NCBI RefSeq assembly: GCF_013201075.1
Contig: NZ_CP053708.1
Span: forward strand, 2,485,501 to 2,549,500
DNA: 64,000 nucleotides
Direction: 5' to 3'
Source of the DNA: Lichenicola cladoniae
Lineage (GTDB): Bacteria; Pseudomonadota; Alphaproteobacteria; Acetobacterales; Acetobacteraceae
The notes below the pieces were generated by a model that did no database searches, was not told the DNA's origin, and was given only the letters and a program-made list of their open reading frames with translations. Below are positions 1-64,000 of this stretch, piece after piece (positions within the stretch are counted from its first letter, which is position 1; each line of letters opens with the position of its first letter). The position numbers were made by a program, and so were the translations under genes.

Positions 1-1065
1 CGGCAGCATGTCGAGAATGCCGCCGATCGAGCCCATCTTGGCGATCTGCTTGATCTGCGACGCATAATCGTCGAGATCGAACTTGCCGCGCATCATCTTG
101 AGCGCGAGCTTCTCGGTTTCCTCCTGGTCGAGCGTCTCGGACGCCTTCTCGACCAGGCCGGCAAGGTCGCCGAGCCCGAGGATGCGTCCGGCGACGCGCT
201 CGGGATGGAAATCCTCCAGCGCCTCGAGCTTCTCGCCCGACCCGGTCAGTTTGATCGGCGCACCGGTAATTTGGCGCATCGACAAGGCCGCACCGCCGCG
301 TGCATCGCCGTCCATCCGGGTCATCACGATGCCGGTCACGCCGACCGCATCGTTGAACGCCTTGGCCGTGTTGACCGCGTCCTGGCCGGTCATCGCATCG
401 ACGACCAGCAGGGTCTCGGCCGGATTGGTCTCGGCGCGGATCTCCCGCACCTCGGCCATCAGCGCCTCGTCGATCGACAGCCGGCCGGCGGTGTCGAGGA
501 TGACGACGTCGAACCCCTCGCGGCGACCGGTCTCCATGGCGCGCCGGGCAATCTGCACCGGCGTCTGCCCGGGCACGATCGGCAGCGAGGAAACCCGCGC
601 CTTCTCGGCCAGCTGCTGCAACTGCAGCTGCGCGGCGGGACGCTGTGTATCCAGGCTGGCCAGCAGCACCCGGCGGCGCTCGCGGGTGTGCAGCCGGAGC
701 GCGATCTTGCCGGACGTGGTGGTCTTGCCGGAGCCCTGCAGCCCGACCATCAGGATCGCGACCGGTGCGGCGGCGGCAAGGTTCAGCGGAACGGCGCCGG
801 CGCCACCGAGCGCCTCGATCAGCACGTCGTTGACGATCTTGGCGACGGCCTGGCCCGGCGAGATGCTGTCCATCACCTCGCGGCCGATGGCACGTTCACG
901 AACCTTGGTGGTGAAGTCCTTCACCACGGGCAGCGCGACGTCGGCATCCAGCATGGCCAGACGCACTTCGCGCATGGCTTCCGTGACGTCGGCTTCCGAC
1001 AACGCGCCGCGCTGGCGAAGCTTGTCGAACACCCCGGTAAGCTTGCCTGACAGCGCGTCGAACAA
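1..1065 (-). CDS. ffh: Signal recognition particle GTPase Ffh (5' part; runs off the left edge)
   Basis: Ffh binds 4.5S RNA and signal sequences emerging from the ribosome and targets nascent membrane proteins to FtsY. The minus strand encodes 355 residues with the helical N domain, the P-loop (GLQGSGKTTT), the DTQRPAA and DTAGR GTPase motifs, and the TGSGEK/ILGLGDL end of the G domain, then enters the M domain before the window edge. The frame opens with TTG at 1065 (L-FDALSGKL), the usual Ffh N-terminus, with a GGGGTAG ribosome-binding-like stretch just upstream; no ATG fits better. It diverges from kup. Family assignment is secure; the start codon is inferred from family length. Confidence 0.95.
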   Translation of the reverse strand, partial: MFDALSGKLTGVFDKLRQRGALSEADVTEAMREVRLAMLDADVALPVVKDFTTKVRERAIGREVMDSISPGQAVAKIVNDVLIEALGGAGAVPLNLAAAAPVAILMVGLQGSGKTTTSGKIALRLHTRERRRVLLASLDTQRPAAQLQLQQLAEKARVSSLPIVPGQTPVQIARRAMETGRREGFDVVILDTAGRLSIDEALMAEVREIRAETNPAETLLVVDAMTGQDAVNTAKAFNDAVGVTGIVMTRMDGDARGGAALSMRQITGAPIKLTGSGEKLEALEDFHPERVAGRILGLGDLAGLVEKASETLDQEETEKLALKMMRGKFDLDDYASQIKQIAKMGSIGGILDMLP

Positions 1066-1267
1066 GATGAGACTACCCCAATACAACAGGCGCCGCTGCG
1101 CGAGCCTTCGCGGAGCGACGTGTCTGATTGTCGCGGTGCCTAAACAAGCCCGCCTCTCCTGTCAAACCCGAAGACGCCTGCAGCCGTTACCGGCCACCCT
1201 CGCCTGTCCGTCCGGAAGGCGGGATGATCCATCTCCGGCCGCCCCGGCCGAATCCGAGGAAGCATCT

Positions 1268-3250
1268 ATGCAGCCTGAGACCAGGCCGGCTGCGCGCCCG
1301 ACGACGCAGGGGAAATCCCAGCCGGAGGGAAAGCCAAAGCCGCCGGCACTGCCTGTCTCGATGCTGGCAGCGCTTGGGATCGTGTATGGCGACCTCGGCA
1401 CCAGCCCGCTCTACACGATGCAGACGGTGCTCGAGACCACCGGCGGGACCCTGTCGGCCGACGCGGTGCTCGGGCTGCTGTCCCTGATCATCTGGGCGCT
1501 GATCATCGTGGTCGCCCTCAAATACTGCCTGTTCGTCATGGCGGCCGACAACCACGGCGAAGGCGGCATCCTGGCACTGACCGCACTGGTCACCGGCAGC
1601 AAGCCGGAAGCCGAACAGCCGGCGCCGCCCGCACCGGCCCGTCCCTCGGTGAGCATCAGGCTCCTGCTGACCTGCGGCCTTTTCGGAGGCGCGCTGCTCT
1701 ACGGCGACGGCATCCTGACGCCGTCGATCTCGGTGCTGAGCGCGGTGGAGGGAGTCGGCGTGGCGACGCCCGCCCTCGCCCATCTCGTGCTGCCCGTCGC
1801 CGTCGTCATCCTGCTTGCGCTGTTCGCGCTGCAGGCGGTCGGCACCGAGCGGATCGGCCGCCTGTTCGGACCGATCATGCTGCTGTGGTTCCTGGTGATC
1901 GGCACCTTCGGGGCGATCTCGCTGACGCGACACCCGGAGGTGCTGTGGGCGATCGATCCCCGGCACGGAATGCATTTCCTGATCGCGCACCACTGGCGGA
2001 GCCTCGCCGTGCTGGGCGGCGTGTTCCTGGCGCTGACAGGTGCCGAGGCACTCTATGCCGACATGGGCCATATCGGCCGGCTGCCGATCCGGCTGTCCTG
2101 GTTCGTGGTCGTGCTGCCGTCGCTGCTGCTCTGCTATGCCGGCCAGTCGGCCAGCCTGATCGGGCTGGCCAAGCTGCCCTCGAACCCGTTCTACGGCATC
2201 ATCCCGCACGACATCTTCCCGATCGCGATCTGGCCGATGGTGGTGCTCGCCACCTGCGCCACGGTGATCGCCAGCCAGGCCATCATCACCGGCGTGTTTT
2301 CGCTGACACGGCAGGCGATCCAGCTCGGCTGGTTCCCCGGCCTGAACATCCGCCAGACCTCGAGCGAGGAATACGGGCAGATCTACGTGCCGGTGGTGAA
2401 CTGGACGATGATGGTGCTGACCCTGGCCGTCACGGTCGGGTTCGGCAGTTCGGCCCGGCTCGCCGGCGCCTATGGCATGGCGGTCTCGACCACCATGCTG
2501 CTGACCACGGTGCTGCTCTATTCCTATCTCCGTCGCGTCGCGCACTGGCCGGTCGCCGGCGCGCTGGTGATCGGCGGCCTGTTCCTCGCGGTCGATCTCG
2601 CCTTCTTCGCGGCCAACCTGCTGAAGATCGCCGAGGGTGGGTTCATCCCGCTGGTGCTGGGCGCGGTCGTGTTCCTCGTCATGACAAGCTGGCGGCGGGG
2701 AATCGCCGCACTCCGCACGGTCGCCTCGGAGAAGATCCTGGCGCCGGAGCTGTTCCTGCAGCAGATCGCCGACGGCCACGTCCCGCGCGTGCCGGGCACT
2801 GTCGTGTTCCTCACCCGGCTGCGCGACCCGATCCCGCCGGTCATGGTGGCGCATGTCGAGCAGTTCGGGGCGCTGCAGCAGAACGTCGTCACGCTGACCA
2901 TCAAGTTCGAGGAGGTTCCACGGGTTCCGGTCGCCGAGCGGATCAGCCTGAAGCGTCACGAAGGCGGCGTGTGGCACGTGATCGCCCGCTACGGCTTCAT
3001 CGAGATCCCGTCATTGCCGACGGCCCTTGCCGAAGCGAGCACGATGGGTTGCGCGATCGTGCCGCAGGAAGCGATCTTCATCGGGGCGCGCGACGAGGTG
3101 GTTGCCGACCGGACCGGCCGAGGAAACGGTCTGCCCGGCTGGCGCCGGATGCTGTTCGGCCTCATGTATCGCAATGCGGTCCATCTGGTGGACCGCTTCG
3201 ACCTCCCCCCGGACCGTTACGTGCAGATCGGACGGCAGATCGCCCTCTAG
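1268..3250 (+). CDS. kup: Kup-type potassium/proton symporter
   Basis: Low-affinity K+ uptake protein of the inner membrane (KUP/HAK/KT family), 660 residues, the usual length. After a proline-rich cytoplasmic leader of about 30 residues comes the family signature GIVYGDLGTSPLYT, then about 12 hydrophobic segments and a soluble C-terminal domain of about 180 residues. The open frame continues far upstream, but that part is antisense to ffh; the ATG at 1268 is preceded by GAGGAAGC at good spacing and gives the normal N-terminus. It is transcribed alone and divergently from ffh. Confidence 0.95.
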   Translation: MQPETRPAARPTTQGKSQPEGKPKPPALPVSMLAALGIVYGDLGTSPLYTMQTVLETTGGTLSADAVLGLLSLIIWALIIVVALKYCLFVMAADNHGEGGILALTALVTGSKPEAEQPAPPAPARPSVSIRLLLTCGLFGGALLYGDGILTPSISVLSAVEGVGVATPALAHLVLPVAVVILLALFALQAVGTERIGRLFGPIMLLWFLVIGTFGAISLTRHPEVLWAIDPRHGMHFLIAHHWRSLAVLGGVFLALTGAEALYADMGHIGRLPIRLSWFVVVLPSLLLCYAGQSASLIGLAKLPSNPFYGIIPHDIFPIAIWPMVVLATCATVIASQAIITGVFSLTRQAIQLGWFPGLNIRQTSSEEYGQIYVPVVNWTMMVLTLAVTVGFGSSARLAGAYGMAVSTTMLLTTVLLYSYLRRVAHWPVAGALVIGGLFLAVDLAFFAANLLKIAEGGFIPLVLGAVVFLVMTSWRRGIAALRTVASEKILAPELFLQQIADGHVPRVPGTVVFLTRLRDPIPPVMVAHVEQFGALQQNVVTLTIKFEEVPRVPVAERISLKRHEGGVWHVIARYGFIEIPSLPTALAEASTMGCAIVPQEAIFIGARDEVVADRTGRGNGLPGWRRMLFGLMYRNAVHLVDRFDLPPDRYVQIGRQIAL

Positions 3251-3375
3251 AGCTGCCGCCACCCGCCTGAGGCAATACCGCCATGCCGGCGCGACCGATG
3301 CGCCGGGCTGACGGCGGAGTGCTGTTGCGATAGCCTGTTTGTCAGACCACCGTCGGCAGACGAGAAAGGAAGCCC

Positions 3376-3570
3376 ATGGCCTACAAGGTAAACTACAATT
3401 TTCAGAAGGCAGAGCGCGACCGCGCCAAGCAGGCGAAGAAGGACGCAAAGATGCGCGAGAAGCAGGCCGGTCGCATTGGCGGCGAGTCGGACGAGCCGGT
3501 CGCCGGCGAAGCTTCGGAAGAGCCCCAGGATGACGCAGCGGCCGTGACGCCTGCCCCCACTCACGACTGA
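3376..3570 (+). CDS. Small lysine/glutamate-rich conserved-type protein
   Basis: A 64-residue protein with a strongly charged N-terminal half (MAYKVNYNFQKAERDRAKQAKKDAK) and an acidic, alanine/proline-rich tail. AGAAAGGAAG lies just before the ATG, and the gene is followed by a hairpin terminator, so it looks like a real short gene. No catalytic motif, signal peptide or membrane segment is visible. The basic helix could bind nucleic acid or the ribosome, but that is a guess. Function unknown. Confidence 0.7.
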   Translation: MAYKVNYNFQKAERDRAKQAKKDAKMREKQAGRIGGESDEPVAGEASEEPQDDAAAVTPAPTHD

Positions 3571-3592
3571 TCGTTCCAGCCGGCAGGCGAAT

Positions 3593-3616
3593 ACGGGGTG
3601 GCAATCACCACCCCGT
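3593..3616. terminator. Bidirectional hairpin terminator
   Basis: Perfect 9-bp inverted repeat ACGGGGTGG / CCACCCCGT with a CAATCA loop, followed on the plus strand by TTCGGTTT. It lies between the converging small gene (ends 3570) and der (ends 3636) and could stop transcription from both sides. Confidence 0.75.
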
Positions 3617-3635
3617 TTCGGTTTCTAGATCCGGC

Positions 3636-5096
3636 TCAGCTTTCCGCGTACGGATTCTTCGTGCCCCGCAGCTGCAGCCGGATCGGCGTTCCAGGCAGGG
3701 TGAAAGCCTCGCGCAGGCTGTTCACCAGGTAGCGCTGGTAATCCTCCGGCAGCAGTTCGGCCCGTGTGCCGAACACCACGAAGGTCGGTGGCCGCGCCTT
3801 TACCTGCGTCATGTAGCGCAGCTTCAGCCGGCGTCCTTCCACAAGCGGCGGCGTATGCCGCTCCAGAGCGCCCTCGAACCATCGGTTCAGCTCGCCCGTC
3901 GGGATGCGCTTGTTCCAGACTTCGTGCGCTGCACGGATGGTGGGCAGCAGCCGCTTGAGACCCGACCCGGTCAGTGCGGAGAACGAAACCACCGGGATCC
4001 CGCGCATCTGCGACAGCGAGAACTCGATCCGATCCGAGATCGCCTGCCGGGTCACGATCCGGTCCTCGACCGCATCCCACTTGTTCAGCGCCAGCACGCA
4101 GCCCCGGCCCTCGCGCTCGATCAGCCGCGCAATCTGCAAATCCTGATCGTGCACGCCGAGGGTCGCGTCGATCGTCAGCACCACGATCTCGGCCATCTTC
4201 AGGGCCTCAAGCGTGGCGGAGACGGACATCTTTTCCAGCACTTCCTCGACCCGGGCCTTGCGGCGCATGCCGGCGGTATCCACCAGCTCGATCGGACCGT
4301 GGTCATCGTTGAACTGCACCGCGACCGAATCGCGGGTCAGGCCCGGCTCCGGACCGGTGATCATCCGCTCCTCGCCGAGCAGCCGGTTGAGCAGCGTCGA
4401 CTTGCCGGCATTCGGACGTCCGACGATCGCCAGCCTGAGCGGGCCGGGCGGACGCGGCGGCACGACGACCTCCTCGCCCTCGGTGTAGCTGCCATCCAGG
4501 GCCAGGCTGTCATCGTCGTCGTCGTCGAAGCTCTCGGCCTCGACCTCGGGCGGCAGCCGGTCGGCGATCTCGCCCATCAGGTCGGCCAGCCCCTCGCCAT
4601 GCTCGGCCGAAACCGCGATCGGCGCCCCGAGCCCGAGGCTGTATGCTTCCAGAGCAGCGGCGGTGCCGGCACGGCCCTCCGCCTTGTTGGCCACCAGCAT
4701 GACCGGCCGGCCCTGGCGCCGAAGCCAGTTGGCGAAGTGCGCATCGGCCGGGGTGATCCCCGCCCGTGCGTCGATGCAGAACAGCACCAGGTCGGCCTGC
4801 GCCACGGCAAGCTCGGACGAGGCGCGCATGCGTCCGTAGAGGCTGTCCGGCGGTGCCTCCTCGAGGCCGGCGGTATCGATCAGCCGCACGCGACGTCCGC
4901 GCAGCATCGCCTCCGCATCCTTGCGATCGCGCGTGACCCCGGGCGTATCGGACACGATCGCCGAGCGCCGGCCCGACAGGCGGTTGAACAAGGTCGATTT
5001 GCCGACATTCGGGCGACCGGCAATGACCACCACCGGCAACTGGCTGAAGGGGACCGAGGTGTCGACCGGGGGTGCCGACCTGCTGCCGCGCCTCAT
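3636..5096 (-). CDS. der: Ribosome-associated GTPase Der (EngA)
   Basis: Essential double-GTPase that acts in 50S subunit maturation. The 486-residue protein has two G domains: the first P-loop is GRPNVGKSTLFN near residue 28 with DTPG and the NKAEG motif; the second P-loop is GRPNAGKSTLLN near residue 225, followed by DTAG and NKWD. A C-terminal KH-like domain ends in RLQLRGTKNPY. The acidic DDDDDD linker between the G domains is typical. The gene follows bamB by 24 nt on the same strand, the common yfgM-bamB-der order of proteobacteria. Confidence 0.96.
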   Translation of the reverse strand: MRRGSRSAPPVDTSVPFSQLPVVVIAGRPNVGKSTLFNRLSGRRSAIVSDTPGVTRDRKDAEAMLRGRRVRLIDTAGLEEAPPDSLYGRMRASSELAVAQADLVLFCIDARAGITPADAHFANWLRRQGRPVMLVANKAEGRAGTAAALEAYSLGLGAPIAVSAEHGEGLADLMGEIADRLPPEVEAESFDDDDDDSLALDGSYTEGEEVVVPPRPPGPLRLAIVGRPNAGKSTLLNRLLGEERMITGPEPGLTRDSVAVQFNDDHGPIELVDTAGMRRKARVEEVLEKMSVSATLEALKMAEIVVLTIDATLGVHDQDLQIARLIEREGRGCVLALNKWDAVEDRIVTRQAISDRIEFSLSQMRGIPVVSFSALTGSGLKRLLPTIRAAHEVWNKRIPTGELNRWFEGALERHTPPLVEGRRLKLRYMTQVKARPPTFVVFGTRAELLPEDYQRYLVNSLREAFTLPGTPIRLQLRGTKNPYAES

Positions 5097-5120
5097 GTCC
5101 GTTCACTCTTCATGATCGGC

Positions 5121-6518
5121 TCAACCGTAAGCCGAAAGCGTTGCATCGTTGGACACGACCAGCATGCGGCCGGCGGCAGCGATGGGCGCGAGCCCGCTGC
5201 CGCTCGACGTATGGGTCATTTCCTGGATCTTTCCGGTGATCGCATCCACCGAGATCATGCCGTGTGCCGGCGAATCGCTGACACAGACCAGAAGCCCGTT
5301 GGCGAGCAGCGGGCCGCTCCAGCTGATCGCCTGCTTCTCGACCTTCGGCCGGCGGAAGCGCGGCAGCACGGACACCCAGCGGACATGGCCGTTGCTCTTG
5401 TCGAGGCAGGCGAGCTGCTGGTCCTGGGACAACACGAACAGCCAGTCCCCGGCCACCACGAGGCCGTCCTTGCCGCCAACGGTCCGTTCCCACAGCCGGC
5501 GCCCGGATCGAAGATCGACCGCGGTCAGCACCTGGCCGACGCTGATCACGTAGGCGGTGCCGTCGGAGATCACCGGAAGACCGTGCACCGACGAAAAATC
5601 GAGGATGGAGTTACGCCCGCCGGTCGAGCCGAGCGTATCGCTCCACAGTAGTTCACCCGTTTCGGCGCGCAGGGCAGCGACGTCGCCCGAGCCGAAGCCA
5701 GCCAGGACGGTGCCGGCGACGACGGCCGGCGCAGGCTGCCCGAACACGATCGTCTGCGAGGAACTCGCCTGGTACATCCAGAGCTGCTTGCCGTCGGCGA
5801 TGTCGAGGGCGAACAGCTTCTCGTCGATCGTGCCAAAGAACATGCGGCCGTCGGAAACGGTGGGGGCGGAACGGCCGGGCGTGCCGAGGTTCACCCGCCA
5901 CTTCACCTTGCCGGTCGCGGCGTCCAGCGCCAGCGATTCGGCGACGCCGTCCACTACATAGACCGTGCCGTTCGAGTAGGTCAGCCCGCCACCGATGTTG
6001 GAGGACCGGCTCTTCTTCGGCTTGGTGTCGGTGCGCCAGACCCGCGCCCCGCTGGCGAGGTCGAAAGCCCCGACGACGCCGCGCCCGTCCATTGCGAACA
6101 CGTGCCCGTCCGCCACCACCGGCTCGGCGCTCATCACGCCGCGGTCGCCGACGCCGCTGCCGAGGCTGGCACTCCAGAGGCGCTTCATCCCGCCGATCTG
6201 GGCGTTGATCGCCTCGTGGGTCGGGGTCCGGCCAGGCTGTTGCCAGTCGGCGTTCGCCACCACGGCCGGCAGGGTGATCGGCGTGGTATCCGTCTGGTCG
6301 ACGACCAGGCCGGCGCCGACGCTCAGAACGTCCTCGCGCCGTCCGGCCAGCACCGGCTTCTTTTCCTCGTCAAACATGCCGCATCCGGCCATCGGCAGGG
6401 CCAATGCGCCGAGGCCACCCAACAGCACGGCGCGGCGCCGGAGCGGCGTCGCCATGATCGCGGGGCTGCGATCGTCAGGGAGGCTGGCAGAGGGGGTGTT
6501 GTCGTGCTTGGTCATCAT
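5121..6518 (-). CDS. bamB: Outer-membrane assembly lipoprotein BamB (PQQ-repeat beta-propeller)
   Basis: BamB is a periplasmic, lipid-anchored beta-propeller of the BAM complex that inserts outer-membrane proteins. Visible are a lipoprotein signal (RRRAVLLGGLGALALPMAGC) and repeated propeller blades with WxxxLG, ALDAATGKVKW, LFALDIADGKQLW and VDLRSGRRLWER. The frame stays open upstream into yfgM; the ATG at 6518 overlaps the upstream stop as ATGA, giving about 465 residues. An ATG at 6455, directly before the arginines of the signal, is an alternative that would remove about 21 residues. It sits between a YfgM-like gene and der. Confidence 0.92.
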   Translation of the reverse strand: MMTKHDNTPSASLPDDRSPAIMATPLRRRAVLLGGLGALALPMAGCGMFDEEKKPVLAGRREDVLSVGAGLVVDQTDTTPITLPAVVANADWQQPGRTPTHEAINAQIGGMKRLWSASLGSGVGDRGVMSAEPVVADGHVFAMDGRGVVGAFDLASGARVWRTDTKPKKSRSSNIGGGLTYSNGTVYVVDGVAESLALDAATGKVKWRVNLGTPGRSAPTVSDGRMFFGTIDEKLFALDIADGKQLWMYQASSSQTIVFGQPAPAVVAGTVLAGFGSGDVAALRAETGELLWSDTLGSTGGRNSILDFSSVHGLPVISDGTAYVISVGQVLTAVDLRSGRRLWERTVGGKDGLVVAGDWLFVLSQDQQLACLDKSNGHVRWVSVLPRFRRPKVEKQAISWSGPLLANGLLVCVSDSPAHGMISVDAITGKIQEMTHTSSGSGLAPIAAAGRMLVVSNDATLSAYG

Positions 6519-7216
6519 CCGCCGGTCTTCGATGTGTCGAGTGTGTCGAGAAGTCCGCTCGCGCGGGCTCGCAGGCTCTGCGAGGCACCACCATCCTGGC
6601 TCAGCGTCGTCAGCTTTCGCTTCGCGTCCGCCAGGTGGTTCAGCCGCAGGTCGATGAGCGCATCCGTCTCGAGCGCCAGGAGGTGCCACGGACTCTTCGG
6701 CGCAAGGATGTCGCGCAGGCGGGTTTTCAGGATCGATGCATCGCCGTCATCCGCACGATGCTGGACCCACAACAGATCGGCGAGCCCGCGCATATCGGGA
6801 TCGGCTGCCTGGTCCTTCGAGACCTGATCCCACAGATCCAGGGCCTTGGCCGTGTTCTTGGCCTGCCAGCTCAAAGCCGCCATGCGCAGCCGTGCAAGCG
6901 TGGCGAATCCTGCCGGTCCCTTGGCCGCGACCCTGGCGAACTCATCGATCGCGCGGAGCTGTTCCGGGGTCGGCGGCGCGTTCGGGCCTGCAGCGGCCGC
7001 GGGTGCGGTGTCGGCGTCCTTCTGGGCAATGAAGTAGTCCTGCGCCACCGCGACGGCCATCGAGCGCTGTCGGTAGAGAAAGAACTCCCAGCCCCCGGTT
7101 CCAAGACCCACCACGACCAGAAGCGCCAGCCCGAACAGGGCCAGCCGCCGATTGCGCGCGCGGGCGTGCTCGGCACGAAGATCCTCGTCGACTTCGTTGA
7201 AGATGTCGTCGACCAC
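6515..7216 (-). CDS. YfgM-like single-TM tetratricopeptide protein
   Basis: Inner-membrane protein with a large periplasmic domain; YfgM works with the SecYEG/PpiD periplasmic chaperone network. A short cytoplasmic start (DDIFNEVDEDLR) is followed by a TM segment (LALFGLALLVVVGLGTGGW) and helical repeats (TPR_21/YfgM-like). The frame can begin at GTG 7228, but AGGAG directly abuts that codon; the GTG at 7216 lies about 11 nt after the same AGGAG and matches the usual alphaproteobacterial N-terminus, so it is preferred. It overlaps bamB by 4 nt. Confidence 0.85.
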   Translation of the reverse strand: MVDDIFNEVDEDLRAEHARARNRRLALFGLALLVVVGLGTGGWEFFLYRQRSMAVAVAQDYFIAQKDADTAPAAAAGPNAPPTPEQLRAIDEFARVAAKGPAGFATLARLRMAALSWQAKNTAKALDLWDQVSKDQAADPDMRGLADLLWVQHRADDGDASILKTRLRDILAPKSPWHLLALETDALIDLRLNHLADAKRKLTTLSQDGGASQSLRARASGLLDTLDTSKTGG

Positions 7217-7431
7217 GCTGGGCTGCACTCCTGGATAACCGGTGCCAGCACAACGGACGCGGATGCGTCCCGGCTGGCAACCGAAGGCGGCGGACCATAG
7301 CGGCGGGACCCTGCGCCGGCAAACACTGCCTTATTATGCAGCAATCCGACGCTCAGGATCGCACCGGGTTCTCGTCACGGATCAGGTTTCGGTAAGTCTT
7401 TGTTCATTCCTCGCAGGCAGACTCCTGCAGG

Positions 7432-7833
7432 ATGAAGAGGCCCGCGCCCCCTATCCTGCTGTCGATGCTCTGCGGGTTCGCCCTGCCGTGCCTCGGCGGT
7501 TGCGTTTCCGCCACGGTGGCTCCGGTCGCGGTCGGGCTGGGCGGCGACATCGCGATCTTCCATCGGTCGCTGCCGGACACGCTCTTTTCAGCAATCACCG
7601 GGCGCGACTGCTCGGTGGTTCGGCTGGATCGTGGCGAGAGCTACTGCCGCCCGGTCGACCCGCCGGTGCCGCCGACCCCATACTGCACGCGCAGCCTAGC
7701 CGGGGTCGATTGCTGGGCCAGTCCGGAACGGATGCCCAACATCCCGATGCAGGTCGCCCAGGGCCCACACCAGCTGACCCCGGAACAGGACCGGAAGCGT
7801 CTCGCGCGTTGGCCTGCCTCGATCGGCGAGTAG
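7432..7833 (+). CDS. Small predicted lipoprotein, cysteine-rich, unknown function
   Basis: A 133-residue protein with a lipoprotein signal (MKRPAPPILLSMLCGFALPCLGGC; lipobox LGGC) followed by six further cysteines, which suggests disulfides in the periplasm. A DCSVVRLDRGESYC and PYCTRSLAGVDCW spacing of paired cysteines is visible. The start is set by the signal peptide; GCAGG directly precedes the ATG. It diverges from the yfgM-bamB-der operon. I do not recognise a named family. Confidence 0.7.
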   Translation: MKRPAPPILLSMLCGFALPCLGGCVSATVAPVAVGLGGDIAIFHRSLPDTLFSAITGRDCSVVRLDRGESYCRPVDPPVPPTPYCTRSLAGVDCWASPERMPNIPMQVAQGPHQLTPEQDRKRLARWPASIGE

Positions 7834-7849
7834 CCGGATGGTGGCCCGA

Positions 7850-8320
7850 TTACTTCTTGCCGGGCTTGCCTTGCAGCTTCGCACCCGCATCCCGCAGGGC
7901 ACCCGTCAGGCTCGTGAAGTTGGCGGCGATCCGCTTCTGCACGCCGGCGCTGACCGACTGGATCGAATCGATGCGCGACCGGGCGTTGTTGCTGATCGAC
8001 GTCTGCTCCGCGGTCGCTTCCTTGGACACGCACGCGTTGTAGCTTCGCGCCGCCTTCTCGTAGGCCGTCACCTGATCGACGCTGGCGTTGTAGCGCTCGA
8101 TCGTCGAGGTATCGACCGCGGGTGCCGCCGGCTCCCGCCCGCAATTGCCCGGGCTCCAGGCGCCGGCTGCTGCTCCTGCCGTCGTCGATGCGACCGGGCG
8201 GACGGCTTTCGATGCGTGGCGGACCACGTGCTGCGACGTGGCGGCTTCGGGTCGTCCCAGGGCAGCCGCCGGGCCGACACCGCATATCACCACCACCAGC
8301 GCGATCCGTGCCTTTGTCAT
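7850..8320 (-). CDS. Secreted protein of unknown function
   Basis: 156 residues with a cleavable-looking signal peptide (TKARIALVVVICGVGPAAALG), an alanine/serine/proline-rich linker, and a helical C-terminal half (about residues 72-150) with one pair of cysteines and a lysine-rich end (KLQGKPGKK). The helical part, with YNASVDQVTAYEKAARSYNACV, could form a coiled coil. It converges on the small lipoprotein gene, 16 nt apart, and diverges from the creatininase gene. No enzyme motif seen. Confidence 0.65.
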   Translation of the reverse strand: MTKARIALVVVICGVGPAAALGRPEAATSQHVVRHASKAVRPVASTTAGAAAGAWSPGNCGREPAAPAVDTSTIERYNASVDQVTAYEKAARSYNACVSKEATAEQTSISNNARSRIDSIQSVSAGVQKRIAANFTSLTGALRDAGAKLQGKPGKK

Positions 8321-8401
8321 CCCGACCTCTCAATCCCGTGTTTTCCCCGGTATCCTGGCCCCTCTGCCGATCGTCAAGCGCCACCATCCGGAGGAAACAC
8401 C

Positions 8402-9223
8402 ATGTCCGCTGCAGTCGTAACGAAGGTCAGGCTGGGTGCCCTGACCAGCGCCGAGGCCGGATTGCGTCTGCGTGCCGGTGCGACCGTTCTGCTGCCGCTC
8501 GGGAGTCACGAGGACCAGGGTCCGCATGCGCCGATGGGCGACTACATGAGCGCCGAGCTGATATCCGAGCTGATCGCGCTGCGTGCCATCTCCGCAGGCC
8601 ATGACACCGTCGTCGCGCCGCCGCTGCCATTCGGCGGACGCGACTTCTTCGGCAGCCGCCCGGGCGGCATCGCGCTCCGTCAGGCGACGCTGCGCCTGGT
8701 GCTGAGGGACATGCTGGAGTGCCTGCTTCGCCATGCACCGGGCAGGCTGATCATCGTCAACGGCCACGGCGGCAATGCGCAGGCGATCCATGACGTCACG
8801 CAGGAGATCCTGCTCGAAAGCGGCGTGCTGATCCCGAGCTTCTACCTGTGGAAGATCGCGGGCGGCCTGCTTCCCGAACTGCTCGGCGCCGACCATGCGG
8901 CACGATCGTCCGGCCACGGCGCCGATCCCCTCGCCAGCGTGGCGATGCATCTGTTTCCGGAGCTGATCCGCGCCGACCTGATCCCGGCCGCGCCCGCGCC
9001 GCAGCGGACGATTGCCGGCCTGCCGATCGGCGGTTTCGGCACGGCTCGTTTCGAGGGCGTCGAGATCGGGATTCCGGTCGAGCTCGGCGAGACCGTGGTC
9101 ACCGGCGACGCGACGCTGTGCAGCGCCGAAGCCGGGGCGCTGATCACCGAGCGGCTAGTCGCCCTCGGGGCCGGGCTGATCGCCCATCTCTCGTCGCATC
9201 CGGGAGCGTCCGTGGATGGGTGA
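8402..9223 (+). CDS. Creatininase-family amidohydrolase
   Basis: 273 residues with the creatininase-family layout: GSHEDQGPHAPMGDY (metal-ligand candidates E37 and D47), PPLPFG, and NGHGGN at 120-125. These metal enzymes cleave cyclic or linear amides (creatinine, riboflavin-pathway formamides, peptide tails in mycofactocin maturation). Where many members have HAGE(x)(T/S), this one has GHGADP (H172, D175), so the second metal site differs. AGGAAACACC precedes the ATG. The 3' end overlaps the cytochrome b561 gene by 8 nt. Substrate cannot be told from sequence. Confidence 0.85.
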   Translation: MSAAVVTKVRLGALTSAEAGLRLRAGATVLLPLGSHEDQGPHAPMGDYMSAELISELIALRAISAGHDTVVAPPLPFGGRDFFGSRPGGIALRQATLRLVLRDMLECLLRHAPGRLIIVNGHGGNAQAIHDVTQEILLESGVLIPSFYLWKIAGGLLPELLGADHAARSSGHGADPLASVAMHLFPELIRADLIPAAPAPQRTIAGLPIGGFGTARFEGVEIGIPVELGETVVTGDATLCSAEAGALITERLVALGAGLIAHLSSHPGASVDG

Positions 9224-9809
9224 GGACCGTCCGACCGGCCCGACCGGCCAGCGCTACGGTTTTGGGACGATCATCCTTCACTGGCTGACGGCCCTCTTGG
9301 TCGTCACCAATTTCGCCCTGGCACAAACCTGGCGCTTCATGCCCAGCCACAGCCCGCAGCAAGGTTCGCTCAAGCACCTGCATATCTCGTTCGGCGTAAT
9401 GCTTGCGGCGGTGCTGTCCGTCAGGATCGTCTGGCGCCTGACGCACCGGCATCGATTTCCGGACACCGCCGGGCGTCTCGCAGGTGTCGCCGCCCGGACG
9501 GTTCATTTCCTGTTCTACGGGCTTCTTGTCGCGATGGTGCTGACCGGCCTCGGGAAACGATGGATCCCGGGCAGGCCGGTCGTGGTGTTCGGGCTGCCGA
9601 TCCCTCCACCGTTCGCCTTCGACCCGAGCTGGCGACCCTACGCGAACGATGTCCACCACTACCTGGCCTGGACCATCATCATCCTGTCCTCCCTGCATAC
9701 GGTTGCGGCACTCCTGCATCATTACGGTCGGCGAGACGGCGTGCTGAGACGGATGTTACCCGGCCGGCGGCGCAAAGCGTTTGTCGCAGTGCACAATTTG
9801 CGGTTATGA
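9216..9809 (+). CDS. Cytochrome b561-family di-haem membrane protein
   Basis: 197-residue inner-membrane electron carrier of the bacterial cytochrome b561 (CybB) family. Four hydrophobic helices carry histidines at haem-binding positions: H in IILHWLTALL, H in LKHLHISFG, and the pair in DVHHYLAW and LHTVAALLHH. Members pass electrons from the quinone pool to periplasmic partners or to oxygen species. It overlaps the creatininase gene by 8 nt, so the two are translationally coupled, though no shared pathway is known. The MFS gene follows. Confidence 0.88.
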   Translation: MGEDRPTGPTGQRYGFGTIILHWLTALLVVTNFALAQTWRFMPSHSPQQGSLKHLHISFGVMLAAVLSVRIVWRLTHRHRFPDTAGRLAGVAARTVHFLFYGLLVAMVLTGLGKRWIPGRPVVVFGLPIPPPFAFDPSWRPYANDVHHYLAWTIIILSSLHTVAALLHHYGRRDGVLRRMLPGRRRKAFVAVHNLRL

Positions 9810-9843
9810 CAGGCTCTCTCTTCCTGCCGCCGAGGGCGCTGCC

Positions 9844-11085
9844 GTGACGGATACCAAACTTCCAGCCAGGGCACCCCTCGTCCCTCCGCACGGCATCGGC
9901 TGGGCCATCTTCGCCCTCGCCGTCGGCGGTTTCGCGATCGGCACCGGCGAGTTCTCGATGATGGGATTGCTGCCGAGCGTCGCCGGCAACCTGCATGTGA
10001 GCGTTCCGGATGCCGGCAAGCTGATCAGCTTCTATGCGCTGGGCGTGGTGGTCGGTGCGCCGCTGATCACCGTGCTGTGCGCCCGGATGCCGCGGCGCCG
10101 GTTGCTGATGGCCATGATGGGGCTCTACGTGATCGGTAACCTGCTGAGCGCCCTGTCCCACGACTTCGCCACGATCGCTCTGTTCCGCTTCGTCAGTGGC
10201 CTGCCGCATGGTGCGTATTTCGGATGTGCCGCCCTGGTCGGTGCCTCGATGGTGGAGATGGGCAAACGTGCGCAGGCGGTTGGCCGGGTCATGCTGGGAC
10301 TCACCACCGCCACCCTGATCGGTGCTCCGCTCGCCGCCTGGTGCGGGCAGATGATAGACTGGCACCTGGCCTATGCATTCGTGGCGTTGATTGCCGCAAT
10401 AACAATAGGTTTGCTGGCGATCTTCCTACCGCCTATCGAGGCTGCGGAAGGCGCTTCGCCGTTGACCGAGCTCGGCGCGCTGACCCGGATCCAAGTATGG
10501 CTGGCCCTCGCGACTGCCGCAGTCGGGTTCGGCGGCTTGTTCGCGGTCTACAGCTACCTTGCTCCCGCGTTGATCAACAGTACCCGCATGGCGCCGACGC
10601 TGGTGCCGCTCGTGCTCGTGGTGCTCGGGCTCGGCATGGCGGTCGGCAACACGATCGGCGCCACCCTGGCCGACCGTAACCTGCGCATGTCGATCGTCGG
10701 CTTCATCGTTTGGAACGGCCTGGCTTCGCTGCTGTTCGTCTGGACCCTGCCGGCCTGGTGGGCGGTCACCATCGACGCGTTCCTGATCGGCTTCGGCGTT
10801 GCCCTGGCGCCCGCGCTGCAGACCCGGCTGATGGACGTGGCGGCGGACGCCCAGGCCCTGGCCGCGTCGCTGAACCACTCCGCCTTCAACATCGCCAACG
10901 GCCTCGGCGCGGCGTTCGCCGGTGCGGCGATCACTGCAGGCTATGGCTGGTCGTCGCCGGGCTGGGTCGGCGCGTGCCTCGCCGTGGGCGGACTGGCCAT
11001 CTTCATGGTGTCCCTGGCGATCGAACGGATCAGGCCTGCTTCCGCCGTAACACCAGCAAGAGCGCCAGAATCAGTAGCAGCGTAA
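9844..11085 (+). CDS. MFS exporter (AraJ/NepI-like, DHA1 type)
   Basis: About 413 residues with 12 predicted TM segments. The N-terminal GEFSMMGLLPSVAGNL and the cytoplasmic loop ARMPRRRLLM are typical of the DHA1 group that includes arabinose/purine-nucleoside exporters (AraJ, YdhP, NepI). The frame is open from 9781, but the GTG at 9844 has GAGGG 8 nt upstream and gives the normal N-terminus (VTDTKLPAR), avoiding overlap with cytochrome b561. Its 3' end runs 56 nt into the convergent SCO gene. Substrate unknown. Confidence 0.86.
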   Translation: MTDTKLPARAPLVPPHGIGWAIFALAVGGFAIGTGEFSMMGLLPSVAGNLHVSVPDAGKLISFYALGVVVGAPLITVLCARMPRRRLLMAMMGLYVIGNLLSALSHDFATIALFRFVSGLPHGAYFGCAALVGASMVEMGKRAQAVGRVMLGLTTATLIGAPLAAWCGQMIDWHLAYAFVALIAAITIGLLAIFLPPIEAAEGASPLTELGALTRIQVWLALATAAVGFGGLFAVYSYLAPALINSTRMAPTLVPLVLVVLGLGMAVGNTIGATLADRNLRMSIVGFIVWNGLASLLFVWTLPAWWAVTIDAFLIGFGVALAPALQTRLMDVAADAQALAASLNHSAFNIANGLGAAFAGAAITAGYGWSSPGWVGACLAVGGLAIFMVSLAIERIRPASAVTPARAPESVAA

Positions 11086-11800
11086 GCACTCCCATCAGCC
11101 GCAGGACCTTGACGATCGCCAGGCTGTAGCGGCCCGTCGCCGGGTCGTAATGGAAACACAGCAACAGGATCGACGGCGCGCGCTGGCCGATCGTTCCGGC
11201 CCTCGCCTGCGACAGCGCCGCCACCACCGCGCCCGGCTGATACCCGACGCCCAGCAGGTATCCCGAGACCGTTCCGTCCGGCGTCAGGATGACGATACCG
11301 GCCGGGTGCAGGAACTGCTTGAGCGAGACGTCATACCGGCTGTGATAGCCGACCGCCTGCTCGATCCGGCCGATCTCCGCTGACGGCGCCGTGGCGAAAT
11401 GCCAGCCCGACGCGGCACCGGGCACCGCGAACCGGGCCAAGTCTCGCGTCTTGGCCTCGGCCGCGTCCCTCGGACCCTCCGCCGGATCGATGCTGAGGAA
11501 CACCAGGCTGTAATCCTTCGGCAGATGCAGGCCACTTTCGGCCAGGGCCTGGAACGCATCGTCCCGGACCACGCCGCACAAGGCCGGACAGGCGAAATAG
11601 CCGAGCAGCAGCAAGGTCGGCTTGTGGTCGATCAGCCCGGCGAGGTTCGTCGCCCGCCCGTCGGAATCGACCATCCTGGTGGCCAGCGGCACATGCGCGC
11701 CGAGCTGCTGGTTGTAACCGATCCCGCCGAGGTCAGGCCCGGCGCCACCCAGTACTAGCGCCGCCCCCAGAAGAAGCGCGGTCCGAAACCGGTGTTTCAC
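11030..11800 (-). CDS. SCO1/SenC-family copper chaperone with C-terminal membrane anchor
   Basis: 256 residues with an N-terminal signal peptide, a thioredoxin-fold SCO domain and one C-terminal TM helix (about 233-251) ending RRKQA. Copper ligands are all visible: CPALC (C71, C75) and H165 in QFLHPAG. SCO proteins deliver copper to, or reduce, the CuA centre of cytochrome oxidase. The anchor is at the C-terminus rather than the more common N-terminus. It overlaps the dihydroorotase stop by 4 nt (ATGA), so expression is coupled to that gene. Confidence 0.9.
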   Translation of the reverse strand: MKHRFRTALLLGAALVLGGAGPDLGGIGYNQQLGAHVPLATRMVDSDGRATNLAGLIDHKPTLLLLGYFACPALCGVVRDDAFQALAESGLHLPKDYSLVFLSIDPAEGPRDAAEAKTRDLARFAVPGAASGWHFATAPSAEIGRIEQAVGYHSRYDVSLKQFLHPAGIVILTPDGTVSGYLLGVGYQPGAVVAALSQARAGTIGQRAPSILLLCFHYDPATGRYSLAIVKVLRLMGVLTLLLILALLLVLRRKQA

Positions 11801-13116
11801 CAGGCGAATTTAGCCAGCCGGCCCGATGGGCCTCCGAGCACCGTATCGTCGCGCATGACCGTGGTCCCGCGCAGGATCGTGGCGATCGGCCATCCGGTGA
11901 CCTGCATCCCGTCGAACGGCGTCCAGCCGCATGGCGTGACGATCCGGTCGTTGCTGATGGTGCGCCGGGCCTGCATGTCGACCAGCGTGAAGTCGGCATC
12001 GTTGCCCGCCGCGATCCGGCCCTTGCCCACCATGTTGTAGACGCGGGCCGGGCCGGCCGCCATCAGATCGACCACCCGCGACAGCGACAGCCGGCCGGCA
12101 TTCACATGGTCCAGCATCACCGGCACGATCGTCTGCACCCCGGTTAGCCCGGCCGGGCACCCCGGCCATTCCCGCTGCTTGGCGCCCAGCGGATGGGGAG
12201 CGTGATCGGACGACACGGTATCGACGGTGCCGTCGCGCACCGCTGCCCAGCTCGCCTCGTAATGCCGGCGGTCTCGGATCGGCGGGTTCATCACCGCCAG
12301 TCCCCCAAGCCGCTCGTAGCAATCCGGCGCAACCTGGGTCAGGTGGTTCACCAGCACCTCGACCGTGGCGAGGTCACGGAATCCGCCGAGATAGCCCAGC
12401 TCCTCTTCCGTCGAGACATGCAGGATATGCGCGGAGCGACCGGTCTTGCGGGCCAGGGCCATGATCCGCCTGGTTCCCAGGAACGCACACTCCTCGTCCC
12501 GCCAGATCCGGTGCGTGTCGTACGGCATCCCCGTGGTGAACAGGGACCGGCGCTCCTGCAGCCGGTATTCGTCCTCGCTGTGGAACGCGATCCGGCGCCG
12601 GCCACTTCGCATCACCGCTTCGATCCCGGCATCGTCCTCGATCATCAGGTCGCCGGTGGAACTGCCTGCGAACACCTTGACCGCGCAGACTCCGTCCCAG
12701 CCCTCGTACTCGCCGAGCGACGCGGTGTTCGCGCGTGTCGCCCCGACATAGAACCCGAAATCGGTGTAGCTCTCCCGCGCCGCGTACTCCTGTTTCCAGT
12801 GCAGCGTCCCGGCATCGGTGATCGCCGGGCTGGTGTTCGGCATGTCGAACACCGTGGTGATGCCGCCGAGGATCGCCGCCCGGGTCCCGGTCGGAATACT
12901 CTCGATCGCCGCGTCGCCCGGATCGCGCAGATGCACGTGCGCGTCGATCAGTCCGGGCAGCACATGCAGTCCGGTCGCGTCGATCGTCTCGGCTGCTTCC
13001 GCGTACGTCTCGACGCCCAGCGCCGCGATGCGCCCGTCCCGCACGCCGATGTCGGTCTGCGTCTCGCCCCATGGCAGGACGCAGATGCCGTTGCGGATGA
13101 TCAGGTCGTAGCGCAT
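11797..13116 (-). CDS. Dihydroorotase-family amidohydrolase (class I type)
   Basis: 439-residue zinc amidohydrolase. Metal ligands: H60/H62 in DAHVHLRDPG, the lysine to be carboxylated K147 (AVKVFAGSS), histidines in IAFHSED and HILHVST, and the SSDHAPH motif. Class I dihydroorotases form dihydroorotate in pyrimidine synthesis; allantoinases and hydantoinases are close relatives, so pyrC is likely but not certain, and the neighbours (a SCO protein, an SDR) do not help. It starts at ATG 13116 and overlaps the SCO gene by 4 nt. Confidence 0.85.
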   Translation of the reverse strand: MRYDLIIRNGICVLPWGETQTDIGVRDGRIAALGVETYAEAAETIDATGLHVLPGLIDAHVHLRDPGDAAIESIPTGTRAAILGGITTVFDMPNTSPAITDAGTLHWKQEYAARESYTDFGFYVGATRANTASLGEYEGWDGVCAVKVFAGSSTGDLMIEDDAGIEAVMRSGRRRIAFHSEDEYRLQERRSLFTTGMPYDTHRIWRDEECAFLGTRRIMALARKTGRSAHILHVSTEEELGYLGGFRDLATVEVLVNHLTQVAPDCYERLGGLAVMNPPIRDRRHYEASWAAVRDGTVDTVSSDHAPHPLGAKQREWPGCPAGLTGVQTIVPVMLDHVNAGRLSLSRVVDLMAAGPARVYNMVGKGRIAAGNDADFTLVDMQARRTISNDRIVTPCGWTPFDGMQVTGWPIATILRGTTVMRDDTVLGGPSGRLAKFAW

Positions 13117-13202
13117 CGGCGGTGCCTCGTGACGGTCAGGATACCGAGCCTACGACACGGCACCATGTCCGAGAACCACCGGCCGAACACAGCATCCGGA
13201 TG

Positions 13203-13970
13203 TCAGGCGCCGCCCCAGTTCATCGTCAGGCCGCCATCCATGGTCCAGGTCTGGCCGGTCACGTAGTCGGCGTCGTCCGACGCCAGAAAGACTGCCAGTC
13301 GCGCGATCTCTTCCGGCTGTCCCGGCCGGTGCCAGGGGATCGAGTCCATCGATTTCCTGCTCTTCTCCGGATCGTCCAGCGTTTCCTGGGTCATCGGGGT
13401 CTGGATCAGGCCGGGCGCGATGTTATTCACGTTGATCCGGTCGGGTGCCAGCTCGATTGCGAGGCTGCGGGTCAGCGAGCCGACGCCCGCCTTCGCCATG
13501 CCGTACGGCGCGCTGCCGGGTGTAGGCAGGTGCTGGGCCACCGAACTGATGGTTACGATCCGACCCTTGCCGCCGTGCTTCTTGCGCAGCCGGATGAAGG
13601 CGCGGCAGCAAAAGAGCGGTCCCATCAGGTCGGTGCGAAGAACCAGCTCCAGCATCTCGTCTTCGAGCTCGGCGACCGGCGTGCCGCCCATGCCCTTGCC
13701 GGCGTTGTTGACCAGCACGTCCACGATGCCGAGCCCGGATGCAGCCTGGAACAATGCCTCGACATCCGCGGGCCGGCCGACATCGCCCTGCACCACGACG
13801 GCGCGCCGCCCGGCCTTCTCGACCCGGCGCTTGGTCTCCTCGGCACCCTCGCGGTCGGTATGATAGCCGATGCACACGTCGGCGCCTTCGTGGGCGAACA
13901 ATTCGGCGATCGCCTGACCGATGCCGGAGTCGGCTCCGGTCACGATCGCGATCCGGTGTTCGAGCTTCAT
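13203..13970 (-). CDS. Short-chain dehydrogenase/reductase (SDR)
   Basis: 255 residues of a classical SDR: cofactor motif TGADSGIGQA (11-20), NNAG (88-91), and the catalytic set S142/S143, Y156 and K160 (YGMAK). Similar to glucose 1-dehydrogenase/3-oxoacyl-ACP-reductase-like enzymes. The residue after the second strand (GYHTDREGAE) hints at NADP preference, though this is uncertain. A transcription unit of its own, just after a damaged phosphate-transporter gene. Confidence 0.88.
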   Translation of the reverse strand: MKLEHRIAIVTGADSGIGQAIAELFAHEGADVCIGYHTDREGAEETKRRVEKAGRRAVVVQGDVGRPADVEALFQAASGLGIVDVLVNNAGKGMGGTPVAELEDEMLELVLRTDLMGPLFCCRAFIRLRKKHGGKGRIVTISSVAQHLPTPGSAPYGMAKAGVGSLTRSLAIELAPDRINVNNIAPGLIQTPMTQETLDDPEKSRKSMDSIPWHRPGQPEEIARLAVFLASDDADYVTGQTWTMDGGLTMNWGGA

Positions 13971-14032
13971 GACAGGTCTCCTCGGTCAATTCGGCGACCG
14001 AACGCCTGAACCGTTGCCGGGACCGATGCTGC

Positions 14033-14054
14033 CCGCACACAAGCCGGTGTGCGG
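14033..14054. terminator. GC-rich hairpin downstream of the PiT remnant
   Basis: Perfect 8-bp inverted repeat CCGCACAC / GTGTGCGG with an AAGCCG loop, 1 nt after the stop codon of the PiT remnant (minus strand). It has no T-tract, so it is at best a weak or relic terminator. Confidence 0.45.
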
Positions 14055-14055
14055 C

Positions 14056-14198
14056 TCAGCTCACCGCATGTGCCAGCCAGTAGAACACCGCACCCACCAC
14101 CGCGGACGCCGGCAACGTAACCACCCACGCCACCACGATGTTGCGCCGACACCGACGATTGACCCGGTCACCATGTGCGTCATCGAGACCGGCGAGGT
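14056..14198 (-). pseudogene. PiT-family inorganic phosphate transporter, C-terminal remnant
   Basis: The minus strand reads TSPVSMTHMVTGSIVGVGA, the conserved PVSTTHxITGSIxGVG loop of PiT transporters, and then, after a frame change and loss of the normal RRxSAVRW segment, RRNIVVAWVVTLPASAVVG...YWLAHAVS and a stop, the last TM helix of the same family. The middle and whole N-terminal part of the gene are missing, and the 3' end of the MFS gene abuts it. This is a decayed gene, probably cut by a deletion that joined the MFS gene to its end. Confidence 0.75.
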
Positions 14199-14234
14199 CC
14201 GGGCCCGGACCTGCTCAATCCACAAAGTCGCCGA

Positions 14235-15671
14235 TCAGCCGCTCGTGCGCGCGGTTCCGAGCCGCGACAGGCTGATGATAGCGGCTACCAGCGCGAAGGC
14301 CGCGCCAACCTCCATGCACGCCGTCGAACCGTGATCATGGGTCAGCAAGAATATCATCGCGACGAGCGCCGCACCGCTGGTCTGACCCAGCAGCCGGGCG
14401 GTGGACAGCATTCCGCTGGCGCCCCCGGCCCGGCTCCTTGGCGCGGACAGCAGCATGGTCCGGTTGTTCGGCGTCTGGAACAGGCCGAACCCGGCGCCGC
14501 ACAGGGCCAGCCGCCAGATCAGCGCGACATTGTCCGGATGCGCCGGCAGCGCGGCGATCAGCAACAACCCGGCGGCCAGGGCCACCAGGCCGAGCGCACC
14601 GAGCAGGCCGGCGGGAACACGGTCCGACAACCGGCCGGCCATCGGCGCCACCACGACCAGCGCCAGCGGCCACGGCGTCAGCAACAGGCCGGTCTGCACT
14701 TCGGAGTGGCCGAGCGTGTTCTGGATGTAGAACGGAAGGGACACGAACGCGAGCATCTGCGCCGCGAACGACATGACCGACGTCGCGATCGACAATGCAA
14801 AGATCGGTATCCGCAGCAGGTCGATCGGCAGCAGGGGAGCAGCCTGGCCGAACTGCCGGCGAACCAGCAGAATGCCACACGCCAGGGTCGCGACCGTCGT
14901 GGCAATCAGCAGCGGCATGTCCGATTTATGGCCGACGCTGTCTATCGAAACGATCAGTAGCCCGAACGTCGCAGCGCTCAACAGCGCACTCAACGTGTCG
15001 AACGGGCGCACGGCAACCGGTGTGCGTGGCAGGCTGGTTATCGCGATCAACACTGCAACGATGCCGATCGGCACATTGACCGCGAACAGCCAGGGCCAGT
15101 TCGCCAGGCTGAGGATCCCGGCGGCGACCGTCGGCCCGACCGCCGTCGCCAGCGCAACCACCATCGCGTTCAGGCCGATGCTTCGCCCCAGATGGCGCTT
15201 CGGATAGATGAAGCGGAGCAGGGCGGCATTGACGCTCATGATGCCGGCGGCGCCGAAACCCTGCAGCACGCGCGCCAGTGTCAGCCCGACCAGCGACCCC
15301 GACAGCGAGCACAACAACGAGCCGACCACGAACAACACGAGGCCCGCGCGGTAGACACGCTGGTAGCCGACGATCTCGCCCAGCGAGGCCAGCGGCAGCA
15401 GGCTCACCGTGATGGCGAGCTGATAGGCGTTGACCACCCAGATCGAGGAGGCCGGGCTGACATGCAGGTCGCGGGCGATCGTCGGCAAAGCCACGTTCGA
15501 GATCGTGCCGTCGAGCACCGCCATGCTGATGCCGAGAAAGATTGTGGCCATCGCCCAGTAGCGGCGGGGTCCCGGCAGCCCATCCTCTTCTATCGTGGGG
15601 GCGACGTGCCCGGCGCTCCCGTCCGCACCCGGATATTGCATGCTCACCAGGTCATCCTCGGGCATCCGCAC
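14235..15671 (-). CDS. MFS multidrug transporter, 14-TM DHA2 (EmrB/QacA) type
   Basis: 478 residues with about 14 hydrophobic segments and the DHA2 signatures: AVLDGTISNVALPTIARDL in helix 1, a WVVNAYQL loop, and GLTLARVLQGFGAAG in helix 4. Members of this group export dyes, drugs and organic cations by proton antiport. The first in-frame ATG (15671) gives a 40-residue hydrophilic leader; a later ATG (MQYPG) may be used. It lies 27 nt after the exported nuclease fusion on the same strand, so the two may be cotranscribed. Confidence 0.88.
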   Translation of the reverse strand: MRMPEDDLVSMQYPGADGSAGHVAPTIEEDGLPGPRRYWAMATIFLGISMAVLDGTISNVALPTIARDLHVSPASSIWVVNAYQLAITVSLLPLASLGEIVGYQRVYRAGLVLFVVGSLLCSLSGSLVGLTLARVLQGFGAAGIMSVNAALLRFIYPKRHLGRSIGLNAMVVALATAVGPTVAAGILSLANWPWLFAVNVPIGIVAVLIAITSLPRTPVAVRPFDTLSALLSAATFGLLIVSIDSVGHKSDMPLLIATTVATLACGILLVRRQFGQAAPLLPIDLLRIPIFALSIATSVMSFAAQMLAFVSLPFYIQNTLGHSEVQTGLLLTPWPLALVVVAPMAGRLSDRVPAGLLGALGLVALAAGLLLIAALPAHPDNVALIWRLALCGAGFGLFQTPNNRTMLLSAPRSRAGGASGMLSTARLLGQTSGAALVAMIFLLTHDHGSTACMEVGAAFALVAAIISLSRLGTARTSG

Positions 15672-15698
15672 AATCAGGCCGGCAGTATGGTCCCATCG

Positions 15699-17366
15699 TC
15701 AGGACGGATCAAAAGCCCGCAGTTCCTCGTGATGGATCAGGTAGACGCCGTTCGTACGCGCGAGCTGCCGGGCCGCCGGCGTGAACGACGCATTCGACAC
15801 CACCGCCGCCAGGTCGGCCCGCTGGTGCAGCCGCGCGGCCGAGATCGCCTGCACCGCCGAGTTGCCGACCGGACTGCTGTACAGCTTGCACTGGAGAACC
15901 AGCGACCTGCCGGCACGACGCGCCAGCACGTCCGTGCCCTGGTCGCCGCTTGCCGCCGTCACCTGCGCCTTCCAGCCGGCCGCGCGCAACAATATCGCGC
16001 AATGGCGCTCGTAGTCGGCCGGCTCCATCCGCGGGTCGAATATCCGCGGATCGCTGACGAACCGCTCGCGTATTGCCTCGGACCTGCCCAGTGCCGACCC
16101 CGGTGCCGACGCCGCGAGTTCGAGCCGATGCTCGACGTCGCCGTTAATGAGCAGCCACTGGTCATCGAGCGCGTTCGCGGCCAGCAGCGGCATGATCCGG
16201 GTCTTGTAGAAATACGCCCGTTCCTTGTTCCAGCGGGCAAGATCGATTGTCCCGTAGGCGTCCACGCCGACCAGCTGCAGTTTCCTGATCTGCAGCGTGC
16301 GCTGGTGGGTCACGATCTCCTGCACCGCAAGTCCGTACGCTTGTCGCGCCCGTCGCCGTCGCGACCGCGCCCCGTGCAGACGACGCACGCCGACCACACC
16401 CAGCACCATCCCGGCGATCACCAGGATGACGACCGCGATCCGGCCGCTGCCACCGGAACCGGTTGCAGCGAGGTCCTGAGGCCTCGGCCTAAGGTTTTCC
16501 TGTTTCTTGGCTGGTGCCAACGGCTTCCGCTCGGCGACCGTGGTCACATCGCCCGGGCGGAAATACAGCGGTGGTTCGCCGATCACCGCCGGGACACGCC
16601 GCAGCAGAAGCAGCCCGCGTTCCTCGGCAACCTTCTCCCAGCGTTGCGCCGGGAGAGCTTCGAAGCAGTGCCCGTCCGCACGGTCGGTCGCGATCGCCTG
16701 GATGCCGTCGGCACGCGGATCCGAACAGGCCACGATCATCGAAGCCGTCCGGAACATGTCGGTCGCAACGACCGGGCTGCGCAGCGCAACGGCATCGGCG
16801 TCCGACATGAAACCGGCCGCGTCCGGCCGGTGCGCGACGCGTTGCCATGTCATGATCGCAGCGCGCGTCGCATTGCCATAGACCCCGTCGCCCTCGGTTC
16901 CCGCTGCCAGGAACCCGAGTGCGACCAGGCGCTGCTGCAGGCCGATCGCCTGTTCGATCGGTCGCGATGCCTCCTCGCGCGCCGGCCCCGACATCTGCCC
17001 GAGCCAGACAGCGCGGTCAGTCTCGGTTTGCGCGGCATAGCAGGCCGGCACGCCGGGTGGCATCGGACGATGCCGCGCGTTCGATGCCGGGACATCGCAG
17101 GCGGCGCGAAGCCTGCTGTCGAACATCGCGGCCTGCGCACGCAGCGCTTTCCATCCGCCCGGGCCATACAGATGCCGAAGCGCTTGGTACGATTGCGCGA
17201 GCATCAGTTCCTCGCGGCTCATGCCGGTATCGTCGCAGATCAGTTGCGACAGCCTGTCGGCGGGTGCCGGGCGCGGGCAAACGAAGCTCGGGCCGATGCG
17301 CACAGACTCCGCAATGCCCGCCGCCGGCATCAGAAGCAGGAACAAGGGCAAGGCAACGCGCTTCAT
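15699..17366 (-). CDS. Exported peptidoglycan-binding / TM / Mrr-type restriction endonuclease fusion
   Basis: About 555 residues in an unusual order. A signal peptide (MKRVALPLFLLLMPAAGIA) is followed by a cysteine-containing region resembling LprI/DUF1311 (about 25-115), a peptidoglycan-binding-like repeat (about 140-177; LQQRLVALGFL...GVYGNATRAAIMTWQ), a TM helix (about 309-327) with a following RSRRRRAR patch, and a C-terminal Mrr_cat nuclease domain (about 450-540). The nuclease motif is intact: GDQGTDV (D475, D479) and Q492-C-K494. The topology puts the first half in the periplasm and the nuclease in the cytoplasm. The frame opens at TTG 17378, but ATG 17366 starts the signal peptide. 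Function unknown. Confidence 0.8.
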   Translation of the reverse strand: MKRVALPLFLLLMPAAGIAESVRIGPSFVCPRPAPADRLSQLICDDTGMSREELMLAQSYQALRHLYGPGGWKALRAQAAMFDSRLRAACDVPASNARHRPMPPGVPACYAAQTETDRAVWLGQMSGPAREEASRPIEQAIGLQQRLVALGFLAAGTEGDGVYGNATRAAIMTWQRVAHRPDAAGFMSDADAVALRSPVVATDMFRTASMIVACSDPRADGIQAIATDRADGHCFEALPAQRWEKVAEERGLLLLRRVPAVIGEPPLYFRPGDVTTVAERKPLAPAKKQENLRPRPQDLAATGSGGSGRIAVVILVIAGMVLGVVGVRRLHGARSRRRRARQAYGLAVQEIVTHQRTLQIRKLQLVGVDAYGTIDLARWNKERAYFYKTRIMPLLAANALDDQWLLINGDVEHRLELAASAPGSALGRSEAIRERFVSDPRIFDPRMEPADYERHCAILLRAAGWKAQVTAASGDQGTDVLARRAGRSLVLQCKLYSSPVGNSAVQAISAARLHQRADLAAVVSNASFTPAARQLARTNGVYLIHHEELRAFDPS

Positions 17367-17665
17367 CAAGGCACTCAAATCGGACTCACGTTGCCGATTC
17401 TCGTTTATGAGCCACGCTGTGACAACAACTGCTTTAGTTCGAACCGCTATCGCACCGTAAGCGGTTAGTGCACGCGCCTCGACTCGCTACCGCCGAGTTC
17501 GACCCTCCGCGGACCAGCATGTTCGACGAGCAATTTCCTCTGGCGAACGGGCACGACCGCACTCCCGGCCAGGCAGGCGATGCGGCTACGTTTACACCAG
17601 GCAGGTGGCCAGCTTCGGGACGCACCTCGATCGGCGTTGTTGAATCCCCCGCGATCCGGCGCACA
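17367..17665. other. Intergenic region, nothing recognised
   Basis: About 300 nt between the start of the nuclease fusion and the end of the AbrB-like gene, both minus strand. It should contain the promoter of the nuclease gene. Short ORFs on both strands have no recognisable product. The part near 17400-17470 is lower in GC than its surroundings. Confidence 0.4.
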
Positions 17666-18730
17666 TTACTGTGGACCGCTGAACCTCATGGAACCTGTTC
17701 CCCCCTGAACTGCCTTGGCAACCAGCCGGGCCAGCACCGGGCCGGCCAGAAGCACCAGGAGGAACCGGCCCATCTGCATCGTCATGACGAACGGCACGTC
17801 GACCGGGGATGAGGCGGCGATGATCGCCACTGTATCCGCACCGCCGGGACTGGTGGCGAGATAGGCGGTCAGTGGCGCGATGCCATCGAAGCGGTGCAAA
17901 CCGTAGGCGAACAGGCCGCCCAGCGCGATCAGCGACACGATCGACGCCAGTATCCCCGGGAAGGCGTGGGCCGCATTCCGCAGCACCAGGGGGGTAAAGC
18001 GCATCCCGATACCCCAGCCGAGCACGGCGTAGGCGATCGCCAGCAGCCAGGGTGGGATCACGATGGTCATCACGCCGGAATCGCAGAGCACCATGCCGGC
18101 AAACATCGGCACCAGGAGCGGGCCGCCGGGGATACGCAGCCGGATGCCGGCCAGAGCACCCAAGCCGGCCAGCAGCAGGGTCTCGGCGATCGGGATCGGC
18201 GGCAGCGGCGCGAACCACCCGGTCATTGCAACGGCCCCGCCGGCGCCGGCGGTCCAGAGCCTGGAAACCGCGGAGGAAATGGTGGCGACGCACGCCACAC
18301 GGAAATATTGCGAGAACGCAACCAGTTGCATGTCGGCGCCGTAGGACGCCGACATCAGGGTCATCACCGTGGCAGCACCCGGCATCACGCCCCAGATCGC
18401 GGTGGTGCCGGGCAGCACGCCGAAGCGTGCCAGGACGGCGCCGAGTGCCAGCGACGCGATGAGCGTCGAGCCGATCCCGGCCAGGAACATCGGCCAGCGG
18501 GCGGTGACCTCGCCGAACAGGGACGATGGCAGCTTGGTGGCGATCATGCAGCCGACCAGTGCCTGGGCGGCAAGGAACACCGGACGGGGGATGGAGACCG
18601 GGCATCCGCGGGAGGCAAGCATAATCGCGGCGACCACCGGCCCGAGCAGCAGGGCGGCCGGCATGTGGATCGCCTCCAGCCCGAAGACCAAGAGCGCCGA
18701 CAGGCCAAGCAGGAGGATGGCGGCGGTCAC
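17666..18730 (-). CDS. AbrB/AimA-family inner-membrane protein (putative exporter, formerly 'ammonia monooxygenase')
   Basis: 354 residues with about 9-10 hydrophobic segments arranged as two repeats, each with a GxxPGAATVM- or SPGGADTVA-like motif, as in the AbrB (PF05145) membrane family, which was misnamed ammonia monooxygenase. The ORF extends upstream, but the GTG at 18730 overlaps the isochorismatase stop as GTGA and yields the usual start VTAAILLLGLS. Coupled to an isochorismatase-like hydrolase and facing a TetR regulator, it may export a product of that enzyme; this is inference. Confidence 0.8.
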   Translation of the reverse strand: MTAAILLLGLSALLVFGLEAIHMPAALLLGPVVAAIMLASRGCPVSIPRPVFLAAQALVGCMIATKLPSSLFGEVTARWPMFLAGIGSTLIASLALGAVLARFGVLPGTTAIWGVMPGAATVMTLMSASYGADMQLVAFSQYFRVACVATISSAVSRLWTAGAGGAVAMTGWFAPLPPIPIAETLLLAGLGALAGIRLRIPGGPLLVPMFAGMVLCDSGVMTIVIPPWLLAIAYAVLGWGIGMRFTPLVLRNAAHAFPGILASIVSLIALGGLFAYGLHRFDGIAPLTAYLATSPGGADTVAIIAASSPVDVPFVMTMQMGRFLLVLLAGPVLARLVAKAVQGGTGSMRFSGPQ

Positions 18731-19299
18731 GCCCCGATTAGATCCAGGTCCGCAGCGTGGATGACGCGGGAGAGGCGCGGCAGGACATGCCCGATCGTCA
18801 TCGCGTGCAGCTCCGCTGAAACGCTGGAGCATGCATCCTCGGCCACCACCACGTGATAGCCGTGCTCCCAGGCGTGACGGACGGTGGATTCGACTCCGAA
18901 GTTGGTCGCGATCCCGCCGAGCACCACTGTCGAGATGGAGCGACGGCGCAGCACGGTGTCGAGCTCGGTGCCGGTGAAGGCGCCCCAGTGGCGTTTCGTG
19001 ACGACGATGTCGCCGGGCTGCTGCAGGCCATCGGCGAGGGTGCTCCAGTCAGGCGGAAGGCCGGTCTCAGGGATCTGCATCGCGCGGTCGACCTTGCCGG
19101 GAGGAGCATCGGAGAAGTCAGCGGCGAAGGCGACGCGCACCAGGATCACGGTGGCGCCTGCGTCGCGGAAGCGGATGGCCAGCGCCTTTCCGGCAGCCAG
19201 GGTCTGCTCGCCGGTCCTGGGTGCCAGGGGCATGCCGACGATGCCGTTCTGCAGGTCGATAAGGACCAGGGCGGTGCTCGTGGGATCGAGACTGAGCAT
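18727..19299 (-). CDS. Isochorismatase-like (cysteine) hydrolase
   Basis: 190 residues with the isochorismatase fold: ALVLIDLQNGIV near the N-terminus with the catalytic Asp, K in VVTKRHWGAFTGTEL, and GGIATNFGVESTVRHAWE, the place where the nucleophile normally lies. Many relatives have Cys there (xATNxCV); here it is GVES, so the nucleophile may be absent and the chemistry differs. ATG 19299 has AAGGAG upstream. Overlaps the AbrB-like gene by 4 nt; TetR gene divergent. Confidence 0.85.
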   Translation of the reverse strand: MLSLDPTSTALVLIDLQNGIVGMPLAPRTGEQTLAAGKALAIRFRDAGATVILVRVAFAADFSDAPPGKVDRAMQIPETGLPPDWSTLADGLQQPGDIVVTKRHWGAFTGTELDTVLRRRSISTVVLGGIATNFGVESTVRHAWEHGYHVVVAEDACSSVSAELHAMTIGHVLPRLSRVIHAADLDLIGA

Positions 19300-19333
19300 G
19301 GGGGGTCTCCTTGGCGGCAATTTGCTGCCATAG

Positions 19334-19379
19334 TTTGCGAGGGTAGCCTCAAATTGAGAAAGTAGAAGATGTCCTCGCA
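19334..19379. promoter_or_regulatory. Putative TetR operator with TGCGAGG half-sites
   Basis: In the divergent gap, TTTGCGAGG-GTAG-CCTCAAA forms an imperfect inverted repeat, and TGCGAGG (19336-19342) is matched by a perfect inverted copy CCTCGCA (19373-19379) that overlaps the start of the TetR gene. The same TGCGAG half-site occurs before the second TetR gene near 28.6 kb, which makes a binding role likely. Confidence 0.5.
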
Positions 19380-19974
19380 TATCGCAAGGCCCAAGGTGGC
19401 CCTACCGCCGATCCGCCTGCGCGGCCGGCAGCGAGTGGCAATCATCCTGGACGCTGCGGCGTCGGTGTTCGCAGAGAAGGGCGTGGAGGCGGCGACGATG
19501 ACCGAAATCGCAGCCCGCTCAGGTACTGCGATCGGCTCGCTCTACCGCTTCTTCCCGGCGAAGGAATTGCTGGCGGACGCATTGTTCGCCCGCTACGCGG
19601 AGACGATCCTGAGCGGTCTCACCGCGCTTGCAGATACGGCGGTAGCGCTGGGTCCGTTCGGCCTGGCCGAAGCCCTGCTGGCTCTCATTCTGTCGCAGCG
19701 ACCCGATCGCGACGCGGCGGTGGCGATCGCCGAGATGCGGGATGACGGGGCGGCGCTGCGGGCCGGATTGCGGGATGCGATCCGGGAGCATCTCGAGGTG
19801 ATCCTGACGGTCGGCGGTCTGGCGCCGGACCGGGCGAAGCGGGCTGCGCCTGTCGTGCTGCAGGCGATGAAGGCGCTCCCCCTCCTGGTGCGCGAAGGGA
19901 TCGACGAGATGGCGACGATGGCAGAACTGCGCTCGATGATCGGGCTGTATCTGCAAGACGCAGCGGTTGCGTAG
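19369..19974 (+). CDS. TetR-family transcriptional regulator
   Basis: 201 residues. The N-terminal helix-turn-helix is clear (about 24-70: VFAEKGVEAATMTEIAARSG and SLYRFFPAKELLADALF), followed by a helical ligand-binding domain. It is divergent from the isochorismatase/AbrB pair, the classic arrangement of a local repressor. The recognition helix is almost identical to that of the TetR gene at 28.6 kb, and both have TGCGAG inverted repeats at their starts, so the two are probably paralogs with overlapping targets. Confidence 0.9.
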   Translation: MSSHIARPKVALPPIRLRGRQRVAIILDAAASVFAEKGVEAATMTEIAARSGTAIGSLYRFFPAKELLADALFARYAETILSGLTALADTAVALGPFGLAEALLALILSQRPDRDAAVAIAEMRDDGAALRAGLRDAIREHLEVILTVGGLAPDRAKRAAPVVLQAMKALPLLVREGIDEMATMAELRSMIGLYLQDAAVA

Positions 19975-20304
19975 GAGGCGGATGCGATCGCGATCGGAAA
20001 AGGTCTTCGATCTCTTCCGAATAACTCCCTGACGTCTTGGCTGCGGCCACGGAGAAAGGTTGCGGTGTGAATAGTAGTCGCCACGGTCGACGTGCGCGCG
20101 CGGACGCCGCTTGGAGCTCGTCCCTCCCCGATCGAACCAGCCGCCAACTTCACAACGCACGAATTCACCGACGTATCGTTCTGAATCGGTATCGTCGAAA
20201 CTCGCGCGGCAACCATCCGGCACGTTCGTTGGCTGCTTCAGCGGCAGGCAGCGCCCGACCACCGCCAACGTCGCGGCGCAATCCGGCTTAGCCCCGAACC
20301 ACGA
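19975..20304. other. Intergenic region, no gene recognised
   Basis: 330 nt between the converging TetR gene and asnB. Short ORFs on either strand have no recognisable product or ribosome-binding site. Local composition is slightly lower in GC than the neighbours. No clear terminator hairpin was found. Confidence 0.4.
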
Positions 20305-22104
20305 TCACCCCGCCAGGGTCTCGAACACGTCGCCGGACGGGAGCTTTCCCTGGATGTGCGTGCGATGCCACAGCGCATAGAACAACAGGGTCCAGGCCGC
20401 ATGCTGTTCGCGACGACCGGCCGCGTTGCGGAACAGCGCCAGCACCCGATCCGGCGCCGCGATCTCTGCGACACCGCCCTGGGCCGCGACCAGCGGCGCC
20501 AGCCGGTCGCCTTGCGCCGCGATCCAGGCGCCGACCGGCACGGTAAAGCCCTGCTTGGGCGCGAACGGGCGCGCCTCCGGCATCTGCGTCTCTAGCCAGC
20601 GGCGCAGCAGCCACTTGCCCATGCCCCGGCGGACCTTGAGCCCGTCCGGCAGCCTGAACGATGCCGCCGCGACGGCCGGGTCCAGCAGTGGCGTGCGTCC
20701 CTCCACACCATGCGCCATCAGGCACCGGTCCAGCTTCAGCAGCAGGTCGTGCGGCAGCCACTCCGCGATATCCGACGCCTGCGCCGATGCCAGCCGCGAG
20801 CACCCGCTGCCCGCGGAGAGCTCGGTCGCCGCGATGCCACTGCGCCAGTCCCGGTTGCGCCCGCCGGCGACATCCGCGCGCAGCACGTTCAGCCCGTCGA
20901 ACGTGCCGCGCCGGCGCATCGCCCGGCCGCCACGCCACCAGGGCCGCATCGCGCTGCGGTAGCGACCGTAGCCGGCAAACAGCTCGTCGCCGCCCTCGCC
21001 GCTCAGGATCACCTTCACGTCGCGACGGGCCCGCCGCGCCAGCAGCCAGGTCGGGATGATGGCGTAGTCGGCCACCGGATCGTCCATGCTGGCGACGATT
21101 TCCGGCAGATGCCGCCAGACCATCGCCTCGTCGATCCGCATCACCTCGTGCCTGGCCCCGGCCGCCCGTGCCAGCCGTGCCGCCTGCTCGCTCTCGTCCG
21201 CGGCCTCCGGGACGTCGAACGAAGCGGTGAAGGCCTGCACCCGTTCGTTGCCGAGCCGCGCCATCATCCGCAGCACGGCCGCGCTGTCGATCCCGCCCGA
21301 CAGGAACATGCCCGTCGGCACGTCCGCGCGCTGGTGCAGCGACACGCTCTCCTCGAGCGCACGATCGAGGCGGGCCAGCGCCTCGGTTTCGCCGATTTCC
21401 TCGGTCGGGCCTTCCGGCAACGCCTGGATACGGCTGCGGTCGATCACCCGGCCATTCGCCACCCGGATCGTCTCGCCCGGCAACACGCGCCTGATTCCGG
21501 GAAAGATGGTTTCCCGTCCGGTTGTGAACTGGAGCTGAAGCAGCTCGTTCCGCGCCTCGGTCCGCACCTCGCGCTTCGCGATCCCGGCCGCCAGCAACGC
21601 CTGCGGCTCGGAGGCGAACGCCACGCCGGTCTCCAGCTCGGCGACATAGAGCGGCTTGATCCCGAACGGGTCGCGCGACAGCGTCAGGTTATGGGTGCCG
21701 CGCTCGTGGATCGCGATCGCATACATGCCGCGCAGGCTCTCGACATATCGCCCGCCGTCGCGCAGCCACAAATGCAGCGGAGGCTCGCAGTCGCTGCCGC
21801 CGGCGAACCGCACGTCGGACAATGCCTTGCGCAGTTCTAGATCGTTGTAGATCTCACCATTGGCGACCAGGGCGGCGGGACCTGCGAAAATGGGCTGGTC
21901 GCCGCCGTTGAGATCGATGATCGCCAGCCTGGTATGTACCAGCGCCACGCGCCCGACCATGGTGTGGCCGGTGCCATCCGGGCCGCGATGCGCCAGGGCC
22001 CGGACCAGGGACGTCAGGCAGGCGCTGTCGAACACCGGCTGCCCTGCGACCGTGACGCCGGGAGCACCCGTGTGGGCCAGCGCAAAACCGGCGATGCCGC
22101 ACAT
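20305..22104 (-). CDS. asnB: Asparagine synthetase, glutamine-hydrolysing (AsnB type)
   Basis: 599 residues. The glutaminase domain starts with the catalytic Cys (MCGIAGFA) and has RLAIIDLNGGDQP and NGEIYND; the synthetase domain has the PP-loop SGGIDSAAV, GEGGDELFAGYGRYR and the C-terminal GVEGRTPLLDP. Converts aspartate and glutamine to asparagine; AsnB-like enzymes in polysaccharide clusters often amidate sugar acids or other acids instead. The open frame continues upstream, but ATG 22104 is fixed by the required Cys2. It overlaps the glycosyltransferase stop (TGATG), so it belongs to that operon. Confidence 0.93.
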   Translation of the reverse strand: MCGIAGFALAHTGAPGVTVAGQPVFDSACLTSLVRALAHRGPDGTGHTMVGRVALVHTRLAIIDLNGGDQPIFAGPAALVANGEIYNDLELRKALSDVRFAGGSDCEPPLHLWLRDGGRYVESLRGMYAIAIHERGTHNLTLSRDPFGIKPLYVAELETGVAFASEPQALLAAGIAKREVRTEARNELLQLQFTTGRETIFPGIRRVLPGETIRVANGRVIDRSRIQALPEGPTEEIGETEALARLDRALEESVSLHQRADVPTGMFLSGGIDSAAVLRMMARLGNERVQAFTASFDVPEAADESEQAARLARAAGARHEVMRIDEAMVWRHLPEIVASMDDPVADYAIIPTWLLARRARRDVKVILSGEGGDELFAGYGRYRSAMRPWWRGGRAMRRRGTFDGLNVLRADVAGGRNRDWRSGIAATELSAGSGCSRLASAQASDIAEWLPHDLLLKLDRCLMAHGVEGRTPLLDPAVAAASFRLPDGLKVRRGMGKWLLRRWLETQMPEARPFAPKQGFTVPVGAWIAAQGDRLAPLVAAQGGVAEIAAPDRVLALFRNAAGRREQHAAWTLLFYALWHRTHIQGKLPSGDVFETLAG

Positions 22105-23126
22105 CAACTCTTCTCCACGGTCGTCAGGAATTGCCGCCACCGGTCGAGCACCGGCCCGGCCGCGAACTCGGCCTGGTACCGCGCACGGCCCGCTTCCGCC
22201 AGACGGGCCGCGAGCCCGCGATCCTCCAGCACGTGGGCCAGCGCCTCGCCGAGCGCCGCCGCATCCTCGAGCGGCACCAGCACGCCGTCCTGTCCGTTCC
22301 CGATCAGCTCGACCGGACCTTGCGAGGCCGCCGCCACCACCGGACGGCCCGCCGAGAACCCCTCGATCACCACGTTGCCCAGCGGCTCGTGCCGGGACGG
22401 GCAGACCAGCACGTCGCAGGCGGCCAGCAGCGATCCGGTATCGTCGGCCCAGCCCGGCATGTGCAGCCGGTCGGTCACCCCTTCCGCACGCGCCAGCGCC
22501 GCCAGCGCGGCCCGCTCCGGACCCTCGCCGGCGATCAGCACGTGGGCATGGGGAATGTGCCGCATCGCCCGGACCAGCACGTCGAACGCCTTGTTGCGAT
22601 GCAGCCGCCCGAGCGCCAGCACCAGCTTCGCATCGGCCGGGATCGAGGCTGGCCGCGCTGGGGCGAAGCCCGCGAACTCGGCGGCGAAGTTCGGCAGATG
22701 GTGCACGCGCTCCGGCGCCCAGCCCTGCTCGCGGATCCACGCGACGATGCCCAGCGTGTTGCCGATCAGATGATCGCACCGCGCATAGTTCGAGAGGTCG
22801 TAGAACCCGCCGAGCCTGCCTGCCAGCACCCAGTCACCCTTCGGCGTCATCCGGGCCGCGCGGTTCATCCAGGCGACCGCCACCCTTGGCTGGAAGCTGC
22901 GAAGCGCGTGCCCGATCCGCGGCCGGGTCAGCAGATCGAGGCGCCCGCCGAAGCCGAGCTCGACCGGCGCCAACCCGCCGGCCCGAAGATGTCCGGCGCG
23001 CTTGGCGTTGCGGCGGATCACCGGCAGCACCTCCATCGTCGACCCCAGCGCCACCGTCAGACGCTCGTAGAAGAGCTCGGCGCCGCCCGCCTCGGCACCG
23101 GCCATGATATGGGCGACCCGGGTCAT
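22104..23126 (-). CDS. GT4-family glycosyltransferase
   Basis: 340 residues with a GT-B fold. An N-terminal MAGAEAGGAELFYERL loop binds acceptor and the C-terminal domain has LVLALGRLHRNKAFDVLVRA, GWADD and the donor-site segment CPSRHEPLGNVVIEGFSAGRPVVA with the E-x7-E motif. It probably adds a sugar to lipopolysaccharide core or an exopolysaccharide. ATG 23126 overlaps the heptosyltransferase stop by 4 nt; asnB follows by 1-nt overlap. Confidence 0.88.
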   Translation of the reverse strand: MTRVAHIMAGAEAGGAELFYERLTVALGSTMEVLPVIRRNAKRAGHLRAGGLAPVELGFGGRLDLLTRPRIGHALRSFQPRVAVAWMNRAARMTPKGDWVLAGRLGGFYDLSNYARCDHLIGNTLGIVAWIREQGWAPERVHHLPNFAAEFAGFAPARPASIPADAKLVLALGRLHRNKAFDVLVRAMRHIPHAHVLIAGEGPERAALAALARAEGVTDRLHMPGWADDTGSLLAACDVLVCPSRHEPLGNVVIEGFSAGRPVVAAASQGPVELIGNGQDGVLVPLEDAAALGEALAHVLEDRGLAARLAEAGRARYQAEFAAGPVLDRWRQFLTTVEKS

Positions 23127-24037
23127 GCCAGGCCCAGCAACGCGCGGGCGGCAACCACGGCATCCTCGACGGCCAGGCCGGCAATCGGCGCGTCGCCCTC
23201 CGGTCCGGGTGCCGCCACGAACGCGGCCTGGCGCCCGACCGGCGCATATTCGGAGGCCTTGCTCGGCCCAAACAGGCCGAGCGTCGGGATGCCGGTCGCC
23301 GCCGACAGATGCATCAACCCGGAATCGTTGCCGACATAGAGCTGGCAGCGCTTCAGGCAGGCGGCGACTTCCGCCAGCGACAGCCGGCCGCGCAAATCCA
23401 CCGCCTCGTCGAGACGATCCAGCAGCCCCTGCGCCATCGCATGTTCCGCAGGCCCCGGCCCGGCCAGCACAACCGGCAGGGCGTCGGGCAGCGCCTGCCT
23501 GATGGCGGCGAACAGCTCGGCGAACCGCTCCGCCGGCCACACCTTGCCGGCCCAGTTCGCGGTCGGCCCGAGCGCGATCAGCGTCCGCCCCGACGGCAGC
23601 AGGCTGGCGGCCTTCGCATCGTCCGCGGCACTGGTCCAGACCACCGGCACCGGTGCGGGGGTCAGGCCGAGCGCGCCGCCGAGATGCCTGATCCGGTGCC
23701 CGGCGCGACGGCCGCCGCGCATGATCGTCCGGCCCCTGGTGCGGAGCAGCAGCGTGACCGCCGATCCCCGGAGATCGACTGCCAGGTCCCATCGCGTGCC
23801 GATGCAGGCGCGCCACAGCGAAAGCCAGTGCAGGTCGTAGCGCCGCTTCTCGACGATGATGGTCCGGGTCCGGCCCGGCATCCGCTCGAACAAGCCGGCC
23901 GCGACCGGACCGCAGGCGATGGTGACCTGCGGATCGGGCATCGACCGGATCAGATGGTCGAGCAGCCCGGTCGACAGCACCGCATCGCCCAGCCTCGTCG
24001 CGGTGATGAACAGGATACGGGTCAGGCGCTCGCTCAC
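23123..24037 (-). CDS. Heptosyltransferase-family protein (GT9)
   Basis: 304 residues of the ADP-heptose:LPS heptosyltransferase family. The start RILFITATRLGDAVLSTGLLDHL, the GPTANWAGKVWPAERFAEL donor-site segment and VGNDSGLMHLSAATGIPTLGLFG are diagnostic. Members build the inner core of LPS. The frame begins at a GTG (24037) without a strong ribosome-binding site. First gene of a three-gene operon (this, GT4, asnB), diverging from ygfZ. Confidence 0.9.
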   Translation of the reverse strand: MSERLTRILFITATRLGDAVLSTGLLDHLIRSMPDPQVTIACGPVAAGLFERMPGRTRTIIVEKRRYDLHWLSLWRACIGTRWDLAVDLRGSAVTLLLRTRGRTIMRGGRRAGHRIRHLGGALGLTPAPVPVVWTSAADDAKAASLLPSGRTLIALGPTANWAGKVWPAERFAELFAAIRQALPDALPVVLAGPGPAEHAMAQGLLDRLDEAVDLRGRLSLAEVAACLKRCQLYVGNDSGLMHLSAATGIPTLGLFGPSKASEYAPVGRQAAFVAAPGPEGDAPIAGLAVEDAVVAARALLGLA

Positions 24038-24125
24038 GGACAGCAGGGTTGAGGGGCAGGATTGGCCGACCTGTTAGAACCTTTCCCCGGTTGCCGGAAG
24101 CCGAGCGCTCCCCCAAGTTCCGGTC

Positions 24126-24953
24126 ATGCTCAAGCTTGCCCACCTGCCCGCCCGTGCCGTCCTGTCGGTCTCCGGCGAGGACCGCGTTCCGTTCCTGCAA
24201 GGACTGGTCTCCAACGACGTGGCGCTAGCCGCTCCCGGCCGCGCGGTATGGGCGGCCCTACTGACGCCGCAGGGAAAATACCTCGCCGATTTCTTCATCT
24301 TCGCCGACACCGACCGGCTGCTGCTGGATTGCGAGCGCGACCAGGCGCCGATGCTGGCGACCAGGCTGTCGCGGTTCCGCCTGCGCTCCAAGGTGGTGGT
24401 GGCCGGAACCGGCCTCGCCGTCAGCGTTGCCTGGGACGGCATCCCCGACTTGCCGGCAAACGCCATCGGCGCACCCGATCCGCGCCTTGCCGCCGCCGGT
24501 TTCCGCATCCTGTCCAAAATGCCGATGCAGTCGGAAGCAAACGAGGCTGACTACGACCGCCACCGCCTTCTGCTCGGCCTGCCCGACGGCACACGCGATT
24601 GCGAACCGGAAAAGACCGTGCTGCTTGAGGCCGGCTTCGACGAGCTCGACGGCATCTCCTGGACCAAGGGCTGCTACATGGGCCAGGAACTGACCGCCCG
24701 CACCCGCTATCGCGGCCTACTCAAGCGCCGACTGGTCCCGGTCACGTCGCACGCCGCGCTGCCACCGCCCGGCACGCCCCTGCTGCACGAGGGACGCGAC
24801 ATCGGCACCATGCGATCCTCGTCCGAGGGGCTGGGCCTGGCGGTGCTGCGGCTCGAGCACCTGCACGGCACGGTAGAGTTCGGCGGCTGGACGATGCAGG
24901 CCCGCGTCCCGGACTGGATGCGCCTGCCCGAGCCATCGGCGACGCCAGCATGA
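24126..24953 (+). CDS. ygfZ: Folate-dependent Fe-S cluster repair protein YgfZ
   Basis: 275 residues related to the T-protein of glycine cleavage. The diagnostic YgfZ motif KGCYMGQELTARTRYRG is present (about residues 180-196), with the conserved Cys. YgfZ supports the maturation and repair of Fe-S enzymes such as MiaB with tetrahydrofolate. It overlaps hisI by 4 nt (ATGA), forming a ygfZ-hisI-lpxB unit. Confidence 0.92.
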   Translation: MLKLAHLPARAVLSVSGEDRVPFLQGLVSNDVALAAPGRAVWAALLTPQGKYLADFFIFADTDRLLLDCERDQAPMLATRLSRFRLRSKVVVAGTGLAVSVAWDGIPDLPANAIGAPDPRLAAAGFRILSKMPMQSEANEADYDRHRLLLGLPDGTRDCEPEKTVLLEAGFDELDGISWTKGCYMGQELTARTRYRGLLKRRLVPVTSHAALPPPGTPLLHEGRDIGTMRSSSEGLGLAVLRLEHLHGTVEFGGWTMQARVPDWMRLPEPSATPA

Positions 24954-25348
24954 ACCAGGCCGTACTGGCGCAGACCATCGACCGGGTTGCCTTCGACAGC
25001 GCCGGCCTGATCGCCGCGATCGCCCAGCAGCATGATACGGGCGAGGTGCTGATGCTCGCCTGGATGAACCGCGACGCCCTGGCCGAGACCCTGGAAACCG
25101 GCCGGGTCTGCTATTTCAGCCGCAGCCGGAATAAGCTGTGGCGCAAGGGCGAGAGTTCGGGACAGACCCAACGCCTGATCGAGCTGCGCCTGGATTGCGA
25201 CCAGGACGCCGTGCTGCTGATGGTCGACCAGACCGGGGTCGCCTGCCACACCGGCCGGCGGAGCTGCTTCTACAACGCGGTGCGGGACGGCGCGCTGGTC
25301 AGCATCTCCGAGCCGGACGTCAGTCCCGACCAGCTCTATCCGAGCTGA
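24950..25348 (+). CDS. hisI: Phosphoribosyl-AMP cyclohydrolase
   Basis: 132-residue stand-alone HisI. It opens the ring of PR-AMP, third step of histidine biosynthesis, with Zn2+ and Mg2+. Visible motifs: MLAWMNRDAL, CYFSRSRNKLWRKGESSG, the metal-binding LDCDQDAVLL, and the zinc ligands CHTGRRSCFY. No HisE domain is fused. Overlaps ygfZ at its start; lpxB begins 6 nt after its stop. Confidence 0.95.
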   Translation: MNQAVLAQTIDRVAFDSAGLIAAIAQQHDTGEVLMLAWMNRDALAETLETGRVCYFSRSRNKLWRKGESSGQTQRLIELRLDCDQDAVLLMVDQTGVACHTGRRSCFYNAVRDGALVSISEPDVSPDQLYPS

Positions 25349-25353
25349 ACATC

Positions 25354-26523
25354 GTGGCTCCCACGATCTGGATCATGGCCGGCGAGGCCAGCGGCGACGT
25401 GCTCGGCGGGCGCCTGATCGCCGCCTTGCGCCGGCAGCGGCCGGACCTGCTGTTCCGCGGCATCGGCGGCGTGCGCATGACCGAGCAGGGGCTGGAGAGC
25501 CTGTTCCCGATGCGCGAGCTCGCCGTCATGGGCCTGGTCGAGATCCTGCCCCGTGTGCGCAGCCTGGCCAGGCGCCTGGACATGGCCGTTGCCGACATCA
25601 CCCGGACCCGGCCGGATCTGGTGGTGACCATCGACAGCCCCGGCTTTGCGCTACGGCTGCTGAAGCGGATCAGCGGCCTCGGGATTCCGCGCGTGCATTA
25701 CGTCGCACCGCAGGTCTGGGCATGGCGCGAGCATCGTGTGCGGGAATATCCGGGCCTGTGGGAACGGCTGCTGTGCCTGCTGCCGTTCGAGCCCGCATTC
25801 TTTCGCCGGCACGGTCTGGAAGCCCGCTTCGTCGGCCACCCGGTGCTGCAGTCCGGTGCCGACACCGGCAATGCCGTCCGGTTCCGGGCCGCCCACGGCC
25901 TGGACCCGGCTGCACCGGTACTGGTGCTGATGCCGGGCAGCCGGCGCAGCGAGGTTCCCCGCCTGTTGCCGGTGTTCGGCCGGACATTGTCCCTGCTGGC
26001 CGCACGGATACCCGGGCTGGTGCCGGTGGTGGTCGCCTCCCCGGTCGTGGCGGAGACCGTGCTGCGCGCGACCCGGGACTGGCCGGTCCAGCCGATCATC
26101 GTCACCGAACTGCACGACAAGCACGACGCGTTCGCCGCCGCCGGTGCCGCGCTGACCAAGTCCGGTACGTCGACCCTGGAACTTGCCCTGGCCGGGGTGC
26201 CGATGGCGGTCACCTACCGGGTCAACCCGATGACTGCCGCAATCGCCCGCCGCCTAATCCAGGTGCCGCACGTCGCCATGGTCAATCTCCTTGCGGGCCG
26301 GCAACTAGTGCCCGAATTGCTGCAGCAGGATTGCCGTCCGGACCGCCTGGCGGAAACGGTCGAAACGTTGCTGACCGATACCGAGGCTGCGGGGGCACAA
26401 CGCGAAGGATTTCGCACCGTGCTGACCAGCCTCTCGATCGGAGAGGAAGCGCCTGCGGATGCCGCTGCTCGCGAGATTTTGGAACTGCTGTACCAGATCG
26501 GCGGGAACGCGCCAGGTGAGTAG
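25354..26523 (+). CDS. lpxB: Lipid-A-disaccharide synthase
   Basis: 389 residues. LpxB joins UDP-diacylglucosamine and lipid X in lipid A synthesis at the inner membrane. Typical features: IMAGEASGDVLGG near the N-terminus, PQVWAWREHRVREY, LPFEPAFF, VGHPV, LMPGSRRSEV and TKSGTSTLELAL. The start is GTG 25354 (VAPTIWIMAGEASGD); the next ATG falls inside the GEASGD motif and would be too short. Its presence shows that the host makes LPS. Confidence 0.95.
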   Translation: MAPTIWIMAGEASGDVLGGRLIAALRRQRPDLLFRGIGGVRMTEQGLESLFPMRELAVMGLVEILPRVRSLARRLDMAVADITRTRPDLVVTIDSPGFALRLLKRISGLGIPRVHYVAPQVWAWREHRVREYPGLWERLLCLLPFEPAFFRRHGLEARFVGHPVLQSGADTGNAVRFRAAHGLDPAAPVLVLMPGSRRSEVPRLLPVFGRTLSLLAARIPGLVPVVVASPVVAETVLRATRDWPVQPIIVTELHDKHDAFAAAGAALTKSGTSTLELALAGVPMAVTYRVNPMTAAIARRLIQVPHVAMVNLLAGRQLVPELLQQDCRPDRLAETVETLLTDTEAAGAQREGFRTVLTSLSIGEEAPADAAAREILELLYQIGGNAPGE

Positions 26524-26562
26524 GCCTGACACCCGATACGCATGCGGTATGCTAGTCTGGGT

Positions 26563-26587
26563 TTAAAAGCGGCATCTCGACTGCCGC
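26563..26587 (-). terminator. Intrinsic terminator of the GNAT gene
   Basis: On the minus strand, GCGGCA-GTCGAGA-TGCCGC forms a 6-bp stem followed directly by TTTTAAA, starting 5 nt after the GNAT stop codon at 26592. Confidence 0.6.
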
Positions 26588-26591
26588 GGGA

Positions 26592-27122
26592 TCAAGCAAG
26601 GCGTTTACTCATGTGCACGGCAATGCCGATGTTCGGCACGGTCTCCTCATGGTCGAATTGGTAACCAAGCCGCTCGTAAAGCCGTATAGTCTTGGTGAAC
26701 CGGCTGTTGGTGTAGAGCCGCATTTCCGCAAGACCTATTGACCGCGCAATCTCTTCGGCATGCCCCAGAAGAGCACGGCCATACCCCCGGCCTTGGAAGA
26801 TAGGCAACACCGCAACGTTCACGACGAGCAGGTGGTCACTTTCGGGGCACATCTCTATCAAGGCGGAAAGATCGCCGTCTCTATGCAACAGGTCGATCAT
26901 GTGGTCTCGCACCGCAACGTCGTAGTCAGCTGTCATCGGCCTCGGCTCGCCACCGATGACGCTAACCCACGCGGCGTAGGCAGAACGTGTCAGTTCACGA
27001 ACGGCCGCGGCGTCGCAGCGGGTTGCTCGCCGGGGCGTCAAGCCTTCACGCATGTGCGTCATACTCGTCAAAACCCGTTGCAAGTATGCTCCAATCCGAT
27101 CTCTCGCATAAGTCGGCTCCAT
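26592..27122 (-). CDS. GNAT-family N-acetyltransferase
   Basis: Up to 176 residues. The acetyl-CoA binding motif is clear: VNVAVLPIFQGRGYGRALLGHAEEIA, followed by LYTNSRFTKTIRLYERLGY. The substrate (amino acid, antibiotic or protein N-terminus) cannot be read from sequence. The first ATG (27122) adds about 20 residues before the fold; an ATG at 27062 (MTHMREG) may be the true start. A terminator hairpin follows its stop. Confidence 0.82.
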   Translation of the reverse strand: MEPTYARDRIGAYLQRVLTSMTHMREGLTPRRATRCDAAAVRELTRSAYAAWVSVIGGEPRPMTADYDVAVRDHMIDLLHRDGDLSALIEMCPESDHLLVVNVAVLPIFQGRGYGRALLGHAEEIARSIGLAEMRLYTNSRFTKTIRLYERLGYQFDHEETVPNIGIAVHMSKRLA

Positions 27123-27441
27123 GTCGATTACAGGTAGGCATGCCGTCGCAACGGGTGGGAGCCGGACTCACCGCCCAATCATCTGCATCAGCTTCCTGCG
27201 CCATCACCACGTTCTCAATCGGCGAGAAAGAATTGGCCCGATCCGGTCCACGGAAGGTGTTCCATCCTGCCGCGCTGCAAGACCGCACGGCGACGACCCC
27301 AAAAGTGGGAGCGGACATCGCTCACTCTTACTGAGTGAAGTGCATTTACCCGTTTTGGCTATTCAAAATCTCTCAAGTATTCTCTGAGTAGTCGACCGTC
27401 CGGGACCAAAGATTCCAACCATTCAAGTCCAAAAGCACCAG
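27123..27441. other. Intergenic region, no gene recognised
   Basis: 319 nt upstream of the GNAT gene, lower in GC than the core genes. A 90-residue minus-strand ORF (27046-27318) overlaps the GNAT start and has no recognisable product. No tRNA fold was found here by eye. Confidence 0.35.
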
Positions 27442-28026
27442 TCAGGTCAGGTCGCCATCCTGCTGCATGATGTCCTGCCAGGTGCACGGCGAGGTTTGCC
27501 AACTGACCTTCCGCTCAGCGGCTTCGATCTGAACTGCCGGCGTCGCTTCCTCCATGAGGCTTACCCGCAACCGTGCGGCGCCATCCACCTTGTTGGTCTC
27601 GGCGATCTCGGCCCACATGAGTGCGACCGCTGGATCCTCCGGCGCCCCGAACACCCGATCTGCGGCTTGTTTCATGACATTGTAGCGGAACGGGCGTCCC
27701 GCATAGATGCGGGCAAGCTCCATCTGCGCCGGCCCGTAATTCTGCAAGGCGGCCCGGCACAGCCATTCGGTCGCTTTCTCGTTGCTGTAGATGGCATGGC
27801 GGCGATTGTCTGCGCGCTTCGTGACGGTACAGCACCAGGAATCCCCTAGATTGAACTCGGCCTGCGGATCGCCTGCCTCGGCCGCTGCCTGGTAGATACG
27901 GCGTTCGCCCATATCCTTGACTGCGACGGCACCTTGCACGACGCCTGCGGCGCAACCGTTGAGAAGAAGGAGAAGCGCCTGGCTCGCCATGGCGAAAGGC
28001 CAAACGGTTTTGTAACAGCGCTTCAT
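27442..28026 (-). CDS. Predicted lipoprotein with Sel1-like repeat region
   Basis: 194 residues. A lipoprotein signal (KRCYKTVWPFAMASQALLLLLNGC; lipobox LNGC) is followed by a helical region with AAAEAGDPQAEFNLG, AALQNYGPAQMELARIY and PAVALMWAEIAETN, which look like Sel1/TPR-type repeats. Three further cysteines (including a CC pair). AAAGG lies 8 nt before ATG 28026. Such proteins often act as adaptors on the inner face of the outer membrane; the role here is unknown. Confidence 0.7.
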   Translation of the reverse strand: MKRCYKTVWPFAMASQALLLLLNGCAAGVVQGAVAVKDMGERRIYQAAAEAGDPQAEFNLGDSWCCTVTKRADNRRHAIYSNEKATEWLCRAALQNYGPAQMELARIYAGRPFRYNVMKQAADRVFGAPEDPAVALMWAEIAETNKVDGAARLRVSLMEEATPAVQIEAAERKVSWQTSPCTWQDIMQQDGDLT

Positions 28027-28157
28027 TTGCATGACCTTTCGACTGATGGGAGAAACGATAATCGCGCGTTGATTGCTTCCTCGCGGAAGGCCGTCGGGCT
28101 GCTGCTGTCGAAATACATCGCCCATGATCCCGCCGCATCGTCAGCTAACAGTCGGCT

Positions 28158-28472
28158 TCAACCGTTTGCTACCTTGCGAACTTTCCCGAAATAGGTGGCC
28201 AAAAAAGTGCCGCTCGCCAGGAAGCCAACCGCCAAGGCGGCAATCTGAAGATTGGGTCCGATGACGATCAGCCGTCGCCAGACGATGAACAGTCCGACAA
28301 GCAGGTTCGACGCCCCCCATATGAAGTTCAACAACGGCGACGACTCACCGACGCCGCGAGGCTTGGCGAACGGTGTCGGAAACCATGCACCCTGGACGCC
28401 GCTGACCAGATGCGGAACGCAGTTGCACAGGAGCGCGCCTGCCAGCAGCAGCATGAGGTAAGTCATCAACAT
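28158..28472 (-). CDS. Small membrane protein, 3 TM segments
   Basis: 104 residues with three hydrophobic stretches (YLMLLLAGALLCNCV, FIWGASNLLVGLFIVW, ALAVGFLASGTFLATYF) and a short basic tail. AGAAAGG precedes the ATG at good distance. Divergent from a TetR gene with a clear operator in the gap, so it is probably the regulated target. No family recognised. Confidence 0.65.
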   Translation of the reverse strand: MLMTYLMLLLAGALLCNCVPHLVSGVQGAWFPTPFAKPRGVGESSPLLNFIWGASNLLVGLFIVWRRLIVIGPNLQIAALAVGFLASGTFLATYFGKVRKVANG

Positions 28473-28560
28473 CGCCTTTCTACCGGAACCAGTCGATCAA
28501 CCGTCGCATCCTCGAACCGCCGTCCGATCTCTTACCATCTTGACGCGCGCCGGCTGCGTG

Positions 28561-28610
28561 ATATGCGAGAACGGTCTCGCAAACCATTTCTGGAGAGAAT
28601 CCTCGCATAT
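28561..28610. promoter_or_regulatory. TetR operator: nested TGCGAG inverted repeats
   Basis: TGCGAGAACGGTCTCGCA (28564-28581) is a near-perfect 18-bp palindrome with 7-bp arms. In addition, ATATGCGAG (28561-28569) has a perfect inverted copy CTCGCATAT (28602-28610) that overlaps the TetR start codon. The site sits between the divergent small membrane gene and the regulator, as expected for autorepression. Confidence 0.6.
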
Positions 28611-29223
28611 GTCAATGACAGGCAATCCCTACGCACCCAAGCAACAGCGCGGCCATCAGCGTGTAGCGGCAATCATGGAGGCCGGAGCTTCGTTGTTCAG
28701 GGAGCAAGGTTATGACGCCGTCACGATGACGGAAATCGCCGCGCGATCGGGTACGGCCTTTGGCTCCTTGTACCGGTTCTTTCCCTCGAAGGAGGCGCTG
28801 GCTGACGCGCTACTGCTGCGCTACGCGCAACACGCCCTGGATCGATTGGCGGCACTTGGCGCACGATCGGCAGCGATGTCTCTCGATGAACTGACCGACG
28901 CCTTCATCGACTTCATGCTGGAACTGCAAACCGAACGCAGCTTCGCGATCGCCGTGATCGACGCGCGCGGCGGTCATGGCGACAAACGTTCCGAATTCCG
29001 CGAGGCCTTGCGTGAGGGGATCGCTACCATCGTGCGAAAAGCGTTTCCGCGATTGACGAAAGTGAAGTCAGCGGCGATGGCTATCGTCATCATGCATATC
29101 CTGAAGGGCATTGCCGGCACTGCATTGGAAAGAGAGAGCGTTCGGCGCGCTTTAACGACCGAGTACCGACTGGTGCTCAGATCCTATCTTGCTTCAGCGA
29201 CCCGCGGCGCGACACCAGACTAG
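28609..29223 (+). CDS. TetR-family transcriptional regulator (paralog of the 19.4-kb regulator)
   Basis: About 204 residues. The helix-turn-helix (AVTMTEIAARSGTAFGSLYR) is nearly the same as in the regulator at 19.4 kb, and the rest follows the TetR helical fold (EREQ-type ligand domain). The ORF opens at 28540, but that part overlaps the operator; ATG 28609 or 28615 gives a normal length. It probably controls itself and the divergent small membrane gene. Confidence 0.88.
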   Translation: MSMTGNPYAPKQQRGHQRVAAIMEAGASLFREQGYDAVTMTEIAARSGTAFGSLYRFFPSKEALADALLLRYAQHALDRLAALGARSAAMSLDELTDAFIDFMLELQTERSFAIAVIDARGGHGDKRSEFREALREGIATIVRKAFPRLTKVKSAAMAIVIMHILKGIAGTALERESVRRALTTEYRLVLRSYLASATRGATPD

Positions 29224-29241
29224 TACCCCCTGTCATTGACG

Positions 29242-29369
29242 GTCACGTTGAGCGCGGAGCAGCGCGAGCAGTTGGACGCGTTGATCAGAACGGCAGGCAC
29301 TCGGCTCGCAATCTGCTACGGGCACGCATCCTGCTGAATGCCGATGCTTCCGAAGCTGGTGAGGAGTAG
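29242..29369 (+). pseudogene. IS630-type transposase, N-terminal remnant (frameshifted)
   Basis: The sequence reads VTLSAEQREQLDALIRTAG, then shifts frame to [21 protein letters not shown] and a stop. This matches the N-terminal helix-turn-helix start of IS630-family transposases (VTL..EER..L..L......A....RARILL.AD). Only about 43 codons remain. Confidence 0.6.
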
Positions 29370-29374
29370 ACCGC

Positions 29375-29494
29375 TGGAACGAGATCGTGGGGAGACCCAC
29401 TCTGGCGGATGCAAGTCTCGATCGCGTCGTTCACAACGCCTACCGCATCGAGCTCAAGGGTGAAAGTCTACGCAAGCACTGCGCTTCTGCTTGA
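29375..29494 (+). pseudogene. IS21-type IstB helper ATPase, C-terminal remnant
   Basis: Forty in-frame codons ([24 protein letters not shown]... to a TGA) match the end of IstB proteins (W-x-E-V-x-GDPTLADA-x-LDRL-x-HNAHRI-x-LKGES). The ATPase core is gone. It directly follows the IS630 remnant, so two elements have collapsed here. Confidence 0.65.
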
Positions 29495-29550
29495 CCCGGA
29501 TCCAGGCACCATGACATGACCAAAGTCGACCTGCGGGAATGATCTTAACC

Positions 29551-29616
29551 GGCCGCGGTCAAATTGGAACGGTGGCCGTTATCAGATCGGAACAAGTAGT
29601 CGCCATCGTCCGAATC
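29551..29616 (+). repeat. Three imperfect 20-bp tandem repeats, likely IS21 right-end repeats
   Basis: GGCCGCGGTCAAATTGGAAC (29551), GGCCGTTATCAGATCGGAAC (29574) and a poorer GTCGCCATCGTCCGAATC (29599) recur at 23-25 nt. IS21-family ends carry such multiple terminal repeats as transposase-binding sites. The next gene starts 9 nt later. Confidence 0.5.
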
Positions 29617-29624
29617 CTCAGTTG

Positions 29625-30626
29625 ATGACGCGTTCGAGCAACGCCTACGAGTTTGCCGCCCTTCTCGAACAGATCGGCGACGGCGTTCCGGATGCCGAGC
29701 AATACCAGCGCATGTCCGGCCTGGTCCTCGAATTTCCCGAGACGCGCCGGCTGGTACGAATGGACCCGTTCTCGGCTGATTATAAACAGGCGGCGCTGGA
29801 GCTCTATCTCTCCCTGCGCGGTCGCCCAGGCGAGGGCTATGTCGCGGCCCGTGACGAGGCGCCGGCCGCCCAGCTACCGGGGAATCTCTGGGCCGGCCTG
29901 GTCCCCTGGTCCTTCCGTGACGCAAGCATGGTCTCCGAGCATCTGCTCGCCTGGGGCCACATCATGTCCCATCTGAACCTGTCCAACGGCGGGTCGGTGC
30001 TGGAATATGGTCCAGGCAGCGGTCAGCTCCTGCTCATGCTGTCCCGCATGGGATATCGCGCCTTTGGCGTGGATATCGACACGGTTGCCCTGGAGGGGAT
30101 CCAGGCACAATCCGCGCATCTCGGACTGGTGGTCGAGACCGAGCGCGCCGAGTTCGGTCTCGGGTTCGAAGGGCAGACCTTCGACTGCATCCTGTTCTAC
30201 GAGGCGTTCCACCATGCCTTCGAGTTCGAGACGCTGCTGCTCCGCCTGCATGAACGGCTCAACCCAGGCGGACGCATCGTGCTCTGCGGCGAGCCGGTGG
30301 TGGCCAGCCCGTTCGACGGCATCCCCTATCCCTGGGGACCAAGGCTCGATGCGCTATCGGTATTCTGCATTCGCCGCTTCGGCTGGATGGAGCTCGGCTT
30401 CACCCATGACTATCTGGTGAAGATCGCCAGCCAGACAGGCTGGAACGCAACGTTTCATCGCTTCCCGGACTGCGGCCGCGCCGCGATCTATGTGCTTGAG
30501 CCGTCCCTGGGCCGAATCGACGCGTCGGCGTCCTGGCGACGGGAGCGTCCGTTGCGTCTCGCCAAGGCTTTGATGATAGGGGGACGACGGGGATTGAGGA
30601 AGTTCCGGCAAAGGTTCCGCCCTTGA
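29625..30626 (+). CDS. SAM-dependent methyltransferase
   Basis: 333 residues. After a helical N-terminal part of about 110 residues comes a Rossmann-fold class I methyltransferase: motif I VLEYGPGSGQLLLML, GVDID at the end of strand 2, CILFYEAFHH as motif II, and LNPGGRIVLCGE as motif III. Similar proteins sit in glycan clusters. ATG 29625 follows the IS21 end repeats and has only a weak ribosome-binding site, so the promoter or even the N-terminus may have been affected by the insertion. Substrate unknown. Confidence 0.82.
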   Translation: MTRSSNAYEFAALLEQIGDGVPDAEQYQRMSGLVLEFPETRRLVRMDPFSADYKQAALELYLSLRGRPGEGYVAARDEAPAAQLPGNLWAGLVPWSFRDASMVSEHLLAWGHIMSHLNLSNGGSVLEYGPGSGQLLLMLSRMGYRAFGVDIDTVALEGIQAQSAHLGLVVETERAEFGLGFEGQTFDCILFYEAFHHAFEFETLLLRLHERLNPGGRIVLCGEPVVASPFDGIPYPWGPRLDALSVFCIRRFGWMELGFTHDYLVKIASQTGWNATFHRFPDCGRAAIYVLEPSLGRIDASASWRRERPLRLAKALMIGGRRGLRKFRQRFRP

Positions 30627-30651
30627 CCCGCTGGGACCTAGTACTGCCGAT

Positions 30652-30720
30652 TCATTTAGAACGTCGCTTCAATTTGACGCGGGCGTCGGCGGTGTTGAAC
30701 TGCCAGTCTGCCTTGGCGTG
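30652..30720 (-). pseudogene. Possible IS630-type transposase C-terminal fragment
   Basis: The minus strand reads KHAKADWQFNTADARVKLKRRSK and a stop, resembling the usual IS630 transposase end (W-x-F-T-T-x-DAR-x-KL-x-x-LYP). Too short to be certain; lies between the methyltransferase and the MarR-GNAT gene. Confidence 0.4.
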
Positions 30721-30781
30721 CTTTTGTTGCGGTCTTTCTTCCACACGACCAATCCCTCGCTAGACCACACTCGCAGGATAA

Positions 30782-30799
30782 TGCATAACCGGTTATGCA
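30782..30799. promoter_or_regulatory. Perfect 18-bp palindrome, probable MarR operator
   Basis: TGCATAACCGGTTATGCA is fully self-complementary and ends 15 nt before the ATG of the MarR-GNAT gene. MarR dimers bind palindromes of this size and typically repress their own promoters. Confidence 0.7.
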
Positions 30800-30814
30800 A
30801 TTGGGGAGCCGGAC

Positions 30815-31816
30815 ATGCCAGCCCGTACCATCCGTGACCGGCAACATCTGTTTCTCGGCAGCCGCCTCAAGCGATTGGCGGAGCGGATGCAAACCGACGT
30901 CGTGCTCGTGGCGCACCGGGCTGGCATCCCGATCCAGCCTGGCCAGTATCCCCTCCTCGTGATCCTAGAGGAGCATGGTGCGACCACGATCGGCGCACTC
31001 GCCCGGGCCATGCAGATGAGCCAGCCAGCCATCACCAAGAGTGCGGGCAAGCTGGAAGAGGCCGGGCTCGTGACGATCGGCCGCGGCGACACGGATCGGC
31101 GGCAGAGCACCGTGGCGCTGTCGCCGGCCGGCCGGGAGGCCCTCGATCGGTCGAAGCGCGATGTCTGGCCATCGGTCGAGGCCGCCGTGAAAGAGGTGAC
31201 AGACGATCTCTCGGGCTCGTTCCTCGATCAGATCGCCACGATCGAGGCGAGGATGGAGGCCCGCTCGCTGAATGCCAGAGCACAGGCGCATGCGATCCCG
31301 ACGCTCCAGGTGGCCGCCGATACCGACGTGCCAGCCATCGTCGCGCTGATGAACCGGGCCTACCGCGGCTCGGGGACCGAGACCGGCTGGAACAGCGAGG
31401 CGGATTATATCGCCGGCGACAGGACAAGCGAGGCGCTCCTCCGCGAGGAGTTAGAAACGAAGCCTGACGCCGCCCTCCTGGTATGGCGCACGCCGGAAGA
31501 TGTCCAAGGCTGTGTCTGGCTCCAGCCGTTGAGCGAGGATGCCTGGCACATCGGGTCGCTCACGGTCGATCCGCGCATGCAGAATGCCGGCCTCGGGCGG
31601 CAACTGCTCGGCGCTTCGGAGCAATGGGTGCGAGAACGGGGCGGCCGGGCAATCCGCATGACCGTCGTGAACGTGCGCGACAGTCTGATCGCCTGGTACG
31701 CGCGACGGGGTTACCAGCCGAACGGTGAGACCGAGCCCTTCCCGTATGACGACGCCCGCTTCGGTGTTCCCAAGCGGGATGACCTCTGTTTCATCGTTCT
31801 GGAGAAGCAACTCTAA
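30815..31816 (+). CDS. MarR regulator fused to a GNAT acetyltransferase
   Basis: 333 residues. An N-terminal MarR winged helix (about 10-145; TTIGALARAMQMSQPAITKS, wing GRGDTDRRQSTVALSPAG) is joined to a C-terminal GNAT domain (about 160-333; HIGSLTVDPRMQNAGLGRQLL, AWYARRGYQ). Such fusions are known and may couple ligand sensing or acetylation to gene control. GGGGAG precedes the ATG. A perfect palindrome sits in the leader, pointing to autoregulation. No divergent target gene is present. Confidence 0.88.
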   Translation: MPARTIRDRQHLFLGSRLKRLAERMQTDVVLVAHRAGIPIQPGQYPLLVILEEHGATTIGALARAMQMSQPAITKSAGKLEEAGLVTIGRGDTDRRQSTVALSPAGREALDRSKRDVWPSVEAAVKEVTDDLSGSFLDQIATIEARMEARSLNARAQAHAIPTLQVAADTDVPAIVALMNRAYRGSGTETGWNSEADYIAGDRTSEALLREELETKPDAALLVWRTPEDVQGCVWLQPLSEDAWHIGSLTVDPRMQNAGLGRQLLGASEQWVRERGGRAIRMTVVNVRDSLIAWYARRGYQPNGETEPFPYDDARFGVPKRDDLCFIVLEKQL

Positions 31817-32032
31817 TGATCGCGCCGCCGCTCTGTGGCCGGCTGGGATCATCCGCCGTAGGAACCGTCCGGACGGCCGACATCAGGCGCTTGAAGCAGG
31901 CGGGCGAGCCCCGTTCAGGGGGCCAATTCGCCGTAGCCGGCGCTGTTTCGAGAGCATCCGGGCTCGGCGGGAATCACCTCTCCGCCTCACCCCCGAGTTG
32001 ACCAACCGTTCCCGCTGCTGAATTTTGCGCCG

Positions 32033-32659
32033 ATGAACAACACCTACGCCGTCCATCGCGACGACTTCCCCGGCTCGCTGGCCGATACCGATGTCCGGCA
32101 CCGTCGCCTGGAGATGCTGAACCAGCCGCATGTCAAGCCGCTGGTCGACTACGTCCGCGAGACCAGCCGCCGCGCCTCGGCTTACGTTCCCAACTTCGAC
32201 CCCCTGGATGGCGGCACCAAGGCCCGGGTGCTGTTCCTGTTCGGGGCGCCCGGACCGGGCACCTTCCCGCCTCGTGGCTCCGGCTTCGTGAGCCGGAACA
32301 ACGACGACCCGAGCGGCCGGGCGACCTGGACGCTCATGCAGAAGGCCGGCGTTCCCCGGAAGGACACGGTCTCCTGGAACACGGTCGCCTGGAGCACCGG
32401 CGACAAGTCCGGGAAGGCCGCGAACATCGCGGCGGCCGGCGAGCTTCGCAAGCTGCTGCCCCTGCTGCCGGACGTGCGGGCCGTGGTGCTGGTCGGTAAT
32501 TTCGCGCGCGATTTCGGCGGTCCGATCGTCAAGCAGACCGAGCTGAAGATCTTTCATACCGTCCAGACCGGCGCACAGGCCGAGAACGATCCCGACACCC
32601 GTGACCGCTGGCTGAAGATCCCCGAGATCTGGCGCAAGGCCTGGGACCTGACAGCCTGA
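32033..32659 (+). CDS. Uracil-DNA-glycosylase-superfamily-like protein
   Basis: 208 residues. The segment LFLFGAPGPGT...GSGFVSRNNDDPSGR has the look of the UDG-fold catalytic region (GxDPG..., S-x-DN), followed by SWNTVAW and AVVLVGNFARDF, which resemble strands carrying substrate-contacting residues. The classic catalytic water-activating Asp/Asn is not in its canonical context, so activity is uncertain. The ATG lacks an obvious ribosome-binding site. It lies 77 nt upstream of the tubulin-like operon, same strand. Confidence 0.65.
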   Translation: MNNTYAVHRDDFPGSLADTDVRHRRLEMLNQPHVKPLVDYVRETSRRASAYVPNFDPLDGGTKARVLFLFGAPGPGTFPPRGSGFVSRNNDDPSGRATWTLMQKAGVPRKDTVSWNTVAWSTGDKSGKAANIAAAGELRKLLPLLPDVRAVVLVGNFARDFGGPIVKQTELKIFHTVQTGAQAENDPDTRDRWLKIPEIWRKAWDLTA

Positions 32660-32736
32660 GCCTGTTGCCATGAGTCCGGGCGGCTTGCGTCGACCGGACC
32701 GCACGCTAGATTTGCCTACCAGGACAGGACGAGAGC

Positions 32737-34191
32737 GTGCAGCAGGCGTCGCCCAACTCCGACCCGACCGGCCAGGCGACGCAGGACTGGGTGCTACCCG
32801 GTCCATTCGGGATCGAGCACTGGCACCGGACCGGCACCCGCTTCACCGAACTGGTCACCGGCAACGACACGATCGGGCTGCCGACCGACGCGCTGACGCT
32901 CGGGCGGTTGCGCGCAAGACAATCCGGCTGCGCGCATACCGGCCCATTCCCGAACGCCTTCCGCTTCTGCCCGGACTGCGGCACCGGCCTTTCCGAGCCC
33001 TCCGTCGTTCCTCGCGCCGAACTCTGGTCGCCACCGTTCGGGCCGGGCGACGGCTTGCCGAGCCTCGATGATCGCCGGCTGCCCGACCCGGCGAGCCATG
33101 AGGAGATCGCCGTCCCCGCCTCGCCGGCGCTCGGCTTCGCAGTGGCGGGCACGCCGCCGATGTTGCTGGCCTGCGACCGTGCCAGCGGCCGGATCAGCGG
33201 ATGGTCCGAAGCAAGCAGACAATGGATCAGCCGCGTCCAGATCGCCGGCTGCCTCGGCCTGCCGCGCTGGAGCTGGGCTGCGAGCGCTACGCAATCCGGC
33301 ATCGCGGTGCCGAGCGATCGCGGTCCGGTCTGGATCGACCTGTCCCGGCCGCTGACCGCTCCGGTCGTTGCGATGGACGGCTCCCCGGTCGGCGGCGCCA
33401 TCTCGATCGGCGACCACGCGGCCATGCCGATCCTGCACACGTCCGGCCTCTCCATCGCCATGCTCGACCGCACCGGAAATGCGCCGGGCTGGACCCTGGT
33501 ACCGGTGATCGGCGCACCCGCGGTGCCGACAGGCCCGCTTGCCGCCCCGGTCATGGCGGCGGAACTGGCAACCTGGTGCGGTGCCCGCGGCCAGCTCACG
33601 CTGCAGATGACGGCAGACGGAGCGGCGGCACGATGGCGTCCATGGCGTGACGGCCTGCAACCGTTGCCCGGCGTCCGGCCGGTCATGGAGCGCAACGGCA
33701 CGCTGCACCAGCTCGCCCGCCTCGATGCGCAGACACTGGTGCTGGAGAGCCTGTCCGCCCCGGGCCAGGTGCCCGAGCGGCGCGTGGCGCGCGGCTACGC
33801 AATCAGCAGCGGTCGCGCGGTGTTCCGGGAGAATGCCCGCCTGCGGCTGCCCTGGGACCAGCGCGAGGCGGCCGAGTATCTGCTTCCCGACGACAGCTTC
33901 CTGGCGCCGCTGCTTGCCCTCGACGAGGAACGCTATATCGTCGCCGTCTGCAACCGGCGCGCCGGGCTGGGCGCCTTCCTCGGCGATCCCGCATCCTCAG
34001 CCGAACCGGACGACATCCATTCCTGCGTCCTGCATTTCAGCCGTGGCCCGCGCTCGCTGGAACCACTCGACTGCGTGCTGCGCGCCCGTCACGCCTGGGA
34101 CCTGTCGGTCACGATCCATGCCGGCTGGCTGTATGTTCATGGCGCGGTGGAAGACACCCTGCATCGCTGGCGCCTGCACGATGCACCGTAG
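32737..34191 (+). CDS. First gene of tubulin-like operon: soluble protein with zinc-ribbon-like start
   Basis: 484 residues from a GTG (32737) with GACGAGAG upstream. No signal or TM segment. A possible metal site is formed by C65-x-H67 and C78-P-D-C81 (FRFCPDCGTG). The remaining 390 residues have repeating short beta-type segments with W and G residues (AGCLGLPRWSWAAS, PVWIDLS, GWTLVPVIG, GWLYVHG), which could be a beta-propeller, but no known repeat is clear. It overlaps the vWA-like gene, so it belongs to the operon. Function unknown. Confidence 0.7.
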   Translation: MQQASPNSDPTGQATQDWVLPGPFGIEHWHRTGTRFTELVTGNDTIGLPTDALTLGRLRARQSGCAHTGPFPNAFRFCPDCGTGLSEPSVVPRAELWSPPFGPGDGLPSLDDRRLPDPASHEEIAVPASPALGFAVAGTPPMLLACDRASGRISGWSEASRQWISRVQIAGCLGLPRWSWAASATQSGIAVPSDRGPVWIDLSRPLTAPVVAMDGSPVGGAISIGDHAAMPILHTSGLSIAMLDRTGNAPGWTLVPVIGAPAVPTGPLAAPVMAAELATWCGARGQLTLQMTADGAAARWRPWRDGLQPLPGVRPVMERNGTLHQLARLDAQTLVLESLSAPGQVPERRVARGYAISSGRAVFRENARLRLPWDQREAAEYLLPDDSFLAPLLALDEERYIVAVCNRRAGLGAFLGDPASSAEPDDIHSCVLHFSRGPRSLEPLDCVLRARHAWDLSVTIHAGWLYVHGAVEDTLHRWRLHDAP

Positions 34192-35668
34192 CCGCCCCAT
34201 GCCTGCGCTGTTCGCCCTGCTGCTGTGCCTGTTGGCGCCGATCCAGGCCCTGGCACAGGTGACGTCGGTCTACCTGATCCAGAATTCCGGCTGGATGGAG
34301 CCCTTCTACATCGATCCGAACGCCGCCTTCCGGCCGCTCCTGAACGCGCTGGTCGCAGGCTCGAACGCCGGCGGCGAGGTGGTGATCGCCGACTTCGACC
34401 AGGACGGACAACTCCCCGGCCGGCATTCTCCCAACGTGGTGTATCGCGGGCCGGACGACGCTGCCCGGATCTCCCGCGCCATTGCCGCGATCGACCTGCC
34501 GGGACAGCCGAACGGCCGCCTCACCGACGCCGATTTCGATGGCGCCCTGGTCCGCGGAATCAACACCATCCTGGAAGGCCGCCCCGGCATCATCTGGCTG
34601 GTTACCAACAACCGGAATTCGCCCAACAACAGCCAGCGCGTGAACGAGAACACCCGCGACTTCGCCCGCCGGCTCGGTTCCAGCCCGGCGCTGCCGGTGA
34701 TCGTGTCCTACCCGGTGCGGATGCCGGCGCGGGGACACCTGTACAGCGCCACCGGCCTGATCGTGTACGGCATCGCCTACGGCAACGAAGCCGCAGCCGA
34801 GTTGCGCCGCCTGACCCGCGCACCCGGCCTCACCCGTCTGTTCAGCGATCCCGCCGTGCAGCTGAAACCGCTCGACCAGGCGCCGCTGGTGTTCACGCCG
34901 CAGATCACGACCACCCCCGGCCTGACCGTCAGCCGCTCGCCCGATGGGCGGTTGCGCATCGAGGGGGTGCCCGGCGGACGCGCGTCCGCCGTCGACATCA
35001 CCGGCACGCTGCGCTCGGACTACTATCCGCACGTCATCGACCAGGCGCAGGTGACCCTGCGCTGGGAGAGCCTGGACCATATCCCGGGCCAGGCGGCGCT
35101 GCCGCTGCTGCAAGCCTCGATCGAGCCCAGGGTGCTGCACCGGGTCGCCCCCCGCGACGTGCTGCAGGACGTGCGGATCCGGCTGGACATCCCGCGGATC
35201 GACCGTTCGCCCGGTCTCGCCGGCTGGCTGCAGCACGACGTCACCCTGCACGGCACCCTGGCGATCGACCTCGGCGGCCTGACCCTGTCGCTGCAGGACG
35301 GGTTCGTCGCCAAGATGTCGCAGATCGCGGCGATGGATCAGCTGCCGGCGGTATTCTTCGACAATCGCACCGTGACCGCCGCGTCCGCGGCCCTGCCGGT
35401 TACGCTGGTGGTGCATTTCTCGGCAATGCCGCTCATCCTGGCATTGCTGGCTCTGTTCGGACTGCTGCTCCTGCTGGCGCTGCTGCTGTTCCTGCTTCGC
35501 CGCGACCGCGACCATACCGTGACCCTGGGCGGCCAGGTGCGACGGGTCAGGCTGCGCCCGTTCCAGACGCGCCTGGTGGTGTTGCCGGATGGCCGGGCAT
35601 TCTCGGTGCGTGGCAGACTGGCCGGACCGCCCGCCGCGACGGAACGCGACCCCGCCGACCAACGCTGA
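34181..35668 (+). CDS. Exported vWA-like protein with C-terminal membrane anchor
   Basis: About 495 residues. Signal peptide (HRSRPMPALFALLLCLLAPIQALA), then a vWA-like start VYLIQNSGWMEPF in which the usual DxSxS metal site is replaced by QNSGW (Q34-S36), with IIWLVTNN further on as a Rossmann-type strand. Beta-rich middle, one TM helix at about 416-439, and a cytoplasmic basic tail of about 55 residues. ATG 34181 overlaps the upstream gene by 11 nt; ATG 34199 is an alternative that keeps the signal. Together with the next genes it suggests a periplasmic sensor or scaffold. Confidence 0.72.
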   Translation: MHRSRPMPALFALLLCLLAPIQALAQVTSVYLIQNSGWMEPFYIDPNAAFRPLLNALVAGSNAGGEVVIADFDQDGQLPGRHSPNVVYRGPDDAARISRAIAAIDLPGQPNGRLTDADFDGALVRGINTILEGRPGIIWLVTNNRNSPNNSQRVNENTRDFARRLGSSPALPVIVSYPVRMPARGHLYSATGLIVYGIAYGNEAAAELRRLTRAPGLTRLFSDPAVQLKPLDQAPLVFTPQITTTPGLTVSRSPDGRLRIEGVPGGRASAVDITGTLRSDYYPHVIDQAQVTLRWESLDHIPGQAALPLLQASIEPRVLHRVAPRDVLQDVRIRLDIPRIDRSPGLAGWLQHDVTLHGTLAIDLGGLTLSLQDGFVAKMSQIAAMDQLPAVFFDNRTVTAASAALPVTLVVHFSAMPLILALLALFGLLLLLALLLFLLRRDRDHTVTLGGQVRRVRLRPFQTRLVVLPDGRAFSVRGRLAGPPAATERDPADQR

Positions 35669-35695
35669 CACTCCAGAGCTTCGTTCAGGACAGAA

Positions 35696-36211
35696 ATGAC
35701 CGACCCGTCGCACACGCCGACCGCGCCTGCCACCACTGCCCCGCCGTCGGACTTCAACCTCCGGCCGCCTGCCGACGCGCTGCCGGCAAACGCGACACCC
35801 GCACCCTCGGCGCCCGGCACCGCCCTGCAGACCGGGACCGGCACGCCGATCAACGCGTCCTCCCTGCCCGGCGAGGATGGCCACCTGTCCAGCACCGATG
35901 CGGTGATCGGTGCGGCAATCATGCTGGCGCTGGCCGTGGCGATCTTCTTCATTCGCGGCGCGGTGCGGACCCACCTGATCGCCCACCGCGCCTCGCCGTC
36001 GGCCGCGGGCAATGCCGGCTGGGCGCTGTTCGCGCTGCTGCTGTCGGTGTCGGTGCTGATCGTGTTCGGCCTGCTCGGCGGGCTCTGGTCGATACTCGGC
36101 TTCACCATCCCGCTGGCGGTGCTGATCGTGGTGACGGCGATCCTGTTCACGCTGCTGTATCGCACCGCCGCCCAGGGCCGGGCCCGCGGCCGCCGACCCG
36201 CCAGACGCTGA
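35696..36211 (+). CDS. Three-TM membrane protein of the tubulin-like operon
   Basis: 171 residues. The first 65 are rich in Pro, Thr and Ala and probably disordered; then TM helices at about 69-87, 107-129 and 132-155, ending in a basic GRARGRRPARR tail. Located 27 nt after the vWA-like gene and 10 nt before the tubulin-like gene. It could anchor the GTPase at the membrane; no family recognised. Confidence 0.7.
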   Translation: MTDPSHTPTAPATTAPPSDFNLRPPADALPANATPAPSAPGTALQTGTGTPINASSLPGEDGHLSSTDAVIGAAIMLALAVAIFFIRGAVRTHLIAHRASPSAAGNAGWALFALLLSVSVLIVFGLLGGLWSILGFTIPLAVLIVVTAILFTLLYRTAAQGRARGRRPARR

Positions 36212-36221
36212 GGGCCACGCC

Positions 36222-39200
36222 ATGTCATCCACCCAGACCTCGCAGCCCCATCCCGGCCAGCCTGGACAGGACGAGGACCGCCCTGCCGCGCGCCGCGTGC
36301 AGCCGACATTGTTCGTCGGCATCGGCGGCACCGGCATGCAGATCCTGCTGCGATTGCGCCGGCGCATCCTGACCGGGGACTGGAACGGACGGCGGATCGA
36401 CGACCTGTCCCGGTTCCCGATCGCCTCGTTCGTCTATTTCGACACCGACATGCGGACCGCGATCGAGAGCGACCGGCAGCAGAGCGCCGACCCCCTCGCC
36501 CGTATCGTCGCCTTCCGCGAGAACGAGCGGCTGCAGCACGCGGTCGACGTCAAGCGCTACGTCAAGGATCTCGACCGCTATCCGCTGATCGCCGACTGGC
36601 TGCCGGTCGCCGACTTCTCGCTGATCAACACCGAGAAAGGCGCCGGCCAGGTTCGTGCGATTTCGCGTCTGCTGTTCTTCGACCAGTTCCGCAAGCTCAC
36701 CGACATGCTGCGCGAGCGCAGCGACGGGCTGCTCCGGAGCGTCGGGCGGCAGGACGACCTCGCGCACCTGAACCTGGAGATCGAGAACCGGCTGCGCGTT
36801 GTGGTGGTGTGTTCCGCCGCCGGCGGTACCGGGTCCGGCAGCTTCATCGACATGGGCCTCGCGCTGCGCTCGCTGATCCATCCGGCGCCGACCGTCGATC
36901 TCGTGCTGCTGCTGCCCGGCGGCTATCACGACCACCAGCGCCAGCGGGTGAACGCCAACGGCTACGCGGCGCTCATGGAACTCGAGCACGCGATGCGGCC
37001 GAACCCGCTGCCGCCATTCGTCGAGCAATGGGCCGATCATCAGGGACCGCTGCCGAATATCGCGCCATATGACGACGTGTACCTGCTCGACACACGCAAC
37101 GTACTCGATGACGGTCTCGAGCAGGTCGGCGATCTCTATGACATGGCCGCCGACATCCTGTTCGAGGATTTCGGCACCAGCGAGTTCGCCGCCACCAAGC
37201 GCTCGATCGCCGTCAACCAGGCACAGCACAAGATCGACAATTACGAACCGCCGCTGCCGGCGCATCTCGGCCGACAGTCCCTGCGCTACAGCCAGCTGTT
37301 TTCGAGTTTCGGCCAGGCGACGATCGACACCAAGAGCCGCGTCGCCGTCGACACCGCGGTCGCGGAAACGTCGAAGCAGATGCTCAAGGCCTATTTCAAC
37401 GTCGCAATGGAGGATTCCGGACGGCTGCCGACACCGGCGGAGCGCGACGATTTCCTGGACCGCCAATTCTACCTGAATTCCAGCGCATTCCAGCACGTCC
37501 TGCCCGGCGCCGAGGATGTCTCGACCATCAACGAGCCTTTCCTGATCGACAAACTCCTCGAGAACGAAACCGGCCAGTCGGTGCTCGCGGAAATCGATCG
37601 CGACCTGCTCTCGACCTATCAGTCCGAGGGCTTCCAGAGCGCCGACCCGCATAATCTACCAACCCTGGTGCTGCGCGAGTTCGAGCAGCGGCACGAGGAC
37701 GTGCTCGGCAGCATCAGGCACAAGACCGGATCAGGCCTGGCCGCCGACCGCATTCTCGCCACCCGGCAGCGCCTGACCTCCGAGCGGCGCGGTAATGGGC
37801 CGGATGGTCTGCGGTCCGTGCTCTACGATTATCTCGACCAGCGCGAGCGTGGCGGACTGGACTACACGATCCGGCTGGTCGAGGACGCCAAGCTGCAGAT
37901 CGAGCAGGAAATCGTCAGGCTCGACGAGGTGGAGGCGCGCTACGCGTCCCGCGCCGGCGACACCCAGCGCCGGTTCGAGCAGTCGCTCGAGAATCTTCGC
38001 GAGGCCGTCAACCGGCGTTTCCCGTTCGGGCCCGATCGCAAGGCGGCCGAACGCTACCTCGAACATTTGCGCAACGAGACCGCCTATTACCTGTCCATGC
38101 AGCTGCGTCGCCAGGCTGCCGTCGAGGCCAAGCTGTTCCTGCGCGAGATGTCGGACATGCTGGGCAACCGTCGCGGCCAGGATGCGGAGGGCAACAAGCT
38201 CTGGGATGGCGCTGTCGCCGAACTGGTCCAGGGCCGTGTCCTGGTTCGCCATACCCTGCGCGAGTTCGACACCGAGATCGGGTTGCTGCGCGAAGCGGTC
38301 TCGCGTTGCGACGCGGGCACCTATGTTGTGCTGCCGGCGGCCGACGTGGAAGCTCGCGCCATGCTCGGCAATAACGAGGAAGAAGTGCAGCGCTGGGCGG
38401 AGGAAATGTTCCGCGACGAGGGCGGCTCGCGCAAGCTGTTCCCGATCCTGCGCGACGACATGCAGCGCAGCATCCTGCTCAACCGCCTGCGCGGCTTCTC
38501 GCGGCTGCAGCTCGCGCCGCGTGCGGACGCGCTGCGCTCGGCGCAATCGATCCTGCTCGACATGAGCGCTCGCGACCGGATCGCGTTGTTCCAGCGCGCC
38601 ATGGTTCGCGCCATGCCGTGGCTCGACGCCTCGTTCGACCATCTCGGCGGCGGCATCGCGATGGGTCCGCGCTACACGCTGCTGATCGCGGTGGATGACA
38701 AGGAGGAGTTCGAGCGCAACTTCAAGGCCGAGATCGAGCAGGTGGTGCCGACCGGCCGGCTCGGCATCGGCGCGCCGCAATACCTGAATTCGGGCTTGCG
38801 CGACCGCATCCTGATCTATTGCGAGCTGAGCGGCATCCCGCTCGACAGCATCGATCCGCTGCGCACCGAATGGCGCATCAGCTACCAGCTCGAACAGAAG
38901 AAACCGCTGCCGCTGCACACGCACCGGCAGTCCGAGCGCTTCCCCGATCCGGTCGTGCCCACCACGCAGGAAATCGAGGAGATGCGCCGCAACATGGGGT
39001 TGTTCGTGCGGGGCGTGGCCTACGGCATTCTCGTCCGCGGCAGCCGCCCGGGACAGCCGTACCAGATCGATCTCGGCGGGGGCGACTGGGGCGACGCCGG
39101 TACCGAGCGGATCATCCGCGGCAGCGGCTTCTCGCGCCATCGCGACAAGGTGCAGGCCCGCATCGAGGCGTTCGAACGTGATCTCACGCCGATCCAGGTG

Positions 39201-39827
39201 CTGGCCGCGAGCGCGTTGCTCGCCTGGACCGGCGAGCGGGTTTATGCCGCCCGCATGGCCCGGATCGGTCCGACCCAGACCGATCGCATCCCGGGCATCG
39301 TGCAGACCATGGCGATGGAGCTGTCCCGCCAGCTTCGCGAACGCTACGTGCGGATGGAGGGTGCCGCGGCGCTTGCCGAGGCCGACATGCAGTTCGAGAC
39401 GCTCAAACGCACCATCCCGGACTGGACCGAGGAACTGCCCGGCAGCGCCGCCGACGCGGACCCGCATGACGCCAACCGCGACCCGAACGACCAGCCGGAA
39501 GCCCGCGCATCGGCCAAGCGGCGGATCGTGCCGGACCGGTTCCGGCCGAGCGCACTGCAGCGTCTGCTCAAGCCGGTCGGACCGTCGGCCTCGTTGCCGG
39601 TGGCAGGGCTGCCGGCGTGGCATCTTTCGATCGCAAAACAGCTGACCGGCCCGTTCGGCCTGGCGCAGCTGGCGCTGTTGGCCACTCAGGGCACGCTAAG
39701 GGAGGGCACGAATGTCCGGAGGCTCGGCGCCGCCGCCTGGCAGCATGTGCGCGACATCCCCGAGTTGCTGGCACTGCTGCACGGTGCGCTGCCGGAGGAC
39801 GAGGACGATCTGCCCGATGACGAGTGA
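36222..39827 (+). CDS. Tubulin-like GTPase (Tubulin_2/FtsZ-like family) with C-terminal GYF_2-like domain
   Basis: 1201 residues. FVGIGGTGMQILLRLRRR (31-48) is the first nucleotide loop and SAAGGTGSGSFID (198-210) is the tubulin/FtsZ signature G-box; together they mark the tubulin-like family PF13809. A long helical middle with charged segments (LQIEQEIVRLDEVEARY, about 560-620) suggests coiled coils. The C-terminus (about 1131-1187; WHLSIAKQLTGPFGLAQL, AAWQHVRDIPEL) matches a GYF_2 adaptor domain, followed by an acidic tail. Relatives are thought to remodel membranes or organise secretion-like complexes; function here unproven. Confidence 0.85.
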   Translation: MSSTQTSQPHPGQPGQDEDRPAARRVQPTLFVGIGGTGMQILLRLRRRILTGDWNGRRIDDLSRFPIASFVYFDTDMRTAIESDRQQSADPLARIVAFRENERLQHAVDVKRYVKDLDRYPLIADWLPVADFSLINTEKGAGQVRAISRLLFFDQFRKLTDMLRERSDGLLRSVGRQDDLAHLNLEIENRLRVVVVCSAAGGTGSGSFIDMGLALRSLIHPAPTVDLVLLLPGGYHDHQRQRVNANGYAALMELEHAMRPNPLPPFVEQWADHQGPLPNIAPYDDVYLLDTRNVLDDGLEQVGDLYDMAADILFEDFGTSEFAATKRSIAVNQAQHKIDNYEPPLPAHLGRQSLRYSQLFSSFGQATIDTKSRVAVDTAVAETSKQMLKAYFNVAMEDSGRLPTPAERDDFLDRQFYLNSSAFQHVLPGAEDVSTINEPFLIDKLLENETGQSVLAEIDRDLLSTYQSEGFQSADPHNLPTLVLREFEQRHEDVLGSIRHKTGSGLAADRILATRQRLTSERRGNGPDGLRSVLYDYLDQRERGGLDYTIRLVEDAKLQIEQEIVRLDEVEARYASRAGDTQRRFEQSLENLREAVNRRFPFGPDRKAAERYLEHLRNETAYYLSMQLRRQAAVEAKLFLREMSDMLGNRRGQDAEGNKLWDGAVAELVQGRVLVRHTLREFDTEIGLLREAVSRCDAGTYVVLPAADVEARAMLGNNEEEVQRWAEEMFRDEGGSRKLFPILRDDMQRSILLNRLRGFSRLQLAPRADALRSAQSILLDMSARDRIALFQRAMVRAMPWLDASFDHLGGGIAMGPRYTLLIAVDDKEEFERNFKAEIEQVVPTGRLGIGAPQYLNSGLRDRILIYCELSGIPLDSIDPLRTEWRISYQLEQKKPLPLHTHRQSERFPDPVVPTTQEIEEMRRNMGLFVRGVAYGILVRGSRPGQPYQIDLGGGDWGDAGTERIIRGSGFSRHRDKVQARIEAFERDLTPIQVLAASALLAWTGERVYAARMARIGPTQTDRIPGIVQTMAMELSRQLRERYVRMEGAAALAEADMQFETLKRTIPDWTEELPGSAADADPHDANRDPNDQPEARASAKRRIVPDRFRPSALQRLLKPVGPSASLPVAGLPAWHLSIAKQLTGPFGLAQLALLATQGTLREGTNVRRLGAAAWQHVRDIPELLALLHGALPEDEDDLPDDE

Positions 39828-39842
39828 GCGAGCGCGTTACAG

Positions 39843-40211
39843 GTGAAATGGCGTTCGTCGATGCTGGCCGCATGCGTGATCCTGTCGCCTCTCGCCGCGG
39901 TCGCGCAGGATGTTCCCGGCATGATGCCGTATGGCCAGGACATACCGAGCCTGCTGGTCCGCGACCTCCAGCTCAGTCTGCGCCGCCTCGCCTATTATCG
40001 CGGCGAGGCGGACGGGTTGCATAATCCGGATCTGCTGCGGGCGCTGCTTGCGTTCGAGCGTGACGAACAGGTGGCCCCGGAGGCGGAACCGACGCCGGCG
40101 ATTCTGCAGCTGAGCAACGAGGCGATCGCGCGGATCAGGTCGGGCGGTTCGTGCGGGGATCTGGGGCCACTCCCGGCCGGCACATCCGTGGCGTGCGGCA
40201 GCATCCGCTAG
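39843..40211 (+). CDS. Small exported peptidoglycan-binding-like protein
   Basis: 122 residues starting with GTG 39843. Signal peptide (KWRSSMLAACVILSPLAAVAQ) and a segment DLQLSLRRLAYYRGEADGLHNPDLLRALLAFE (about 41-72) resembling the PG_binding_1 repeat (LQ..L...GYY.G..DG......A...F). Two C-terminal cysteines may form a disulfide. It lies 15 nt after the tubulin-like gene and ends directly before the PEGA gene, so it is part of the operon and puts the system in contact with the cell wall. Confidence 0.7.
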   Translation: MKWRSSMLAACVILSPLAAVAQDVPGMMPYGQDIPSLLVRDLQLSLRRLAYYRGEADGLHNPDLLRALLAFERDEQVAPEAEPTPAILQLSNEAIARIRSGGSCGDLGPLPAGTSVACGSIR

Positions 40212-41273
40212 ATGGCCGGCCACCATCCTTGCGCCGCCTGCGGCGAGACGCTGCAGGGCGTCGTGTCGTTCTGCCCGTTCTGCGGCGCTTCGCAGCAGCC
40301 GGCACCGGCGCGTATTCCGGCCGCGTCGGTAGTCCCGAGCCCCGCGCCACCGACACCGCCTCGGGAGTTGCCGGCGGTGCCGATCCACCAGCCGGTCCCG
40401 CACCGTCTCGTGCCGATCGTCGTGCCGGCGCCGCGCGTCGCGCCACCGGTGCCACCGGCGGCGCAACCTGCCCCACTACCGAAGCAGCCTCCGACCCCGG
40501 CGCAGCGGCGGAGCCGGCGCGACGCTTTGCGCAAGCTGTTGCTCGCGGCGATCATTCTCATCTGTGGCGCGATCCTCTGGCAGCACCTGACCACCGGACC
40601 GCATGCGACGCTCCGGGTGCATCTTTCGCGGCAGGCCGAGGGCGCGCTGACCATCGACGGAGCCAGGGCCGGCACGACGGACGAGGCGATCAGGCTCGCG
40701 CCCGGCCGGCACGTGGTGGGTTTCGATGCCGACGCCTGGACCACGATTCCTGTCACCATCAGGCTCCGTGACGGCGAAACACGCACGATCGAACTCGTGC
40801 CCATCCCGCACCGGGCATTGCTGAGCCTGGACAGCGTTCCGGGTGGCGCCAGGATCGTCGTCGGCGAGCGGCGTCTCGGCCGCGCACCGGCCACGATCTC
40901 GCTGCCGCCGGGCCCGGTGCGCGTGACCGCCGCATTGGCCGGCTACGAGCCCGTGGCTCAGACGATCGTGCTCGCACCCGGCGAGCATCGCAGCCTAGCG
41001 CTTACCTTGCAGGCGATCCCGGCCCAGACGTTGCACCTGGTTGCCCCGGCCGGCATCTGGAGCGAACCGGTCACCCTCGCGCAGGGCGATCGGTTCATCC
41101 TGCTGTTCCATGGCCGCATCCGGGTTCGGGCGAACGGACGGGTTCTTCTGCTGGACGGCTTCAACCGGACCGATCTCGGCACTTTCGAGGACCGGACCCT
41201 CGCCTTCACCGCGGTCGACGGCGCGCCGGTCGATGTCGACCTCATCATCCACAAGGCCGGTAGCCCCGGCTGA
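40212..41273 (+). CDS. Zinc-ribbon / TM / PEGA-domain protein
   Basis: 353 residues. A zinc ribbon with C7, C10, C21 and C24 (PCAACGETL...FCPFCG), a proline-rich linker to about 100, one TM helix (108-126) and a periplasmic part with two PEGA-like beta segments (about 130-275; TLRVHLSRQAEGALTIDGARAG, and SLDSVPGGARIVVGERRLG). PEGA domains bind envelope surfaces. Starts immediately after the preceding stop codon. This cytoplasm-to-periplasm layout makes it a candidate link between the tubulin-like polymer and the cell envelope. Confidence 0.8.
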   Translation: MAGHHPCAACGETLQGVVSFCPFCGASQQPAPARIPAASVVPSPAPPTPPRELPAVPIHQPVPHRLVPIVVPAPRVAPPVPPAAQPAPLPKQPPTPAQRRSRRDALRKLLLAAIILICGAILWQHLTTGPHATLRVHLSRQAEGALTIDGARAGTTDEAIRLAPGRHVVGFDADAWTTIPVTIRLRDGETRTIELVPIPHRALLSLDSVPGGARIVVGERRLGRAPATISLPPGPVRVTAALAGYEPVAQTIVLAPGEHRSLALTLQAIPAQTLHLVAPAGIWSEPVTLAQGDRFILLFHGRIRVRANGRVLLLDGFNRTDLGTFEDRTLAFTAVDGAPVDVDLIIHKAGSPG

Positions 41274-41290
41274 TCGGCTACAACCCCCGC

Positions 41291-42235
41291 ATGAATGCCG
41301 TCCTGTCCGTCCTGCTGCCGATTTTCGGCCTGATCCTCGCCGGCTACGTCAGTGGCTGGAAAGGCTGGCTCGGGAGCGGCGCGACCGACAGCCTGAACCG
41401 GTTCGTGGTCAGGCTGGCACTGCCGGCCGAGCTGTTCCAGAGCATGGCGCAGGTGACCCGCGCCCAGATCGACCACCCCGGTTTCACCGCCGCCTTCGCA
41501 GGCGGCATGCTGGCCACCTTCGCGGTCGGTTTCCTGCTTGACTGGCGCCGTCCGGTCGAACGCACGCACCGGATATCCGGAGCGGCGATCGAGGGGCTGG
41601 CCGCCGGCTACGCCAACACGGCCTTCATCGGCATCCCGCTGTGCGTCGGCGTGTTCGGCCAGGCCGGGCTGCCGCCGGTGGTGCTGGCGACGCTGCTGAC
41701 CGTGTGTGCCCTGTTCGCGCTGGCGATCACGCTGGTCGAACTGGATCAGCAGGCCGGGCAAGGTGCGGGGCGCACGCTCGGCCGCGTATCGGTGGCGCTG
41801 CTGCGCAATCCGCTGGTCGCAGCCCCGATCGCCGGCATCCTGGTCAACCTGTCCGGCCTGGGACTGGCGAGCCCGGTGCTGCAGTTCACCACCCTGCTCG
41901 GGGCCGCCGCGAGCCCGTGCGCGCTGGTGACGATCGGCCTGTTCCTGGCCGAGACGAGATCCGACGCCGCCGAGCCGTTCGCGGTCGCGCGCGTCGTCGC
42001 CGCCAAGCTGCTGCTGCAACCGGCAGTCACCGCGTTCCTTGCCTTCGTGGTGTTCCCGATGCCGCGCCTCTGGGCGGAGGCAGCCCTGCTGATCAGCGCA
42101 CTGCCGGTCGGCACCGGCCCGTTCATGCTGGCGCGGCTCTACGACCGGGAAGCCGCCATCGCCAGCCGCGCCACCCTGATTTCGACGATCCTGTCGCTGG
42201 TCACCGTTTCGCTGCTGCTGGGATGGATCGGTTGA
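41291..42235 (+). CDS. AEC (auxin efflux carrier)-family transporter
   Basis: 314 residues, about 10 hydrophobic segments in two inverted halves, beginning VLSVLLPIFGLILAGYVSG, with NRFVVRLALPAELFQSMA and GYANTAFIGIPL, the conserved crossover region. AEC transporters move small organic acids such as malate or malonate, or act as exporters. It starts 17 nt after the PEGA gene and so may share the transcript, though its role in that system is doubtful. Confidence 0.87.
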   Translation: MNAVLSVLLPIFGLILAGYVSGWKGWLGSGATDSLNRFVVRLALPAELFQSMAQVTRAQIDHPGFTAAFAGGMLATFAVGFLLDWRRPVERTHRISGAAIEGLAAGYANTAFIGIPLCVGVFGQAGLPPVVLATLLTVCALFALAITLVELDQQAGQGAGRTLGRVSVALLRNPLVAAPIAGILVNLSGLGLASPVLQFTTLLGAAASPCALVTIGLFLAETRSDAAEPFAVARVVAAKLLLQPAVTAFLAFVVFPMPRLWAEAALLISALPVGTGPFMLARLYDREAAIASRATLISTILSLVTVSLLLGWIG

Positions 42236-42294
42236 CGCGGGATCGATAGCCTGGAGGGCCGCGACTTTCGAGGGGCAACCCGCGTTACGCCGCG

Positions 42295-43875
42295 ATGAAA
42301 GCATTTGAGCTGCTGCTTGTCCTTCTTTCGGTGTGCGTGGCCCTTGCGGCGGCGGCCCAGCGGCTGAAGCTGCCGGTGGCGGTCATGCTGGTGCTCGGCG
42401 GCATGGGACTCGCATTCATCCCGGGGCTACCCCCGCTGACACTCGACCCGGCTTTGGTGATGGCGCTGTTCCTGCCGCCGCTGCTCCAGCTCAGCGCGTA
42501 TCGTACCGACTGGCCCGCCTTCCACACCCATCTCCGGCCGATCCTGCTGCTGGCGATCGGCGCGGTGTTCTTCACGGCGGCACTGGTCGCGGTGGCGACC
42601 AAGCTGCTGGTGCCCAACCTGCCATGGTGGGCGGCAATCACCCTCGGCGCGATCGTCGCCCCGCCGGACGCGGTGGCGGCGTCGTCGATCCTCCGGCAGT
42701 TCAGGCTGCCGAAGCGGATCGTCACGGTGCTGGAAGGCGAAAGCCTGATCAACGATGCCTCGTCGCTGGTGCTCTACAAGTTCGCCGTTGCCGCGGTCGG
42801 CCTCAACACCGTGAGCTACGGCAGCGGCCTGTTGCAGTTCTTTGCCGTGGCGCTGGGAGGTGCCGCGATCGGCTGGGCCGTCGGTCGCGCCGCAATGTGG
42901 ATATTCTCCCATCTCGACGACACGCTGCTCGACATCACGGTCAACCTGCTGACCGGGTTTGCGGCTTATCTCGGCGCGGAGGCGCTCGGCGGATCCGGCG
43001 TGCTGGCGGCGGTCGCATGCGGCTTCGTGCTCGGCCGGCAGCAGCATGCGGAATTCAGCGCGCAGACGCGCCTCGAGCTCAGTGCCGTCTGGGGCTTTCT
43101 CGAGTTCGTGCTGACCAGCCTGGTCTTCGTGCTGATCGGGCTGCAGATGCGCGGTATCACGGCACGCCTGGCAAATTACGACATGATCCAGCTGCTGCTG
43201 CTGACCCTGGCCTTGTCGACCATCCTGATCCTGGGGCGGTTCGTCTGGGTGTTCCCCGCGACCTGGGTGCCGCGCGCCTTGTTTCCGGGTTTGCGGGAAC
43301 GCGATCCGCTGCCGCCCTGGAGCCATGCCACGGTGATTTCCTGGACCGGCATGCGCGGCGTGGTCAGCCTGGCGGCGGCATTGGCGTTACCCGAGGGATT
43401 TCCGGGACGCGATCTCATCCTGTTCCTCGCTTTCTGCTCGATCTTCGTGACTCTCGTGATCCAGGGCACGTCGCTCGGATGGGTGATCCGGCGCCTCGGG
43501 CTGACGGAGCCGGAGACGCTGCCCGAGCCCGACACCGCGCAGGCGCGTGCCGAGATGGCGACGGCGGCACTGGAAGCCGTCAGGCAGCATCTGGACGATG
43601 CGAATATCGACAGGGACGAGCAGGCCGAAGCAGCGGCGGAACTCGTCGAGGAATACGAAGTGCGGGCGGAACGCGCGAGCGTCGAGGGACAGGACGTCGA
43701 AACCAAGGCGGAACAGCTCGAAGCGCAACAGCGGTTGCGGATGGTCGCCATCGAGGCGGCCCGCGAGGTGCTCGCCGGGCAGGCCGATGAACTCGATGTC
43801 GAAGCCCATCGCGCGCTCGGAGAGGAGCTCGACCTGGAGGAACAGCAGGTCCGGCGCGCGCTGGGCAAGGATTAG
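42295..43875 (+). CDS. Na+/H+ antiporter, CPA1 family (YjcE/NhaP-like)
   Basis: 526 residues. About 12 TM segments with the CPA1 motifs LGAIVAPPDAVAA and LEGESLINDASSLV (the ion-binding Asp), and GMRGVVSLAAALALP. A cytoplasmic tail of about 120 residues is strongly charged and helical. It exports Na+ in exchange for protons for pH and salt balance. A single gene, converging with the chemoreceptor 22 nt away. Confidence 0.9.
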   Translation: MKAFELLLVLLSVCVALAAAAQRLKLPVAVMLVLGGMGLAFIPGLPPLTLDPALVMALFLPPLLQLSAYRTDWPAFHTHLRPILLLAIGAVFFTAALVAVATKLLVPNLPWWAAITLGAIVAPPDAVAASSILRQFRLPKRIVTVLEGESLINDASSLVLYKFAVAAVGLNTVSYGSGLLQFFAVALGGAAIGWAVGRAAMWIFSHLDDTLLDITVNLLTGFAAYLGAEALGGSGVLAAVACGFVLGRQQHAEFSAQTRLELSAVWGFLEFVLTSLVFVLIGLQMRGITARLANYDMIQLLLLTLALSTILILGRFVWVFPATWVPRALFPGLRERDPLPPWSHATVISWTGMRGVVSLAAALALPEGFPGRDLILFLAFCSIFVTLVIQGTSLGWVIRRLGLTEPETLPEPDTAQARAEMATAALEAVRQHLDDANIDRDEQAEAAAELVEEYEVRAERASVEGQDVETKAEQLEAQQRLRMVAIEAAREVLAGQADELDVEAHRALGEELDLEEQQVRRALGKD

Positions 43876-43897
43876 GTCGCCATCGCCAGCGCTCGCC

Positions 43898-45622
43898 TCA
43901 GGCCGTCCGTACCTTGGAAATGAAGGTGTCTACCTCCTGCGACAGGGTCTCGGCCTGCCGGGACAGGTCACCAGCAGCACCCAGCACCTGCATCGCCGCG
44001 GCCCCCGTGTCGTTCGCCGCCTGGCTGACGCCCGCGATGTTGCTCGTGACTGTCCGGGTGCTGGCAGCAGTCTGCTGGACGTTCCGCGCGATTTCGGCCG
44101 TCGCCCTGCCCTGGTGCTCGACCGCGGTGGCGATCGAGGTCGTGATCGACCCGACCTCCTCGATCAGTCCGGAGATCTCACGGATCGCCTGCACCGCGCT
44201 ATGGGTCGCTTGCTGCACCTGCTTGATCTGGAAGCCGATCTCCTCGGTGGCCCTCGCCGTCTGCTCGGCCAGGCTCTTGACCTCCGATGCCACCACCGCG
44301 AAGCCCCGGCCCGCGTCGCCGGCGCGTGCAGCCTCGATCGTGGCGTTCAGCGCCAGCAGGTTCGTCTGGCTGGCTATGCTGTTGATCAGCGCGACCACCT
44401 GCCCGATGCGATCGGCGCTCTCGGCCAGCGCCTGAACGGTGCCATCGGTCTGGCGCACGTCGGTCACGACCCGGCTGGTCAAGGCGGCGGAGGCCGTGAC
44501 CTGCCGGTTGATCTCGATAATGGACGAAGACAATTGTTCCGACGCGGCCGCGACGGTCTGCACGCCGATGCTGGACTCTTCCGCCGCGTGCGTCACCGCG
44601 GTCGCCCGGCTGTCCGTCTGCGCGGCGCTTCCCGTCATGGTGCGGGCAGTGGCCTCCATCCTGGTGGACGAGGTTGCCAGGATCGATACGGTGCCACCGA
44701 TCTGCCGCTCGAACTCGCCGACCAGGTCTTCGAGCCGGGCGGCACGCTGCTGACGACTTTCGCGCTCTGCCGCCTGCTCGGCCGTCAACCGGTTGCTGGT
44801 GATCATGCTGTCCCTGAACACCTGCACCGCGCTCGCCATCCGGCCGATCTCGTCCAGGCGTCCGATGCACGGAATGTCGACGGTCACTTCCCGATCGGCC
44901 AGGCGCCGCATCGACGCGGTCATGGCGGCGATCGGATGCGAAATATGCCGGGTCAGGCCGATCGCGGTGGCCGTGCCGAGGCCGAGCACCAGCACGATCC
45001 CGGTGGCGACCATCCACCACGTCGCCCGATAGGTGTCGCGGCTCGCATCCGCGGCAGCCGAACCGGTCTTCCGGTTGAAGCTCATGTCCCAGCGCATGAA
45101 GTTCGACAGGGTCTCGAAGTCGGTCCGCGCCTTGTGGTTGTAGGAATCGAGCGCGCCGAGTTCCTGATCGTCCTGCTTGAAGGCGATGGTCTGCATCGCA
45201 TCGGCACGATAGACGGGCCAGGTCCGGTCGAAGATGGTGGTGTAGTTGTTCCGCTCCTCGCCGGCATGGGTGAACGGCTCGTAGGCCCGCCGCGCCCCCT
45301 CGACGGTCGCGATCGCCTTGGCGATCCCTCCCCGGAGCTCCAGGCGCTCGCTGGCATCATCGCTGGTGGTAAGCATGAAGTGCGACTCGAGCTGGCGTAC
45401 GTCCTGCAGATCCATCGCAAGATTTCCGGCGGCCATGGTGCTCGGCAGGTAGTGGTCGCGCATCTCGGCATTCGTGGCATTCATCGTGCCCATACGCTGA
45501 AGCGCGAAGCCACCGAGGCAGGCGAACAGGATGGTCAGGAACGCAAAGCCTGCTCCAAGCTTCGCTCCGAGGCTGAGCGCCCGGCCCTCCCGGGGCGTGG
45601 CATTCGTCATCGACAGGGACAT
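43898..45622 (-). CDS. Methyl-accepting chemotaxis protein
   Basis: 574 residues: N-terminal TM ([20 protein letters not shown]), a helical periplasmic sensor domain of about 170 residues (four-helix bundle type), a second TM ([22 protein letters not shown]), HAMP ([21 protein letters not shown]), and the coiled-coil signalling domain with the hairpin-tip sequence [22 protein letters not shown]. Signals to CheW/CheA to bias flagellar rotation. No CheB/R pentapeptide tether is seen at the C-terminus. Confidence 0.95.
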
Positions 45623-45907
45623 GGTGAACCTTCGAGGCTGTAAAGATCGAAGCCTCGCAGCAAAAGATTAACAATCGGCTGCGCTGTCGCGATCGCCGCC
45701 GGCATTCCGGCGAATGCTCGATTTCAAGCCAAGCATGATTTCAGTTCTCTGCCAATGCGCCGGATAGGTCGAACCGGAGCGGCCGGCACTCGCAATTACG
45801 TCCAGCCGACGGTGAGCACATGATGGATTCCTGGCCCTGGGCCGGAAGGTCGCCGGCCCAAGAAACAAGCGCGACCGTCACGATACGAGCGACAGCAACG
45901 ACCCTCG
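45623..45907. other. Intergenic region, nothing recognised
   Basis: About 285 nt between the starts and ends of two minus-strand genes: the promoter region of the chemoreceptor gene and the downstream end of the antiporter gene. Lower GC than the genes near 45650-45760. No hairpin terminator seen. Confidence 0.35.
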
Positions 45908-48493
45908 CTAACGACCCTGCGCGAACGAGGCGTCTTCCAGTTCATCGGCAGGTTCAGCTGCGTGAAGATCCACGCCGCTCGGCGCGGCCAGCAAGAGCAC
46001 CTGTTCCGGCTCGCCCATCCGCGCCCGTCTGAGACGTTCCAGGTTCTTCACGACGATCGGGTGCTCGTCGACCAGCCGCCGGAAGTCGCGTGCACCGATC
46101 GCCAGCAGATGGCCGAACCCGAGCGAGCGGATAGACTCTCTCATCCTGCCGCCGGCGAGCAGATCTTCCGCACCCAGCACCGCCCCGGGACCGTAATGGA
46201 TGTCGTGTTCGGCGACATGGCTTTCGAACTGCCCCGCACTGACGAAATAGACCGTGCCGACCCTGTGCCCGCGCTTGAGCACGCGCTCTGCAGGTGCGGT
46301 GAAATGAATCGCCAGCGTCATCGCCAGATCGTGCAGCACCGCTTCCGGCACCCCGTTCAGCGCGGGTACCGACTTCACCCGGTTTTCGATCCCGCTCTTC
46401 AGGTTGAATCTCAGCCGGCGCTCCAGCCTGTGGCGCCGGCGCTCGATGTCGCGATGCAGCTCGGTATGCAGTTCGTCGCTGATCAGGCTTTCGCCCAGCA
46501 GCTCGTCATATTCCTCGCTTTCGAGCCTGAGCGCGATCTGGCGCAGCATCCGGCTCTCGAGCGCCTCGGTGTAGCCCTGATAGTGCAGCCGCATGGTGCC
46601 GATCGCTTCCTCGAGCAGCTTCTGCTGCCGGTCGAGCACCTCGGACACGATATCGGCCAGCCGTGTGCCCAGGGTCGGCTCGACCCGGCGTCGCATGAAC
46701 CGCGTCAGCGACAGCGACACCAGATGCGCGATCATCAGCATCTCGAAGCGTTCCATCATGCAATACATGAGCGGCGCATCGAGCCGCAGCCAGCGGTGCA
46801 CGAACTGGGCCGCCCTGAACCGCAGCGATGGGCTCAGCCGGCGGCGTACCGCACGAACGTAGCCGAACCGGCCCTCGAGCCGGGCGCCGTCGATCATCGC
46901 CTCGGCGGTGCGCAACAGCGTCTCCATCACCCGGCGCGAAATGCCGCGGATGCGGAACAGGTCGAGCAGGATCGAGCGTTCCTGGTTGGCGATGGTCAGC
47001 AGGGCGAGCGTCACGCGCTGGCGGTCGCCGAGGGCGGTATCGAAGGTGTTGGCGGCACGCTCTTCCTCGATGCGCCGGTCCAGCCCCTCGATGACGTGCC
47101 GCGTGGCCTGCGGCGGGAAGCCGAACTCGCCGGCGATCCGCCTGGTGCGGTTTCGCACCTCGCCCAGGCCGATCCCGAGCACCTGGTGACGCTGTGCCAT
47201 GTCGATCGGGGAGAGCTGGTCGAGCTTCAGCGCCACGACCAGGTAGCGGAGCGTGGTCCCGTTCAGGAACAGGGTGAACAGCACGAAGCCGGTGGCGATC
47301 ATGCCGATGAAATGCGCGACCTCGGTGCTGACATGGGTGTTCTCGGTCACCGCCAGGGCGAGTGCCAGGGTGATCGCGCCACGCAGTCCGCCCCAGACCA
47401 TGGTCACCTTGAAGGGCGTCGGCACCGGCGGCGACAGCCTCGTCGCGGCCAGGATCGGCAGCAGTCCGAAGATGACAGCGGCCCGTGCCAAGGTGCCGGC
47501 CGCGACGGTGATGGCGATCAGCACCACGTCCCAGCCGTTCATCCCGATCAACAGCCGCGGCACCAGCATCGAGGCCAGGATGAACACCAGCGAGCCGGCC
47601 CAGAACACCAGCTGCTCCCAGAGCTCCTCCAGGAAGCGCCAGGTGTGCGGCCTCAGCGTCGACGGCCCATAGACGGAGAAGGTCAGCCCGGCCGCCGCGG
47701 TCGCCACCACGCCAGACAGGCCGATCCGATCGCAGACGATGTAGGCGACGTACGGCAGCGCGATGGTGAGGGTGATTTCGCCGGCCGGCGTTCCACCAAG
47801 CCAGGCGATCATGGTCAGGGTCAGTCGCCCGAGCACCATGCCGACGATCAGCGCACCACCGAACGAGATGATGAAATCCAGGACGGCGGACCCGACCGAG
47901 ATTTCCTGATGGCTGATCACCGCCGGCAGCAGGATGCCGAAGATCGAGATGGCTGCGGCATCGTTCAGCAGCGCCTCGCCTTCCACGAGGCGCGTGAGGC
48001 GGGTGGCGGCGCCGATCTCGCGAAAGATCCCGGCGACCGCACTCGGGTCGGTATTGGCGACGATGGCACCGAGCGTCAGGCACACCACCAGCGGCATCCC
48101 GGCGAACGGATAGAGCGCGAAGCCGATCGCCGCGGTGGTCACCACGACCGCGACGACCGCCAGCAGCAGGACCGTCGCCGCCTCGTGCGCCAGTCGCCGG
48201 ACGTCGATTGCCAGCGCGCCCTGGAACACCAGGATCGGCAGGAAGATCAGCAGGAACGCCTCGCTGTCGACCGGGAAGTCGAGCAGCGTGCGGGCGGCGC
48301 CGTTGAACACGTCGGTGAACGGACTTCGCAGAAGGACGTCGGCGGTGCCGCCCAGCAGGATACCGACCACGGCCAGCAGCACGGTCTCCGGAAGCTGCAG
48401 CCGGCGCGCCACCGGCTGCACCGCGGTGACCAGGACAAGCAGCAGGGCGATTGCCAGGAGGACCGCCGGCAAACCTGTCATCATCATGTTCAA
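45908..48493 (-). CDS. Na+/H+ antiporter with cyclic-nucleotide-binding-like tail
   Basis: 861 residues. N-terminal about 430 residues: CPA1 antiporter with LGAIVANTDPSAVAGIF and VEGEALLNDAAAISIFG, plus GGLRGAITLALALA. Then a long helical cytoplasmic region, and a C-terminal cNMP-binding fold (about 750-840; HFTAPAERVLKRGHRVGTVYFVSAGQFE, YGPGAVLGAEDLL). Similar layouts occur in sperm NHE and plant SOS1. The cNMP fold lacks an obvious canonical RxA nucleotide site (RESIRSLGFGHLL), so ligand binding is uncertain. Confidence 0.88.
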   Translation of the reverse strand: MNMMMTGLPAVLLAIALLLVLVTAVQPVARRLQLPETVLLAVVGILLGGTADVLLRSPFTDVFNGAARTLLDFPVDSEAFLLIFLPILVFQGALAIDVRRLAHEAATVLLLAVVAVVVTTAAIGFALYPFAGMPLVVCLTLGAIVANTDPSAVAGIFREIGAATRLTRLVEGEALLNDAAAISIFGILLPAVISHQEISVGSAVLDFIISFGGALIVGMVLGRLTLTMIAWLGGTPAGEITLTIALPYVAYIVCDRIGLSGVVATAAAGLTFSVYGPSTLRPHTWRFLEELWEQLVFWAGSLVFILASMLVPRLLIGMNGWDVVLIAITVAAGTLARAAVIFGLLPILAATRLSPPVPTPFKVTMVWGGLRGAITLALALAVTENTHVSTEVAHFIGMIATGFVLFTLFLNGTTLRYLVVALKLDQLSPIDMAQRHQVLGIGLGEVRNRTRRIAGEFGFPPQATRHVIEGLDRRIEEERAANTFDTALGDRQRVTLALLTIANQERSILLDLFRIRGISRRVMETLLRTAEAMIDGARLEGRFGYVRAVRRRLSPSLRFRAAQFVHRWLRLDAPLMYCMMERFEMLMIAHLVSLSLTRFMRRRVEPTLGTRLADIVSEVLDRQQKLLEEAIGTMRLHYQGYTEALESRMLRQIALRLESEEYDELLGESLISDELHTELHRDIERRRHRLERRLRFNLKSGIENRVKSVPALNGVPEAVLHDLAMTLAIHFTAPAERVLKRGHRVGTVYFVSAGQFESHVAEHDIHYGPGAVLGAEDLLAGGRMRESIRSLGFGHLLAIGARDFRRLVDEHPIVVKNLERLRRARMGEPEQVLLLAAPSGVDLHAAEPADELEDASFAQGR

Positions 48494-48796
48494 GCCCCCG
48501 CCTCAGACGGTTGCATGGTGCCACATCCATGCGATCAATGCATGGCGACCTCGTCCTGACTGCAACCAAAGCACGCGTGGTTGTACCCGGGTTAGTCGCT
48601 CCCGATCGGTTTCCGGCTTGCTCGCTACGCGACAGCACCCCGACGTAGACGGTCACCAAAAATCGCTGCAGCCCCGATGCCCGGCTAACCGCGCCTCTGC
48701 CTGCCCAAGGAATGGAGGGTGCACGCACCTCATCGTAGCGTCGCAGTCCCGCACGTCTCCGTCAGGTTGCGGAACAGACAGGATCAAGGCGTGGTC
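48494..48796. other. Divergent promoter region, no gene recognised
   Basis: About 300 nt between the divergent antiporter and hydrolase genes. Must hold promoters for both. No clear repeats or RNA elements seen. Confidence 0.35.
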
Positions 48797-49708
48797 ATGC
48801 GGTCGACATCGGGGAATTCCATCACGCCGATTGCCGCCTCACGGCTCTCCTCGCTGCTGTTCGCAGCGACCGCGACCACCGCACTGGCTGCCTGCGCCAC
48901 GACCACGCCGCCTGCCGACCTGACCGGCAAGGCCGACACCGACATGGTTCGCGTGCTCGCCGCCTACCAGAAACTCGGCGCCATGCGGGTGGCGACGCTC
49001 ACCGTTGAGCAGGCTCGCATGCAGCCGACTCCCGGCCAGGCCGCAATGGCGGTCCAGCAGCAGACCCAGGGCAACTTGGACAAGCTGCCGGTGGCCAAGG
49101 TCTTAAGATGGCTGCTGACCAATGCCGGCAAGATCGGCGCCGACCCGAAGCGGATCGCGCTGGCCGGCGAGAGTGCCGGTGGCAACCTCGCCATCGACAC
49201 CGCGATCTGGGCCCGTGACAGCCATCTGCCGGCACCGGTCGCGCAGCTGCTGGTCTATCCGGTGGTCGGCACCGACCTGAACACCCCGTCCTACATGGAA
49301 ACCGCCGACGCGATCCCACTGAACAGGGCGGCGATCGAATGGTATGTCGCGCATACCACCAACGGCCCGACCGATCTCGCCGACAAGCGCCTGAATATCA
49401 TCGGCGAGGCCGACCTGCATGGCCTGGCGCCGACCACCATCGTCTCGGCGGAGATCGATCCGCTGCGCTCCGAGGGCGAGATGCTGGCAAGGAAAATGAA
49501 GGCAGCCCGCGTCGACGTGCAACAACGGACCTTCCCCGGCGTGACGCACGAGTTCTTCGGCATGGGATCGGTGGTCGGACAGGCCAATCTTGCGGAAACT
49601 TTCGCCAACAGCCGGCTGGCGGCGGCCTTCGTGCTGCCGGTTTCGCCCGGCACGAATGTCGCGACACCGGTTCATCATCGTCGCCACCATCATCACAAGG
49701 CGGACTGA
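48797..49708 (+). pseudogene. Alpha/beta-hydrolase lipoprotein with internal deletion of the oxyanion region
   Basis: 303 codons, open frame. Signal/lipobox (SSLLFAATATTALAAC), then a helical part (VRVLAAYQKLGAMRV) as in alpha/beta-hydrolase fold-3 lipoproteins, and later WLLTNAGKIGADPKRIALAGESAGGNLA with the nucleophile Ser, the acidic residue in AEIDPLR and His in VTHEFFG. The HGGGW oxyanion segment and central strands that should lie before WLLTNAG are missing: LPVAK runs straight into VLRWLLTN. About 80 residues appear deleted in frame, so the enzyme is probably inactive. Confidence 0.7.
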
Positions 49709-49780
49709 CCCGGCAAGCTCCATCACGGATGGATCAGGAATGCCTTGAGTGGAGACGCTCAGGGTCGTCATGATGGGTTC

Positions 49781-50719
49781 ATGATGACAGTCCTGCCGAT
49801 CGTCGATATCTCCGGCCTGTTCTCCGAAGCGCTGGAGGATCGGCGACGGGTCGGCGAGGATCTCGGTGCCGCCTGTCGCGGCACCGGTTTTTTCTACCTG
49901 ACCGGCCATGGCATTCCACCGCCACTGGTCGCCAACGTGTTCGAAGCCGCCGCAACGTTCTTCGCTCTGGACGAGACCCGGAAGCACGCCCTGGCGATGC
50001 GCCGGATGCGCAACAATCGTGGCTACTTCGAGGTCGCCGAGGAACAGCTCGATCCAAACGCCCCGCCCGACCGTAAGGAGGGCTTCAATATCGGTCTCGA
50101 ATTGCTGCCGGCGGACCCGGAGTTCGACAAGCCGTTCCGGGGTGAGAATGCCTGGCCGGACCTGCCGGGCTGGCGCACCCTCATGCTGGATTATTTCGAT
50201 CGATGCTGGGCTCTCGGGCGCGTGCTGCATCGCGGCTTCAGCCTCGATCTCGGCCTCGACGAGATGTTCTTCGAGGACAAGCTCGATGCGCCGATCGCGA
50301 CCCTGAGGCTGCTGCGCTATCCGCCGGCCGCCGCCGCGGGCAGCCCGGACGGCGCACCCGGCGCCGGCGAACATACCGACTACGGCAACGTGACGATCCT
50401 CGCGGTGGATGGCGTTGCCGGCCTGCAGTTGCAGACCCGGAGCGGCGACTGGATCGACGCGCCGAGTATCCCGGATGCGTTCATCTGCAACATCGGCGAC
50501 TGCCTGATGCGCTGGACCAACGATGTCTATGTTTCGACGCCGCATCGCGTCGCGGTGCCGAAGCAGGAGCGCAAGTCGATCGCGTTCTTCCTCGATCCGA
50601 ATCCGGATGCGGTGGTGGTGCCGGTGCTTGGCGGCGAGGAGGCGCTGCGTCGCTATCCGCCAACCACCGGCGCCGCGTATCTGCGTTCCCGGCTGGACCC
50701 GACCTACAAGACGGCCTGA
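49781..50719 (+). CDS. 2-oxoglutarate/Fe(II)-dependent oxygenase (isopenicillin-N-synthase family)
   Basis: 312 residues from ATG 49781 (an upstream TTG at 49745 would add 12). The N-terminal half has PIVDISGLFSE and GFFYLTGHGIP; the jelly-roll core has the facial triad HTDYG (H, D) and TPHRV (H), with RKSIAFFLDP providing the R-x-S for 2-oxoglutarate. Members oxidise small molecules such as antibiotic precursors, gibberellin or ethylene precursors. Substrate unknown. Its 3' end overlaps convergent thiE by 16 nt. Confidence 0.88.
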   Translation: MMTVLPIVDISGLFSEALEDRRRVGEDLGAACRGTGFFYLTGHGIPPPLVANVFEAAATFFALDETRKHALAMRRMRNNRGYFEVAEEQLDPNAPPDRKEGFNIGLELLPADPEFDKPFRGENAWPDLPGWRTLMLDYFDRCWALGRVLHRGFSLDLGLDEMFFEDKLDAPIATLRLLRYPPAAAAGSPDGAPGAGEHTDYGNVTILAVDGVAGLQLQTRSGDWIDAPSIPDAFICNIGDCLMRWTNDVYVSTPHRVAVPKQERKSIAFFLDPNPDAVVVPVLGGEEALRRYPPTTGAAYLRSRLDPTYKTA

Positions 50720-51333
50720 GCGACGGCCTTGTCGGTCGCCACGATCCAGTCGCGCGCCCTGCCCTCCGGATCGGCATTCGCCAGCACGTCGGACACCACC
50801 GCGACAGCATCCGCGCCCGCCTCGATGCAGGACGGCGCACGCTCCAGGGTGATCCCGCCGATTGCCACCAGCGGTGTGTCGCCGAGCCGTCGCTTCCAGC
50901 CGGCGATGCGCTCGAGCCCTTGCGGTGCCCAGGGCATTTTCTTCAGTGTCGTCGGCCAGACCGGGCCAAGCGCCACGTAATCGGGATCGACCGAGAGCGC
51001 ACGGTCGAGTTCCTCGTCCGAGTGGGTGCTGACGCCGAGCCTAATCCCGGCGCGAGCGATCGCACCGAGGTCGGCCTCGTCGAGATCCTCCTGGCCGAGA
51101 TGGATGAAGTCGACCTGTTCCTCGATCGCCGCCTGCCAGTGGTCGTTCAGCACCAGGCACGCACCCTGCGCCGCGCATGCCTCGCGTGCGATCCGAAGCT
51201 CGCCGCGCACGAACGGTCCGTCCGGCTGCTTGATCCGGAGCTGGATCAGCCTGGCTCCCGCGTCGACCAGCCGCCTGACCCAAACGGCGCTGTCGACGAC
51301 CGGATAGAAGCGGCTCGGCAACCCGGTCTTCAT
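50704..51333 (-). CDS. thiE: Thiamine-phosphate synthase
   Basis: 209 residues. ThiE joins HMP-PP and the thiazole phosphate to thiamine phosphate. TIM-barrel motifs: LIQLRIKQP, CLVLNDHWQAA, DFIHLGQEDL, DYVALGPVWPTTLKK and LVAIGGITLERA. The ORF begins upstream inside thiG; ATG 51333 (MKTGLPSRFYPV) avoids this and matches family length. Last gene of the thiO-thiS-thiG-thiE run. Confidence 0.93.
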   Translation of the reverse strand: MKTGLPSRFYPVVDSAVWVRRLVDAGARLIQLRIKQPDGPFVRGELRIAREACAAQGACLVLNDHWQAAIEEQVDFIHLGQEDLDEADLGAIARAGIRLGVSTHSDEELDRALSVDPDYVALGPVWPTTLKKMPWAPQGLERIAGWKRRLGDTPLVAIGGITLERAPSCIEAGADAVAVVSDVLANADPEGRARDWIVATDKAVAQAVL

Positions 51334-51343
51334 GCCAAAGGCC

Positions 51344-52114
51344 TCATGCGAGCATCGCCTGGCCGAGCACCGGGGTCGACGGGCTCGCCATGTCGCGCGG
51401 CTCCATCGGATCGGCCAGCCTTGCCGCATACCCGGCTTCCACCGCGAGGCGGAACGCGTGCGCCATCGCCGCCGGGTCGCCGGCCTGGGCGACGGCGGTG
51501 TTGATCAGCACCGCGTCGTAGCCGAGTTCCATCGCGGCGGCGGCATGCGACGGCAGCCCGATGCCGGCATCCACCACCAGCGGCACATCCGGGAAATGCG
51601 CCCGCATCGCCCGGAGCCCGAACGGGTTGTTCAGCCCCTTGCCCGAGCCGATCGGCGCACCCCACGGCATCAGCACTTCGCAACCGGCCCGAAGCAGGCG
51701 CTCGGCCACCACGAGATCCTCGGTGGTGTAGGGAAACACCTTGAACCCGTCATCGGTCAGGATGCGCGCCGCCTCGACCAGGCCGAACACGTCCGGCGCC
51801 AGCGTATCGCCCTCGCCGATCACCTCGAGTTTCACCCAGTCCGTGGCGAACACCTCGCGGGCCATCTGAGCGGTCGTCACCGCTTCGCGCACCGAGTGGC
51901 AGCCCGCGGTGTTCGGCAGCACCCTCACGCCCAGGCCCTGGATCAGCGTCCAGAACGCCTGGCCCGCCCGCATCCCGGCGGACTCGCGCCGGAGCGAAAC
52001 CGTCACGAGCTCGGTGCCCGAGGCCCGTACCGCATCGGCGAGGACGTCCGGCGACGGATACAGGGCAGTACCCAGCAGCAGCCTGGAGTGCAGCGCAGTT
52101 CCATAGACCAGCAT
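51344..52114 (-). CDS. thiG: Thiazole synthase
   Basis: 256 residues. ThiG condenses 1-deoxyxylulose 5-phosphate, dehydroglycine and ThiS-thiocarboxylate. Motifs: [12 protein letters not shown], the Schiff-base lysine in [25 protein letters not shown] and [19 protein letters not shown]. Three nt after thiS on the same strand. Confidence 0.95.
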
Positions 52115-52117
52115 CGG

Positions 52118-52315
52118 CTAGCCTCCCTTCATCGGCGCCAGTATCTCGATGGCGCTGTTCTCGTCGAGGCGGCAGATGCCGCGCGCGGACGCAGGCACGA
52201 AATCGCCATCGACGGCTGTCGCTACAAGTGCCGCGCTGTAGCCGAGTTCGACCAGGGCGGCGTCCAGGGTCGTGGACGCGACCTCGCGTCGCTCGCCGTT
52301 GACCAGTATTTTCAT
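52118..52315 (-). CDS. thiS: Sulfur carrier protein ThiS
   Basis: 65-residue ubiquitin-fold protein ending in the essential GG (LAPMKGG), which is adenylated and thiocarboxylated to give sulfur to the thiazole ring. Starts KILVNGERREV. Overlaps thiO by 4 nt. Confidence 0.93.
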   Translation of the reverse strand: MKILVNGERREVASTTLDAALVELGYSAALVATAVDGDFVPASARGICRLDENSAIEILAPMKGG

Positions 52316-53310
52316 GCGTTCCCCGTCGCTCGCGGCATCAGCATATCCGCGATCTCCCCCGCCAGCACCGGGGCCAGCAGGAAGCCGTGCCGGTACATGC
52401 CGTTCATGCAGATGGTGCCGCCCTCCCGGACCAGCCGCGGCATGTTGTCGCCGAACGAGGGTCGCAGGTCGGCGGCGATCTCGAGGATTTCCGCCTCCGC
52501 AAACGCCGGATGCAAGGCGAACGCGGCACTCATCAATTCCATCATCGACCGCAGCCTCGGTGGCCCTCGTTCCTCGCTTTCGAGCATCGTCGCGCCGACC
52601 ATGAAGATGCGAGTCCCCTCCTCGTCATCCTTGGTATCGCGTGGAACGATGTAGAGCGGGAACCGCGGATGCAGCAGGCGCACCGGCCGGTTGAGCATGA
52701 TGCCACGCCCGCGCAACAGCAGCATCTCGCCACGCACGCCGCGCAGCCCGGGCAGCACCGTGCGGGCCCCGACACCACGGCAATCGACGATGTGGTCGAA
52801 CCGACCCGCCGGCCTCTCCGGCTGGTCCAGCACCACGCGCCCACCGAGAGCCTCGAGCCGATGCACCAGTGCAGGCAGCGCCACCCGAGGATCGAGATGC
52901 GCCTCGCCCGGGTAGAACAGCCCGCGCGCGAAGCGGCCCTGCAGATCGGGCTCCAGCGCATCGATCCCTGCACGGTCGAGCGTCTCATGGCCGGTGGTGC
53001 GCCGGGCAAAGCGCGCCAGTTCGGCACCGTCCCGCGACAAGGCCAGCACCAGGCTGCCGGCGGTTCGCGTTTCCGGCACCCTGGCGCGCCACCAGTCCAG
53101 CGACGGCATCGACCGCTCGGTGAACCCGGCCGGTGCGGTTTCCGCCTCGCACCAGGGGCTGAGCATGCCGCCCGCCTTCCACGACGCACCGGACCCGATC
53201 CGCGAGCCTGCTTCGACCAGTGTCACCGCGGCGCCGCGTTCCGCCAGGGTCACCGCAGCTGCCAGCCCGGCGACGCCGCCGCCCCGCACCAGGATCGCGG
53301 GAACGTTCAT
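52312..53310 (-). CDS. thiO: Glycine oxidase ThiO
   Basis: 332-residue FAD-dependent amine oxidase that oxidises glycine to dehydroglycine for ThiG in aerobes. FAD motif GGGVAGLAAAVTLAERGAAVTLVE at the N-terminus, AGGMLSPWCEAE, and the C-terminal NGMYRHGFLLAPVLAG. Its start overlaps the large RgpF/HAD gene by 4 nt, so the thi genes have no promoter region of their own here. Confidence 0.92.
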   Translation of the reverse strand: MNVPAILVRGGGVAGLAAAVTLAERGAAVTLVEAGSRIGSGASWKAGGMLSPWCEAETAPAGFTERSMPSLDWWRARVPETRTAGSLVLALSRDGAELARFARRTTGHETLDRAGIDALEPDLQGRFARGLFYPGEAHLDPRVALPALVHRLEALGGRVVLDQPERPAGRFDHIVDCRGVGARTVLPGLRGVRGEMLLLRGRGIMLNRPVRLLHPRFPLYIVPRDTKDDEEGTRIFMVGATMLESEERGPPRLRSMMELMSAAFALHPAFAEAEILEIAADLRPSFGDNMPRLVREGGTICMNGMYRHGFLLAPVLAGEIADMLMPRATGNA

Positions 53311-56300
53311 GCCGGTGGCGAGGGCGGCGTCGGCGACGGGGGGATCCCCAGGTGGCTGAACACCGCGATCTCGCCGTTGCCGCAGAAATCGTCCTCGACC
53401 GCCAGGCTCGCCACCAGCTCTGACGACAGCTTGAGGCGCCCGTCGCGCACGGCCTGCAGCATCGAAGTCGCCGCTTCCGGGCGAAACGGCAAATCCAGCA
53501 GATCCGGGCCATAGGTCCGCATCAGCGTCAGCGCATACGCTTCGGCCCCCTGGTACAGGCGCTCCAGCGTGGCGAACTGTTTCTGCGACTGTCCGTCGTG
53601 CCGGAACACCGGTGCGTGGTCCTCGTCATAGCCGATCACCTGGCCATGCGGCGCGGTCAGGAACGCCTCCAGCATCAACCCATAGCCGCCGGTGAAGCTC
53701 CCGACGTCGCCTTCCGCGAACGCGCCGAACGCGTGCCCGCCAAGCCGGCGCACCTGCGCGGCAGCCTCGGAGACGCCCATATAGAGACCGACCAAGGGCT
53801 GTCCGAGGACGCCCTGGATCGCCGACTGCATTGTGCCGCTGTAGCCGACATCGACAAACCCCGCGCGTATGCCGGGCGTCATGCCGCTCGCTCGCGCATA
53901 GGCGGTGAACGCCTCCGCCGCATGCCGTCCATGTGCCACGATCCGCTCGCGCATGAGCTCCATCATGCAGCGCACGAGGTCGTTGTCGCGCGGCAGGGAA
54001 ATCATCGTGTGCTGCAGGCCGAACGTCTCTTCGGCGGCGAAGCCGAAGCGCGCCAGGAAGAATGCGCTCAACGATCCGTTGAAGCCGGCGCCGGCCAGCA
54101 CCGCATCGGGGTCGAGCCCCGCACCCTGCGCAGCTGCAAGAGCCGCCCGGCGGGAACAATGGAAATACGTGGCGGGCGGCAGATCGTCGCGTCTGCCGGC
54201 GCTGCGCACGGCATCGTACAGCCGCTTCAGGAAATAGCCCTCGCGTGCCACGAAGAACAACCGATCGAGATGCCGCGTGGTGGGATGGCGCGCGAGCCAG
54301 CCGACAAACGCGAACATCAGCGGTCCTAGCAGCACCGCGCCCGCCTGCTCGGGCTGCACGACCGGGCCGGTCGAGCCCGGAGCGATGTAGGGCGAATTGA
54401 ACAGCTGCGCCGCCAGCGGCCCGAGCAGGATGTCATCGCCCAGCGGGCGCGTGCCGTCCGAGCCTGGCACGGTTCCAAGCCCGTACAGGTCGAACAAAGA
54501 TGCCGGACTCATGACATGGAAATGCCTGATCCCGGCATCGGCGGTCTTCTGGATGTCGGACTGCTCGTTGTCGCCGATATGCAGCAGGCGTCCGGGGCCC
54601 GCATCCTCGGCCGCCGCTACGGCCAGCCAGAGATCTCCGCGATCCTTGCGCGCACGCCGTTCCGACGAAAGATAGACCGCGTCGGCTAGTTCGCCGATCC
54701 CGTGCTGCGCGAGTAACGTGTCGAGCACGCGTCGCGGCAGGTAGCTGTCGCTGGTCAGGATGACCCGCCGGCCGGCCTGCCGAGCGAACCGCAGGGAGGC
54801 GAGCACGATCTCTCGCGGCAGCAACAGCCGCAGGTCGAGCACCACTTCCTGGTGCTGCACGAAGTCGATCGCCGCCTCGCTCCAGCCCGGCGGCACCAGG
54901 GTACGGAAGCGCGCATGGATCTCGTCGAGATCGACGTCGCCGATCCAATCGCGGTCCGCGCGCGCGGCATGCTCCGCAGCCTGCCGATGCAGCCCGTAAT
55001 TGTCGGCGCCCGGAAATCGTCGCGCAGCCTGGAAGGCGATGAAGCGATGCGCGGCGTCCGGTGCCAGGCATTCCCGGGTCAGCAGCGTGTCGAAGATGTC
55101 GAACGACACGGTATCGACATGGTTGAAGGTGTCCAGCAGCCCGTCATGCGATGCCGCCACATACTGCTCCAGATTGCGACTGCCCCAGCCCGGCCGGTAC
55201 AGGCCATGCCGATAATCGAGCTCGCCGAACCCGTAGCCCGCATCGGCGGCAACCAGCACGATGCTGCGCTCGATCGCATGCATCACGGTGCCATCGATCT
55301 GCCCATGCTCGGGCGGGAAATCGTCCAGCACCCAGTCATGATCCAGAAGCTTGGCGATGGCACTCGTTCGCGCCCAGAACATGCCGCCGATCGGGTAGTC
55401 GAACATGCCGCGTGGTACGGAGATCTTCAGACCGAGCCGATCGAACAAAGGCTGCGCCAGATGCCGGTTCGACAGCCAGTTGTAGCCCCAATACCGCATC
55501 TCCTCGCCCGGGCATGCGGTCAGTACGCCGAGTTTCGGGTCGGCGATGAAGCGTTCGATGATCCCGCTGACGACCGGGCCCGCGGGCAGCAGCGTACGCA
55601 GCAACGATTGCCGCCATCCGGCGAGCTCGCCGCCGCCGTATAGCGACTTCTTGGTATGCAGGTGCAGCACCAGGTCATGGCTCATGACCGCATCGCGAAA
55701 GCCGATCAGGAACGGCCCGAAATTACGGCCGCGGTTGGGGCCGACGCGTACCAGCAGCTCGGCATCGAGCGATGCCGCCTGGAAGACGCTACGGATGCTG
55801 GCGGCTTTTTCTTCCTCGTCGGTGGTGACGAGCAGGCTGAAGCGATAGGGCATCATCGCCAGTGCCCTGCAGATCTCGTAGAACAGCTCGGCATAGAATA
55901 CATGCACGACGACTGCGATCCGCGGCCGGGCCGATGGCATCGCCAGCGACGGCTGCGGCGTGACCGGCCGCTCCAGCGGATTCCAGCCCGTATCCTGCAG
56001 CACCGAGATCGACGGCAGGCCCGCCGCATGGCCTGACTCGAGGTAATGGACCAGCGGGTCGTCGACACCGGGTTGCAGCTGCCAGGCCCGCCGCAGATAG
56101 GCACGTGCGTCGAACAAGGGTCCGGGCGAGGCCAGTGCCGCGACACCATGCGACCGGTAGTGATCGAGTGGTGCCAGGTCGCTGGCGGCTGCCGAGGGCA
56201 TATGCCGGCGATACCATTCGCCATCGAACAGGCCGGATGTTTCCAGCAAAATCCGTCGCGCCACGACCGCCGCACGCCGCGCCTGCCCCGCTTCCAGGGC

Positions 56301-56336
56301 ATCGTCCGGGACCGGTATTCCATCCACTCTGGTCAA
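53307..56336 (-). CDS. Large RgpF-type glycan protein with HAD-like domain
   Basis: 1009 residues. About 138-400: rhamnan synthesis protein F (RgpF) type domain (RIAVVVHVFYAELFYEI, LHTKKSLYGG, YPIGGMFWAR). About 405-640: HAD-superfamily phosphatase-like domain with SFDIFDTLLTRECL, VILTSDSYLP and HIGDNEQSD, the complete HAD set. The rest (about 650-1000) is an uncharacterised region seen in such proteins. N-terminal 110 residues contain DxxxYRRHMP-like repeats. Probably acts in O-antigen or surface glycan assembly. Overlaps thiO at its 3' end. Confidence 0.82.
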   Translation of the reverse strand: MTRVDGIPVPDDALEAGQARRAAVVARRILLETSGLFDGEWYRRHMPSAAASDLAPLDHYRSHGVAALASPGPLFDARAYLRRAWQLQPGVDDPLVHYLESGHAAGLPSISVLQDTGWNPLERPVTPQPSLAMPSARPRIAVVVHVFYAELFYEICRALAMMPYRFSLLVTTDEEEKAASIRSVFQAASLDAELLVRVGPNRGRNFGPFLIGFRDAVMSHDLVLHLHTKKSLYGGGELAGWRQSLLRTLLPAGPVVSGIIERFIADPKLGVLTACPGEEMRYWGYNWLSNRHLAQPLFDRLGLKISVPRGMFDYPIGGMFWARTSAIAKLLDHDWVLDDFPPEHGQIDGTVMHAIERSIVLVAADAGYGFGELDYRHGLYRPGWGSRNLEQYVAASHDGLLDTFNHVDTVSFDIFDTLLTRECLAPDAAHRFIAFQAARRFPGADNYGLHRQAAEHAARADRDWIGDVDLDEIHARFRTLVPPGWSEAAIDFVQHQEVVLDLRLLLPREIVLASLRFARQAGRRVILTSDSYLPRRVLDTLLAQHGIGELADAVYLSSERRARKDRGDLWLAVAAAEDAGPGRLLHIGDNEQSDIQKTADAGIRHFHVMSPASLFDLYGLGTVPGSDGTRPLGDDILLGPLAAQLFNSPYIAPGSTGPVVQPEQAGAVLLGPLMFAFVGWLARHPTTRHLDRLFFVAREGYFLKRLYDAVRSAGRRDDLPPATYFHCSRRAALAAAQGAGLDPDAVLAGAGFNGSLSAFFLARFGFAAEETFGLQHTMISLPRDNDLVRCMMELMRERIVAHGRHAAEAFTAYARASGMTPGIRAGFVDVGYSGTMQSAIQGVLGQPLVGLYMGVSEAAAQVRRLGGHAFGAFAEGDVGSFTGGYGLMLEAFLTAPHGQVIGYDEDHAPVFRHDGQSQKQFATLERLYQGAEAYALTLMRTYGPDLLDLPFRPEAATSMLQAVRDGRLKLSSELVASLAVEDDFCGNGEIAVFSHLGIPPSPTPPSPPA

Positions 56337-56414
56337 GGCGCGATCCGGTGAGTCATGGCGCCGATCCTACCACCCCGCCTCGCCGGCGTTAACCGCCAGG
56401 CGCCGCGCCTGATA

Positions 56415-57263
56415 TCAGGCCACCACGCGGTGCCGGCCGCTGCAGAGTTCGAAGCCGTCATCGCGCGCGACGGCGATCAAGGTGATCCCGGCCTGCTCAG
56501 CCATGCGCAGTGCGAGCGCGGTCGGCGCCGAGACGGCCGCCAGCATCGGCGCCCCCATAATGGCCGCCTTCTGCACCAATTCGACCGAGATGCGGCTGGT
56601 CATTACCAGGATCCCCTGGGCGAGATCGGTGCGCCTGGCCGCCAGCGCGCCGTGCAGCTTGTCGAGCGCGTTGTGCCGGCCGACATCCTCGCGGACCGCG
56701 ACCAGCCCATCCGCCTCGGTCCAGAAACCGGCCGCATGCACCGCGTGGGTCCGGCGATTCAGCGCCTGCGCCGGCCGCAGCGACGCCACGGCCTCCTGCA
56801 CCTGGCTCGCCGTGTAGCGTCGCCCCTCCGGCACAGGTCGTAGCGGCCGCAGTGCCGCATCGAGGCTTTCCAGCCCGCACAGGCCGCAGCCGGTCGGACC
56901 GGCGATATGCCGGCGGCGCCGGTCGAGCCCTCGCATCCGCTCCTCGCCGATCCAGAGCCTCAGTTCGACGCCGCGCGGCGGCTCGCCCTCGGCGCCCGGC
57001 ACCGTGAACAGTTCCAACTCCTCGATCTCGTCCGGGCTCCGCACGATCTCCTCGGACAGGCTGAAGCCGAGCGCGAAATCCTCCAGGTCGAGCGGGCTGG
57101 CCATCATCACGGCGTGCGAGACGCGGTTGTAGGAGAGTGCCACCGGCATCTCCTCGGGGATTTCGCGTTCGCCCTGAACGAATGACCCCTCAAGCCAGGC
57201 CAGCCGCTCGATGATGCGTGTCGCCGGATGTGCGGCCGACGATTGCGGGTCTCGGTCTTCCAT
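56415..57263 (-). CDS. fdhD: Formate dehydrogenase sulfurtransferase FdhD
   Basis: 282 residues. FdhD passes sulfur from IscS to the molybdenum bis-MGD cofactor of formate dehydrogenase. The catalytic CxxC loop is GCGLCG (about residue 125-130) and the C-terminal NALDKLHGAL, TSRISVELVQKAA and GAPMLAAVSAPTALA are diagnostic. No fdh structural gene lies in the window. Confidence 0.93.
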   Translation of the reverse strand: MEDRDPQSSAAHPATRIIERLAWLEGSFVQGEREIPEEMPVALSYNRVSHAVMMASPLDLEDFALGFSLSEEIVRSPDEIEELELFTVPGAEGEPPRGVELRLWIGEERMRGLDRRRRHIAGPTGCGLCGLESLDAALRPLRPVPEGRRYTASQVQEAVASLRPAQALNRRTHAVHAAGFWTEADGLVAVREDVGRHNALDKLHGALAARRTDLAQGILVMTSRISVELVQKAAIMGAPMLAAVSAPTALALRMAEQAGITLIAVARDDGFELCSGRHRVVA

Positions 57264-57552
57264 TGGTGGCCTGTCCTCCCGATCTGCAGCGCGGCACGGC
57301 GATAGCTGGAAGCGTTCGAGGTTCGAAACAATGCCGGTACGAAATATCGCGATTACGGCGGCAGAGGCCGCAACGCACGACCGATAGAGAGCGAGCCCGT
57401 CACTTGTCTGCAGCTACTTGCCGAAACAGGATGGCGGCGCGCCGGACCGGTCGTCGCGAATTCGGCGTGCGCGATGCGATCGACCAGCCCACCCGAACGG
57501 TGCTCGTCGCGCCCTGATCAGTCCTAGTCCTATGATCGGGAGTTTGCGGCCG
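57264..57552. other. Intergenic region, nothing recognised
   Basis: 289 nt holding the fdhD promoter and the region downstream of glmS. No terminator hairpin or RNA motif was recognised. Confidence 0.35.
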
Positions 57553-59376
57553 CTACTCGACGGTGACCGACTTCGCGAGATTGCGCGGCTGGTCGACGTC
57601 GGTGCCCTTCAGCAGTGCCACCTCGTAGGCCAGCATCTGCACGGCGATGCTGTGCAGGATCGGCGCGGTGAAGCCGTGCACTTCCGGCAGCACCACCAGC
57701 CGCTCGGCGATTTTCCCCATCCGCGCCGCGCCGGCCGGGTCGGTGAACACCAGCAGCCGGCCACCGCGTGCCTGGGCTTCCTGCAGGTTGGACGCGGTTT
57801 TCTCGAACAACGGCCCGGACGGCGCGCTGGCGACCACCGGCACGCTCTTGTCGATCAGCGCGATCGGCCCGTGCTTCATCTCGCCGGCGGCATAGGCCTC
57901 GGCGTGGATGTAGCTGATCTCCTTCAGCTTCAACGCACCTTCGAGTGCGACCGGGAAATGCGAACCGCGGCCGAGATACAGCACGTCGCGCGCTTCCGCG
58001 ATGATAGCAGCGGCAGCGCGGATATCATCCCCAAGCCCGAACAGCTCGACAGCGCGGCTCGGCAGGTCGAGCAGCGCCTGCACCAGCTCCATTTCCCGCG
58101 CCTCGCCGATCACCCCGCGGGCCCGGCCGATGGCGATCGCCAGGCAGGCCAGGACCGAGAGCTGGGCGGTGAAGGCCTTGGTGCTGGCGACGCAGATTTC
58201 CGGGCCGGCGATTGTGTCCAGCACGATGTCGCTCTCACGCGCCATGGTGCTTTCCGGCACGTTCAGGATCGACATGACGTGCTGTCCGCCGGCTCGCAGC
58301 GAACGGAGTGCCGCCAGCGTATCCGCGGTCTCGCCGGACTGGCTGATCATCAGGCCGAGCCCGCCTTTGCTCAACGGCGGCTCGCGGTAGCGCAGTTCGC
58401 TGGCAACGTCCGCATCGACCGGAATGCGCGCCTCCGCTTCCAGCCAGTAGCGTCCGATCAGCCCGGCATAGAAGGCCGATCCGCAGGCGGTGACGGTGAT
58501 GCGCGGTATCGTGGCGAGGTCGAACGGCAGCTCCGGGAGTACGACACGACGGGTTGCCGGGTCGATCATCCGCTGCAGGGTCTGGCCGATCACCAGCGGG
58601 TGCTCGTGCAACTCCTTGTCCATGTAGTGGCGATAGCCGTCCTTGCCGATCGCATCGGCGGCCAGGGCGCTCAGCCGGATCTGGCGAACCACCGCGTTGC
58701 CGTCCATGTCGAAGAACTCGGCACCGTCGCGGGACACCACCGCCCAGTCGCCATCCGCCAGATAGGCGATCCGCCTTGTCAGCGGCGACAGGGCCAGGCT
58801 GTCCGAGCCCAGGAACATCTCGTTGTCGCCGAAGCCGACGGCCAGCGGCGCGCCATGACGGGCGCCGATCATCAGTTCCCGGTGCCCGGCGAAGATCATC
58901 GCCAGCGCGTAGGCGCCATGCAGCCGCTTCAGGCAGGCATGGGCCGCCTCGCGCGGCGCCATGCCCTGCTTCAGATTGAGGTCGACCAGTTGCGCCACCG
59001 TCTCGGTGTCGGTGTCGGTAGTGAATACCTGACCCTGCAGCTCGAGCTCGGCGCGCAGTTCCGCGTGGTTCTCGATGATGCCGTTATGCACAATGGACAC
59101 GCGCTCGGTGCCGTGCGGATGCGCGTTGCCCTCGGTCGGCGCGCCATGCGTCGCCCAGCGCGTATGGCCGATCCCGGTCACCCCCGGCAGGCCGCGCAGT
59201 TCCAGCACCCGGCCGAGATTGTCCAGCTTGCCCTCGGCCCGCCGCCGCTCGATGTGGCCGTTTACCAGCGTGGCGATCCCGGCCGAATCATAGCCGCGAT
59301 ATTCCAGCCGGCGCAGTGCCTCGAACAGTAGCGGGGTGGCTTCACGCACACCGACGACGCCGACGATGCCGCACAT
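57553..59376 (-). CDS. glmS: Glutamine-fructose-6-phosphate aminotransferase
   Basis: 607 residues. Makes glucosamine-6-phosphate, first step to UDP-GlcNAc. N-terminal glutaminase with Cys2 (MCGIVGVVG), RLEYRGYDSAGIA and GHTRWATHG; two SIS domains (CGSAFYAGLIGRYWLE; LGRGSHFPVALEGALKLKEISY), C-terminal DVDQPRNLAKSVTVE. Start overlaps the glmU stop by 1 nt, so both genes are coupled. No glmS ribozyme is expected in this group and none is seen. Confidence 0.96.
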   Translation of the reverse strand: MCGIVGVVGVREATPLLFEALRRLEYRGYDSAGIATLVNGHIERRRAEGKLDNLGRVLELRGLPGVTGIGHTRWATHGAPTEGNAHPHGTERVSIVHNGIIENHAELRAELELQGQVFTTDTDTETVAQLVDLNLKQGMAPREAAHACLKRLHGAYALAMIFAGHRELMIGARHGAPLAVGFGDNEMFLGSDSLALSPLTRRIAYLADGDWAVVSRDGAEFFDMDGNAVVRQIRLSALAADAIGKDGYRHYMDKELHEHPLVIGQTLQRMIDPATRRVVLPELPFDLATIPRITVTACGSAFYAGLIGRYWLEAEARIPVDADVASELRYREPPLSKGGLGLMISQSGETADTLAALRSLRAGGQHVMSILNVPESTMARESDIVLDTIAGPEICVASTKAFTAQLSVLACLAIAIGRARGVIGEAREMELVQALLDLPSRAVELFGLGDDIRAAAAIIAEARDVLYLGRGSHFPVALEGALKLKEISYIHAEAYAAGEMKHGPIALIDKSVPVVASAPSGPLFEKTASNLQEAQARGGRLLVFTDPAGAARMGKIAERLVVLPEVHGFTAPILHSIAVQMLAYEVALLKGTDVDQPRNLAKSVTVE

Positions 59377-60725
59377 CAGCGCTTCTCCTTCCTGATCCGG
59401 GCCCGCAGTTCGATCGCTCGGTCCGCCCGGGTTTCCTGCCGGGCACGCCCGAAGGCCAGCCCGTCCGCCGGGACGCTGCTGGTGATGGAGCTGCCGGCAG
59501 CCACGAACGCCCGGTCGCCGAGCGACAACGGCGCCACCAGGGTCGAGTTCGAGCCGACGAACACGTCCTCGCCTATGATGGTTCGGTGCTTCGACACACC
59601 GTCATAGTTGCAGGTGATGGTGCCGGCGCCGACATTGGATCGTGCCCCGATCGTCGCGTCGCCGAGGTAGGCCAGGTGATTGGCCTTGGCGCCGGCGCCC
59701 AGATGGGTCCCCTTGAGCTCGACGAAGTTGCCGACATGAGCGGCGGCATCGACCTGCGTCCCGGGACGCAGCCGGGCAAACGGCCCGATCATCGCACGCT
59801 CGCCGATGAACGCGCCTTCGAGATGGCTGAAGGCCCGGATCTCGGTACCATCGCCGACCGTCACGCCCGGGCCGAACACCACGTTCGGATGCACCGTCAC
59901 ATCGCGCCCGAGGATCGTGTCGGCGGAGAAGAATACCGTCTCCGGCGCCACCAGGGTCGCACCGTTCGCCATCGCCCGCAGGCGCAGGCGGCGCTGGATG
60001 ACGGCTTCCGCCTCCGCCAGCTCGGCGCGCGAGTTGATGCCCCGAAGCTCCTCTTCCGGCGCCTCGACGTAGCGCACCTGCGCGCCCTCGGAGGCGGCCA
60101 GGGCCACGACATCGGTCAGGTAGTACTCGTGGTTGGCATTCTCGTTGCGCACCTGAGCCAGCCAGCCAGCAAAGCGTCTGGCCTCGGCGCACAGCACGCC
60201 GGCGTTGCAGAGCCCGATCGACCTCTGCTCCGGGCTTGCGTCGGCCCACTCCACGATACGATCCACCGTCTCGCCGCCCTCGCCGTCCGGCCTGGTCACC
60301 AGCCGGCCGTATCGTGCCGGATCGGCGGGGCGCATTGCCAGCAAGGCCAGACCGGTCCCGGTCGTACGCCTGGTTGCGAGCAGGCGCTCGAGAGTGCTCT
60401 GGGTGATCAGCGGGTTGTCGGCATAAAGGACCGCGACGTCGCCCTCGCCGAACAGGCCGGCCGCCTGCATCGCCGCGTGCGCGGTGCCAAGCCGCTCGGC
60501 CTGGACCACTACCGTATGCGGCCTGGCCGCCTTCTCCAGCGCCTCCATGCCGGGTCCGACGACCACGATGATCCGGTCGAACACCGCGCTGCAGCTCTCG
60601 ATCAGGTGCTGGAGCATCGGCCGGCCGGCCAGCGGATGCTGGGCCTTCGGCAGGGAGGATTTCATGCGGGTGCCGAGGCCCGCTGCGAGCAGAACGGCGG
60701 TAGCGGGCTTGCGATCGGACATCAT
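59376..60725 (-). CDS. glmU: Bifunctional N-acetylglucosamine-1-phosphate uridyltransferase / glucosamine-1-phosphate acetyltransferase
   Basis: 449 residues. N-terminal uridyltransferase (LAAGLGTRMKSSLPKAQHPLAG; YADNPLI) and a C-terminal left-handed beta-helix acetyltransferase (GPFARLRPGTQV, LGDATIGARSNVGAGTITCNYDG, FVGSNSTLVAPLSLG). Catalyses the last two steps to UDP-GlcNAc for peptidoglycan and lipid A. Upstream partner of glmS, together supplying lpxB-dependent lipid A. Confidence 0.96.
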   Translation of the reverse strand: MMSDRKPATAVLLAAGLGTRMKSSLPKAQHPLAGRPMLQHLIESCSAVFDRIIVVVGPGMEALEKAARPHTVVVQAERLGTAHAAMQAAGLFGEGDVAVLYADNPLITQSTLERLLATRRTTGTGLALLAMRPADPARYGRLVTRPDGEGGETVDRIVEWADASPEQRSIGLCNAGVLCAEARRFAGWLAQVRNENANHEYYLTDVVALAASEGAQVRYVEAPEEELRGINSRAELAEAEAVIQRRLRLRAMANGATLVAPETVFFSADTILGRDVTVHPNVVFGPGVTVGDGTEIRAFSHLEGAFIGERAMIGPFARLRPGTQVDAAAHVGNFVELKGTHLGAGAKANHLAYLGDATIGARSNVGAGTITCNYDGVSKHRTIIGEDVFVGSNSTLVAPLSLGDRAFVAAGSSITSSVPADGLAFGRARQETRADRAIELRARIRKEKR

Positions 60726-61492
60726 CAGTGGCGGTAGCGGTCCTACGGGATCGCTGTCAAACCCGGCCGCCGCCTTCGCACATCAACAACAGTTTCGGAT
60801 TACTGCGCGCCGCCGGTCGCGGCCTCCCTCCGTCCAGGCTCGTCGCCGATCTGCTCGGCGGCGCGAACAGGATGCTGAAGCGGCTTTTGCCTGCTCGGGG
60901 CACCGGCTCCGAGCTTCGGCCGTTGGCCGCCAGCGGGCGCTTGGCCCCGGTTCAGCACCTCCACCACCAACGGCGCGCCGCAGGCGGATCCGGCGATCGC
61001 CAGAAGACCGGGGATCATCCGGCGCATGCAGCCGACGTCTCCGGGCGCTCTGGGATCGCCGGCATGTCGCAGGACCCCAACGCATGCCGACTGCCGATCA
61101 GGGGTCTGCACCGACTGGCCGGTTGCCGTGGCACGCGCGCTGCTGGCGGCACTCAGGATCGGCGTGGTGTTTGCCACGATCGACGCTGGCAACGGCCTCA
61201 CCTCCTGGAGCTCGACCCATCGCATATGCCGGCAGTGATCGCAGCGGCACGGCATGGCCGATCACTACACCCACGGCGCAGGAGCGCAGCGTGTCGGCTT
61301 CCGAGGTTTGTTTGAGGTTGGGGCTACGGAGTCCCAAAATCGGCCTCGCCGGCAAACTGAACGTTCAAAATATTGCACAAGTAATCGATATGGCGCGCAA
61401 TCTCTTTATCCAGACACCATCGGTAACGTATTCTTTATGACTTGCTGTATATAGTGATTAGATTACGAACGAGCGAGGTAAGGCCGGCAAGC
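60726..61492. other. Long intergenic region with only doubtful small ORFs
   Basis: About 770 nt. The left part (60780-61250) is GC-rich; a 75-codon minus-strand ORF (60800-61027; begins RRMIPGLLAIAGSACGAPL, signal-like) is possible but unsupported. The right 130 nt is markedly AT-richer and probably holds the promoter of the GGDEF-EAL gene; it contains the palindrome TGAACGTTCA (61358-61367). Confidence 0.35.
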
Positions 61493-63511
61493 ATGTTGAT
61501 GCGACGATTTGCACTAATCAAGGCCCTGCTGGCCATACCATCCGATAACCCGGCCCTCGCTTCATCCCAGTTAATTGCGTTCCAGAAACAGATCCCGGCG
61601 CTCTACTGCATCTTGATAGCCAGTACACTTCTGCTTGCCGCAACGCACTTTCGTTGCGCGCCTCCGATGCTTTCGATCTATATTCCGGTTTCCGGTAGCG
61701 CACTGTGTGTAATCAGAATTGTCGTATGGCGACTTCGGCCAGGAACCACGCCTTCCGATAAGCAGGCAGTTTCACAACTGCGTTCATGTCTGAGGCTTTC
61801 CGTCTTTTTTGGCATAACATTTACAACCTGGTCGCTGAGCCTTTTTCCTTACGGAGATTCCTATCAGCAGTTTCACGTCATCTTCTACATGGCGATCACA
61901 GTCATAAGCTGCATCTTCTGCATGATGCACATGCGCAGCGCGGCATTGCTGCTGACAGTCATCGTCATCGTCCCGTTTGTTATCTTTTTCTGCCTGACGG
62001 GGAATCCGGTTTTCGTGGCGATCGCGTTGAACGTGCTGTTGGTGAGTGGCGGGATGATCTTCATACTGCTGCGCAACTACGCTGACTTTTCAGCCTTGAT
62101 CCGTTCGCAAGGTGAATTGGTCCTGCGTCAGGTCGAGACGGAGCGGCTGAGCGACGAGAACCTGAGCCTGGCGAACCTTGATAGCCTGACCGGCCTGCCG
62201 AACCGGCGACGGTTCTTGTCGATCCTCGATCAGGTTCTGGCCGAGGCGAAGCACGGCCATACCCGCTTCGCCATCGCGCTGTTCGACCTCGATGGTTTCA
62301 AGGCGGTCAACGATGTCTATGGCCACCCGCAAGGCGACCTGCTGCTGAAGGAAGTCGGCGACCGGCTCCGGTGCATCACCAGCCCATCGGTCACACTCGC
62401 CCGGATCGGGGGGGACGAGTTCGGGGCGATCCTGGCCGGCAATCCGAACGACGACGAGATCCTGGAGTTCGGCAGCCGGCTCTGTGTGTTGCTCCAGGGT
62501 CCCTATCTCGGCCCTAACATCATGGCCGAGGTCGCTGGCTCCGCCGGCCTGGTCGCATACCCGGACGGGGCGGCGACGGCGCAACAGCTTTTCGAGCGGG
62601 CCGACTACGCGCTCTATACCGCCAAACAGCAGAGATGCGGCCGGGCGATCATCTTCTCGCACGACCACGAGACCCGCATTCGCGAGACCAGCCGGATCGA
62701 GCAGGCCTTGCGGCACTCCAATCTCGGCAACGAGATGTGGGTGGCTTTCCAACCGATACGCGATCTCGAAAACGCGCGGACGATCGGCTACGAGGCGCTG
62801 GCGCGCTGGCAAAGCCCCACACTTGGCGCGATCGATCCGGACGTATTCATCCCGATCGCGGAGCACGCACATCAGATCGGCCGGCTTACCGAAATCCTGT
62901 TGACCAAGGCATTGAAGACGGCTGCTTCCTGGCCGGAACCGTTCTGCATATCGTTCAACCTGTCGGCGCTCGATCTGGTCTCGCGCGAGACGATGGAATC
63001 GGTCCGGCAGATCGTTGTGGCGAGTGGCGTATTGCCCGAGCGTATCGAGTTCGAGGTCACCGAGACCGCGGTCATGCGTGATTTCGACTTGGCCTCGGAA
63101 GCAATCGCAAGATTGCGTCAGCTCGGCATGCGGATTGCCCTCGATGATTTCGGCACCGGCTTCTCAAGCCTCAGCCACGTGCACCGATTAAAACCAGACA
63201 AGATCAAGATCGACCGGAGCTTCGTGAGGGATATCGAGGTGAACGCGGCCTCGCGAGACATCATCAGGACGATCATCGACATGTCCCGAAACCTCGGCCT
63301 TGCCTGCGTCGTGGAAGGTGTCGAAACTGAGGCCCAGCTGTCGATCCTTCGTTCGCTGGGCTGCCATCTGATCCAGGGTTATCTGTTCGGACGGCCGATG
63401 AACGAAGCCGCGGTAAACCAGCATATTGCCGCCGGCGCCCGGCTGCCGGGCCGACGGGCCTATCCGCCAAAGGTTGGTTCATTCCCCATCGGGGTGTCGC
63501 GTCACCTCTGA
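61493..63511 (+). CDS. Membrane-bound GGDEF-EAL protein (cyclic-di-GMP turnover)
   Basis: 672 residues. Five to six N-terminal TM helices (about 25-205), then GGDEF (RIGGDEFGAIL intact) and EAL (YEALARW) domains. EAL metal and catalytic residues are all present: E of EAL, N in SFNLSALD, E in EFEVTETAV, DD in IALDDFGTGFSS, K in KPDKIKIDRSF, and EGVETEAQ. The inhibitory RxxD site before GGDEF is not present. Both cyclase and phosphodiesterase activity are thus possible. ATG 61493 has TAAGG 9 nt upstream. DNA for the membrane half is more AT-rich than for the catalytic half. Confidence 0.93.
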   Translation: MLMRRFALIKALLAIPSDNPALASSQLIAFQKQIPALYCILIASTLLLAATHFRCAPPMLSIYIPVSGSALCVIRIVVWRLRPGTTPSDKQAVSQLRSCLRLSVFFGITFTTWSLSLFPYGDSYQQFHVIFYMAITVISCIFCMMHMRSAALLLTVIVIVPFVIFFCLTGNPVFVAIALNVLLVSGGMIFILLRNYADFSALIRSQGELVLRQVETERLSDENLSLANLDSLTGLPNRRRFLSILDQVLAEAKHGHTRFAIALFDLDGFKAVNDVYGHPQGDLLLKEVGDRLRCITSPSVTLARIGGDEFGAILAGNPNDDEILEFGSRLCVLLQGPYLGPNIMAEVAGSAGLVAYPDGAATAQQLFERADYALYTAKQQRCGRAIIFSHDHETRIRETSRIEQALRHSNLGNEMWVAFQPIRDLENARTIGYEALARWQSPTLGAIDPDVFIPIAEHAHQIGRLTEILLTKALKTAASWPEPFCISFNLSALDLVSRETMESVRQIVVASGVLPERIEFEVTETAVMRDFDLASEAIARLRQLGMRIALDDFGTGFSSLSHVHRLKPDKIKIDRSFVRDIEVNAASRDIIRTIIDMSRNLGLACVVEGVETEAQLSILRSLGCHLIQGYLFGRPMNEAAVNQHIAAGARLPGRRAYPPKVGSFPIGVSRHL

Positions 63512-64000
63512 ATATCCCCGGGAGTGGAGTGATAGCGCAGCTCGGACCTGACGAAATGCCGAGTAGCAGGGTCGCTTTTGTCGGCGCCGAAGACCGCTTT
63601 GACTGTGCCAGCTTGCGGACCCGCAATGGCGCCACTGAAGAGCGCCTGAACGCACGCGGCGACGCTGACGGCGCGGCATCGACAGCAACCCGCGCCGCCG
63701 GCAGCCCAACCGCGCGGCCGCCCGACCCACCTGCTTGAGGAACCGGCGGAGCAGCGGATCTGGGTGCGGCAGGCCGGTCGTACTCCCTTACCGACCCCAC
63801 CTAGCCACAAAGGTTCGGCGACTCGGTCCATCCACAGTTTCTGTGGATAACCCTGTGGGCGACGCGGCGATTGATCCACAAGCACCCGAAAATGGCTGGC
63901 CGATCTTCGGAGTCGAGGCTGACGACGGTCCAGTCGGCCTCCGATCAGTCGAACCTCAGCCGCAACGGGTGGTTTGGCGAAGGCTGCTCGAGCCTCACCG
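63512..64000. other. Right-edge region without a confident gene
   Basis: About 490 nt. ORFs on both strands (for example minus 63502-63885) have arginine/glycine-rich shadow-like translations. It contains the hairpin and DnaA-box-like cluster listed separately. Any gene may begin beyond the edge. Confidence 0.4.
63801..63880. promoter_or_regulatory. DnaA-box-like cluster with a 19-nt hairpin
   Basis: TTATCCACA, the consensus DnaA box, is present on the minus strand (63842-63850). TGATCCACA (63872-63880) matches 8 of 9, and CCATCCACA (63828-63836) and CTAGCCACA (63801-63809) match 7 of 9. ATCCACAG-TTT-CTGTGGAT (63830-63848) is a perfect inverted repeat made of two such boxes. Could be a replication or DnaA-controlled promoter element. 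Confidence 0.45.

What the first reader, a model, noticed from the sequence alone, without database searches (positions are those of the whole stretch)
32737..41273. Six-gene operon: tubulin-like GTPase linked to an envelope-spanning apparatus
Six plus-strand genes with gaps of 0-27 nt or overlaps encode a zinc-ribbon-like soluble protein, an exported vWA-like anchored protein, a 3-TM protein, a 1201-residue tubulin-like GTPase (GIGGTG and AAGGTGSGSF), an exported PG-binding-like protein and a zinc-ribbon/TM/PEGA protein. Tubulin-like PF13809 proteins next to vWA and membrane genes are a known theme (FtsZ-like families described by Makarova and Koonin), but the PEGA, PG-binding and GYF_2 parts, which connect the polymer to wall and envelope, suggest a specific unexplored machine for membrane remodelling, wall attachment or secretion.
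Basis: partly seen in the sequence, partly recalled or inferred. Interest (0 to 1): 0.82.

Follow-up and report, generated by a model that had tools for sequence, protein, structure and literature searches.

The report
Tubulin-like operon spanning the cell envelope
A bacterium carries a conserved gene cassette that appears to tie a tubulin-like protein inside the cell to proteins in the membrane and beyond it; the tubulin family was known, but the cassette's fixed make-up and its exchangeable docking tip suggest a testable cytoskeleton-to-envelope link.

Summary
The six genes (A-F here, window 32737-41273) are real and tightly packed. D belongs to the published FtsZl1/Tubulin_2 family (Makarova & Koonin 2010), so the tubulin/vWA/membrane theme is not new. 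In the window plus 69 relatives, A is found in 67 of 70 loci, B in 69, C and D in 70, F in 55; a Gly-zipper lipoprotein gene follows F in 35. New here: A is a predicted beta-propeller. B looks like a vWA domain whose metal-binding Asp is always Gln (28 of 28). D's model resembles a complete two-domain tubulin split by a ~425-residue helical insertion. D's tip carries either GYF (68 of 70) or zinc ribbons (L064 and 11 of 11 distant relatives). F is zinc ribbon, usually Pro-rich linker, TM, variable periplasmic part; D's GYF is closest in the PDB to Myxococcus AgmX (GltJ). Best reading: a GTP-driven tubulin-like scaffold docked through GYF onto F in a trans-envelope complex. Polymerisation, docking and function are inferred.

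The parts
32737..34191 (+). A: cytoplasmic beta-propeller protein (484 aa)
34199..35668 (+). B: exported, C-terminally anchored vWA-like protein (ATG 34181 also possible)
   Evidence: Hydropathy. Pfam none in 28 of 28 members. hhalign to a vWA profile P=2.3e-4, Prob 44; three control segments Prob 0.5 or less.
34280..34297 (+). QNSGWM motif in place of the vWA MIDAS DxSxS
   Evidence: Q, S, G, W, M invariant in 28 aligned B proteins. That DxSxS is the MIDAS motif is stated in PMC2875224.
35696..36211 (+). C: three-TM protein
   Evidence: Hydropathy. N-terminus outside by charge rule in 30 of 31 homologues; LPxP/IPxP-type motif near the N-terminus in 27 of 31, not in the window's own copy (DFNLRPPAD).
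36222..39827 (+). D: Tubulin_2/FtsZl1 protein (1201 aa)
   Evidence: Tubulin_2 E=1.3e-50. AlphaFold2 of residues 20-1201: pLDDT 85.1, pTM 0.73. Best structural matches are tubulin superfamily.
36300..37397 (+). D residues ~27-392: GTPase domain, helices read as H7-H9, strand read as S7
   Evidence: GGTG and GGTGxG loops invariant in 29 sequences. Acid at residue 321 ([DE]FAxxKR) in 27 of 29. Element names are my reading.
37398..38672 (+). D residues ~393-817: helical insertion
   Evidence: Mostly helix in the model. VIA alignments to CetZ, TubZ, FtsZ and tubulins run from about D25 to D890-913 with 287-368 aligned residues.
38673..38906 (+). D residues ~818-895: proposed second half of the tubulin C-terminal domain
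   Evidence: Model strands and helix at model residues 799-853; end of the VIA alignments. A sequence-profile test was negative.
39618..39767 (+). GYF_2 domain at D's C-terminus
   Evidence: Pfam 8.7e-10; 68 of 70 D proteins; 7z3c, AgmX, E=0.0043 with the six-row D profile and 1.6e-4 with one Janthinobacterium tail.
39843..40211 (+). E: exported PG_binding_1-like protein, shorter than in two congeners
   Evidence: 21.7 bits vs cut-off 23. L022 and L023 copies have about 80-95 further residues between signal peptide and the PG-binding-like part; related to a Rhizobiales downstream gene by hhalign Prob 68, P=4.8e-5, no control run.
40212..41273 (+). F: zinc ribbon, Pro-rich linker, one TM, periplasmic PEGA region
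   Evidence: Pfam; architecture counts.
40230..40286 (+). Zinc ribbon of F
   Evidence: C7, C10, C21, P22, C24 invariant in 21 aligned F.
40287..40526 (+). Pro-rich linker of F, proposed GYF ligand
   Evidence: 81 residues, 32% Pro; background 90-residue windows of A, B and D: median 5.6%, 95th percentile 12.2%.
40821..41012 (+). PEGA domain of F (lineage-specific)
   Evidence: PF08308 E=6.7e-16 here, 1 of 21 representatives.

Best explanation
The operon encodes a trans-envelope complex organised by a tubulin-superfamily GTPase. D is a complete two-domain tubulin/FtsZ-type protein whose second domain is interrupted by a ~425-residue helical arm. It binds GTP and probably self-assembles on the inner face of the cytoplasmic membrane. 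Its C-terminal GYF domain docks onto the Pro-rich cytoplasmic linker of F, a single-pass protein with an N-terminal zinc ribbon and a variable periplasmic part (TPR, TonB_C or PEGA in different lineages). F, with the vWA-like B and the three-TM C, forms the membrane part. In many relatives a Gly-zipper lipoprotein continues it towards the outer membrane, and in the window's group a PG-binding-like E acts in the periplasm. The propeller A is a cytoplasmic scaffold for D. The likely job is to position or pull an envelope structure by GTP-dependent assembly, with the GYF/zinc-ribbon tip as the switchable adaptor, as GltJ, with zinc ribbon and GYF, couples the cytoskeleton to the Myxococcus gliding machine (that GltJ function is recalled). 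Shown by computation: operon conservation, domain content, predicted folds, the GYF/zinc-ribbon alternation. Inferred: the split second domain, GTP hydrolysis, assembly, GYF-to-F docking, outer-membrane placement of the lipoprotein, force or positioning.
Against: No experiment. GYF-to-F binding is inferred from co-occurrence; D's own linker before GYF (PPPL in many relatives) is a rival ligand. F was not found in 6 of 70 loci with more than 7 kb after D (L024, L025, L028, L029, L031, L076), although all six have GYF. L064 has zinc ribbons on both D and F, so the ribbon did not simply move from D to F. Four of 51 F linkers are not Pro-rich. A profile comparison of D with 30 FtsZ sequences found only a weak match around loop T4 (Prob under 1) and nothing in the second half; the two-domain claim rests on the AlphaFold model. 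The Azospirillum plasmid copy has A, C and D but no B, and only a weak F-profile match to a PEGA protein. The Tubulin_2 gene with a phenotype (Sll0445) belongs to a different operon.
Confidence: 0.45

Rival explanations
1. Membrane remodelling proper (the published reading): D filaments bend or vesiculate the inner membrane, and the exported partners shape the product rather than link to wall or outer membrane.
For: Proposed for FtsZl1 from genome context (PMC2875224). Tubulin fold and several membrane proteins.
Against: D has no membrane segment by hydropathy. [quoted passage not shown] The near-constant adaptors GYF and zinc ribbon point to protein docking.
Confidence: 0.22
2. D does not polymerise; it is a nucleotide-switched scaffold. 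The propeller, vWA-like and zinc-ribbon proteins form a signalling or assembly complex that senses envelope state.
For: Of FtsZ's two catalytic T7 acids (recalled), only one appears kept, 27 of 29. Long insertion and C-terminal extension could block a filament. Makarova and Koonin left non-polymerisation open.
Against: The overall predicted fold is closest to CetZ, TubZ, FtsZ and tubulins, which form filaments (polymerisation recalled).
Confidence: 0.2
3. A stress, conflict or anti-phage system that happens to use a tubulin-like GTPase.
For: Patchy distribution, 3 of 398 genomes for B. An Azospirillum plasmid copy of A-C-D sits among caspase-family, OmpA and DUF4384 genes, and a distant Thermus plasmid homologue near vWA and brxL genes. 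Two of 125 flanking ORFs encode TerD.
Against: No PADLOC match (E up to 1) or PHROG match (E up to 0.01) for A-F. Among 125 flanking ORFs the 8 PADLOC families listed each match one ORF; no formal background was computed. The cassette is largely envelope proteins and lacks a recognisable effector.
Confidence: 0.13

Closest known systems
FtsZl1 family and its predicted operons (Makarova & Koonin 2010, PMC2875224)
   Same: PF13809 N-terminal domain, long helical centre, helical C-terminal region, neighbouring vWA-type gene, periplasmic or outer-membrane partners.
   Different: Here a fixed A-B-C-D(-F-lipoprotein) cassette; the vWA-like partner lacks the MIDAS Asp; GYF/zinc-ribbon tip. The paper could not identify T6-H7 or a tubulin-like C-terminal domain, which the model here suggests are present. 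I could not read its supplementary gene tables, so it may list some of these partners.
GltJ (AgmX) of the Myxococcus Agl-Glt gliding machine (PDB 7z3c; PMC3169522)
   Same: D's GYF domain is closest to AgmX's in the PDB by sequence. F, like GltJ, is a predicted inner-membrane protein with a cytoplasmic zinc ribbon and, in some relatives, a periplasmic TPR or TonB_C part (GltJ's zinc ribbon, GYF position and TonB/TPR parts are recalled).
   Different: GYF and zinc ribbon lie on two proteins here; no other Glt gene was recognised in the conserved cassette (no dedicated search); the cytoskeletal partner is tubulin-like, not MreB (recalled).
CetZ, FtsZ, TubZ and tubulins
   Same: Glycine-rich loops and, in the model, the two-domain fold.
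   Different: About 425-residue helical insertion, ~300-residue C-terminal extension with GYF; second T7 acid apparently not kept.
Synechocystis sll0445-sll0447 (PMC9880817)
   Same: Sll0445 has a Tubulin_2 domain; interruption mutants of all three genes were impaired in phototaxis, and the paper reports complexes with pilus assembly proteins.
   Different: Partners are FtsA-like and DivIC-like, not A, B, C or F; function cannot be transferred.

Membership tests
FtsZl1 / Tubulin_2 (PF13809) | Significant match to the PF13809 N-terminal domain | tested here: met
   E=1.3e-50, 173 bits vs cut-off 27; 29 of 29 representatives
FtsZl1 / Tubulin_2 (PF13809) | Long helical/coiled-coil centre and mostly helical C-terminal region | tested here: met
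   DSSP on the AlphaFold model; no coiled-coil program was run
FtsZl1 / Tubulin_2 (PF13809) | vWA-domain gene in the operon (majority of published operons) | tested here: inconclusive
   No Pfam match in 28 of 28 B proteins; weak hhalign match
Canonical vWA domain | MIDAS motif DxSxS | tested here: not met
   Q replaces D in 28 of 28
Tubulin/FtsZ superfamily | Glycine-rich GTP-binding loops | tested here: met
   GGTG and GGTGxG invariant in 29 sequences, the x being S in 90% or more
Tubulin/FtsZ superfamily | C-terminal tubulin/FtsZ subdomain | tested here: inconclusive
Tubulin/FtsZ superfamily | GTP-dependent polymerisation | not testable with these tools
   Needs purified protein
GltJ / Agl-Glt gliding machinery | Zinc ribbon and GYF on one inner-membrane protein (recalled) | tested here: not met
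   GYF on D, zinc ribbon on F
GltJ / Agl-Glt gliding machinery | AglRQS motor genes | not tested
   No dedicated search; the flank scan lists only 25 of 66 Pfam families
Known anti-phage systems (PADLOC-DB) | Match to a system protein model | tested here: not met
   0 matches for all six proteins at E<=1

The most novel reading that the evidence does not exclude
A new way for bacteria to couple a cytoskeleton to the envelope: a tubulin-superfamily polymer with a long helical arm built into its second domain, whose interchangeable GYF or zinc-ribbon tip grips a zinc-ribbon/Pro-rich transmembrane transducer (a split GltJ), with a metal-free vWA-like gate and an outer-membrane lipoprotein completing a trans-envelope machine.
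Probability: 0.27. Interest if true: 0.87.

Novelty: new variant of a known kind. Interest (0 to 1): 0.62.

Why it matters
FtsZl1 was predicted in 2010 to run a new membrane machine, with the open question whether it can form filaments at all, since part of its tubulin fold could not be found. The model here places that missing part after a large insertion and names residues to mutate. The cassette occurs in tractable bacteria (Pseudomonas chlororaphis and fluorescens, Janthinobacterium, Methylobacterium), so the question becomes directly testable. The GYF/zinc-ribbon alternation offers a concrete interface linking a bacterial tubulin to the envelope.

Tried and rejected
SrfB link: suggested by a weak SrfA_fam match of F (E=0.011); PF07520 gave nothing in the genome, but no control genome rang either, so uninformative. 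Anti-phage reading: see rivals. PEGA or PG-binding as the core of the machine: rejected by distribution. C's N-terminal Pro motif as GYF ligand: disfavoured, as charges put C's N-terminus outside in 30 of 31. First regular expression for F found only 27 of 55; a wider one found 53. FtsZ profile against D, whole, in parts and with the insertion left out: only a weak match around T4, no gain from the joining. phmmer of a Janthinobacterium F against the PDB: no convincing relative (best 2mii, E=0.015). BLASTP of the end of the window F against a Rhizobiales F: best E=0.02 over 20 residues, so common descent of their periplasmic parts is not claimed. sigma-70-like promoters 0, Rfam 0. hmmsearch of B against the PDB: two unconvincing matches. 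Literature: the GltJ switch paper that I recall was not found in the library. No paper describing this cassette turned up in searches 10 (30 of 449 listed), 21, 69, 97; most subscription papers are not held, so this is not proof.

Row choices: one search kept the best 80 of 154 relatives; 69 matched most of D and 11 only its first third to half. Representatives are 31 clusters at 75% identity, the window's included; the D alignment for modelling used 29 rows (L061 and L064 left out), B 28, A 27, C 31, F 21. L016 is the same locus as L076, and L012-L015 are the same loci as L022, L050, L023 and L021. Six of the 11 distant loci are near-identical Microcystis, so about six are independent. A was not found in L054 (1.3 kb upstream available), L041 (contig starts inside B) and L061 (contig starts just upstream of C). 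The F count of 55 includes L050, a minus-strand hit cut by the contig start, and L042 and L046, cut by contig ends.
Full report
WHAT IS THERE. Six plus-strand genes occupy 32737-41273 with gaps of 0-27 nt or a short overlap. Pfam recognises Tubulin_2 (E=1.3e-50) and GYF_2 (8.7e-10) in D, PEGA and a weak zinc ribbon in F, a sub-threshold PG_binding_1 in E, and nothing convincing in A, B or C. Hydropathy gives B a signal peptide and C-terminal TM, C three TMs, F one TM, and A and D none. The genome has one Tubulin_2 gene.

HOW WIDESPREAD. Tubulin_2 occurs in 10 of 147 genomes of the window's kin, its own included (9 over the cut-off), and in 8 of 398 sampled Pseudomonadota, again with its own and a congener (7 over the cut-off); B in 3 of the same 398, all with Tubulin_2. 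A scan of a named genome collection found 154 loci encoding relatives of D; the best 80 were kept. Of these 69 match over most of D (Acetobacteraceae, Rhizobiales such as Methylobacterium and Aureimonas, Burkholderiales such as Janthinobacterium and Massilia, Pseudomonas, Stenotrophomonas, Rhodanobacter, Humidesulfovibrio and several MAGs) and 11 only over its first part (cyanobacteria, Acidobacteria and others). In the window plus the 69, profile searches found A in 67, B in 69, C and D in 70, F in 55 and E in 3 loci. Where all four are present the order is A-B-C-D in 65 and B-C-A-D in 2 (L050, L076). Those two come from the window's own family, but their D is only 32-33% identical to the window's, less than that of the Rhizobiales (36-39%). 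F follows D in 49 loci and precedes A in 5 Rhizobiales; L050 has a cut minus-strand hit upstream. Of the 15 loci without F, 9 contigs end before a whole F could fit, and 6 have more than 7 kb left. A Gly-zipper lipoprotein gene (class read from the sequences) follows F with 35 strong profile hits; 2 more hits are weak. Rhizobiales loci instead carry a Gly-zipper lipoprotein, a trypsin-like protein and an E-like protein downstream of D, each in part of the loci. Flanks beyond the cassette are largely unshared. So the conserved unit is A-B-C-D plus F and a lipoprotein; E and PEGA are local additions. On an Azospirillum plasmid A, C and D (with a GYF-like tail, by eye) occur without B, among OmpA, DUF4384 and caspase-family genes.

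THE TIP. GYF is found in 68 of 70 D proteins and, by Pfam, in 29 of 29 representatives (L061 and L064 were not among them). L061 is cut by the contig end. L064 has four tandem zinc ribbons in place of GYF. All 11 distant D proteins carry a C-terminal zinc ribbon and no GYF (Pfam for two of them), about six of them independent. Thus GYF and zinc ribbon alternate at the same tip. The nearest solved GYF is AgmX (7z3c; E=0.0043 with the D profile, 1.6e-4 with one D tail), that is GltJ (renaming: PMC3169522), which I recall to carry both a zinc ribbon and GYF and to couple the gliding machine to the cytoskeleton. Here the zinc ribbon is on F and GYF on D. The GYF domain of human CD2BP2 binds Pro-rich PPPGHR segments (PMC12034629 passages), so F's linker is the natural candidate ligand; D's own PPPL-containing linker is an alternative.

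MECHANISM. The statement, with shown and inferred steps, is under Best explanation. I put the architecture (a trans-envelope complex with D as cytoplasmic organiser) well above the specific docking and force claims.

LITERATURE SEEN. PMC2875224: abstract and parts 1-3 of 5. PMC9880817: section 9 and passages. PMC9871819, PMC5898192, PMC3169522, PMC12034629: passages only. The Synechocystis Tubulin_2 mutant has impaired phototaxis, but with different partner genes. The GltJ switch work is recalled, not read.

VERDICT. It is a new variant of a known kind: a well-defined, conserved cassette around a published tubulin-like family, with a specific and testable coupling hypothesis.

Noticed in passing
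window 41291-42235: AEC-type (auxin efflux carrier-like, name recalled) transporter ORF only 17 nt downstream of F on the same strand, also next to F in L012/L022 (74% identical); it may be co-transcribed in this genus.
   Followed up: partly
window 39843-40211; L022, L023: E of the window lacks about 80-95 residues that the two congeners have before the PG-binding-like part.
   Followed up: partly
L129 (Azospirillum sp. TSA2s plasmid p2): A-C-D homologues without B, surrounded by three caspase-family, three OmpA-family and two DUF4384 genes.
   Followed up: partly
L130 (Thermus oshimai plasmid): A distant tubulin-like gene next to a vWA gene and, after one hypothetical gene, brxL.
   Followed up: no
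L070 and L075, about 13506-15810: A second, shorter D-like stretch downstream of F in two Pseudomonas loci.
   Followed up: no
L050, L076 versus window: Two clearly different versions of the cassette within one family (order B-C-A-D, D 32-33% identical), suggesting transfer or an old duplication.
   Followed up: no
window 51468-51545: ARAGORN reports a tRNA-like element with a four-base anticodon; Rfam at its gathering thresholds finds nothing in the window, probably spurious.
   Followed up: no
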